IMG/VR virus record: IMGVR_UViG_3300043775_000772
Coordinates: 1-33,306 of that record
Reading direction: 5' to 3' (one strand)
From: a virus
DNA: 33,306 nt
Shown here: one piece after another, positions 1 to 33,306 of the stretch
Layout of the letters: each line of letters starts with the position of its first letter
Numbering within the stretch: the stretch's first letter is position 1
Made by a program: the position numbers and the translations under genes
Notes under the pieces: generated by a model
The model's input: only the letters and a program-made list of their open reading frames with translations
The model's database searches: none
Told to the model about the DNA's origin: nothing

Positions 1-127
1 GTCACACGTTGCATTTTTCAATAAAGCATCCGTGCTTAATTTATGCATTGTAGTCTTATAAGCAATGTTTGGAATGATAGTCATACCTCCATTTGCCAAT
101 GTGTTACCGCTTAATAAAGCAGCTTTT
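1..127. repeat. Direct terminal repeat, left copy (circular-assembly overlap)
   Basis: The first 127 bases are identical to bases 33180-33306. They lie inside the major capsid gene, and joining the two ends restores one uninterrupted reading frame. A length of exactly 127 is the usual overlap left by an assembler working with k-mer 127 on a circular molecule. The simplest reading is a closed circular or circularly permuted genome of 33,179 bp, not a biological terminal repeat. Confidence 0.95.
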
Positions 128-186
128 ACCCATAGCTTAGAATCCTGTCCAGCATATGAAGTTGAAATGTTAACTGTTGTAGCCAT
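1..186 (-). CDS. Major capsid protein, N-terminal part (continues at the right end)
   Basis: This is the 5' part of the major capsid gene. The ATG at 186 starts MATTVNISTSYAGQD, and the frame runs to base 1, then continues at base 33179 and ends at 32406 once the 127-base overlap is collapsed. The full protein is 319 residues. Eleven bases separate it from the scaffold-like gene upstream, with an A-rich leader instead of a Shine-Dalgarno sequence, as is usual in Bacteroidota. If the window is read as linear, only a false internal TTG start at 33278 is available, which drops the first 29 residues. See the entry at 32406 for the function. Confidence 0.85.
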   Translation of the reverse strand, partial: MATTVNISTSYAGQDSKLWVKAALLSGNTLANGGMTIIPNIAYKTTMHKLSTDALLKNATCD

Positions 187-197
187 TTTTTATTTGT

Positions 198-779
198 TTA
201 TTTGTTGTTATATACTTCTTCTAAAATTCTATCTCTTAACGATTTTGGCGTATTAATCGCTAAATCTACTCTCTCCATTGGTTGTACGTTCTCAGGGTTG
301 AATTGAATCGGTTTAGGCTCAGCGCTAAATTCGATAACGTCCGTTGGTTGTTCTTCAACTACTTCTGGAGTCATTGACGCTAACTTAGTTTCAAGCTCTG
401 CAATCTTTGCCTCCATTTCTGCGAAGTGTTGCTCCGTGATTTGTACAACTTTCTTTGGTTGTTTCACTTCAACTTCTGGAGTCACATCCGCTTCAACAGG
501 CATCTCTTCCTCTTCTGATTCTGCAGGCATCTCTTCGATAGCAGCAATCATTCCTTTTTCTTCAACTACCAATAGTCTACCGTCTTCAAGTTCGTACTTT
601 CCAACTTCTAAAGGTACGGGCTCACCCTCAGGAACTACAATCATAACACTTGCACCGACCTCAAAAGAATCCGCTTCGATTACCGTGTTGCCGTCTGCTA
701 ATGTTTGCTCTTCCAATTTTACTTCCATTCCAAGGAAAGTTTTAATTGTTTTTAATGCGTCTTTTATTTCTTTATTCAT
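198..779 (-). CDS. Scaffold-like acidic protein upstream of the major capsid gene
   Basis: The protein has 193 residues. Its first part (about 1-80) looks like small beta-rich repeats with many Val, Glu and Gly. A very acidic stretch (about 85-105) includes SEEEEMP. A predicted coiled coil follows (about 115-145, EMEAKIAELETKLASM), and the C-terminus is basic and polar (LRDRILEEVYNNK). An acidic, helical protein directly before the major capsid gene is the usual place and character of a phage scaffolding protein, so a role in procapsid assembly is inferred from position and composition. No sequence motif proves it. It could also be a head decoration protein. The ATG at 779 is the only sensible start. 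Confidence 0.6.
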   Translation of the reverse strand: MNKEIKDALKTIKTFLGMEVKLEEQTLADGNTVIEADSFEVGASVMIVVPEGEPVPLEVGKYELEDGRLLVVEEKGMIAAIEEMPAESEEEEMPVEADVTPEVEVKQPKKVVQITEQHFAEMEAKIAELETKLASMTPEVVEEQPTDVIEFSAEPKPIQFNPENVQPMERVDLAINTPKSLRDRILEEVYNNK

Positions 780-801
780 ATTTGTTTGGTTTATTTATTA
801 T

Positions 802-1173
802 TTATTGAAATGTAGATGGTGCTTTAAAAGTGTCGATAGTGTCGATTATCTCGTTGCCCGTATCTATGTTGTTTTTTAACGCCGTATATCCTTTTACATC
901 GCTCGGTTTTAATCCTAATTCAGCAGAAACTTTAACTACTTGATTTAGTAAACTTGTAATGTTTTTTGTAGTGTCTAAATATGATTTTCTTGCATCAATC
1001 ATTTTTTTGAAAGGCTTATCAGCATTGGTTAAATAATTTTGATAATCTTTCCATGATTCATCTGCTTTTTTTATAGACGGTAATATTTTTTTTAAAGCAT
1101 CATCAATGTCAGATATAACACTAAGATTAACATCAATAGTATTGTCTATTTTTCTTACAATTTTTACTTTCAT
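802..1173 (-). CDS. Hypothetical helical protein in the head region
   Basis: The protein has 123 residues, is charged and almost entirely helical by eye, with heptad-like spacing in about 20-85 (ISDIDDALKKILPSIKKADE). No signal peptide, membrane segment or catalytic motif is visible. It lies between a small cysteine-rich protein and the scaffold-like gene, and so is probably transcribed with the head genes. A structural or assembly accessory role is possible but not shown. I do not recognise the family. Confidence 0.7.
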   Translation of the reverse strand: MKVKIVRKIDNTIDVNLSVISDIDDALKKILPSIKKADESWKDYQNYLTNADKPFKKMIDARKSYLDTTKNITSLLNQVVKVSAELGLKPSDVKGYTALKNNIDTGNEIIDTIDTFKAPSTFQ

Positions 1174-1188
1174 AACTATATAACTTTG

Positions 1189-1350
1189 TTAACCTCTTTC
1201 TGTTGTAATTTGCCTTACTTCAATAGTATGGTTTACGTTACTTACTACTTGTTGTTCTGTGCTTCCAACACCTTGTGATTTCCCATCACAACATTCTTTT
1301 GAATACGTGCCATCTTTACATTGGCAACCTTTTTTTCCTCCTTTTCTCAT
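1189..1350 (-). CDS. Small cysteine-rich protein
   Basis: The 53-residue frame starts with an ATG that overlaps the upstream stop codon (ATGA), which supports translation. The N-terminal half is basic and holds C9, C11, C20 and C21 in the pattern CQC-x8-CC (GCQCKDGTYSKECCDGK), followed by a polar tail. Four closely spaced cysteines could form a disulfide knot or bind a metal. From memory, similar short proteins recur in Bacteroidota phages near tail-fibre genes, but the function is unknown to me. Confidence 0.65.
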   Translation of the reverse strand: MRKGGKKGCQCKDGTYSKECCDGKSQGVGSTEQQVVSNVNHTIEVRQITTERG

Positions 1351-1961
1351 AACATTAATATATTACCTATTTCATTTGTAAATTGTTTAAATTCCTTAAA
1401 ATCAATCTCTGTACACTTGTTTTCTTTTACAAAGTCTAAACCAATGTAAGCCACAAAGTTTCCTTTCTTAAAATACGGTGCTATACATATCGATTGAATT
1501 CCTTGTCTTAATAAAGATGCTTTTGTAGTCTGCTCTTTAATGCTATTCACGTCGCAATAGTTCATTCTTTCTAACATGATTTGTTGTAAGAACAAAGGGT
1601 ATAAGCTAACGGGAATATTCTGTAAATTATGCGCTTCCGAGCTAATACCATTGTTGCAAACTTCAAAAGTCATTGATTGATGGTTTCTATGCGTACCATC
1701 GTAGTACTTAATTGTGTTGTGAAATTGAAAGATATAAGCCCTATCAGCATTATATTTTAGCATCAATTCGTTAAGCATTTGCTGAATCAAAACATTGTTG
1801 TTAATGTCTTTTTTCACTTCGTCAACAGTTTCAATTTTTTTAACTACTACTTGAGTAACCAATGACTTGTAATAAAAAAGAATGAAAGCAAGTAGAATTA
1901 TAATTAGCACCGTTATCTTTGTCTTCCTGATTTGCTCTAAAATGTACTTGATTTCATTCAT
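1347..1961 (-). CDS. Membrane-anchored protein with a GAF-like domain
   Basis: The protein has 204 residues. It has a short basic cytoplasm-facing start, then one hydrophobic segment at about 17-33 (VLIIILLAFILFYY), a short coiled linker, and a soluble domain from about 58 to the end. The domain has features of GAF-type sensor folds: ADRAYIFQFHN early and IAPYFKKGNFVAYIGLDFV late, with an alternating strand pattern. It sits between fibre genes and the cysteine-rich gene, overlapping the latter by ATGA. A host-modifying or sensing role at the inner membrane is inference. It could instead be a virion-associated protein. The GAF assignment is from pattern recognition only. Confidence 0.7.
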   Translation of the reverse strand: MNEIKYILEQIRKTKITVLIIILLAFILFYYKSLVTQVVVKKIETVDEVKKDINNNVLIQQMLNELMLKYNADRAYIFQFHNTIKYYDGTHRNHQSMTFEVCNNGISSEAHNLQNIPVSLYPLFLQQIMLERMNYCDVNSIKEQTTKASLLRQGIQSICIAPYFKKGNFVAYIGLDFVKENKCTEIDFKEFKQFTNEIGNILML

Positions 1962-1997
1962 AATTATATAACCTTGATTTAGGAGTGTTGTTGTAAA

Positions 1998-2147
1998 TTA
2001 TATGTAGTCATTAATGATAGTTTCTTGCGCTGTTATTTCTGCTGTTACATCAGCATTCAAAACTTCATTTCCTACTCTGATTATATTTAAGTAGCTACTT
2101 TCTACATACGTGTAAGCTCCCCTTACTTCTGTTATTACCTCTATCAT
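1998..2147 (-). CDS. Small hypothetical protein after the fibre gene
   Basis: The 49-residue frame begins MIEVITEVRGAYTYVES. Its ATG overlaps the stop codon of the upstream fibre gene (ATGA), which suggests coupled translation. The protein is polar with predicted strands first and a helical end (ADVTAEITAQETIIND). Short genes directly after fibre genes sometimes encode fibre chaperones or tip subunits, but nothing in the sequence shows this. Confidence 0.55.
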   Translation of the reverse strand: MIEVITEVRGAYTYVESSYLNIIRVGNEVLNADVTAEITAQETIINDYI

Positions 2148-3175
2148 GATAAACAATTTAAAGTTAATTGACTAATATCAAAGCTACAAGCGTTTGAAGA
2201 CGCTCCCGAAGTTCTAACCGCTTGCATTGTTATCGGTGTAGTATCACTTGGTAAATTAGTTGTGATTGTACCCTCAACTGTCACGTTGTTTTCTAAAGAA
2301 GTAACTTTGTAATATACATTCATAGAATCAAAAGGATTATACATTTCAAACACAAAGAAATCAGTAGCAACTGCACCACTTGTTCTATTTGCAGGAAAGT
2401 TTGATCCTAAGTCTATTTTTGTAGCAGTACCTGACCCATCGTTATGAAATACTTGTAAATTAGTATCAGAAGCATCCGAACCAATACCAATAATATTTAA
2501 CAAACTTTCAACTGTAACAGTAGAAGACAAACCTAAAGAGGCTGTTGTTGCTGTCATACCATAAAATTGACGCGCGCCTGTATTAAATGCTGTATCACTT
2601 ACACCAAAACCAACACAAAATTTCCACCCTGTGCCAACAATATTGAATGCACTTGTTGACCTATAACCACATATACCATTTAATGCTGGCGTTGAAACAC
2701 CTATTTTTAAACGTGTTTTTTTAGTTTGTATAGATGTTGTTGATACCGCCACCGCTGTTGCTGTACCTTGTAGTGTTCCTGTTGCAATATTTTCAGCTAA
2801 TACGGTTGTTGAGTTGTGTTGCGCTCTGTAACCCCTTGCAATTTCTGCACTTCCAACAACCCAATAGTTTTCAGCTAATAATTTAGCATCAATTTGATTT
2901 TCTACTGCCTGAGTAGTTGGGTATTTAGTATTATTAATTACACTAAAATTTGTCGCTTTATTTGCTAATACTTCAAAATCTGCAACATCATAAATAATCT
3001 CTTCTATACCACTTGCTGTACGTGTGTATATCTTACCATTTACAGTGTTCATATAGAACTCACCCATGTAAATATCTGTAGCCAACCACGTACCATCCCT
3101 ATGGTCTGAACTACTTGGTACGGTTGCAATACCACTTCCTTTTTTTATTATAATTCTCTTTGTTATATCACTCAT
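2144..3175 (-). CDS. Putative tail fibre or receptor-binding protein
   Basis: The protein has 343 residues. The first 60 residues resemble the short strand-rich modules at the base of phage fibres (GTWLATDIYMGEFYMNT, GKIYTRTASG). A short helical segment (about 75-110) could be a trimer stem. From about 115 to the end the protein is rich in Thr, Ser, Asn and Gly with alternating strands, as in lectin-like or jelly-roll receptor-binding domains, and it has few charged residues. It overlaps the small upstream gene by ATGA. The target receptor cannot be told from the sequence. Its place between other fibre-like genes supports an adhesion role. Confidence 0.6.
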   Translation of the reverse strand: MSDITKRIIIKKGSGIATVPSSSDHRDGTWLATDIYMGEFYMNTVNGKIYTRTASGIEEIIYDVADFEVLANKATNFSVINNTKYPTTQAVENQIDAKLLAENYWVVGSAEIARGYRAQHNSTTVLAENIATGTLQGTATAVAVSTTSIQTKKTRLKIGVSTPALNGICGYRSTSAFNIVGTGWKFCVGFGVSDTAFNTGARQFYGMTATTASLGLSSTVTVESLLNIIGIGSDASDTNLQVFHNDGSGTATKIDLGSNFPANRTSGAVATDFFVFEMYNPFDSMNVYYKVTSLENNVTVEGTITTNLPSDTTPITMQAVRTSGASSNACSFDISQLTLNCLS

Positions 3176-3429
3176 AAATTGTATATGTCTGAATTAATAC
3201 TCGTACCAACACCGCCTATAACCTTGTATACGTCCTCATCTGTACCCGTGCCACCAAATAGAATCCCATTATCTTCATCTCCTAAATAGGTTTTAAACCA
3301 TGTCATAGCGACCCTGTTAGGTATTTCACTATCGATAGGCTGTAAAAATAAAGAGTCACTATCGCTAACGGTAGTGACTGCTCTAAATCTTATGAATGAA
3401 GGAGTTATTTTGTTGTTAAACTCAGTCAT
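3172..3429 (-). CDS. Small hypothetical protein between fibre genes
   Basis: The protein has 85 residues (start MTEFNNKITPSFIRF), with predicted strands and many Asp, Gly and Thr. No motif is recognised. It overlaps the next gene by ATGA and lies one base after the upstream fibre-like gene. A short fibre subunit, fibre adaptor or chaperone is the natural guess from context alone. Confidence 0.6.
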   Translation of the reverse strand: MTEFNNKITPSFIRFRAVTTVSDSDSLFLQPIDSEIPNRVAMTWFKTYLGDEDNGILFGGTGTDEDVYKVIGGVGTSINSDIYNL

Positions 3430-3430
3430 T

Positions 3431-4150
3431 TTATAATGCTAAATTACCGAATACATAAGCCTCCGTAGCAGAAATAAATAGAATCGTAGCACTCGAATAC
3501 TGAGTATTGATTTTCAATTTACCACCATCACTTCTTAACGTTACACCCGAACCAGCTGCTATTGTTGTTTGCCCAGCTCCGTATTGTGTTACTAATACCT
3601 GTTGACCCGCTGTAAAAATGTTTTGAGGTACCGTTAAAGTGTTAGCCGTTGCCTTATTCATTTCAACAACCTGCCCGTTATCAGCTGCTACTAATGTGTA
3701 AGAATCCGTTTTGCGTGATAATGTTAGGTCGATAACCTTTTGCACCGTGTAAGTTGCCCACGCAGAACCATTCCATCTATAAGTAGTATTTGAGCTTGTA
3801 TTTACCACCAAAGCTCCTACTGTTGCGGTTGCGTTTGCTATAACATACGTCCAAACAAAACCATTCCATTCAGCAACTCCTGAAGCTAAAACTAAATAAC
3901 GGTCACCTACAGCAGCACCGCCGCCATCAGCAGGCAATAATGTTTGCACCCCTAAAACAGTTAAGGCATAGTCAGTAGCTAATCCGACCTCTTTAATCGA
4001 GCCGTCAACATGATACTTTAACTTACCGTTGTAGTAGTGTATCGTTCCGTTTTCTTTTACTATTCCGCTCTCAGATGTGATAACATCAGGTTGCACCCTC
4101 CAGGTTGCGTTATTAATAGTTTGCGTAGTGTCAATTTGTGTTACTGGCAT
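3431..4150 (-). CDS. Putative tail fibre or spike protein
   Basis: The protein has 239 residues. Residues 20-60 form an N-terminal module (TIHYYNGKLKYHVDGSIKEV). Two repeats of the type seen in phage fibre proteins follow (GDRYLVLASGVAEWNGFVW and TYRWNGSAWATY), where a Trp-Asn-Gly turn marks a beta hairpin. The last part (about 150-239, GQVVEMNKATANTLTVP to AYVFGNLAL) resembles the trimeric beta-rich tip domains found at fibre ends. It directly follows the prohead protease gene, which is an odd place for a fibre. Role in host attachment is inferred from these modules. Confidence 0.65.
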   Translation of the reverse strand: MPVTQIDTTQTINNATWRVQPDVITSESGIVKENGTIHYYNGKLKYHVDGSIKEVGLATDYALTVLGVQTLLPADGGGAAVGDRYLVLASGVAEWNGFVWTYVIANATATVGALVVNTSSNTTYRWNGSAWATYTVQKVIDLTLSRKTDSYTLVAADNGQVVEMNKATANTLTVPQNIFTAGQQVLVTQYGAGQTTIAAGSGVTLRSDGGKLKINTQYSSATILFISATEAYVFGNLAL

Positions 4151-4152
4151 AA

Positions 4153-4719
4153 TTATATTGATTTTAAAAGTTCCTTAATTTCGTTTATTATATCTTCATG
4201 GCTTTCTGCTTCCAATTGGTCTAACCCATCAAACTTCCCCTCGATACTAAACCCTTTGAATTTACCGTCTTTGATTTGTTGCCACACCTCTTCATTATAA
4301 ACTTTCATTTTAACAACCCAACTACCTTTAATAGCATTAAGTTTGTAAAGATTAGACTTGTCGTATTTCTCATCTTCAACAATCCAACTTTCGATTAAAC
4401 TAACACCATCAACATTATGATCATGATCAACTGTTACGTTGTTATTGTAATTCTTTTTTAAGTAAAGTTCTTGGACCTTAGCGATTGTTTCCTCGCTAAA
4501 TGAAATTGTAAACTCCTTATCTTTGATACGTCTTAATATCTGTTTATGTGGCACCAATGCAAGGCCCACAACTTCACGTTTTTCATCGTTGGTAACTTGC
4601 AACTCAACATCCAATGTGCTTAGAAAAATAAAATCTTCCTCTATAGCGGGCTTATCTACTAACGAAATAGCAAATACCCCTTGGTCATCGTCTTTAATTG
4701 TTAGCTCTATATTCTGCAT
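4153..4719 (-). CDS. Prohead protease, XkdF family
   Basis: The protein has 188 residues and matches by eye the XkdF-type putative serine protease of phage heads. It shows the N-terminal VDKPAI segment, VVGLALVPHKQILR, the FSEETIAKVQELYLKK helix, an HDHN segment (VTVDHDHNVDGVSLIESWIVE), GSWVVKMKVYNEEVWQQIK, and FKGFSIEGKF near the end. In this family the His and Ser in the last two regions are the likely catalytic pair. It would cleave scaffold and capsid N-termini during head maturation. Here it lies after the tape-measure gene and about 4 kb before scaffold and capsid, rather than next to the portal. The family call is firm; the cleavage targets are inferred. Confidence 0.75.
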   Translation of the reverse strand: MQNIELTIKDDDQGVFAISLVDKPAIEEDFIFLSTLDVELQVTNDEKREVVGLALVPHKQILRRIKDKEFTISFSEETIAKVQELYLKKNYNNNVTVDHDHNVDGVSLIESWIVEDEKYDKSNLYKLNAIKGSWVVKMKVYNEEVWQQIKDGKFKGFSIEGKFDGLDQLEAESHEDIINEIKELLKSI

Positions 4720-4740
4720 ACTTTTATAACTTAGAATTGA

Positions 4741-6453
4741 TTAAAATGTTGCATTTCTTACTCTATTACGGTCTAAAGCTTGAGCTGTCGATACTTCACC
4801 ACTCACTACATAGGCTTTAATCGGTTGTTGTTGTAATGCTCCTAACTGCATTTGTGGTTGTGCTTGGATAATGTCAAAACTTGGTGTACGTGGTGCTGTT
4901 GGTGTACTTGTTGCCGTGTCTCCACCTCCTCCACCTTGAAATTGAGTCGCTGCAATTCTTGCGATGTTTATACCTCCAGTTGTCGCTGCAATTCCTGCTT
5001 CAACAAATTGCATACCTGTTGCTAATTTTAACGGGTTTCCTCCCGCTGTTAATGCTCCCGTTACGGCTTGCGCTGTATTCATAATTGCAAGTCCTAAATT
5101 AGCAGCTTTGTTTAATTGAAAAGCTTTTCGTTGGTCTGCTTCGTTACCGTCTGCAAATAAACTTGATAGGTCTGACAATATACCAAAGGCTTGTTGCCCC
5201 ATTTGTATTTTTTTATTTTTAACCTCTTCCGCTAATTGCTTTTCACGTTCCGCATTTTCCTTATCTAACTTTGCTTTCTCTTGGCTTGTTTTATAGTCTT
5301 CCCTCAGTTGCTTATCTCCTTTCTCTCGTGCCTCTTTTGCAGGGTCACCTAATGACAAAGGTTTTAACCTCATCTTTTCAGAGTCTTCTAAGTCTTGTGC
5401 TTGCTTCTTTGCGAATTCGTCTTTTTTCTTTTGTAATTCTTGCGCTCGTTTTTCTGCTAACTCTTTAGCTTTGGCAATACGTGCCTCTCTGTCTTGCTCT
5501 GCTTTTTCCCTTATTGCTGTTTTGCTTTCTTCAATCTCTATTAACTTCGCTTTGTATTCCGCACTTCCTTTTTCTAATAGTGATAATTCTTTACGTTGCA
5601 ATTCAAGTTGTGCGCTTAATACGTTTTTACCCTTGGCTTTCATCAAGTCAATTTCAAACTTCTGATTATCGATTGATTGCTTTGTTTTTAGCTCTTTATC
5701 TTTCTTATCATACCCTTGATTGTAGGCAGTAGCCATATTTTCACCTAACTTTTTTGCGTTGTTGTAAGCTTTTGAAAAGTCACCGCTAAATATATTACCT
5801 AATACCTGTCCAATAGTCTTAAATCCAGCTACAACACTATTAATTGTACCACTTGCAACCTGTGAAAAGTTCTTAAAAAAGTCGGTTACTTTCGAGAATC
5901 CCGGGAATGTATCTGTAATTGCTTTGCTAAACTCCTTCCAATTAGCTATAATACTGCCTAAAATAACGGCTAAAGCTCCTATCCCTGTTGAAATTAATGC
6001 AGCTCTTAACGACCCAAAGGCTTTAACAACTTGGTCTTTTATTACCGAACCTAATTGAATAAATGAATCCTTTGCGCCTCCTAAAGCTTGCAAGCCCTCA
6101 GCTAAAGCCATGGCGCTCTGAACTTTCAAAAGTTGCTCTTCTACCTTCTTACTTTCAACACCAACCAAGCCCAAAGCACCCTGATAAGCAGCGAACCCAC
6201 TCGCAACACCTCCCAACGATGAGGATAAAGCTTTGAATTTCGCATCAGGGTTAAACGCATCCGTTAAGGCTTTCGCATCTTCAATTTGGTCTTTTAGTTC
6301 CGCTGCTCTTTTCGCTGCATTAGCTGCCTCTTTAGATGTTACACCAAACTGCTCCGATAACTTTGCAACTTCCGCTTGTGCCTCTCGTAATTGTGATTTA
6401 AGCGAACCTAAATTGTTCTTTACCTCTAATTCAATTATTTTCTTTTCTGCCAT
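4741..6453 (-). CDS. Tail tape measure protein
   Basis: The protein has 570 residues. It begins with a coiled coil (about 5-60, SLKSQLREAQAEVAKLSEQF), then Ala/Gly-rich helices with a strongly hydrophobic stretch at about 150-171 (ISTGIGALAVILGSIIAN). A long Lys/Glu-rich coiled coil follows (about 250-410) and then a second hydrophobic Ala/Gly-rich region with an unstructured Gln/Pro tail. This layout is typical of tape measure proteins, which set tail length and pass into the host membrane. At roughly 1.5 angstrom per residue it would give a tail of about 85 nm, if most of it is extended. It lies after the large tail proteins rather than before them, which is unusual. Confidence 0.8.
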   Translation of the reverse strand: MAEKKIIELEVKNNLGSLKSQLREAQAEVAKLSEQFGVTSKEAANAAKRAAELKDQIEDAKALTDAFNPDAKFKALSSSLGGVASGFAAYQGALGLVGVESKKVEEQLLKVQSAMALAEGLQALGGAKDSFIQLGSVIKDQVVKAFGSLRAALISTGIGALAVILGSIIANWKEFSKAITDTFPGFSKVTDFFKNFSQVASGTINSVVAGFKTIGQVLGNIFSGDFSKAYNNAKKLGENMATAYNQGYDKKDKELKTKQSIDNQKFEIDLMKAKGKNVLSAQLELQRKELSLLEKGSAEYKAKLIEIEESKTAIREKAEQDREARIAKAKELAEKRAQELQKKKDEFAKKQAQDLEDSEKMRLKPLSLGDPAKEAREKGDKQLREDYKTSQEKAKLDKENAEREKQLAEEVKNKKIQMGQQAFGILSDLSSLFADGNEADQRKAFQLNKAANLGLAIMNTAQAVTGALTAGGNPLKLATGMQFVEAGIAATTGGINIARIAATQFQGGGGGDTATSTPTAPRTPSFDIIQAQPQMQLGALQQQPIKAYVVSGEVSTAQALDRNRVRNATF

Positions 6454-6608
6454 GTTGTAGCTTGTTTTAAGTATAACTCACGTTTGGCCTGTTTGTAGCT
6501 TTCACGCACCGAATTAGTAAGTTTATATTTGCCTTTTGCGATGTCTATAATTTCGCTTTGACCGTAGAAATCGTTAGACTTCAATAGTTGAATAATTGTG
6601 TTAAGCAT
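6435..6608 (-). CDS. Small hypothetical protein overlapping tail genes
   Basis: The 57-residue frame fills the gap between the 741-residue tail protein and the tape measure. Its ATG overlaps the upstream gene by 8 bases and its end overlaps the tape measure start by 19 bases in another frame. It begins MLNTIIQLLKSNDFYGQSE, is basic and helical, and ends in WQKRK. The tight fit supports a real gene. No family is recognised; a tail assembly accessory is possible. Confidence 0.65.
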   Translation of the reverse strand: MLNTIIQLLKSNDFYGQSEIIDIAKGKYKLTNSVRESYKQAKRELYLKQATTWQKRK

Positions 6609-8826
6609 CTTGGTAAATTGTTAAGTATGGTTTAGTGTTTCTATAATAATTAAATGTTTTTGGTAATCCTGTTAAATTCTCAGGTATAGTAACCGTAACT
6701 AATTGCTCTGTAGTGTAAATGATAAAATCAACACCATAGCCTAACATATCGGCTACTCCATTTTCAAGAAATATAGGTATCTCAACATTGCTTTCTGCTG
6801 CACTTTGAACAGGAACATTAATATTTGCAACTGCTCTAAAATCATTTATTAAAGACAAATCAACTTCACCGCTTGTTAAGTTTACTTTCATTTCGTTAAT
6901 TACATATCGTTTGTCTCTAATTATCAAACGGTCATTTAGCTTTAAGCTTGTTAGTAATGATATAGGGAATAGTGCCTTAACGTTTGTTAGTCTGTTCTTT
7001 TGGTTGTATAGGTTTTTTAAATAGCTATCGTAGTATTGTGAGTACAAAGTATTTGTAATGTAAGTCGCGTCAAATGGGCTACCTTCAACTGCAAAATGAT
7101 TTGAATAAACAGCATTGTTATATGTTGTTTGGTTTGTTAATGGTTTGTAACTATTAACTATTGCTGTTGACCCTCCAGTATCAAAATAAAAAGAAGTTGA
7201 AACAGAATTCTCATTGTAATACAACAATATAGGTTTATTGTCATACGCTTCATTTGAAGTCTTTTCATTTAGAATAAACGCTGTTGGTGGCTCATTTACA
7301 TTACTTGTTAATTCTTTTGAGAATCTAATGTTTTCAAATGGAATATCTATTTTATATTCACCACCATCATAATTTGAATTTGTTTCTTTATAGCTTCCAA
7401 ACTCTTTAGGTGCGTTTGTTTGTGAATCAAAATATTCTTGATTTAAAAAGCTTTCTGACTTTTCGTAATCAAATGAAATCTCTTTGTAAAGTTTGTGGCG
7501 CTCTATTGTTATTTCATCCGTATCCACATATTCTGTAATATCAACAACTGCACCTTTTGAATACCAATCGTCTAACGGTTCCACTTGAAAATTATCTACT
7601 GATGTAGCGTAACAAGTAAGATTAAACATTTTAAATATTCCACTAACAAAGTCGCTAACTTTAATGTTAGGAGCATAGACAGTTGGGTCAACAGTTGCAA
7701 ATGAAAAAGTTTTATTTAAGCATCTAAATTGTGCTGCCTGTATTGGTGCAAAAACACTTTGACCTATACTCTTAAATTCAATTCTTATACCCACAACCGT
7801 TGCCGTACAAGGTACTGAAGCCCTAAGCTTAAAGCTCATTATGTTAGTACCGTTATAAGTCGTGCGTGGTATAATCTGGTTATCCCTGTAAACACCCGTG
7901 CTTTTTAGCTCAAATGTGTTTATTAAACTATTGTTTACGTAAACATCTAAATATAATTTTGCTGTCGGTATATTTGTAAGCCCTTGAGCGTATACAAAAA
8001 CACCTTCCGTATTACTTAAATCCACCGTGTCAGTTGTAGTGTTTACCCTACTACCGTCATTTACTTGCAAGTCATCAACAGTTAATTGCACTGTTTCGGT
8101 CAAAACTTGCATCGTTTTCGCATTCTTTAACCATAAAAATAAATTAGTAAATACTTTTTGATTGAAAAAATTTGAGTTAAACGATACGTTATATTTTGTT
8201 TGTATAGCGTCAAATATCTTTTTTACACGTAATGCAGGAAATAATTCAGTGTAAACAATAGGGTAACTGCTATTACTTATGTCCGTGTTTGAGCCATCCC
8301 CATAACTCCATAGCCTATTAGCTGAAATCAAAGGGTAACGAATATGAGATAAAGCATTGTTTGTTGTGATACTTGTTCTTACTGCATTTCCGTTATATTG
8401 TTCGCTATATACACTTAAATCTAAATCTTTTAGAGTGTCATCCCCAAACTTATCCTTTAAGCTCGTTAAATCCCCGTAAAACGTAATAGAATAGCTTTCA
8501 ACACGTCCTTTAACAACGTTTGAACTCTCGATTGATATTTTCCCACTCCTAAATGGAATTGTGCCTATCTCGATAAATCCGTTGCGCTTAATATTAGGGT
8601 TATCATTTGCATCAACGTCCGACTGATAAAAGTGTTCAAACAAACGGTTATTGTGCGGTGAAGCAGGAATAGTAAACGACTGAGTAAAGTCAGTGTAAAC
8701 CTTTGCTAAATCCTGTACGTTTTGAATCGAACTATTAATCTGTATTTCTTCATCGTTGAATAACTCTAACTTTTCGTAGTTATTTGAATCCGCGATTACT
8801 TCAATATATACGTCTACCTTTCTCAT
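6601..8826 (-). CDS. Large tail protein, possibly baseplate or hub
   Basis: The protein has 741 residues, with no signal peptide or membrane segment. The N-terminus (VDVYIEVIADSNNYEKLELF, then EEIQINSSIQNVQDLAKVYTDFTQSFTIPAS) is a pattern I associate with a conserved tail protein of Bacteroidota phages, and beta-rich domains follow. The region at about 600-680 (TNVKALFPISLLTSLKLNDR, VNLTSGEVDLSLINDF) resembles the end of tail-tip or hub proteins. It directly follows a 340-residue tail protein, the two stop and start codons being adjacent. A distal tail or host-contact role is inferred from size and context. Confidence 0.65.
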   Translation of the reverse strand: MRKVDVYIEVIADSNNYEKLELFNDEEIQINSSIQNVQDLAKVYTDFTQSFTIPASPHNNRLFEHFYQSDVDANDNPNIKRNGFIEIGTIPFRSGKISIESSNVVKGRVESYSITFYGDLTSLKDKFGDDTLKDLDLSVYSEQYNGNAVRTSITTNNALSHIRYPLISANRLWSYGDGSNTDISNSSYPIVYTELFPALRVKKIFDAIQTKYNVSFNSNFFNQKVFTNLFLWLKNAKTMQVLTETVQLTVDDLQVNDGSRVNTTTDTVDLSNTEGVFVYAQGLTNIPTAKLYLDVYVNNSLINTFELKSTGVYRDNQIIPRTTYNGTNIMSFKLRASVPCTATVVGIRIEFKSIGQSVFAPIQAAQFRCLNKTFSFATVDPTVYAPNIKVSDFVSGIFKMFNLTCYATSVDNFQVEPLDDWYSKGAVVDITEYVDTDEITIERHKLYKEISFDYEKSESFLNQEYFDSQTNAPKEFGSYKETNSNYDGGEYKIDIPFENIRFSKELTSNVNEPPTAFILNEKTSNEAYDNKPILLYYNENSVSTSFYFDTGGSTAIVNSYKPLTNQTTYNNAVYSNHFAVEGSPFDATYITNTLYSQYYDSYLKNLYNQKNRLTNVKALFPISLLTSLKLNDRLIIRDKRYVINEMKVNLTSGEVDLSLINDFRAVANINVPVQSAAESNVEIPIFLENGVADMLGYGVDFIIYTTEQLVTVTIPENLTGLPKTFNYYRNTKPYLTIYQDA

Positions 8827-9849
8827 CTATACAATACTATTAATTAAATCATACGCAAATTCAAACTCCAAACTATAATTAATTTGTTTAGTATTAAGCG
8901 ACTTGTTTAGTTCAATTGATTTAGTTTTAAGGATCGCAGGCTTTTCATCTACTAACACTTTTTCACTTAACATTAATTGTTTTAAGTTGTCTTTAAAGTC
9001 CTCTTCTACCCAGCCTGAATTTACTTTAATACTTTGCATTCCGTTTTGATTGTACGTTGTACGTTGTCCACCTGTCAAACTATAATCATACGGTTGCATT
9101 AAGTTATAATCCTTATTTGTCACCTCGATATTATCGTTCGATGCTTTGAAAAAGAACTCCCTTTGAAAAGCCCCGTATTTATTTATGAAGTCAACTTTTA
9201 CAGGTGTATACAAACACTCTTCAACGGGCTTGAATGTCCACGTTGCTTGCATTACGTTTGAGCTGTTTAACACCTCGGTTGTATATTCCTTTGTAAATTC
9301 TGAATTATAACATCGCGGCACGTAATACCAACCCAAAGACAAAGACGCACTTAAATAAACAATTCCATCGGTAACATTCGTCCATCTTATCTTGTCATTT
9401 GCTGCAACGTAAACCATAATAAATCCAGCGTTCGCGCCACTATGATAATAATAGTTTTTTTGATCTAACAAGTAATTCCCACCGTTATAATTTACACTAT
9501 TAGCAAACTCTGAATATCCATCCGTTGCAATATAGTCTGTTGTATCAATCAATGTCTCAGTAAATCCAACGGTCTTATATCTCTTTACTCTTACATTAAG
9601 TTTCTGTACACTACCATAAGAAGTCGTTAACGTAGTAATGTTTGAATATACCGTGTGATCAAAGTATTCACGAATGTACGGTGCGATGTCATAGTAAGTT
9701 GTCGGAGCATTCGATGCAGGAATTGCCTTACTTAAGTTGTATTGTGGTGTAGCACTAAACGTTGTTGCACTAATAAACAACTCTATTCGTGTGCTAACTT
9801 GACTTGTTTCATTGATACTAATAATATACGGTGAACGTGATCTAATCAT
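8827..9849 (-). CDS. Tail protein, probably distal tail or tip component
   Basis: The protein has 340 residues, almost entirely beta-strand by eye, beginning MIRSRSPYIISINETSQVST. Aromatic residues are frequent (YYDIAPYIREYFDHTVYSN) and there is no hydrolase motif. The C-terminal 90 residues (VDEKPAILKTKSIELNKSLN) end in a strand-rich module. It overlaps the preceding gene by four bases and abuts the 741-residue protein that follows. The pair is a recurring arrangement in Bacteroidota phages as I recall, where both are tail components. The exact role is unknown. Confidence 0.65.
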   Translation of the reverse strand: MIRSRSPYIISINETSQVSTRIELFISATTFSATPQYNLSKAIPASNAPTTYYDIAPYIREYFDHTVYSNITTLTTSYGSVQKLNVRVKRYKTVGFTETLIDTTDYIATDGYSEFANSVNYNGGNYLLDQKNYYYHSGANAGFIMVYVAANDKIRWTNVTDGIVYLSASLSLGWYYVPRCYNSEFTKEYTTEVLNSSNVMQATWTFKPVEECLYTPVKVDFINKYGAFQREFFFKASNDNIEVTNKDYNLMQPYDYSLTGGQRTTYNQNGMQSIKVNSGWVEEDFKDNLKQLMLSEKVLVDEKPAILKTKSIELNKSLNTKQINYSLEFEFAYDLINSIV

Positions 9850-10424
9850 TTTGGCTGTTTAATTGAATAGTTAAAAATCTTTTCTAAATCTATTTTCAAG
9901 TCGTTGACTAATTCTTGAGGTAAACGTTTGTAAGCTGCTTCAAATGGCTTAGTAAAAAACAAAGTAGGACGTAACCCTTTTGCGTAAATTGAACGTGTTA
10001 TTATCCATGCTGTTGCATCGTAAGATAAAAATTTACCTGTTGACTTCTTTGTTTCTGGGTCACGTTGTCTAAACTGAAACTTGCGCGCCTTAACCCATCG
10101 TTGTATTCCCTCCGTTAATCCTCCCTTTGCTCCCGTTCCGCTCCCAAACTTATATGGTGATTTTGGCGCTCTTGCATTTGAACGTTTACCCTTAACACCT
10201 TTGTCTTGATAAAATCCATACTCTTCCATTTCAAAGCTTAACGAATATCCCTTAGCGTAAACCTTCGCTTGTCCTTTTAAAGAGTTGTAAAGCTTCCGTG
10301 TGTTGTTATGTGACCCAAAAGGCGCACGACCTTTCGTTAGATTAGTACGTGCTTGTTTAATCACCGACGCTTTGAATTTATCCAACGCGTCCTGTAAACC
10401 CGACTCCCTTAAATCTGCTAACAT
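9846..10424 (-). CDS. HK97 gp10-like neck or tail completion protein
   Basis: The protein has 192 residues, is strongly basic and has the order of features seen in the HK97 gp10 family. A helical N-terminus (LQDALDKFKASVIKQARTNL) is followed by a conserved small-residue and aromatic core (RKLYNSLKGQAKVYAKGYSL, EMEEYGFYQDKGVKGK), a Gly/Lys loop, and a C-terminal helical region (FFTKPFEAAYKRLPQELVND). Proteins of this kind close the head-tail junction. It overlaps the genes on both sides by a few bases. The family call rests on pattern alone. Confidence 0.6.
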   Translation of the reverse strand: MLADLRESGLQDALDKFKASVIKQARTNLTKGRAPFGSHNNTRKLYNSLKGQAKVYAKGYSLSFEMEEYGFYQDKGVKGKRSNARAPKSPYKFGSGTGAKGGLTEGIQRWVKARKFQFRQRDPETKKSTGKFLSYDATAWIITRSIYAKGLRPTLFFTKPFEAAYKRLPQELVNDLKIDLEKIFNYSIKQPK

Positions 10425-10876
10425 ATAGTCATTTCGTTAGGTGCTAAAATGTCGAAGGTCATAGTCCAACCAGCAACCGCATCGGTAAACCTATCAACAA
10501 AAGGCTCGCAACTTGCTGTATCGTCCAACACTTCATAGCCTAAATCACTAATATCCCCACGTCTAACCCTCTCAAATATCCTGTTTAGTATACTTAAAGT
10601 TGTGTTTAGAACGTCGTCCTCATTATCGTTACCCTTGAATATATCCGTTACGTCTTCTTTACTAATGTCTACTATACTCATCATAACCAATGATATGTTA
10701 TACACCGTTGTATTACCTCTAAATGCTACATCGTTAAAGATAATGTGGCACAATGGGTACATATCTTGCTTAGCATTCGTAATCTTATCCAAACTTCCCT
10801 TAGTTACTCTATTCACTAATGGATCAGCAAGTATTGAATCATGCAGTAAAGTTGATAAATTATAGTAGTTTTTCAT
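10418..10876 (-). CDS. Putative tail terminator-like protein
   Basis: The protein has 152 residues: N-terminal helix (YYNLSTLLHDSILADPLVNR), then alternating strands (MYPLCHIIFNDVAFRGNTTV, ISLVMMSIVDIS), a linking helix (DDVLNTTLSILNRIFERVRR) and a final strand pair (VAGWTMTFDILAPNE). This alpha-beta pattern and the place between the tail assembly chaperone and the gp10-like gene fit a tail terminator, which caps the tail tube. No specific residue proves it. A general minor tail protein is the alternative. Confidence 0.55.
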   Translation of the reverse strand: MKNYYNLSTLLHDSILADPLVNRVTKGSLDKITNAKQDMYPLCHIIFNDVAFRGNTTVYNISLVMMSIVDISKEDVTDIFKGNDNEDDVLNTTLSILNRIFERVRRGDISDLGYEVLDDTASCEPFVDRFTDAVAGWTMTFDILAPNEMTIC

Positions 10877-11126
10877 GTGACTTCTTTAATTGATTAACTT
10901 CGATTTTAGCTTTTTGTTGTTCAAAGGTTAAAAAAGTCAAACATTGATGAAGTCCCAACGCTGTAACTTCGTCAAATCTTCTAATGTCTCCCTGAGCGAC
11001 GTGATAGATTGAGCTATACCATCCCCATTGTTTTGAGAATTGAACATTTTCGCTATACGGGTTTTGTTCTTCATTTTCTCCAAAGAGGACAGCGTACTGC
11101 TTATTAATTCGATTCCTAAAGTCCAA
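10860..11126 (-). CDS. Tail assembly chaperone, -1 frame extension (gpT-like)
   Basis: This 88-codon frame is in the -1 register relative to the upstream gene and begins exactly at a run of nine T. Its only possible start is the TTG formed by the end of that run, with no leader in front, so independent translation is unlikely. Upstream the frame is open for some 20 codons without a start. It reads well as protein (QWGWYSSIYHVAQGDI, LTFLTFEQQKAKIEVNQLKK), and I recall similar GWYS-IY-A-GDI segments in tail chaperones of Bacteroidota phages. A -1 slip would give a fusion of 163 shared residues plus these 88, about 251 in all. The parallel is lambda G/GT. A homopolymer indel in the assembly is the alternative. 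Confidence 0.65.
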   Translation of the reverse strand: MDFRNRINKQYAVLFGENEEQNPYSENVQFSKQWGWYSSIYHVAQGDIRRFDEVTALGLHQCLTFLTFEQQKAKIEVNQLKKSHEKLL

Positions 11127-11614
11127 AAAAAAACCGAAGCAGGTAGTACAACGTCCAACGGTGCGTATCTCAACACCTCTGAATAACTTAAATCACCTTT
11201 GTAAGGTTCTATTTCATATTTGCCCTTAACGTCCTTTACAATCGGTCTATACATAACCGCCAATGCTTTGTGGATGTTTTGAAAATCCCCAATGTTAGCT
11301 TCAATGTCGATGTACTCACCCCAACTTATCTCTTCTAAGTCTGGAATAAAACCAAACTCAACACCATTCAATTTGAATCTATGTTTGAAGGCTGTCTTTT
11401 CGTTAAATATTTTATTAAAATGTTGCACCAACTCGATAACGGTTGACGCTTTCATCTTAACAACTTCCTTCAATTCAAGACCGCAAAAGATTTCAATCAT
11501 TTTTTGAAACACAAACTCTTTATCATCAGAGTTGTTAAGTGTTAGCATGTACTTCTGATACCTATCTAAACTTATTTCGGATAGGTTGGAAGGTATTTCA
11601 ATTTCTACTTTCAT
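10937..11614 (-). CDS. Tail assembly chaperone, zero-frame product (gpG-like)
   Basis: The protein has 225 residues from the ATG at 11614 (MKVEIEIPSNLSEISLDRYQ). An earlier start at 11647 would overlap the previous gene by 50 bases and adds an unlikely sequence. The first 160 residues are helical with a conserved look (LNGVEFGFIPDLEEISWGEY), as in tail chaperones that bind the tape measure. After residue 163 comes the T9 slippery run. The zero frame then continues for 62 more residues (KMKNKTRIAKMFNSQNNGDG) before stopping, so two C-termini are possible from one gene. Expression as two isoforms is inferred. Confidence 0.65.
   Translation of the reverse strand: MKVEIEIPSNLSEISLDRYQKYMLTLNNSDDKEFVFQKMIEIFCGLELKEVVKMKASTVIELVQHFNKIFNEKTAFKHRFKLNGVEFGFIPDLEEISWGEYIDIEANIGDFQNIHKALAVMYRPIVKDVKGKYEIEPYKGDLSYSEVLRYAPLDVVLPASVFFWTLGIELISSTLSSLEKMKNKTRIAKMFNSQNNGDGIAQSITSLRETLEDLTKLQRWDFINV
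11125..11133 (-). other. Putative -1 frameshift site (T9)
   Basis: On the coding strand the zero-frame codons are TCG GTT TTT TTT TGG. The heptamer T TTT TTT is a canonical X XXY YYZ slippery site, and a shift back by one base enters the open 88-codon frame. No stable downstream stem was established by eye. Confidence 0.6.
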
Positions 11615-11822
11615 TGTTAAATGTTTCGTTGTAGTATTGTTCTGCACTATAATAATCTACTTCATTATCTTCTGAATAATCATAAGAATGATTTTTACCA
11701 TAATCTACGGCATCAATTATCTGTTGCTTTTCCATTTCTAAAACCTTCTCTATTAAAGAATTTGGTAAAGTTGTTTCAAGTGTTTGCCACTCATTTAGTA
11801 ACCATTGTACTGCTGTATTCAT
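11598..11822 (-). CDS. Conserved small phage protein (AVQWL family)
   Basis: The protein has 74 residues: N-terminal TAVQWLLNEWQTL, middle EMEKQQIIDAVDYGKNHSYD and end SAEQYYNETF. From memory this pattern (AVEWLE, EMEKQQIIDAY, EQYYNETF) recurs in a great many short proteins of Bacteroidota phages and prophages, with no assigned function. It overlaps the upstream gene by four bases. The frame overlaps the chaperone start by 17 bases. The protein is acidic and probably soluble. Confidence 0.7.
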   Translation of the reverse strand: MNTAVQWLLNEWQTLETTLPNSLIEKVLEMEKQQIIDAVDYGKNHSYDYSEDNEVDYYSAEQYYNETFNNESRN

Positions 11823-12010
11823 CTTACTTGCATTACTTTAGCTTTTACACCCTTCCAATATTTCAATGTCGCTTCCGCTTTCGCTACTTCGTTATCGATT
11901 GACTCCACGCATTGGAATTTCCAATTATCCCCATATTCGTCCTTGTAAGCATCGGCAACCTTAACCGCACTTTCGTTAATCATTTGTCTTAAACTTTTAC
12001 CTGATTCCAT
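11819..12010 (-). CDS. Small hypothetical protein after the large terminase
   Basis: The protein has 63 residues, is helical and begins MESGKSLRQMINESAVKVAD. It overlaps the terminase stop by 14 bases and the next gene by four, which supports translation as part of one operon. No motif is recognised. Confidence 0.6.
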   Translation of the reverse strand: MESGKSLRQMINESAVKVADAYKDEYGDNWKFQCVESIDNEVAKAEATLKYWKGVKAKVMQVR

Positions 12011-13202
12011 ATTTTCCTTTGTTTGGGTTTGCTAACTGATAACTAACTGCATAGCGCAAAGCATCTAATCCATGATTGAACTTATCAATCGGTGTTTCTG
12101 ATTTCTTTTCTAACCAGCAATAGTTATTTAATTCTTTTATCAAATCTACGGAATTTTCGTCAATAATTAAGTCATAGTCCTGTAATAAACTTATGCCGTA
12201 TTTTACCGAGTCAGCTCCTTTGATTGTTGGCACTATGTTTAAACCTTGCGCCTTTAATTCGTTTATCAAACGTGGCTCTGCATTATCTGCAACTATTAAA
12301 TCACGCCCTGCAAACTGCCTATTAAGTTGTGCTAATTGTGATGTAGTCAACCCCGTTTGATAAATGTGTAATCTAACATAAATAATCTTGTTAGTCTTAT
12401 CAATTGACGTCTCAACCAATGTAGATGGGTCTGTACTAAATCCGTAATCTTGACCGAATACCGAACCATTATCTTTATTGTATGCTCCAATCCTCCAATT
12501 GGTAAAGATAACACCCTCTGCTTTATCCAACCATCCACCAAGTATAGTGTGTTTGTATTTGTCAGGACGTCGTTCTTTTATCGTTTTTATTTGATTTAAG
12601 AAACTTTCTGAAAGGTTTGATATATTGTCTTGATACGTTGTGTGAATGTAAGTTGTATCGCCTTTAATTGTGTTTACTCCAGCCTCTACACCTCTACTCT
12701 CAAAGAACTTTTGATAAATGAAATGCTCTTTCGTTGCAGGATTTAGTATAAGTATTACCCTATTTTGTTTCTCTTTATGTCTTATTGAATAGTCAATCTT
12801 ATCGAAAGTATCTTCATCGGTTAACTCTTCAGCTTCATCAAGTACCCATGTAGTAACACCTGCTAAAGATTTTAAGTTAGCTGTTTGGGTTCCGCTCGAT
12901 GTTTTGATTCCTTTGAATAATATCTTACTACCCGTCCTTAGATTAATTATCTCGTCTTTGGTAATATGAAAATCCTTATGTTTATCTAATATATCAATCT
13001 TATCAATAAATTCAGGTATAATAGAGACGTGAGCAGAAGTAAGAGTGTACCTTGTAAATAAGATAACATGGTTGGTTTCGTATGTAAGGAGTAGTAATAG
13101 TAAATTAATAGAATATGACTTACCACTACCCCTACCACCTGTAACAATGAAATACCTACTATCATTTGCAAAAGCTTTATATTTCGGATTCAGAATTACC
13201 AA
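11997..13202 (-). CDS. terL: Terminase large subunit
   Basis: The protein has 401 residues and is the packaging ATPase-nuclease. The ATPase part shows Walker A GGRGSGKS (22-29), Walker B VLDEAE (120-125) and a coupling motif ILNPAT (152-157). The nuclease part shows three acidic residues in an RNase H-like layout: D252 in FGQDYGF, D306 in DLIVADNAEP and D380 in FNHGLDALRY. Family and size fit the PBSX-like Terminase_3 group. The start is a TTG at 13202, 26 bases inside the small terminase gene. The protein begins VILNPKYK, as expected for the group, so no large part is missing. Confidence 0.9.
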   Translation of the reverse strand: MVILNPKYKAFANDSRYFIVTGGRGSGKSYSINLLLLLLTYETNHVILFTRYTLTSAHVSIIPEFIDKIDILDKHKDFHITKDEIINLRTGSKILFKGIKTSSGTQTANLKSLAGVTTWVLDEAEELTDEDTFDKIDYSIRHKEKQNRVILILNPATKEHFIYQKFFESRGVEAGVNTIKGDTTYIHTTYQDNISNLSESFLNQIKTIKERRPDKYKHTILGGWLDKAEGVIFTNWRIGAYNKDNGSVFGQDYGFSTDPSTLVETSIDKTNKIIYVRLHIYQTGLTTSQLAQLNRQFAGRDLIVADNAEPRLINELKAQGLNIVPTIKGADSVKYGISLLQDYDLIIDENSVDLIKELNNYCWLEKKSETPIDKFNHGLDALRYAVSYQLANPNKGKYGIR

Positions 13203-13467
13203 AACTAATAATGTCTTTTAAATTCATTGTAGTAACGTTAACATCTGATTCAATTCTTTCTTTTGCTTTACCAAACAAATGTTCAGATATAAATATTTTA
13301 CCACGTTCAAACGTTAACAAATCTTTTGCTAATTCAATACGTGCTTCATCGTCTGTATTAACTGACTTTATTTGTTTTATAGCAGCTAAGAATATATTAT
13401 TCGTTTTCTGTTCGTCTGCTACTGGTTTTCTTCCTGCTCCTGGTATTGCTCCTCCTTTGCCTGCCAT
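13177..13467 (-). CDS. terS: Putative terminase small subunit
   Basis: The protein has 96 residues, starting MAGKGGAIPGAGRKPVADEQ. The Gly-rich GAGRKP start followed by a helical domain with many acidic and basic residues is a common pattern in small terminases and in related DNA-binding proteins. It lies directly before the large terminase and overlaps it by 26 bases. It would recognise the packaging site on the concatemer. It is short for the family and lacks a clear helix-turn-helix, so the call relies on context. Confidence 0.6.
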   Translation of the reverse strand: MAGKGGAIPGAGRKPVADEQKTNNIFLAAIKQIKSVNTDDEARIELAKDLLTFERGKIFISEHLFGKAKERIESDVNVTTMNLKDIISFGNSESEI

Positions 13468-13490
13468 CGAAAAAAGTTTTGATTATTCGA

Positions 13491-13868
13491 TTACCCTAAT
13501 AACGCTCCCTTATCTTCATAAGCGTTGTATACTTGTTTCATTTTACGAAGCATATCGTTCAAACAAGAAGCGCATGAAGTAGGTTGCTCATTCGTTTTAA
13601 ATACTCTATTATAAACTTTTAAGAATTGTAACTGCTCTGAAGGTCTGACTCTTACCGTCATTTTAGGAAGTAAGAAAGTAAGTTGATCGTGTTCTACTTC
13701 TGTAAGACATTCAGGTGTTTTGTAAGGAAACATTTTGTTTAGTTTCTCTTGTCTTTGTTTGCAGTTACAATCATCCCCAGCAATGAAATGAACTACTTTG
13801 TCTATTCCTGTTGCTTCCGTGAATTTAGCTACTGTATCACCAAATCCCTTTGATACTCTTTTTGCCAT
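13491..13868 (-). CDS. Conserved hypothetical protein with cysteine motif
   Basis: The protein has 125 residues and begins MAKRVSKGFGDTVAKFTEAT. A Cys-containing segment follows (AGDDCNCKQRQEKLNKMF), and there is a second Cys pair near residue 100 (TSCASCLNDM). Two Cys-x-Cys or Cys-x2-Cys units could bind zinc. I recall the GDDC-C-RQEKLN segment in proteins of Bacteroidota phages near the terminase, without an assigned role. It overlaps the sigma-like gene by 40 bases. A packaging or regulatory role is conceivable only from position. Confidence 0.65.
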   Translation of the reverse strand: MAKRVSKGFGDTVAKFTEATGIDKVVHFIAGDDCNCKQRQEKLNKMFPYKTPECLTEVEHDQLTFLLPKMTVRVRPSEQLQFLKVYNRVFKTNEQPTSCASCLNDMLRKMKQVYNAYEDKGALLG

Positions 13869-14311
13869 GTTTTTAGTTTTCTTTTACATTTTTTAATAGT
13901 GTGAAAAATCGAGGTTAGACTAATCGTTGTATCCTTTTCTATTTCACGCATTGACTTACCGCTTCGCAAATATAATAAAAATAGTTGTTGGTCAAACCAC
14001 TCCCATTTCTTTATTTCATTTTCAACACTCTGATAGTATAACTCTATTTCATATGTTTTGTTGTTTTCATCTTCCGATAGGTCAACCATGAGGTCTATGT
14101 CAACCATTGAAATCTCACGTTTGCAATAGTCAAAGAAGATGTTACGCAGCATTATCCAAATGAATGACTTTGTTATTACTTGGCCTTTACCGTATTTGTG
14201 AAAACGTATGTACATATCTTGAACGATGTCCTCTGCTTCGGTCTTAGCTCCGAACCTTTTTACTATTCGTACCCATTCGTCGTGGTATTGTGCTACTTCT
14301 TTTAAATCCAT
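13829..14311 (-). CDS. Sigma-70-family-like factor, candidate late-gene activator
   Basis: The protein has 160 residues from the ATG at 14311. Upstream codons run back through a terminator hairpin and are unlikely to be used. Residues 25-75 resemble sigma region 2 (AKTEAEDIVQDMYIRFHKYG, then FIWIMLRNIFFDYCKRE), the part that binds core polymerase and the -10 element. Residues 110-150 resemble region 4, a helix-turn-helix (SMREIEKDTTISLTSIFHTI, KKCKRKLK). Length and layout fit a small ECF-type factor. It is the first gene after a strong terminator and precedes the terminase and structural genes, so it probably directs late transcription. The target promoter sequence is not known. Confidence 0.7.
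   Translation of the reverse strand: MDLKEVAQYHDEWVRIVKRFGAKTEAEDIVQDMYIRFHKYGKGQVITKSFIWIMLRNIFFDYCKREISMVDIDLMVDLSEDENNKTYEIELYYQSVENEIKKWEWFDQQLFLLYLRSGKSMREIEKDTTISLTSIFHTIKKCKRKLKTWQKEYQRDLVIQ
13967..13996 (-). promoter_or_regulatory. Weak Bacteroidota-type promoter inside the sigma gene
   Basis: On the minus strand TATATTTG (13974-13967) follows TTTG (13996-13993) with an 18-bp spacer, one base short of the usual 19-21. It would serve the terminase genes. Placement inside a coding region lowers the confidence. Confidence 0.3.
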
Positions 14312-14320
14312 GTGTATAAA

Positions 14321-14355
14321 CAAAAATACCCTTACAACAATTGCTGCAAGGGTAT
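14321..14355 (-). terminator. Rho-independent terminator ending the replication block
   Basis: The arms 14326-14340 and 14341-14355 pair over nearly their whole length. The two differences from perfect complementarity are G-U pairs only in minus-strand RNA; in plus-strand RNA they would be A-C mismatches. A five-T run follows on the minus strand. Direction is therefore minus. It separates the 52-residue gene from the sigma-like gene. Confidence 0.8.
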
Positions 14356-14368
14356 ACAAATTACTATT

Positions 14369-14527
14369 TTATGCAAGCTCTAAAATTCCACATTCTTCCT
14401 TAGATAAGAGCAATAATTTATTAGGAATAAATCCAGAGAAACAATACTTTCCGTCGTACATTAAACCTGTGAATTTTATTATTTCTCCTTTATATTTATA
14501 CATAATTACTTTTTTCTTTTTAGCCAT
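14369..14527 (-). CDS. Small basic hypothetical protein
   Basis: The 52-residue frame begins MAKKKKVIMYKYKGEIIKF two bases after the MazG-like gene. It has beta strands and a short helical end (LLLLSKEECGILELA). It is the last gene before the strong terminator. It resembles small SH3-like or nucleic acid-binding proteins in composition, but no family is recognised. Confidence 0.6.
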   Translation of the reverse strand: MAKKKKVIMYKYKGEIIKFTGLMYDGKYCFSGFIPNKLLLLSKEECGILELA

Positions 14528-14529
14528 AA

Positions 14530-14814
14530 TCATTCTTTTATAAACGTTCCGTTAATTGTTTTACCTTTTCGGTATTCAATAACTTTAAAGGCACGTTTTG
14601 CACAATCTTCTAATGAATAACCCATTTGATTAGCTAATATAACAAGTGTGATGTAAGTATCTCCAAGCGCATCGATTGTTTCTGCGATGTCTTTTTTTAG
14701 TATTGCAGAAGATAATTCTCCAATTTCCTCATACACCTTTGCAAGTTGTTGAAACTTATTGTCGGGGTTGTCTAAGTTACGAGCTTTTGCCCAATTTATT
14801 ATTTCTCTTTCCAT
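14530..14814 (-). CDS. MazG-like nucleotide pyrophosphohydrolase
   Basis: The protein has 94 residues and an all-helical layout. The metal-binding motif EEIGEL (30-35) and the downstream acidic pair (AETIDALGD, about 44-52) match MazG-type enzymes, which hydrolyse NTPs or dNTPs to monophosphate and pyrophosphate. In phages this group may clean modified nucleotides or lower host alarmone signalling. It overlaps the upstream gene by 16 bases. Substrate is unknown, and the family call is fairly secure. Confidence 0.75.
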   Translation of the reverse strand: MEREIINWAKARNLDNPDNKFQQLAKVYEEIGELSSAILKKDIAETIDALGDTYITLVILANQMGYSLEDCAKRAFKVIEYRKGKTINGTFIKE

Positions 14815-15149
14815 TCTTTAATATATAAATCAATTAAAAATTTTGTTTTCTCTAAGTCCTGTACAAAGTTACCTTTCTTTCTGCATCTTACAAGGCGTTT
14901 GACTAAGTCAAATTCGTATGCGTTTAAGTCATGGTCTTCTGCAAACTTGTAAAGACTTCCTTTCTCATTATTGTAATAGCTCGGCGTGTTATCGGTAACT
15001 ACTTCAAAGTAATTTTCGATAGTGTCAAACTGATGTTCTTGGCCTTTATCATTCATAATCCAAATATAGCTATTATCTTTTTTTATCACATCGTAAACTT
15101 TACCAAAAGTAACATTCGCAAAGTGTTTTTCAATACATCTTAACTTCAT
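14799..15149 (-). CDS. Hypothetical protein, possible SH3-like fold
   Basis: The protein has 116 residues. The N-terminal 50 residues (CIEKHFANVTFGKVYDVIKK, IWIMNDKGQEHQF) look like a small beta barrel of the kind common in short phage proteins. The C-terminal half is helical (EYDLV-like segment NAYEFDLVKRLVRCRKKGNF). A related opening (GKTYKV) occurs in the 70-residue protein after 16.1 kb. It overlaps both neighbours by a few bases. Function unknown. Confidence 0.6.
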   Translation of the reverse strand: MKLRCIEKHFANVTFGKVYDVIKKDNSYIWIMNDKGQEHQFDTIENYFEVVTDNTPSYYNNEKGSLYKFAEDHDLNAYEFDLVKRLVRCRKKGNFVQDLEKTKFLIDLYIKEWKEK

Positions 15150-15508
15150 AAATTATACATTTTACTTATCTCTTCATTAATACCATAATCAATTAGGTAT
15201 CTCCTACCGTTTAGTTCACCCCAGTTTGCTTTGTTATATAGGTCGCAGTTATTAATATCAAGCTCTTCAATCAAACCTTTGACTAAATCAACATCTGTAT
15301 AGTCAACCGAGTCGACAGGGTTATATCGCTTCATTTTTATTATCCCTCGTTTGTAGGAATAAAGCTCACCTAATATCCCCAGGTCTTTGTACTTGTCCCA
15401 AAGGTTACATTCCTGTAAGCATTGCAAGTACCCACGCAATGATATGGGTACTTTAACAACGTGTTCCTTGAATATGAATACTACTCGTGTACTAACTTTA
15501 ATTTTCAT
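15146..15508 (-). CDS. Hypothetical protein
   Basis: The protein has 120 residues: N-terminal strand (KIKVSTRVVFIFKEHVVKVP), then RGYLQCLQECNLWDKYKDLG and ILGELYSYKRGIIKMKRYNP, and a helical, acidic second half. The pattern VFIFKEHVVKVP followed by a conserved ECNLWD-like helix resembles the small, kinase-like N-lobe remnants seen in some phage proteins, but this is weak. It overlaps both neighbours by four bases. No function can be given. Confidence 0.6.
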   Translation of the reverse strand: MKIKVSTRVVFIFKEHVVKVPISLRGYLQCLQECNLWDKYKDLGILGELYSYKRGIIKMKRYNPVDSVDYTDVDLVKGLIEELDINNCDLYNKANWGELNGRRYLIDYGINEEISKMYNL

Positions 15509-16149
15509 AATTCAAATGCTTTTATTGATTCTGCAAAGTTACCGTTTTCTTTTAATTGTGAAAGCATTTCGGCAACTACTTCACGTGTTTCTTGTTGTGT
15601 GTCTGACTTAAGTCTAAGATTGAAAACGTGTATAAACGATAGTAGTGAGCCTGTCCACAAAAAAGTAGTGTTAAGATTCAACGGTAAAATTGTTCGTGCC
15701 TGTTCTTTTGATACTCCTAAACTAATTAATTGTTTATACGCATTCTGACAAAGTTCTTTTACATTGTATTCAATCTCATTGCATTTTTCTTGTGCGTCGT
15801 ACGGTAAAGCTCCTGCACTGCCTTGTTTACTATCTTTGCTTTGTTCTCTCCATTCGCTGATTAGTGTGTAAGTATCACTGAAATCCACGTAACGACCGCT
15901 TATACTATTAGCACTCATTCCAACCTGATGTTTAAACAATTGCCTCTCAACATATATAGGGCAGTTTATTCTAAACGTTAGTTGTGGATGTCTAAACACT
16001 GAGGTGTGTTTATGCTTAACCAAATAGTTTATCAATCTACTATTCTGTTCTTCTGAATAGTTACTTGCTTTCTTATCAAACGATACTCTCGCTGCATCGC
16101 ATACGGTCGCATCGTTACCGTATACGGATATTAATTCAATTTTACTCAT
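15505..16149 (-). CDS. thyX: FAD-dependent thymidylate synthase, variant motif
   Basis: The protein has 214 residues, a usual length for ThyX, which makes dTMP from dUMP using methylene-tetrahydrofolate and NADPH with FAD. Conserved landmarks are VCDAARVSF near the start, LVKHKHTSVFRHPQLTFRI (43-61), ERQLFKHQVGM and NSISGRYVDF (68-90), and RTILPLNLNTTF. The signature normally written RHR-x7-S is altered: the first arginine region reads KHQ or HQV, and the usual NE pair reads NS. This looks like a divergent phage form, so activity should not be assumed. It overlaps both neighbours by four bases. It would supply thymidylate for the AT-rich genome. Confidence 0.85.
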   Translation of the reverse strand: MSKIELISVYGNDATVCDAARVSFDKKASNYSEEQNSRLINYLVKHKHTSVFRHPQLTFRINCPIYVERQLFKHQVGMSANSISGRYVDFSDTYTLISEWREQSKDSKQGSAGALPYDAQEKCNEIEYNVKELCQNAYKQLISLGVSKEQARTILPLNLNTTFLWTGSLLSFIHVFNLRLKSDTQQETREVVAEMLSQLKENGNFAESIKAFEL

Positions 16150-16358
16150 ACTAAATCAAATAAATGTTCTACAAACTTATGAGAAAACTCAGTAGTACTA
16201 TCTAAATTATTTTCTACCGTAAAACTATCGATAGTGTGTGATACAACTTTATATGTTTTACCCTCTGTAAAAGGTGTAATTACACCACCATACCACGCAT
16301 CAATTTGTTGAAAGTCATATCTACACAATAACAAATCTCCTGTTTTATAATTATTCAT
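16146..16358 (-). CDS. Hypothetical protein upstream of thyX
   Basis: The protein has 70 residues, beta-rich, with the segment KTGDLLLCRYDFQQIDAWYG and GKTYKVVSHTIDSFTVENN. It resembles small barrel proteins seen in many phages. It overlaps thyX by ATGA. No specific function is visible. Confidence 0.6.
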   Translation of the reverse strand: MNNYKTGDLLLCRYDFQQIDAWYGGVITPFTEGKTYKVVSHTIDSFTVENNLDSTTEFSHKFVEHLFDLV

Positions 16359-16376
16359 ATTTTCTATTTTTATTAA

Positions 16377-16547
16377 TTAACTACCACAATATAAGCAATC
16401 TGTATCTTCATCTAATTCAGGATTATCTACTATCTCAGGGTTTAACCGCTTTTTCAAGTCGTAGATTTTTTGTTGGATGTCCCCATCGGCAAATAAATCG
16501 CCTGTTAACAATGCTTTTAATTGCTCTATTTCTTCTTTAATTTCCAT
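16377..16547 (-). CDS. Small acidic protein with a C-terminal Cys pair
   Basis: The 56-residue frame starts MEIKEEIEQLKALLTGDLF and overlaps the previous gene by 11 bases. The first 40 residues are a predicted coiled coil, followed by an acidic tail ending DCLYCGS with a Cys-x2-Cys pair. The pair could bind zinc in a dimer. No family is recognised. Confidence 0.6.
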   Translation of the reverse strand: MEIKEEIEQLKALLTGDLFADGDIQQKIYDLKKRLNPEIVDNPELDEDTDCLYCGS

Positions 16548-16692
16548 CGTTATATTTATTATAATATGCTTTTCTAATTAATCTACCTACGTTAATAACG
16601 CCGACACGATTCTCTCTGAACTTCCACCTGTCGATGTCAAACTCTATCGCTATCATCCAGCGATTCCTGTTCTTATTATTTCTTGAAATCAT
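16537..16692 (-). CDS. Small basic hypothetical protein
   Basis: The protein has 51 residues from the ATG at 16692, which overlaps the previous stop codon as ATGA. A longer frame from 16725 is possible but would overlap the upstream gene. Composition is basic with many Asn, Arg and Trp (NRWMIAIEFDIDRWKFRE). It might bind nucleic acid. No family is recognised. Confidence 0.5.
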   Translation of the reverse strand: MISRNNKNRNRWMIAIEFDIDRWKFRENRVGVINVGRLIRKAYYNKYNDGN

Positions 16693-16907
16693 AAGTTTTC
16701 CAGTTCTGTTTTTACTTCTTGCCAATAATCCATTGTTGAATATATTGTTGTATTAAATGGATTGCTGTGAGGATTTGAATTTATTATCTCATCAACCGAT
16801 AATATAGCGCATTGTTTAGCTATATCAAAATTACCATTAAAAACATGAACAGATAATAACTCATTATACTTATCAAATAACTCGTGTGCTTTCTCTTTCG
16901 CTGTCAT
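16689..16907 (-). CDS. Small helical protein, paralogue of the gene upstream
   Basis: The protein has 72 residues and shares its frame of conserved positions with the 74-residue protein upstream: MT-KEK--ELF--Y at the start, AKQCA---V-E in the middle, and EVK-ELE-L at the end. This is a tandem duplication that has diverged. The core AKQCAILSVDEII is helical. Similar AKQCALIAVDE segments occur in small proteins of many Bacteroidota phages. No function is assigned. Confidence 0.65.
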   Translation of the reverse strand: MTAKEKAHELFDKYNELLSVHVFNGNFDIAKQCAILSVDEIINSNPHSNPFNTTIYSTMDYWQEVKTELENL

Positions 16908-17128
16908 AACTTTTCTAGTTCTTCTTTAACTTCTAATAAATACATTGTTTTATCAAATCTTTCACTTAAATCTCCTGTTATAAATTCACGTGCAAATTCA
17001 ACTGCAATTAATGCGCATTGTTTTGCCATTTCTTTTCTTATAACCCTGTTAATTACTGGATTGATTTGATTCATTCCTTTATTAACATACATCATAAACA
17101 ATTCTTCTGATTTCTCTTTTGGTGTCAT
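16904..17128 (-). CDS. Small helical protein, first of a tandem pair
   Basis: The protein has 74 residues (MTPKEKSEELFMMYVNKGMN) and overlaps the next, related gene by ATGA. The two share the MT-KEK--ELF start, an AKQCA core and an EVK-ELE-L end, while the middle differs in length and sequence. It is helical and lies in the middle of the replication and recombination block. Function unknown. Confidence 0.65.
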   Translation of the reverse strand: MTPKEKSEELFMMYVNKGMNQINPVINRVIRKEMAKQCALIAVEFAREFITGDLSERFDKTMYLLEVKEELEKL

Positions 17129-17433
17129 TGTATCTCAATATTAATGTTTTCTTTGAACTCGTCAATCTGTTTGATAACATTGGAATAGGTTTGAGCCATT
17201 GTTTCGTTGTTGTTCTCTACAAAGGTAGCTGCAAACCTTTCAACTCCTGTAATGAAAGCATTTATTGTTTGCTTTATCTCACGCTTGTGAAATATATTAT
17301 CAGATACATCGTCTAATGAATGCAAAGCCGATTGACATAACATTGTAGCATGAGCTATGTGTTTGTAATATTCTATCGCCTGCTGACGTTTAGCCTCAGT
17401 CAAATCGCTGAGGCTTGTTACTTTCTTTTTCAT
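17125..17433 (-). CDS. Hypothetical helical protein
   Basis: The protein has 102 residues from the ATG at 17433, one base after the SSB-like gene. The longer frame from 17484 would overlap that gene. It is helical throughout (LSDLTEAKRQQAIEYYKHIA, VENNNETMAQTYSNVIKQID) and no motif is recognised. Confidence 0.6.
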   Translation of the reverse strand: MKKKVTSLSDLTEAKRQQAIEYYKHIAHATMLCQSALHSLDDVSDNIFHKREIKQTINAFITGVERFAATFVENNNETMAQTYSNVIKQIDEFKENINIEIQ

Positions 17434-17434
17434 G

Positions 17435-17734
17435 TTAAAATGGTGTTTCTTCTGTTGATTCAACTTTGTTAACTCTCCACGCATCTATTGATGTGAAATA
17501 CTTCCCTTGCCACTCGTTGGTTTTGAAGTTAAATAGTACCTCAACTTCTTGGTCAACTTTGTTGTACTGTAAGAACTTATCTACTTTCTCAGTTCCAAAG
17601 ATACCAAACTTTACCGCTTGAGGGTATTGCCCCTCCAATTCTTTTACTACAAACTCAATCTTTTTGTTTGCTCCTACTTCAACCACTTCTAAAATGTTTG
17701 TGATTTTACCGTTAAATTTCATTTCGTTTTTCAT
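17435..17734 (-). CDS. DUF3127-type single-strand DNA-binding-like protein
   Basis: The protein has 99 residues with the strand order of an OB fold. It shows KFNGKITNILEVVEVG, IEFVVKELEGQYPQAVKF, KVDQEVEVLFNFKTNEWQGK and YFTSIDAWRVNKVE, all landmarks of the DUF3127 group from Bacteroidota, which resembles single-strand DNA-binding proteins. It ends in an acidic, unstructured tip (ESTEETPF), as in SSB tails that recruit replication partners. It lies next to the exonuclease and ERF genes, so it probably protects single strands in recombination. DNA binding is inferred from the fold. Confidence 0.75.
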   Translation of the reverse strand: MKNEMKFNGKITNILEVVEVGANKKIEFVVKELEGQYPQAVKFGIFGTEKVDKFLQYNKVDQEVEVLFNFKTNEWQGKYFTSIDAWRVNKVESTEETPF

Positions 17735-17873
17735 CTTCTTTTATTTTATTGTTTGCTATTTTAAACGCCTCTTTGACGCATTCTGTTACACTATACTTTT
17801 TCTTTTGGTACTTAAGCCTCATCCTTATCTCATCGATAGGTATGTCGCTAAAGTCAACTATACTTCTTTTCAT
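17712..17873 (-). CDS. Small hypothetical protein overlapping the exonuclease end
   Basis: The 53-residue frame begins MKRSIVDFSDIPIDEIRMRL and overlaps the exonuclease stop by 20 bases and the SSB-like gene by 23 bases in another frame. It is basic and helical (KKKYSVTECVKEAFKIANNK). The overlap on both sides supports a real gene; it may be an accessory of the recombination genes. No family recognised. Confidence 0.55.
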   Translation of the reverse strand: MKRSIVDFSDIPIDEIRMRLKYQKKKYSVTECVKEAFKIANNKIKEDEKRNEI

Positions 17874-18480
17874 GTATTTGGTTTATGTATTGTTGATAAT
17901 ATTCAATTGCTGCCGCTGAGCGCTCTAACATTTCCTGTTCAAGTTCTAAGTCACGTTCAATCGTTAACATCGTTACAAGGCTTTGAATCGGTGTATCTCG
18001 CACTCTATGTAGTTCTTCACTTTCGTAACCTATTAAGTCGCTTGGTGTGTTGACCATGCAGTAAGCAAGTGCAGCACGTTCTACATTGTACAAGAACATA
18101 TAGCCCCGTAATTGATACTCATAATCTTTGATATTAATATCTCCAGGAGTTGCTGGGAATGTATCAAAGCTCCACGATGTTTTAATGTCGATAATTAACT
18201 CAGGTGTAACTATGTCCGCTTCCCCTGTTAGCAGCTCGGTTGTTTTACGTTCCGTGTTCTTTTCGTAGTTAGTGAACAGAACATCGTTTAGTAGTTCAAT
18301 AGATTGGTTTTCGCATTGTATACCCTTAGTTACGTACTTGTTGTTTAACTCAGTAGTGTAACCGAAGTAATCTTGTTTCGCAATTGACTTGATGTAACTC
18401 TTTGCTGTTTCGGATAAACCCCCGTCTTTTGAACGGGAATTAACCATTATTTTCGGTAGTGATGAACAACGTATTAACAT
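17854..18480 (-). CDS. PD-(D/E)XK exonuclease, recombination partner of ERF
   Basis: The protein has 208 residues with the core of the YqaJ or lambda-exonuclease-like group: E57 in GIQCENQSIELL, D89 in GEADIV, D98 and K100 in IIDIKTSW, and the later Gln motif in DYEYQLRGYM. Such enzymes resect one strand of double-stranded DNA to leave 3' ends for an annealing protein. It lies close to the ERF gene, so the two form a single-strand annealing recombination system. It overlaps the upstream gene by seven bases. The C-terminal helices (about 165-208) are charged and may be a binding arm. Confidence 0.8.
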   Translation of the reverse strand: MLIRCSSLPKIMVNSRSKDGGLSETAKSYIKSIAKQDYFGYTTELNNKYVTKGIQCENQSIELLNDVLFTNYEKNTERKTTELLTGEADIVTPELIIDIKTSWSFDTFPATPGDINIKDYEYQLRGYMFLYNVERAALAYCMVNTPSDLIGYESEELHRVRDTPIQSLVTMLTIERDLELEQEMLERSAAAIEYYQQYINQIHEKKYS

Positions 18481-18758
18481 GATTTTTTAAATTTTAATTG
18501 ATTATACTTTAACAATTCAGCGTCTTCATGTTCCGTTAAATCTTCTATAACTTCACAATCAATACAAAGTGTATCCGATGTAATATTATACCATTGGTGT
18601 GTTGCTTTTCCAATAAATTCAACTGATACAAATTCAACTCCTTCTGATATTGAATCATAAAAAACAACCGAAGAACCAATAGGTGCAATATATTCTTTTC
18701 CTTCTAAACGCATTAAAGGCTCACCCTCTCTATCGTATAATTCATATGTTACTAACAT
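18474..18758 (-). CDS. Hypothetical protein between recombination genes
   Basis: The protein has 94 residues, all beta by eye (EPLMRLEGKEYIAPIGSSVV, DSISEGVEFVSVEFIGKATH), and acidic at the end. It overlaps both neighbours by seven bases. No motif is recognised; a role with ERF or exonuclease is possible only from position. Confidence 0.6.
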   Translation of the reverse strand: MLVTYELYDREGEPLMRLEGKEYIAPIGSSVVFYDSISEGVEFVSVEFIGKATHQWYNITSDTLCIDCEVIEDLTEHEDAELLKYNQLKFKKSC

Positions 18759-19255
18759 AGCTCCAATTGTTTAGGTGTTAATTCAAATTTCTCTTTTAGC
18801 TTTTCCATTGTGTACTCACCTTTCTTAATCTTTTCAAGTGCAGCAGCCAACCTGTCGTCTGATATTGTTTCTTTGCGTTTGCCTGTTTGCTCTCCACTCG
18901 CATCGATGTCTTTATCGGTAACAAGTCCTAACATAGATGAAAGGCAGTATCTTCTAAAGTAAGTTATCGCACTACCCATAACCTGGAAGTCGTTCATTCC
19001 TTTGAGCTGTACATTCATTGGAATATCTGTTTTACTTTCAATTGACTCACCGCTTTCAACGTGAAAAATGATAGTGACCATTTGATTTTCTTGAAGCAAT
19101 TGTGTAAATCCTAACCCGTTCTTTTTCATTAATGGATTGATTACTTTATAGATTGCTGTAAGGTCTGCATATGAGTAGCCAAAACCTTGAGTGCCTTTGT
19201 GTATTGTTGGTACCTCCTGTTGGAAGTTAGCCAATGCTTTGTATAAATTTTTCAT
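18752..19255 (-). CDS. erf: ERF-family single-strand annealing protein
   Basis: The protein has 167 residues with clear ERF-family landmarks: ALANFQQEVPTIHKGTQGFG, YADLTAIYKVINPLMKKNGL, GFTQLLQENQMVTIIFHVES and DFQVMGSAITYFRRYCLSSM with GLVTDKDIDA. ERF proteins anneal complementary single strands and help circularise or recombine phage DNA. It is a little short compared with ERF relatives, the missing part being C-terminal. It overlaps the following gene by seven bases and pairs with the exonuclease. Confidence 0.85.
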   Translation of the reverse strand: MKNLYKALANFQQEVPTIHKGTQGFGYSYADLTAIYKVINPLMKKNGLGFTQLLQENQMVTIIFHVESGESIESKTDIPMNVQLKGMNDFQVMGSAITYFRRYCLSSMLGLVTDKDIDASGEQTGKRKETISDDRLAAALEKIKKGEYTMEKLKEKFELTPKQLELC

Positions 19256-19464
19256 GATACAATTAGTTTTAAATTGTTTTTCTTAAAGATTGTCATTTCT
19301 AAGTCGTATTCAATTGAATCCCAATTAATATTTAAATGGTCAATTAATACGTCCTGTTCAAATGCTCCGAGTACTATCGACCCGTTGTAAATGCTAATTG
19401 AAAAGAACTTTGAAGCATCGACCTTCCGAAGTATCAATGCTAATTTTCTGAGGTTTGTTTTCAT
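19252..19464 (-). CDS. Small hypothetical protein upstream of ERF
   Basis: The protein has 70 residues, starting MKTNLRKLALILRKVDASKF, mostly helix then strands (SISIYNGSIVLGAFEQDVLI). It is the first gene after the internal promoter near 19.5 kb and overlaps ERF by four bases. No family is recognised. Confidence 0.55.
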   Translation of the reverse strand: MKTNLRKLALILRKVDASKFFSISIYNGSIVLGAFEQDVLIDHLNINWDSIEYDLEMTIFKKNNLKLIVS

Positions 19465-19489
19465 TGTGTGTTTTGTTTTAGTTGTGTTA

Positions 19490-19519
19490 CAAATATAATC
19501 ATTAATTATTAATCCGCAA
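19490..19519 (-). promoter_or_regulatory. Bacteroidota-type promoter for the recombination genes
   Basis: Minus strand: TTG (19519-19517), 19-bp spacer, TATATTTG (19497-19490), a full match to the Bacteroidota consensus. Transcription would start about 20 bases before the 70-residue gene. It overlaps the last codons of the nuclease gene. Confidence 0.6.
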
Positions 19520-19844
19520 GTATTTCTTTAAATTTTTCTAAACTTTTTATTAAATAATATTTGAAGCCTTGGTTTTCAACAAGCGTTTGGAACTCTTTTT
19601 GTTTGTCAGATTGCCTTCCAACGTCTGTTTTTACTTCGATAAAATACACGTTACCAAAATGTATCATAATTAAATCAGATACACCCGGAAACAATCCTGT
19701 TGCAATTTTTCTCATTTGTTCCTTTGCATCTTTTGAATCATTAGGTACTGAAAAAATTAAATTTCGTGGATAATGTTTCTTTAAGCAATAGTTATTTCTA
19801 TACCACATTACTATTTCCTGTTGAATTTTGTCTTCACTTTTCAT
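19509..19844 (-). CDS. VRR-NUC domain nuclease
   Basis: The protein has 111 residues, the whole being a VRR-NUC domain of the PD-(D/E)XK type. Landmarks: early Glu in DKIQQEIVMWYR, GVSDLIMI with the catalytic Asp, FIEVKT with Glu and Lys, and GRQSDKQKEFQTLVENQGF. In the family these act on branched or flapped DNA and often accompany helicases. It overlaps the helicase stop by four bases, so the two probably act together. Substrate is not shown. Confidence 0.85.
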   Translation of the reverse strand: MKSEDKIQQEIVMWYRNNYCLKKHYPRNLIFSVPNDSKDAKEQMRKIATGLFPGVSDLIMIHFGNVYFIEVKTDVGRQSDKQKEFQTLVENQGFKYYLIKSLEKFKEILAD

Positions 19845-21256
19845 TTGTACTTTAAATTAAATTGTCTGTTTGCCCATCCTTTTTTATAGCCCATATATTT
19901 CTCATAAGCAAAATAATCTTCTTTTGTTTTCAATTGGTGGAATATCCATGATACTTTATAACCTTTTGCTTTTTGTATCATTTCTAGTTCTTTAAATGTT
20001 GCACCTTGTATTTTAGATTTTAAAGCGTTTGAAGATAGTTTTTGAAGTTCTACAATTACATCTTCCTCTTTTTCCTTTTCGGACTTTTCAAACACGTGAC
20101 CACATTCGGGACAATCCATAATTCTTGCAGGCATAAGGTAGCAACATTCGGGACATTCTTTTATTGGTGCAGCACCTTCTTTTTTTTCTTTTTTCTTTAA
20201 ATTCCATTTTCTTGGTGCTTCCCAATAGTGATGTCTTTGAATGTTATTCCCAAAATCTAATATTGTAAATTCATTTTTTATTGGTGTAACCCTCGAGCCA
20301 CGGCCTACCATTTGAAGGAATAAAGGCAAAGACTTTGTGGCCCTATATAAAATTACAACTTCAATAGTTGGGCAATCAAAACCCGTTGTCAAAATTCCGT
20401 AGTTTGACAAAATTGCACCAGGTGTATTTTCAAACCATTCTATAACTTCATCTCTATTATTCATGTAACAATCCACATGCTTTGCGTTCAAGCCTTTGCT
20501 TACAAATGAATTTACAAGCTCAATGGATGAATCTCTACTTGGTGCAAATATTATTGCTTTCTTACCGTTGCAAATTTTTGTGTAATTATCATACACACCG
20601 TGGTAAAGTTGTATCTCTGAATATTTATCTGCCATGCTTTTCTCATCGTAATCACCAGCTTTTGTTTTTACACCTTTTAAATCAACTTTAACACCATATG
20701 AAATAGGAGTTGATAAATTACCACTCTCTATTAAATCAGGTGTATCTATGACTTGTATAATATCATCGTAAAACTTTTCCAAACTTAATTGTTTGCCCTC
20801 TCGGTGTGGTGTTGCAGTTGCACCTATTACATACGTTTTTTTATTTATGTAATCAAATAATCCATCAAATATAGATTTGTGAGCTTCGTCAATTATGATT
20901 AAATCTAAACTATGAATCCACTCTTTTAGTATTTCAATCCTACGCATTACCGTTTGAATCATTCCAACAAATAGATTTTCGTTTAAATCTACTTTTGAAT
21001 TTGGCTTTATCAATTGTGGCTTTAATCCTAACTTTAATAATACGCTATCTGACTGAGAAAACAACTCTTTCCTATCTGTTAAAATCAGTATATTTTTGTT
21101 TTTTGTAAATGCGTTTTTACACATGTAGGAAAACATAACAGTTTTGCCCGATCCTGTTGGGGCGCATAAAACTATTTTTTTATTTCCTTTCTTAAATGAA
21201 TTTTGTAATCCATCTACATATTGTTTCTGATATTCTCTAAGTTCTAAAATGGACAT
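19841..21256 (-). CDS. SF2 DNA helicase with a zinc ribbon
   Basis: The protein has 471 residues and resembles RecQ or UvrB-like SF2 enzymes of phages. Motif I CAPTGSGKT (31-39), motif II DEAH (123-126), motif III GATATPHREG (145-154), motif VI QMVGRGSR (about 315-325). Two Cys-Pro-Glu-Cys units (CPECCYLMPARIMDCPECG, near 370) form a likely zinc ribbon, followed by a helical tail. It would unwind or remodel DNA in replication or recombination. It starts 13 bases inside the primase-helicase gene and overlaps the nuclease gene by four bases. Confidence 0.85.
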   Translation of the reverse strand: MSILELREYQKQYVDGLQNSFKKGNKKIVLCAPTGSGKTVMFSYMCKNAFTKNKNILILTDRKELFSQSDSVLLKLGLKPQLIKPNSKVDLNENLFVGMIQTVMRRIEILKEWIHSLDLIIIDEAHKSIFDGLFDYINKKTYVIGATATPHREGKQLSLEKFYDDIIQVIDTPDLIESGNLSTPISYGVKVDLKGVKTKAGDYDEKSMADKYSEIQLYHGVYDNYTKICNGKKAIIFAPSRDSSIELVNSFVSKGLNAKHVDCYMNNRDEVIEWFENTPGAILSNYGILTTGFDCPTIEVVILYRATKSLPLFLQMVGRGSRVTPIKNEFTILDFGNNIQRHHYWEAPRKWNLKKKEKKEGAAPIKECPECCYLMPARIMDCPECGHVFEKSEKEKEEDVIVELQKLSSNALKSKIQGATFKELEMIQKAKGYKVSWIFHQLKTKEDYFAYEKYMGYKKGWANRQFNLKYK

Positions 21257-23643
21257 TCTTCTGCTTTTTTAAATTCGTTACTACTTGTTATTTCAAACCA
21301 TCTTTGACCGTTGGAATTTCCTTCTGTGTATGTCTTACCATAATAAGCGGAATACTTTTGTATCCAAATTGTAAAACGTTTAGACTTTAACCAACTTCTA
21401 AAATCTTTATGCTCCTGTAAAAAGTTTTCAAAACAAACACTTTTAATTAGTCTGTTGTCTTCTTGTACGTTTCCATCTCCAATCCACTCTAAAAACTCAG
21501 AAGATGTTTCATTGATTAATTTTCTATGTTCTAAATTCGTAAAGTCAAATGGTACCAATCCCTTTTCAAGGTAAAATTTTTGGCAGTTTATCATAAAATG
21601 GTCAAACCTTGCCCACTCATTTTCGTTCCAATCATCGAATAACATATGGCCGAACTCGTCTAAAGGTGTATGATTCGCATTAAAATAACTTGACATTTCA
21701 ACTTCAAATTTTCTACGTTCAAAAGAACCACCAACCCCTCCAATAGTATAGTTTGTTGTAATTACTATTTTTGGAGACTTAGTAACAGGAAGTTTAATTG
21801 CGTCCTGCCCTTTATATTCTAATGTTATACCCTCTGTAATTAATGAAAATAAAGATTCAAACTGAAAGTTCTTTTTAACGTCATCAAATACAAGCAGTTG
21901 TGTATCAACAGGAACTGACTGATAAGGAAATGATTTAGTAAACTCAAAGGTTTTACCATCTATTGCAGATACTTTTTTCATTTTACCAAGGGCATTCCAA
22001 AACAAAGATTTACCCGAACCACCGTTAGGATTATCAGAAATTGTTTCATCGTTGAATATTATCGCTTTATTGTTTGCACTTGTTTTGTAGGAGTGCATTA
22101 AGTAACCAATGACAGATTTTAAACTTTCGTATTTATTTTTATTTTGTGATGAAGCTAACCAAAGAAATCGCCTAAACTCTGAGTCATGGTGGTCTGCATC
22201 TATAAAGTCACGGTCAATTACTTGTTTTTTCCAAACAAAACCTTTTAAGTCTTCATAGTTTAATTTTTGGTAACCATCTTTAAATACTTTGATTACACAA
22301 TTACGATAGTATAAAATTGCAAAGTCAGCAGCATCTTCTTCAATGTTAAATTTTGCAGTTTCAAGCATTGACAAATATTGCGGTGTAAAAGACTTTGTAC
22401 TACCTGCAACTAAATCAAAAGGCTCTAAACTATCACTACTTAACAATTCGTTTAGTACGTGGTCTTTAATTTGAAACTCCGTTACCTCATCTACAAAATT
22501 ACCTTCCTTAGTTATGAAAGTAAAAGTCTTTGATTTATCAATTGGAAAATGCTTAAAAAAGTTTTTGTTTTCTAAATAGAATTTAAACTTATGATGTGAA
22601 ACTACTAACTTACCCTCCTCATTGTGGCTCCAAAATTTGTTTACGTCAATTTTACTTTTTTGTGCATTTATCTCAGCATCTAATTTTTCATCGCTTAAGT
22701 CAGGAAATGATTTTTTAATATAGTCGTTTGTCTTACCAACCAAAATCATATTTGAAATGGTCTTCAATTTAACCTTGTCTTCAAACTGTTTTGTACCAAA
22801 GTTAGATGTATGCTTATAAGCTGAGTTTATTAATGCTAATATTTCTTTACTATCAAAATCCTTTTGCTCGTTTGCTAAAATATACCTTTCTGCAATAAAT
22901 CTTTCAACTCCAAAATCATTAAATGCAAGTGCTAATTTATGGAATGAATTGTTACGATTTACACCGTTATAAGACTTCTTAAACCATACCATTAACCTAT
23001 TAGCTATTTGATCCTGGTCTATTAAAGGAATGTTAGTAACTACTCCTAAAGTACTATTTATTTCTACTAATTCAGTTCGCTCAAAGTCAACGTATAAATC
23101 AGATTCTAAATTAATGTAAATTGTTGGGTCGTATGATTCAAAACAAAGGCGGCTAATGTCAGCTCCCGAAGTATCTATCGTGTCACTACCGTAGTTATCA
23201 TTTACCCAACTAAAATGCTTTACAATTGATTTATAGTACTTGTTATATTCATCATTTGATTCTATACAAGGTATTTTAACCAAAGCCTTTAAACCATCTC
23301 CCGAAGGACTTATCCAAGTAGCATAAACATAGTTGTCTTTTGTTAATTTTTCCTTTAACTCTAAAACTAAATCATAGCTTTTAAGTTTGTCAAAATCCAA
23401 TATACATAAACCACTTGCCTTTTTTAAATTATCCTTTGACCTTGTGGTAAATGTACCTGCAAATGTAACAGCTGATAATTGTAGTTTAATTTTAGATTTC
23501 TTTTTTGAATCTAATTCAGCTCTAACTAATTCAATTGTTTTTTTGCTATCCCCATTTCTAATGCGATCTAAATAAAACAATACGTTTTTTGGTCTTCCTA
23601 TCGGCGTGTTTTGATAGGCGTCTTTGTAAAAATCAACATTCAT
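21244..23643 (-). CDS. PrimPol-SF3-like primase-helicase, BT4734 N-terminal type
   Basis: The protein has 799 residues. The N-terminal part (about 15-200) resembles the BT4734 or VirE-like N-terminal domain seen in Bacteroidota replication proteins, a PrimPol-like fold: LCILDFDKL (about 80-88) with metal-binding Asp pair, ISPSGDGLKALVKI (about 112-125), and SRLCFESYDP. The middle is helical. The C-terminal part (about 530-640) is a helicase-type ATPase: Walker A GGSGKSLFW (about 540-548), Walker B LLVFDDV (about 585), and sensor ITTNY (about 628). It would prime and unwind DNA at the origin. The adjacent repeat region is the likely origin. The leader contains two hairpins. Confidence 0.8.
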   Translation of the reverse strand: MNVDFYKDAYQNTPIGRPKNVLFYLDRIRNGDSKKTIELVRAELDSKKKSKIKLQLSAVTFAGTFTTRSKDNLKKASGLCILDFDKLKSYDLVLELKEKLTKDNYVYATWISPSGDGLKALVKIPCIESNDEYNKYYKSIVKHFSWVNDNYGSDTIDTSGADISRLCFESYDPTIYINLESDLYVDFERTELVEINSTLGVVTNIPLIDQDQIANRLMVWFKKSYNGVNRNNSFHKLALAFNDFGVERFIAERYILANEQKDFDSKEILALINSAYKHTSNFGTKQFEDKVKLKTISNMILVGKTNDYIKKSFPDLSDEKLDAEINAQKSKIDVNKFWSHNEEGKLVVSHHKFKFYLENKNFFKHFPIDKSKTFTFITKEGNFVDEVTEFQIKDHVLNELLSSDSLEPFDLVAGSTKSFTPQYLSMLETAKFNIEEDAADFAILYYRNCVIKVFKDGYQKLNYEDLKGFVWKKQVIDRDFIDADHHDSEFRRFLWLASSQNKNKYESLKSVIGYLMHSYKTSANNKAIIFNDETISDNPNGGSGKSLFWNALGKMKKVSAIDGKTFEFTKSFPYQSVPVDTQLLVFDDVKKNFQFESLFSLITEGITLEYKGQDAIKLPVTKSPKIVITTNYTIGGVGGSFERRKFEVEMSSYFNANHTPLDEFGHMLFDDWNENEWARFDHFMINCQKFYLEKGLVPFDFTNLEHRKLINETSSEFLEWIGDGNVQEDNRLIKSVCFENFLQEHKDFRSWLKSKRFTIWIQKYSAYYGKTYTEGNSNGQRWFEITSSNEFKKAEECPF

Positions 23644-23654
23644 AATTTCTATAA

Positions 23655-23701
23655 AATAAAAAACCTCGAGTATCGGTGGTGGAAGTCACTTCAACTCGAG
23701 G
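23655..23701 (-). terminator. Hairpin in the primase leader, possible attenuator
   Basis: Arms CCTCGAGT (23701-23694) and ACTCGAGG (23671-23664) pair over eight bases around a 22-nt loop. A T6-A-T4 run follows on the minus strand, giving terminator-like form just 12 bases before the primase start codon. The loop holds CTTCCAC, complementary to the upstream hairpin loop. It may act as an attenuator. Confidence 0.55.
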
Positions 23702-23722
23702 AATTTATAAAAAATTTCTTAC

Positions 23723-23740
23723 TGTAGCTTCCACTCTACA
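23723..23740 (-). other. 5' leader stem-loop with kissing-loop complementarity
   Basis: TGTAG and CTACA pair around an eight-base loop AGTGGAAG. Seven loop bases (GTGGAAG) are complementary to CTTCCAC in the loop of the next hairpin. The stem begins near the transcription start predicted from the adjacent -7 element. The contact is inferred from pairing alone. Confidence 0.5.
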
Positions 23741-23744
23741 AATG

Positions 23745-23752
23745 CAAATATA
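23745..23752 (-). promoter_or_regulatory. Putative primase promoter, -7 element
   Basis: TATATTTG on the minus strand matches the Bacteroidota -7 element. No TTTG or TTG stands at the usual -33 distance, so only half of the consensus is present. The predicted start coincides with the leader stem-loop. Confidence 0.45.
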
Positions 23753-23822
23753 GTAATTATATTTTAATTAGATTCTATTTATAGTAATTTATAATCATTC
23801 TAAATAAGGTGTATAATTATCG

Positions 23823-24109
23823 ATGTGTACTGTATTATTTTAAATGTGTACTTAAATGTGTACTGTGTTAACTAATTAATATTTAATAAATTACCGCTAA
23901 AAATAAGCGAATAGTACACATTTTTTGTATTTTTCCGACAACTCGTTTCAGCGGTAAGAATAAATATATTTTTTATATAAATATATATATTATAGAGTAC
24001 CGTAATATATATAGTATAGGGTTTCAAAGTGTACTTCGTACTATTTTGCATTAACTTATTGTTTTATAATTAATTAAGTGAGTACACATTGTTTTTAAAA
24101 AGTACACAT
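23823..24109. repeat. Iteron region, candidate replication origin
   Basis: This part of the 556-base gap between the primase and methyltransferase genes carries seven copies of ATGTGTACT: plus orientation at 23823, 23844, 23856 and with one mismatch at 24027; minus orientation at 23913, 24081 and 24101. Between them lie a perfect inverted pair TTACCGCT (23891) / AGCGGTAA (23950) and a run of almost pure A/T (about 23958-24020). Repeats, inverted pairs and an AT-rich core beside the primase gene are classic origin features. A bound regulator is the alternative. No gene of any length is present in the gap. Confidence 0.65.
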
Positions 24110-24110
24110 C

Positions 24111-24139
24111 AAAAAAAAACCGACTTGTTAGGTCGGTTT
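24111..24139 (-). terminator. Rho-independent terminator after the methyltransferase gene
   Basis: AAACCGAC (24139-24132 on the minus strand) pairs with GTCGGTTT (24124-24117) around a 7-base loop and runs into nine T on the minus strand. The plus strand has only a short T run, so it mainly stops minus transcripts from the block above. Confidence 0.8.
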
Positions 24140-24199
24140 AGTTGGTTAGTCATTGTAACATTCCCCTATTTTTTGACTGAATTAATTATCTTTTTCATT

Positions 24200-25006
24200 T
24201 TAAAATAGTGTTGGGTTAATTTTTTCTAATTCAGTCTTAGCAAAGCCATACTCTTCAATCTCTTGTTTTGTAGTTTTATGATTTTCTAATAAGTTCTTTG
24301 CATCGTTATAAAAGTTCTTTTTAATCTCAAAACCATAAGCTTTGCGCCCTTTGTTTACACTTGCTAATAAAGTGCTTCCACTTCCACAACAAGGATCTAT
24401 TACCACGTCATTTTCATCTGTAAAAATTTCAATTAATTTTTCTAATAACTTAACTGGTTTTTGAGTAGGATGTATTTTAGGAGTTGTTGTATCTCTTTCC
24501 CAATCAATACAATTCATAATCATTTTTCCTTTGTTGTTGAATTTCGGTAACTTTTCTCTATAAAATAATAGCCCATATTCGCAATTACCAACAACTTTCA
24601 TATTTGCTTTTAAAACTTGTGCTGAGAAGTTCTTTCTAAACACTAAATTTATATAGTTATTTAAACCGTATCTTTTAGCTAATTCAATTAAATACATTTG
24701 TTGGTCAAACGCGCAAAATACAATCATACATGGTGCTTGTCCCTTTTCCTTTGGTTCTTTTTTTAATAATTGACTGCAAAAGTGCATAAACTCCGCAGGT
24801 TTAAAATTTTCATCCGTATCAAAAAAAGATTTTCCAGCTTTATCACTTTCACCATTTGCATTATCTCCTCCTTCATACCAGCTTGGATTTGAAGCATAAG
24901 CATTCACACCTAAATTATATGGTATATCAGCAATGATTAATTGTGCTTTTGGTATTTGATATCTTTTAAAATTCTGAAAATGGTCATTAAAAATTTCTGC
25001 TTTCAT
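24200..25006 (-). CDS. Orphan DNA methyltransferase, beta-type
   Basis: The protein has 268 residues. The catalytic motif comes first (IADIPYNLG, 25-33, a variant of DPPY). The SAM-binding motif is near the C-terminus (VVIDPCCGSGSTLLASVNKG, about 197-216, then FEIKKNFY). This order is that of beta-group amino-methyltransferases acting on adenine N6 or cytosine N4. A short target-recognition part lies between. No restriction enzyme is nearby, so it probably protects phage DNA from host restriction or marks it for regulation. The last Pro-His stretch (KIHPTQKPVKLLEKL) is typical for the group. It is last in its operon. Confidence 0.85.
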   Translation of the reverse strand: MKAEIFNDHFQNFKRYQIPKAQLIIADIPYNLGVNAYASNPSWYEGGDNANGESDKAGKSFFDTDENFKPAEFMHFCSQLLKKEPKEKGQAPCMIVFCAFDQQMYLIELAKRYGLNNYINLVFRKNFSAQVLKANMKVVGNCEYGLLFYREKLPKFNNKGKMIMNCIDWERDTTTPKIHPTQKPVKLLEKLIEIFTDENDVVIDPCCGSGSTLLASVNKGRKAYGFEIKKNFYNDAKNLLENHKTTKQEIEEYGFAKTELEKINPTLF

Positions 25007-25007
25007 T

Positions 25008-25373
25008 TTAAAACTTTTTTAACATTTCAATATATCCTTCATCTTCTGCGTATCCTATCTTTTGTAAGAATACGTAATAATCCCCTTTAACATATCTTTT
25101 ATCCTGCCAAGTCTTGTAATACTCCACGCACTCTGAAGCGCTCTTAAAACGCATTAAACGACCTTTGTAGATGAATCCAAACGCATTGTTGTACTCTCGA
25201 AATGCTCTGCTCTTTCCGTTGCCTGTTTCTAAGCGGTATTGTGCGTAAACAATTTCAGGATGTTTTATCCCCTTGTCTTTGATTTGCTGTAAACTCAATT
25301 GACCGATAGATAGCTTGCTCATCAGTAGACAGCTCGTCAAAAGTAGGGGCTTGATAAATGTAATCTTCTTCAT
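25008..25373 (-). CDS. Secreted GH73-like peptidoglycan hydrolase
   Basis: The protein has 121 residues from the ATG at 25373; the longer frame adds residues before an otherwise good signal peptide. The N-terminus (MKKITFIKPLLLTSCLLMSK) is a secretion signal, possibly cleaved after the following SIGQ. The mature part resembles glucosaminidase-type (GH73) domains: HPEIVYAQYRLETGNGKSRA with Glu as likely acid, EYNNAFGFIYKGRLMRFKSA, ECVEYYKTWQDKRY. It would cut sugar bonds in the periplasm. It is not near the late lysis genes but in the block 1 operon, and overlaps the HTH gene by 119 bases in another frame. Confidence 0.75.
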   Translation of the reverse strand: MKKITFIKPLLLTSCLLMSKLSIGQLSLQQIKDKGIKHPEIVYAQYRLETGNGKSRAFREYNNAFGFIYKGRLMRFKSASECVEYYKTWQDKRYVKGDYYVFLQKIGYAEDEGYIEMLKKF

Positions 25374-25563
25374 TGTATGCTTCGTTTTTGTGCCCAAAAT
25401 ATAGGCTTGTTATATACTTTTTTCCTTCGTACGTTGCGATTGCGTGACCAACGGTTGCAACAGGTACGTTTAAATGCTTTGCGATGTCAAGCTGAATCCA
25501 TCCAGCCTCTATCATATTACGCACTCTATCGTAAATGTAGTTATAGTTCGAAGGGCTTCGCAC
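25255..25563 (-). CDS. Small helix-turn-helix protein
   Basis: The protein has 102 residues with a GTG start at 25563, inside the end of the upstream gene. Residues 8-45 hold a helix-turn-helix-like segment (DRVRNMIEAGWIQLDIAKHL, VPVATVGHAIATYEG), so DNA binding is likely. The second half is acidic and unstructured. It overlaps the hydrolase gene by 119 bases. It could be a transcriptional regulator or a recruited DNA-binding adaptor; targets are unknown. If GTG is not used, an ATG at residue 17 would remove part of the first helix. Confidence 0.55.
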   Translation of the reverse strand: MRSPSNYNYIYDRVRNMIEAGWIQLDIAKHLNVPVATVGHAIATYEGKKYITSLYFGHKNEAYNEEDYIYQAPTFDELSTDEQAIYRSIEFTANQRQGDKTS

Positions 25564-25870
25564 AATAGCAATTGATTAAAATGTTTTGGAATGGTGCGTC
25601 TTGGTCGTAATCCGTAACCATGTATTCACCCGAACCTCCACACGTAATACATTTGTTTAGCTCTGCAAATTCATCAAACTGTTCTAATTCCATTGTAGTG
25701 CAAATGCGGTCGCCCTCTTCCGTGTAAACAAGGCCGTCATTGATATATAAACGCTCTCTAAGGTCTTCAAACGATGCGTATACACTATCACTATCAATCT
25801 TCATGAATTCAACGTCTGAAGGCATGATTAACGTATCAACCTTGAATATTTTACTTATTATCCTTTTCAT
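25541..25870 (-). CDS. Hypothetical protein with a DnaJ-like zinc-knuckle motif
   Basis: The protein has 109 residues, acidic in the middle, with CITCGGSGEYM near residue 75 and CYC near the end. Cys-x2-Cys-Gly-x-Gly with later Cys residues resembles half of a DnaJ-type zinc knuckle. Its first helix is hydrophobic at the start. It overlaps the next gene by 23 bases. No function is assigned. Confidence 0.6.
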   Translation of the reverse strand: MKRIISKIFKVDTLIMPSDVEFMKIDSDSVYASFEDLRERLYINDGLVYTEEGDRICTTMELEQFDEFAELNKCITCGGSGEYMVTDYDQDAPFQNILINCYCAKPFEL

Positions 25871-26006
25871 AGCATATTCCTGTTAAAGTCCAACCTAATA
25901 ATCCAAATGCAGTCCAAAATGCTGTGGATGTGTTCCAATATTGATTTACAAATCCTACAATGATAATGCAAACCAATGCATATAATAATTTTTTAGCGTT
26001 TCTCAT
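25851..26006 (-). CDS. Small membrane protein
   Basis: The 51-residue frame begins MRNAKKLLYALVCIIIVGFV: a basic start and a first hydrophobic segment (about 7-20), then a polar turn, and a second hydrophobic segment (about 30-44, FWTAFGLLGWTLTGI). It ends in a charged tail. Its ends overlap both neighbours in other frames. Two short membrane segments are compatible with a holin or another membrane effector, but position in the block 1 operon does not favour late lysis. Confidence 0.6.
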   Translation of the reverse strand: MRNAKKLLYALVCIIIVGFVNQYWNTSTAFWTAFGLLGWTLTGICYEKDNK

Positions 26007-26166
26007 GTCCCATTATTTTTAAGATGAATTCATAGTTTTCGCCTGCTACCTTTTGCGCTTCGGTTACTAACTCTTCCGAAAATTTTACTTTATCGAATCT
26101 GTTACCATAGCCAACCTTTTCTCTAATTTCTGATATTTGGCTTTCAATTAAATCTGCTGTTTTCAT
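25993..26166 (-). CDS. Small hypothetical protein
   Basis: The 57-residue frame begins MKTADLIESQISEIREKVGY and is helical and charged. It overlaps the membrane protein start by 14 bases. It has the look of a small cytoplasmic accessory protein. No family is recognised. Confidence 0.55.
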   Translation of the reverse strand: MKTADLIESQISEIREKVGYGNRFDKVKFSEELVTEAQKVAGENYEFILKIMGHEKR

Positions 26167-26205
26167 ATTTTTATTTATTATTTTTAATTTGTTTGATGTC
26201 CCATA

Positions 26206-26412
26206 TTAGTTAAAAATATGGGATAGTGCGTAAACATTTTTGCAAATTTGTTCTTTTGCTTTTTTAGAACGTTCTGTTTTTTGTTCTAACAATTCAAGAA
26301 TTAAAGCATTTTCGTCTTGAAGAGCTTTTTCAACTGCCTCTAAAGGTTCTAATCCTGCGATTATGTAATTAATTGCTCTTTCTTCTGCTGAGTGTGATAG
26401 TCCTGTTTTCAT
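26206..26412 (-). CDS. First gene of the block 1 operon, small helical protein
   Basis: The protein has 68 residues: MKTGLSHSAEERAINYIIAG, then a helical Glu/Leu-rich region (NALILELLEQKTERSKKAKE). The ATG lies about 20 bases after the predicted transcription start. It may be the early-expressed product of this phage. No family recognised. Confidence 0.6.
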   Translation of the reverse strand: MKTGLSHSAEERAINYIIAGLEPLEAVEKALQDENALILELLEQKTERSKKAKEQICKNVYALSHIFN

Positions 26413-26436
26413 GTGTTTATGTTTTTAATTATGTAG

Positions 26437-26468
26437 CAAATATATATATTAATTATTAATACACCAAA
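26437..26468 (-). promoter_or_regulatory. Bacteroidota-type promoter of the block 1 operon
   Basis: Minus strand: TTTG (26468-26465), 20-bp spacer, TATATTTG (26444-26437), a full consensus match. It begins ten bases after the terminator of the late block, so the two units meet back to back. Confidence 0.7.
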
Positions 26469-26477
26469 CTTTTGAGC

Positions 26478-26506
26478 AAAAAAAAAGCGATTAATTTCTT
26501 AACCGC
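26478..26506 (-). terminator. Rho-independent terminator after the endolysin gene
   Basis: GCGGTTAA and TTAATCGC pair over eight bases (one G-U) around a GAAA loop, followed by nine T on the minus strand. It ends the late block. Confidence 0.85.
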
Positions 26507-26528
26507 CTAAAACACAATAGTAAAGATA

Positions 26529-27110
26529 CTAAAATTCCTTCAATAAACAATAGGTTATTCTGTTTTGATTCTTGATTAGGTTAATTACCATGTAATATTG
26601 TTCTGTATTGTTAACTACTTGACAACCAGCGCTCCAACCACCAATGTTTTCACCTATTATTTTTTCTAAATAGCTACACGTATGAAAGTTGATACCATAA
26701 CCACTCCCAGTAATTGGCGCACCTATCTCCTCACTCTTACCGTCTTTATCTCCGTCACGATAAACAATAAAGTTACCTACTTGTTTTAGGGCAGGCATCT
26801 TACCTTGATGCAGTCCGAACTTCCAAACGTCGTAATACACTTCATCAGCTTTAACAACAGCAGCACCTACTCTATTATATTTAAGATAACCACCTTGTAA
26901 GATTGGTGTGCCTGGGTTGGTTGTGCCTGTTACAACCTTAACAAATTGCTCACCGTTGAATAAGTAGAACTTATCGTCATATTTGTTAGGTGCATCTTCC
27001 TCACTTCTAACACCTACAATCCAATACCCTTGTGGAATACCTTTGAAGGATTTTAAACTCTTTACTCTATCGAGTATCTGTTTGTCGGTATAATTCTTAA
27101 CGTTGTTCAT
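26529..27110 (-). CDS. Endolysin candidate, YkuD-like L,D-peptidase type
   Basis: The protein has 193 residues and no signal peptide, so a holin would be needed for release. The C-terminal region carries a His (GINFHTCSYLE, about 140) and, about 20 residues later, GGWSAGCQVVNN with Ser, Gly and Cys (about 155-168). A His followed by S-x-G-C is the core of L,D-transpeptidase-like (YkuD) folds, which in phages can act as peptidoglycan peptidases. The N-terminal half (GYWIVGVRSEEDAPNKYDDK) is beta-rich. It is the last gene before the terminator and follows the holin candidate. The family is suggested, not proven. Confidence 0.65.
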   Translation of the reverse strand: MNNVKNYTDKQILDRVKSLKSFKGIPQGYWIVGVRSEEDAPNKYDDKFYLFNGEQFVKVVTGTTNPGTPILQGGYLKYNRVGAAVVKADEVYYDVWKFGLHQGKMPALKQVGNFIVYRDGDKDGKSEEIGAPITGSGYGINFHTCSYLEKIIGENIGGWSAGCQVVNNTEQYYMVINLIKNQNRITYCLLKEF

Positions 27111-27306
27111 CTATTGTTAATTGAGATAAAACACCAGCCACCGACCCAACGGCAACCATATAACCACCTACTAAGGTAAGCCCGAAAGGTGGCGCAACAA
27201 ACACTGCTCCTAACCCTCCGATAACTATTCCTACACTTTGCACTTTCTTCCAAAAGTTTGGAGTTGGTGCTAACCATCTATTTTTTAAATTCTTCAAAAC
27301 TTCCAT
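27097..27306 (-). CDS. Holin candidate
   Basis: The protein has 69 residues with a charged start (MEVLKNLKNRWLAPTPNFWK) and a long hydrophobic part (about 25-62, VGIVIGGLGAVFVAPPFGLT, LVGGYMVAVGSVAGVLSQL) split by a Pro-Pro turn into two possible membrane helices. It overlaps the endolysin start by 14 bases, the usual holin-endolysin arrangement. The start overlaps the end of the preceding 40-residue gene. The role is inferred from membrane segments and place. Confidence 0.65.
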   Translation of the reverse strand: MEVLKNLKNRWLAPTPNFWKKVQSVGIVIGGLGAVFVAPPFGLTLVGGYMVAVGSVAGVLSQLTIDEQR

Positions 27307-27400
27307 CTGTAAATTTTATTAAATAATTACTTGAATCGTGCCAAATTGTATGCACTATCTTACCATTTATATTTTGCCCTTCGTAGTATTTACGCTTCAT
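27278..27400 (-). CDS. Very small hypothetical protein
   Basis: The 40-residue frame begins MKRKYYEGQNINGKIVHTIW. Its ATG overlaps the upstream stop as ATGA, and its end runs 29 bases into the holin candidate in another frame. It is basic and beta-rich and might be a short barrel. Translation is likely from the overlaps. Function unknown. Confidence 0.5.
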   Translation of the reverse strand: MKRKYYEGQNINGKIVHTIWHDSSNYLIKFTDGSFEEFKK

Positions 27401-27615
27401 AGCGTTGGTAATGTTACGGTAAATTCTGAAGGCGTGCCTAATACGTCTTCAAGTCCTTCAACGTGTTGTATGTAGTAAAATCCATCTATAACCGAATGAT
27501 TATAATTAACCCAATACAAAGTGTCCCCTTGAGCGTTTGGCAACCCTTTATAAGTTGCCGCTTGATTTCTTGCATTAATTGCCTCTTGTTCTGTTGTGTA
27601 TTTATATCCTGTCAT
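27397..27615 (-). CDS. Small conserved protein after the LamG-like gene
   Basis: The protein has 72 residues (MTGYKYTTEQEAINARNQAA, TLYWVNYNHSVIDGFYYIQH). I recall short proteins with a GYKYTTEQEAI start and a YWV-Y middle downstream of fibre genes in Bacteroidota phages, where they may be fibre chaperones. No experimental role is known to me. It lies two bases after the LamG-like gene. Confidence 0.6.
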   Translation of the reverse strand: MTGYKYTTEQEAINARNQAATYKGLPNAQGDTLYWVNYNHSVIDGFYYIQHVEGLEDVLGTPSEFTVTLPTL

Positions 27616-27617
27616 AT

Positions 27618-28520
27618 TTAGTATATTGTATAGAATGAATTTATATTTGTTGAAATTCCTGTACGATTAGATATTTGGTCAGAAAAATATGTTGTTATTT
27701 CTTGCAAATAACCTAGATGATAATTCCCATCAAACTCACCTCCTCTACCAATTGTAGTTTTAAATTCTGTTCCGCTATTTTGTTGTGCAGTACCACCTAA
27801 CCAATCCGAAACTGTTTGTAATGTATTATTCCAATAAAATTTACCTAAATATGGCGACGTGTTAGATTTATAGTGCTGTTCAAATAAGTAAGAAGAACTT
27901 AACGAGGCAGAATTAGCGGTTAACCAATATCTATAGTTTGTATTATCACCGGAACAACCGAACATTTTGTAAGATTGTGAACTACTTATTGAAAATTGAT
28001 TGTAAGTTGTTCGCCCTTCTCCAGAGTTATTACCTGAACCAAGTATACATCTTGTTGAATTTAGATCTGTAAAATTAGCTGAAATCCAAGTTGAATAATT
28101 AGTAGGCTTTGTTCCTCCATTTAAATAGCCACAATCCAAATATCTGGAAGCTCCATCAAAAAACAAACTAGGTTTACCATTAAATGTTTGTAAAGTTCCG
28201 TTAATAACTATATATGGTTGATTAACTAGTGATACTTGAGTTCCATTTTTTTGATTCCCTGATTGGTCGTACCATATAGACACATACCCACTATTAGCTC
28301 CGACAAAATTACTGATTGAAGTAGTGTCCAATTCACCATTTACAAAACCAATATCTTGAGAGGTGTTGTCGCTTGAACGTCTTACACGAATAGCATATCC
28401 TGTATATGCTGTATTTAATTTGCGTAACGAATACGCAGCACTTGCTCCGCTGTATATATCTAATAACAAAGGCACGCTACCTCCGCTGCTACTTATTATC
28501 CCGTGGTTTGCTAATATCAT
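27618..28520 (-). CDS. LamG-like adhesin, probable receptor-binding protein
   Basis: The protein has 300 residues. After a short start (MILANHGIISSSGGSVPLLL) it shows the LamG or concanavalin-like fold of the arabinofuranosidase B N-domain family: AAYSLRKLNTAYTGYAIRVR near residues 30-50, GYVSIWYDQSGNQKNGTQ near 80, PSLFFDGASRYLDC, and the ending GYLQEITTYFSDQISNRTGI. Such domains bind sugars or act on them. The order within the late block, right after the connector, and the small downstream gene support a tail fibre or spike role in host recognition. Confidence 0.65.
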   Translation of the reverse strand: MILANHGIISSSGGSVPLLLDIYSGASAAYSLRKLNTAYTGYAIRVRRSSDNTSQDIGFVNGELDTTSISNFVGANSGYVSIWYDQSGNQKNGTQVSLVNQPYIVINGTLQTFNGKPSLFFDGASRYLDCGYLNGGTKPTNYSTWISANFTDLNSTRCILGSGNNSGEGRTTYNQFSISSSQSYKMFGCSGDNTNYRYWLTANSASLSSSYLFEQHYKSNTSPYLGKFYWNNTLQTVSDWLGGTAQQNSGTEFKTTIGRGGEFDGNYHLGYLQEITTYFSDQISNRTGISTNINSFYTIY

Positions 28521-28584
28521 TTAAGTAAATTTTAAGTTTAATTATATTCTCTTCCTTTGGTTTATATTCTTTTTTTTTCTTCAT
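28489..28584 (-). CDS. Very small basic protein, tentative
   Basis: The 31-residue frame begins MKKKKEYKPKEENIIKLKIY, its ATG overlapping the connector stop as ATGA. It overlaps the adhesin start by 32 bases in another frame. The overlap supports translation, but the length gives little certainty. It may be a leader that couples adhesin translation. Confidence 0.35.
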   Translation of the reverse strand: MKKKKEYKPKEENIIKLKIYLNDISKPRDNK

Positions 28585-29081
28585 AAATACCAATTAGTTA
28601 AATAGTTATTATGCTGTGGATATACATCACCGTTTTGATTTGCCGTGTACTCAGGAAATAAACTATTATTTTTGCAAATATAGTCTAAAAACCTTTGCGA
28701 GTAACTTTCAGCAATGCGTTTTTCTTTCTCGATTAAGTAATCAACCTCCTCTTTCGATACGATTTCGCTATTCTCAGATTGGTGCTTATATATCCCTTTA
28801 TTCGAAATAGTGTAAGCGCAGAAAGGTAAATACTCAACCATGGTAAAATGTATCAGCATTGGTTTTAAATACGACCTTACAAGCGTTATGTAATTACCCG
28901 ATAAAGTATTGTTGGTAATATCCGTTTTAATCTTATCCAATAGCTTACTACCCGTGTATTGTTGAATCCAAATGTTTTGCGCAACCAACACGAATTGAAT
29001 CACTTTGTCAACGTCTGTATTTGCGTTCAAAGAGGTGTATTCTTGCAAGTCTTTTTTTGATATTAATAGTGCTTCTGCCAT
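28581..29081 (-). CDS. Head-tail connector-like protein
   Basis: The protein has 166 residues, all helical by eye: MAEALLISKKDLQEYTSLNA, VDKVIQFVLVAQNIWIQQYT, RSYLKPMLIHFTMVEYLPFC, and a C-terminal charged helix with an unstructured tail. It resembles the gp6-like connector family of Bacteroidota phages, which binds under the portal. It lies nine bases after the portal gene. The call is from pattern and place. Confidence 0.65.
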   Translation of the reverse strand: MAEALLISKKDLQEYTSLNANTDVDKVIQFVLVAQNIWIQQYTGSKLLDKIKTDITNNTLSGNYITLVRSYLKPMLIHFTMVEYLPFCAYTISNKGIYKHQSENSEIVSKEEVDYLIEKEKRIAESYSQRFLDYICKNNSLFPEYTANQNGDVYPQHNNYLTNWYL

Positions 29082-29090
29082 GTCTTAAAA

Positions 29091-30809
29091 TTATTTAGGT
29101 AAAAATCCCTTATTAGGCATATCAATCGGTCGTGTGTAAACTCGTTTATCGTTTGTCGGTGCGATTTCACCAAGTTTGCGAGTTTGTGCAGGCGTGAACT
29201 TCTTAGCTAAAGGTGAATTAACGTCTGACTTTCTTAAGTAAGTTTCTCTTACCCACTTATGATGACATGCTCCACCGCCTTTGTATAACCATATGTCATA
29301 AGTAGTTGCCCCACGTGGTCCAAAACCGCCCTCTGTTCCGTCTGCTCTTGTACTTGTTTGGTTTACAATTTCACTGCTCATTCTAACAATATCCTCTTTA
29401 CGATATACTTTATTAGCTTGAATCATTTTTCTGCAAAACAAACGAGTCTTATCAGTTATCTCACCAACGTATCTATAACGATGCTTGAAAATCTCACCAT
29501 CTTGTAAGCTCTTTGTGTTAGGTCGTGCCGTACCTGTTTTTACTAAGTTTAGAACCTTAGACAATTTTGTAGGCTCGTTAAGTTTGCGTAATTGTTCGTC
29601 CAATTCCTCTTCAAGCTCATAATCTACCTCGTGACTATCAATCAACACCCACTCATCTAAATCAATGTCCTCACCGTATTTCGCAACGTCTAATTCATCC
29701 TGGGCGCTCATTTTAACCTCTTGTACAGGTTGTAGTTCATCCCCTTGTAAAGGATTCAATGTTTTAAACTTAAGGTTAAGTGAAACACCATTAAATGACA
29801 ACACTTTTTTAAGCATTTCAACGATCATTTGTTGTTTTGGCTTTATAACCATGTTTTCAAATAACAACGCTCCTGTTTTCATTTCATCAGCATTGCTACT
29901 AAATCCTGATGCAACCGACACCCCAAATAATAAAGGAGTAGTAACGTTGTGAGAGCGTAATATTTTGAAGGTAGATTCATCTGACAAATATTGGTAATGG
30001 TCCGCAGCGTCTTGCAATGGTACGGTGTCAATTGTTGTTTTAGTAGCTTCATTCTCATTGAATGATATTACAACTTTCTTACCCTTTGACCCTGTTAATT
30101 TACCTATCACAGACGCAGAAATTTCATCCTTCATCTCGTCGGTTGGTGTCCCATTGTTGAAATTTACGATACTGGTGGGAGCGAAGGAATTTTCAACCTC
30201 ATTAATAAGGTATTCAGCTATTTTTTCTTCAAGATATGCGTAATCAATCCCACCTTGATAATCGACATTTGAAAAGTATTTCATACCAGCAGAATAAGGT
30301 GCTAGATACAAAATCTCAACTTCTTTTTTTGAAGTTCCAAAAGCATCGAATCGTTTAGGTACGTACTTCTTTGGGTCGCTCCAATTGTCAGAATAATAAT
30401 AACCTACAATGTCCCCGTCTTGGTTACACTTTTCAGGTCTTAACAACTGAATAGGTGTGTGAAAAGCCCTTGTAATTGCCTTATGTCCTTTGTCATAGTG
30501 TATCTGTAAGGCACATTGACCAAGTGCGTACAAATCGAATATAATGCGCCTTAAATCATCTTCTTTAAGAATAGATAGTAATTGCGCCCATTCGTTTGGC
30601 TTCATTGCGCTATCAGTAGCTGTTAACCCTTGACCAAATATTAATCGGCAAATGTTATTAATTACGGCGTTATTGGTTGCTGAATTACTATACCTGTCGA
30701 TTAAGAACTGATAGTAATTATTATCCGCTCCATATTCTACCCACTCGTTTTTATTGTTCTCAACAATGACAGGGGCAGTGTAGGAGGATAGTTGTATAAT
30801 GTTATTCAT
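29091..30809 (-). CDS. Portal protein with a C-terminal head-morphogenesis-like domain
   Basis: The protein has 572 residues. The first 370 residues fit an HK97-like portal: NNAVINNICRLIFGQGLTAT, IFDLYALGQCALQIHYDKGH, the core SHNVTTPLLFGVSVASGFSS (about 280-300), and FENMVIKPKQQMIVEMLKKV. The remaining 190 residues are not typical of portals and include KHRYRYVGEITDKTRLFCRK (about 445-465), FGPRGATTYDIWLYKGGGAC (about 495-515) and HHKWVRETYLRK. This Cys/His pattern resembles a Mu gpF-type minor head domain fused to the portal. The portal forms the packaging ring and neck. It is transcribed downstream of the capsid gene here, unlike the usual order. It overlaps the small beta protein by eight bases. 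Confidence 0.75.
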   Translation of the reverse strand: MNNIIQLSSYTAPVIVENNKNEWVEYGADNNYYQFLIDRYSNSATNNAVINNICRLIFGQGLTATDSAMKPNEWAQLLSILKEDDLRRIIFDLYALGQCALQIHYDKGHKAITRAFHTPIQLLRPEKCNQDGDIVGYYYSDNWSDPKKYVPKRFDAFGTSKKEVEILYLAPYSAGMKYFSNVDYQGGIDYAYLEEKIAEYLINEVENSFAPTSIVNFNNGTPTDEMKDEISASVIGKLTGSKGKKVVISFNENEATKTTIDTVPLQDAADHYQYLSDESTFKILRSHNVTTPLLFGVSVASGFSSNADEMKTGALLFENMVIKPKQQMIVEMLKKVLSFNGVSLNLKFKTLNPLQGDELQPVQEVKMSAQDELDVAKYGEDIDLDEWVLIDSHEVDYELEEELDEQLRKLNEPTKLSKVLNLVKTGTARPNTKSLQDGEIFKHRYRYVGEITDKTRLFCRKMIQANKVYRKEDIVRMSSEIVNQTSTRADGTEGGFGPRGATTYDIWLYKGGGACHHKWVRETYLRKSDVNSPLAKKFTPAQTRKLGEIAPTNDKRVYTRPIDMPNKGFLPK

Positions 30810-31119
30810 AAATAATAAATTCGTTGGTTGTTACCGTTTGTGTGAAATTCGAGCTTGGATTATCTGTACAAAATACACGTCCATAGAATCGGATATCGTT
30901 TGTTTTTCCAATCTTACAAATATACGTATGACCTTCTTTTAATGCAAATGTAGCCGTTGCCGTGTGGTAATAATCACCCGTTGCGTATGTAGTTATATTA
31001 ATCGTTGTAGTGACGTTTGTTTGTTCGTCGGTTAAAAATATCTTATCTGAATTACCCGTGCCTTCACGTGGGATAAAATAAACCGTTTGCGGTGATGTGG
31101 ATGTCGTTAATACTATCAT
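30802..31119 (-). CDS. Small beta-rich structural-type protein
   Basis: The protein has 105 residues from the ATG at 31119 (MIVLTTSTSPQTVYFIPREG). The longer frame from a TTG at 31155 would use codons within the terminator T run and give a false signal-peptide look. The pattern of alternating strands with Cys pairs (GHTYICKIGK, VFCTDNPSSN) recurs in small structural proteins of Bacteroidota phages as I recall. It follows a terminator and contains a promoter for the portal gene. The role is unknown. Confidence 0.65.
   Translation of the reverse strand: MIVLTTSTSPQTVYFIPREGTGNSDKIFLTDEQTNVTTTINITTYATGDYYHTATATFALKEGHTYICKIGKTNDIRFYGRVFCTDNPSSNFTQTVTTNEFIIYE
30917..30948 (-). promoter_or_regulatory. 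Bacteroidota-type promoter ahead of the portal gene
   Basis: Minus strand: TTTG (30948-30945), 20-bp spacer, TATATTTG (30924-30917), a full match. It lies about 110 bases before the portal start inside another gene. It may provide portal and lysis transcripts after the upstream terminators. Confidence 0.5.
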
Positions 31120-31152
31120 TAATAGTATAACTAAAAAAGAGTGTTTTTGTTG

Positions 31153-31181
31153 CAAAAAAAAGAGGGGCTATTAAACCCCTC
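31153..31181 (-). terminator. Rho-independent terminator after the second tube-like gene
   Basis: GAGGGG and CCCCTC pair over six bases around an eight-base loop and lead into eight T on the minus strand. It probably lowers transcription of the downstream portal and lysis genes relative to the tube genes. Confidence 0.8.
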
Positions 31182-31188
31182 CGAAAAA

Positions 31189-31785
31189 TTAACTTGTAAC
31201 TATTATACTTGCTGTTTGTCCTCCTGATGGGTCAATGTCGTAATAAAACGCACTTGTACCACTTGCAACGAATTGCGACGGCAATAGCTCTTCCGCTTGG
31301 AAGGTCAAGGAATAACCGCTAAAATCACCCAAAGCCCCTCCATTATTTATACTTCCTGCTGTTAAATCACAACCTCTAAGTAGTCCAACCAAGAAAAATT
31401 GTCCTTCGTTGTTTTCAACTAAAATACGTGGTTTTGCATAAGCCAATGTTTTAACAGCATTGTGCGTTGCTATGTCCTGTTTTTTTAGTTTTATAGTCAA
31501 TGTTTGACGAAAAAAAGTAGTACCGTTTTCACGTGAACTTACTATCTCTTGGTCGTAAACATTCTCATTAGATTTCAACTCAAACTTATAAAGTTTCTCC
31601 ACAAAATTTACGTAGTCAATTGATTCGCTAAAATCAGTATCAGCAACATAAATCCCACTGCCTAAAGTTGTTTCCTTGTAAATGTAGTTAGCTGTAATAT
31701 CTTCATTAATAAAGTATACATTACGCAACCCACCGAGACTGTCTTTACACGGCTCTATACGTCCCGAAGTTATTAAACAAGCCAT
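31189..31785 (-). CDS. Tail tube-like protein, second copy
   Basis: The protein has 198 residues from the ATG at 31785 (MACLITSGRIEPCKDSLGGL), two bases after the upstream copy. An earlier start at 31821 would overlap it. The central 105 residues match the upstream copy at about four of five positions (KSNENVYDQEIVSSRENGTT, RQTLTIKLKKQD, TAGSINNGGALGDFSGYSLT), while both ends differ. The beta-rich fold and place after the capsid gene suggest a tail tube subunit. The longer loop at 35-55 (NYIYKETTLGSGIYVADTDF) is not in the first copy. Confidence 0.6.
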   Translation of the reverse strand: MACLITSGRIEPCKDSLGGLRNVYFINEDITANYIYKETTLGSGIYVADTDFSESIDYVNFVEKLYKFELKSNENVYDQEIVSSRENGTTFFRQTLTIKLKKQDIATHNAVKTLAYAKPRILVENNEGQFFLVGLLRGCDLTAGSINNGGALGDFSGYSLTFQAEELLPSQFVASGTSAFYYDIDPSGGQTASIIVTS

Positions 31786-31787
31786 GA

Positions 31788-32330
31788 TTAAGCAGTTACA
31801 ACAGTTGCACCCGTGAAACAATCAGAAACAATAGTCGTTGAGCTTGTAATATCAGTGAACGGTGCTGGTAAAGCCTCTTCCGCCGTAAAAGTCAAACTGT
31901 AACCTGAAAAATCTGAAAGCGCCCCGCCATTATTGATACTACCCGCCGTTAAATCTGCTCCTCTAAACAATCCCATCAAGAAAAATTGACCGTTGTTATT
32001 CTCTACTAAAACGTGCGGTCTAGAGTAAGCTAATAACTTTATTTCTTTGTGTGTTGTCGCATCTTGTTTTTTCAACTTAATTGTTAACGTTTGTCTGAAA
32101 AAAGTCGTCCCAGCTTCACGGCTTGAAACTATTTCTTGGTCAAATACATTTTCGTTAGATTTCAACTCATATTTATACAAGTTATCCACGTTTGTTACTG
32201 CTGTTATTAGGTCATTCGAGAAAGTCACGTCTGACGGAACTATCTGAAAATTAATAAAGTATACGGCTTTCAGTCCTCCGATTGCCTCTTTGCACGCCTC
32301 CGCGCGTCCTATGGTTAAGTTACATGCCAC
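31788..32330 (-). CDS. Tail tube-like protein, first copy
   Basis: The protein has 180 residues with a GTG start (MACNLTIGRAEACKEAIGGL). It is beta-rich: DNLYKYELKSNENVFDQEIV, TFFRQTLTIKLKKQDATTHK, RPHVLVENNNGQFFLMGLFR, ending in an unstructured Thr-rich tail. This family recurs near the capsid gene in Bacteroidota phages as I recall. A major tail tube role is likely but not proven. It lies between a terminator and its near-identical neighbour, an apparent recent duplication. Confidence 0.6.
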   Translation of the reverse strand: MACNLTIGRAEACKEAIGGLKAVYFINFQIVPSDVTFSNDLITAVTNVDNLYKYELKSNENVFDQEIVSSREAGTTFFRQTLTIKLKKQDATTHKEIKLLAYSRPHVLVENNNGQFFLMGLFRGADLTAGSINNGGALSDFSGYSLTFTAEEALPAPFTDITSSTTIVSDCFTGATVVTA

Positions 32331-32350
32331 CTGATTAAGTTTTAAATTTT

Positions 32351-32381
32351 AAAAAAAAAGGAGGGAAGTTAAACCCCCTCC
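32351..32381 (-). terminator. Rho-independent terminator after the major capsid gene
   Basis: GGAGGG and CCCTCC pair over six bases with a loop of ten, followed by nine T on the minus strand. It probably limits readthrough so that capsid mRNA is the most abundant. Confidence 0.75.
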
Positions 32382-32405
32382 CTTAATTGGTTATTAATTA
32401 GTTAA

Positions 32406-33306
32406 TTAATTTGCTGCGTTTACGATGTTGTAAGTAACAATGTCAGATACTGAATGATAATTTACAGCCATTCCTGCTCTAAGTACAAAACGTACATTTT
32501 GAGAACCGTCTAATGGGCTCATATCTATCACCTTAACTTCGTTTTGGTCGTTTAATAAACCACAACCGAAGAACAAGTTAGAAGTCTCAGCAGCGATAGC
32601 AGTGTTAGCAGCCATACCGTTCGCAACGAATAAAGGAATACCCTCGAAAGTTAACGCTTGACCATTATACCATTGTGTCCCCTTAGCTTCAACACCATTG
32701 TTAGATGTAGCTGCAACACTAAATCCACCCAACGCTCTTACATAAGCTCTCATTACACCTTGTGGAACGTAAATTTTCAAGTCAGGAGAACCATACAATG
32801 CTGTTGGAATAGCATCTACAATTTTTCCTAATTCAGCGATTACCGTAGAAGCTGCAGAAATAGCAGAAGAACCAGCAACCTCATTTGCAGTAGGTAAAGC
32901 AGCATCAGCAGCTAATAATGTAGCAATGCCGTCAATTTGTCCAGCCGTAGCCGTTGCACCTCTCCAAATAGAAACCTCAACTGACTCAGCAACTTTCTCA
33001 GTAATGTAAGCCAAGAAATAATCTACAAAAGATTTAGCTAAAACTTTGTTAGCAGATAATCCCATTTCTTCAGCTTCCCATGTAGCTTCAAAATCTTTTT
33101 TACACAATTGTAGGTTAACTTGGAAATTCTCCAATGTCAAACTTCTTTCAGTCAAAGAAACCTCTGAAAGTGCAGTAAAGTCACACGTTGCATTTTTCAA
33201 TAAAGCATCCGTGCTTAATTTATGCATTGTAGTCTTATAAGCAATGTTTGGAATGATAGTCATACCTCCATTTGCCAATGTGTTACCGCTTAATAAAGCA
33301 GCTTTT
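32406..33306 (-). CDS. Major capsid protein, C-terminal part (joins the left end)
   Basis: This is the main part of the 319-residue capsid protein; its first codons lie at the left end of the window after circle closure. Features are of an HK97-like fold: an N-terminal arm (LSEVSLTERSLTLENFQVNL), a long spine helix (SFVDYFLAYITEKVAESVEV), Ala-rich segments, the P-domain LKIYVPQGVMRAYVRALGGF, and a beta-rich end (VRFVLRAGMAVNYHSVSDIV). It forms the shell. It is followed by a terminator, and scaffold-like and protease genes lie upstream. The call is strong by position and composition. Confidence 0.85.
   Translation of the reverse strand, partial: KAALLSGNTLANGGMTIIPNIAYKTTMHKLSTDALLKNATCDFTALSEVSLTERSLTLENFQVNLQLCKKDFEATWEAEEMGLSANKVLAKSFVDYFLAYITEKVAESVEVSIWRGATATAGQIDGIATLLAADAALPTANEVAGSSAISAASTVIAELGKIVDAIPTALYGSPDLKIYVPQGVMRAYVRALGGFSVAATSNNGVEAKGTQWYNGQALTFEGIPLFVANGMAANTAIAAETSNLFFGCGLLNDQNEVKVIDMSPLDGSQNVRFVLRAGMAVNYHSVSDIVTYNIVNAAN
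33180..33306. repeat. Direct terminal repeat, right copy (circular-assembly overlap)
   Basis: This is the exact second copy of bases 1-127. See the left copy for interpretation. Confidence 0.95.

Follow-up and report, generated by a model that had tools for sequence, protein, structure and literature searches.

The 799-aa primase/helicase-like gene of this virus is preceded by a short leader with two hairpins whose loops are exactly complementary. Judged by sequence comparison, this leader belongs to what appears to be a widespread type of RNA switch that had not been catalogued before (here called kissing leaders) and whose code differs in almost every copy. The leader in the window, meaning the whole 33,306-base virus record analyzed, is probably a transcription attenuator that acts in cis and is held by a loop-loop kiss.

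The genes of the window include portal, terminase, ERF, ThyX, helicase and methyltransferase besides the primase/helicase-like gene, and the nearest named phage by portal protein comparison is Nonlabens phage P12024S (35.6% identity). A 176-aa protein at 13829-14359 shows weak similarity to a phage sigma factor (phrog_1740, E 9.6e-6). The primase locus comprises the following features:

21244-23643, minus strand: primase/helicase-like protein of 799 aa (Pfam BT4734-like_N and DUF5906), first gene of the transcript, ATG at 23643-23641.
23658-23663, minus strand: U-tract TTTTTT directly 3′ of the H2 stem, read from the sequence and a property of the class.
23664-23701, minus strand: hairpin 2 (H2), terminator-like, CCTCGAGT-TGAA-GTG-ACTTCCAC-CAC-CGAT-ACTCGAGG, from the unguided fold.
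23679-23685, minus strand: kiss strand 2, CTTCCAC, in the H2 apical loop, from the sequence and from covariation in relatives.
23702-23721, minus strand: AU-rich linker of 20 nt between H1 and H2.
23722-23741, minus strand: hairpin 1 (H1), TTGTAG[AGTGGAAG]CTACAG, from the unguided fold, an architecture that recurs in relatives.
23728-23734, minus strand: kiss strand 1, GTGGAAG, in the H1 loop, the exact complement of 23679-23685.
23745-23752, minus strand: predicted promoter-like -7 element TATATTTG of Bacteroidetes type, from the sequence and the class-wide TAnnTTTG.
23825-24107, no single strand: seven GTACAC/GTGTAC repeats, present in both orientations and lying 5′ of the promoter of the primase gene.

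The seven repeats are likely to be operators, perhaps shared ones, or origin iterons. A strong ordinary terminator, with stem AAACCGAC..GTCGGTTT and a T run, lies 3′ of the methyltransferase gene at 24117-24139 on the minus strand.

Unguided folding of the 85-nt leader (z -3.1) yields H1, at or adjoining the predicted transcript 5′ end and with an 8-nt loop, and H2, which has an 8-bp outer stem, a 4x4 internal loop (UGAA/CGAU), a 3-bp inner stem and an 8-nt apical loop, ACUUCCAC. Each loop thus consists of an A and a 7-nt kiss strand. H2 combines a GC-containing stem with an immediate U-tract (TTTTTT), as an intrinsic terminator does. The sequence-only reading of this DNA had described two hairpins with complementary loops 5′ of the primase gene, the second terminator-like with an eight-base stem and CTTCCAC in its loop. 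The complementarity is real, with GTGGAAG and CTTCCAC matching exactly over 7 bases, and the unguided fold returns the 8-bp stem followed by TTTTTT; the T run, placed by that reading 12 bases from the start codon, is in fact separated from the ATG by 14 nt.

Complementarity of this length could in principle be an accident of AT-rich DNA, where a lone 7-base match is generally not rare. Dinucleotide shuffling of the window leader gave a 7-base GC-containing match in 0.25% of 20,000 shuffles, and a match together with both hairpins at the observed score in none of the 20,000. CTTCCAC occurs only once on the minus strand of the whole window. With finder controls also at 0 and chance refuted by the loop covariation described below, an accidental origin is scarcely conceivable.

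We searched 2.07 Mb of related phage loci with a finder composed of a promoter, H1, H2 with a U-rich tail and complementary loops, using a cut-off score of at least 36. It recovered 85 unique elements, compared with 0 and 0 for controls in which the loop was reversed or copied instead of complemented. An independent 1.15 Mb phage set, mostly fetched via an endonuclease gene, contained 28 elements against 0 and 0 in the controls. No kissing leader was detected in 1.2 Mb of Flavobacteriaceae chromosomal sequence of similar GC content plus 31 NUMOD4 loci, or before primase relatives in eight bacterial contigs, and the distribution is phage-restricted. Flavobacterium phage elemoE_6-9C has a good element 5′ of an operon for a replication initiation protein and primase; matches in phages phi46:1 and Leef_1 are weak and at chance level, and a search of P12024S found no kissing leader. 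The pooled elements number 112, and the 65 that remain at <85% identity carry 59 different loop codes.

Several further observations concern the class at large. Upstream of kissing leaders, no 6-mer is more enriched than GTACAC (14/65 versus 9/326 control promoters), which is also found upstream of non-primase genes (8/50). One subtype (L027 from ~7677, L029, L031, L036, L048, L120 and L200) has a near-invariant code, ACCGCCAAG/CTTGGCGGT, in contrast to the hypervariable subtypes; its H1 stem is weak or absent, and varied small genes lie downstream. A 54-kb relative phage with three kissing leaders encodes a tRNA and then a permuted tmRNA gene (L212:17468-17791).

The regions upstream of related primase genes share the architecture and differ in their loop codes. 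Loop pairs in relatives include CGTGGAAA/TTTCCACG, GTAGTGC/GCACTAC, GTGGTGG/CCACCAC, AGTGGTAG/CTACCACT, CTGGAAG/CTTCCAG, ATGCAAG/CTTGCAT and ATGGAAG/CTTCCAT, and paired variation within a single family takes the form G[A/G/C]TCTGAC with GTCAGA[T/C/G]C. Since the finder demands exact complementarity, we claim covariation only from two non-circular sets. The first comprises 35 primase leaders at <85% identity, selected by promoter and gene alone. A complementary stretch with a score of at least 17 occurs in 60% of these non-redundant leaders and in 5.8% of shuffles; several of the non-matching leaders are false promoters within genes or belong to a second, pseudoknotted leader class.

The second set is an eight-sequence family collected by scaffold, with complementarity ignored. 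Here 98.4% of cells keep the kiss paired, and the covariation score lies above all 500 shuffles and every slid control. Paired changes in both loops, which the sequence-only reading had proposed to seek in relatives, were found at 4 of the 8 kiss pairs, compared with double-sided changes at none of the 21 stem pairs. The pairwise difference (without L098) is 0.23 in the kiss, 0.05 in the stems and 0.26 at unpaired positions; the kiss therefore changes in the manner of free sequence but keeps its pairing. In a comparison of five close relatives, variable columns were not significantly more frequent in the kiss than in the leader's remaining positions (p = 0.5), the contrast holding against stems only. 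The kiss shows no variation among the closest relatives of the window's own subtype, and the covariation stems from related subtypes. The apical loops of H1 and H2 are thus kept complementary by compensatory change, as in a kissing loop. Loss of complementarity in relatives had been named in advance as the outcome that would count against the pairing; it was looked for and did not emerge for the kissing-leader class.

Spacing and composition are also consistent across the class. H1 most often starts 4 nt past TAnnTTTG, the inner H2 stem has at least 3 bp in 49 of the 57 elements measured, and the end of the H2 stem lies a median of 17 nt from the ATG. In 48 elements selected without a T criterion, T makes up 65-83% of bases at +1 to +6 after the stem, while +10 to +14 is 21-40% T and 54-69% A; the order is a G-rich 3′ arm, then a T run, then an A-rich stretch up to the ATG. 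By its sequence, this class-wide pattern reads as a predicted intrinsic terminator with an ordinary Bacteroidetes start context after it. Distances from the promoter to the last base of the terminator stem cluster near 80, 91 and 102 nt in the 65 non-redundant elements, a step of ~11 nt (R 0.55-0.65, jitter p <0.0005) that was found post hoc and may reflect subtypes.

A purely structural role has been considered, in which H1 and the compact kiss would protect the 5′ end and stabilize the mRNA, the T run being mere AT-rich start context. H1 does lie at the predicted 5′ end, and a stable fold of variable sequence would suit such a role. However, loop-specific covariation exceeds what stability needs, and we rejected the reading of the T run as start context, given that the U-tract follows the stem immediately, in a sharply defined position, and can be told apart from the A-rich start context. 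We therefore regard 5′-end protection as very unlikely.

Kissing leaders precede a range of first genes. Besides primases, these encode NUMOD4/HNH, HNH and GIY-YIG endonucleases, N6 and N4 methyltransferases, a helicase-methyltransferase, DUF3310-like proteins and small proteins of unknown function. Because the same leader class lies 5′ of endonucleases, methyltransferases and small genes, it is not primase-specific. The structured primase leader, its loop pairing and its terminator-like H2 stand as first described; the switching of primase expression, and hence of copy number, that the sequence-only reading suggested is a putative role. In some relatives (L001, L002, L006 and L016/L017), the primase gene is without its own leader, and the element may head the operon. 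Leaders also move independently of the genes they precede. The L005 and L009 primases are 93-94% identical to that of the window, yet their leaders differ wholly from just past the promoter, indicating that the leader is swapped as a cassette, and a window-like leader in L150 lies 5′ of a primase from another subfamily.

Retention of structure while sequence changes would also be expected if the kissing complex were a dock recognized by shape by a phage or host protein, for translational autoregulation or antitermination. Phages offer examples of both, with the leader pseudoknot of T4 gene 32 mediating translational autoregulation and the put RNA of HK022 mediating antitermination. A tandem G-A internal loop in 18 of 65 leaders (a loose pattern) would fit a protein dock, and the GTACAC motif upstream of many leaders hints at a regulon. 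Against this, the class is without an invariant sequence core, no RNA-binding partner has been identified, and translational control needs no terminator U-tract. On balance we consider a protein dock distinctly unlikely.

Cis attenuation, which we favor, would proceed as follows. RNA polymerase would start just 5′ of H1, which would fold first, at or near the 5′ end. Some 80 nt further on, H2 would be made, a putative intrinsic terminator directly 5′ of the primase gene. As polymerase reaches the U-tract, the H1 loop would pair with the 7-nt kiss strand that the apical loop of H2 carries, and the kiss could govern the frequency or speed with which the terminator halts transcription of the primase operon. 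With its own loop code, each leader would pair mainly with itself. We infer termination, regulation and action of the kiss in cis. Linkers across the class have a median length of 16 nt (range 7-39), almost none being shorter than 9-10 nt. Within one phage, the loops of different leaders mostly do not match one another. Cis action would fit both the linker lengths and this poor cross-matching.

The geometry of the complex is not that of a simple straight cis rod, whose linker should lengthen with its helices; the opposite correlation was found (rho -0.53), and that model was rejected. Shorter linkers with longer stacked helices mean that some elements may be under strain when the kiss and the full H2 stem coexist, and we speculate that strain between a complete kiss and a complete terminator would fit mutual antagonism. 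Inspection of the window leader by eye found no upstream complement to the 5′ arm of H2 that could serve as an antiterminator; in one fold of this leader, H1 shows weak long-range pairing with the U-run.

The hypervariable codes suggest, by analogy with the CI RNA of phage P4, a trans role as the main rival to cis attenuation. A terminated leader would accumulate as a dosage or immunity RNA and pair with the nascent leaders of sister or superinfecting genomes, so that primase expression falls as copies rise. Such a role would be consistent with the 59 loop codes among 65 elements, with codes that vary faster than stems (0.23 versus 0.05) and with cassette swaps between near-identical primases, as expected of a specificity determinant. 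P4 provides the precedent, its CI RNA stopping replication-gene transcription via leader pairing (PMC4825925). However, the complementary loops here share one short RNA, so cis pairing should win; the class also precedes genes without a copy-number role, and no integrase was found among the window proteins scanned, which covered part of the ORFs. We judge trans action unlikely.

Extending cis attenuation to the whole class gives a broader and more tentative picture. The leaders of flavobacterial phages may be self-addressed RNA attenuators, in which private loop codes tie a 5′ hairpin to its own terminator, diversify and are swapped as cassettes. They would then form a specificity system preventing cross-control within and between competing phages, and may sense genome dosage or superinfection. 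This possibility is one we raise without favoring it.

Some relatives have a different, pseudoknotted leader or none directly at the primase gene. The same promoter type leads to the primase in this second leader class (L013, immediately 5′ of the primase start at 478, L045, L052, L064, L065, L159, L167, L174 and L189). Its helices are P1 (GGGG/CCCC, also GGCAG/CTGCC and GGGAG/CTCCC) and P2 (AAAAGG/CCTTT), and a covarying pseudoknot of 7-9 bp uses TTACTTGTT, TACACTGTT, TTCTTGCTA, TTCACTTTT or TCACGCT. Most second-class leaders share the conserved core TTGTCGGAGGCATCCAC. Rfam returned no match for L013, L045, L064, L159 or L167, and the second class is a candidate riboswitch or ribozyme-like RNA.

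For the kissing leaders, Rfam gave no match in the window and none at the leaders of six relatives; the best hit, a weak one, reached 17.1 bits where the cut-off is 44. Sequence-based family searches miss the class because conservation is confined to the pairing, and we found no description of it in the open-access literature searched. These elements reveal a large uncatalogued class of phage regulatory RNA. If they work as proposed, they would form a natural and compact collection of transcription attenuators orthogonal to one another and would show how Bacteroidetes phages time their replication, methylation and endonuclease genes, a subject on which we found little published.

Several known RNA systems share parts of this design. 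The RNA I/II of ColE1 and CopA/CopT of R1 have kissing loops of ~7 nt that diversify as a specificity code. These plasmid loops pair two separate RNAs from opposite strands, whereas both loops of the phage leaders lie in one transcript. The fluoride and ZTP pseudoknot riboswitches couple a tertiary fold in the leader to an intrinsic terminator. Unlike them, the phage leaders are hypervariable and without a conserved ligand-binding core or Rfam match; a metabolite riboswitch was rejected, since the members share an architecture and have no invariant ligand-binding nucleotides. The pseudoknot in the leader of T4 gene 32 and the put RNA of HK022 are phage leader structures near the 5′ end that occur once or twice per phage, and to our knowledge neither has the layout of promoter, H1 and kissing terminator.

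In the seqA-seqC immunity system of phage P4 and its CI RNA, pairing between leader segments causes premature termination upstream of replication genes (PMC4825925). The phage leaders resemble it in their position upstream of replication genes and in their RNA pairing. P4, however, uses a processed trans-acting RNA in lysogens, whereas the leaders described here are short, repeated before many genes and equipped with their own codes.

The repC attenuator of the Staphylococcus plasmid pT181 combines a 5′ hairpin, a downstream intrinsic terminator and loop-loop kissing that sets specificity (PMC4878617). The phage leader likewise lies before a replication gene and has a 5′ hairpin, a downstream terminator and kissing specificity. 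In pT181 the kiss is with an antisense RNA made from the opposite strand, whereas in the phage leader the partner is the loop of the terminator itself, within the same RNA; an antisense partner of the pT181 type was rejected, as antisense TAnnTTTG is not enriched downstream (0.185 versus a background of 0.200 per 200 nt). In addition, pT181 sequesters an antiterminator helix, and none was seen in the window leader by eye. The phage leaders are thus closest in working to plasmid kissing attenuators such as pT181 and, with a partner that is internal, form a class outside that family.
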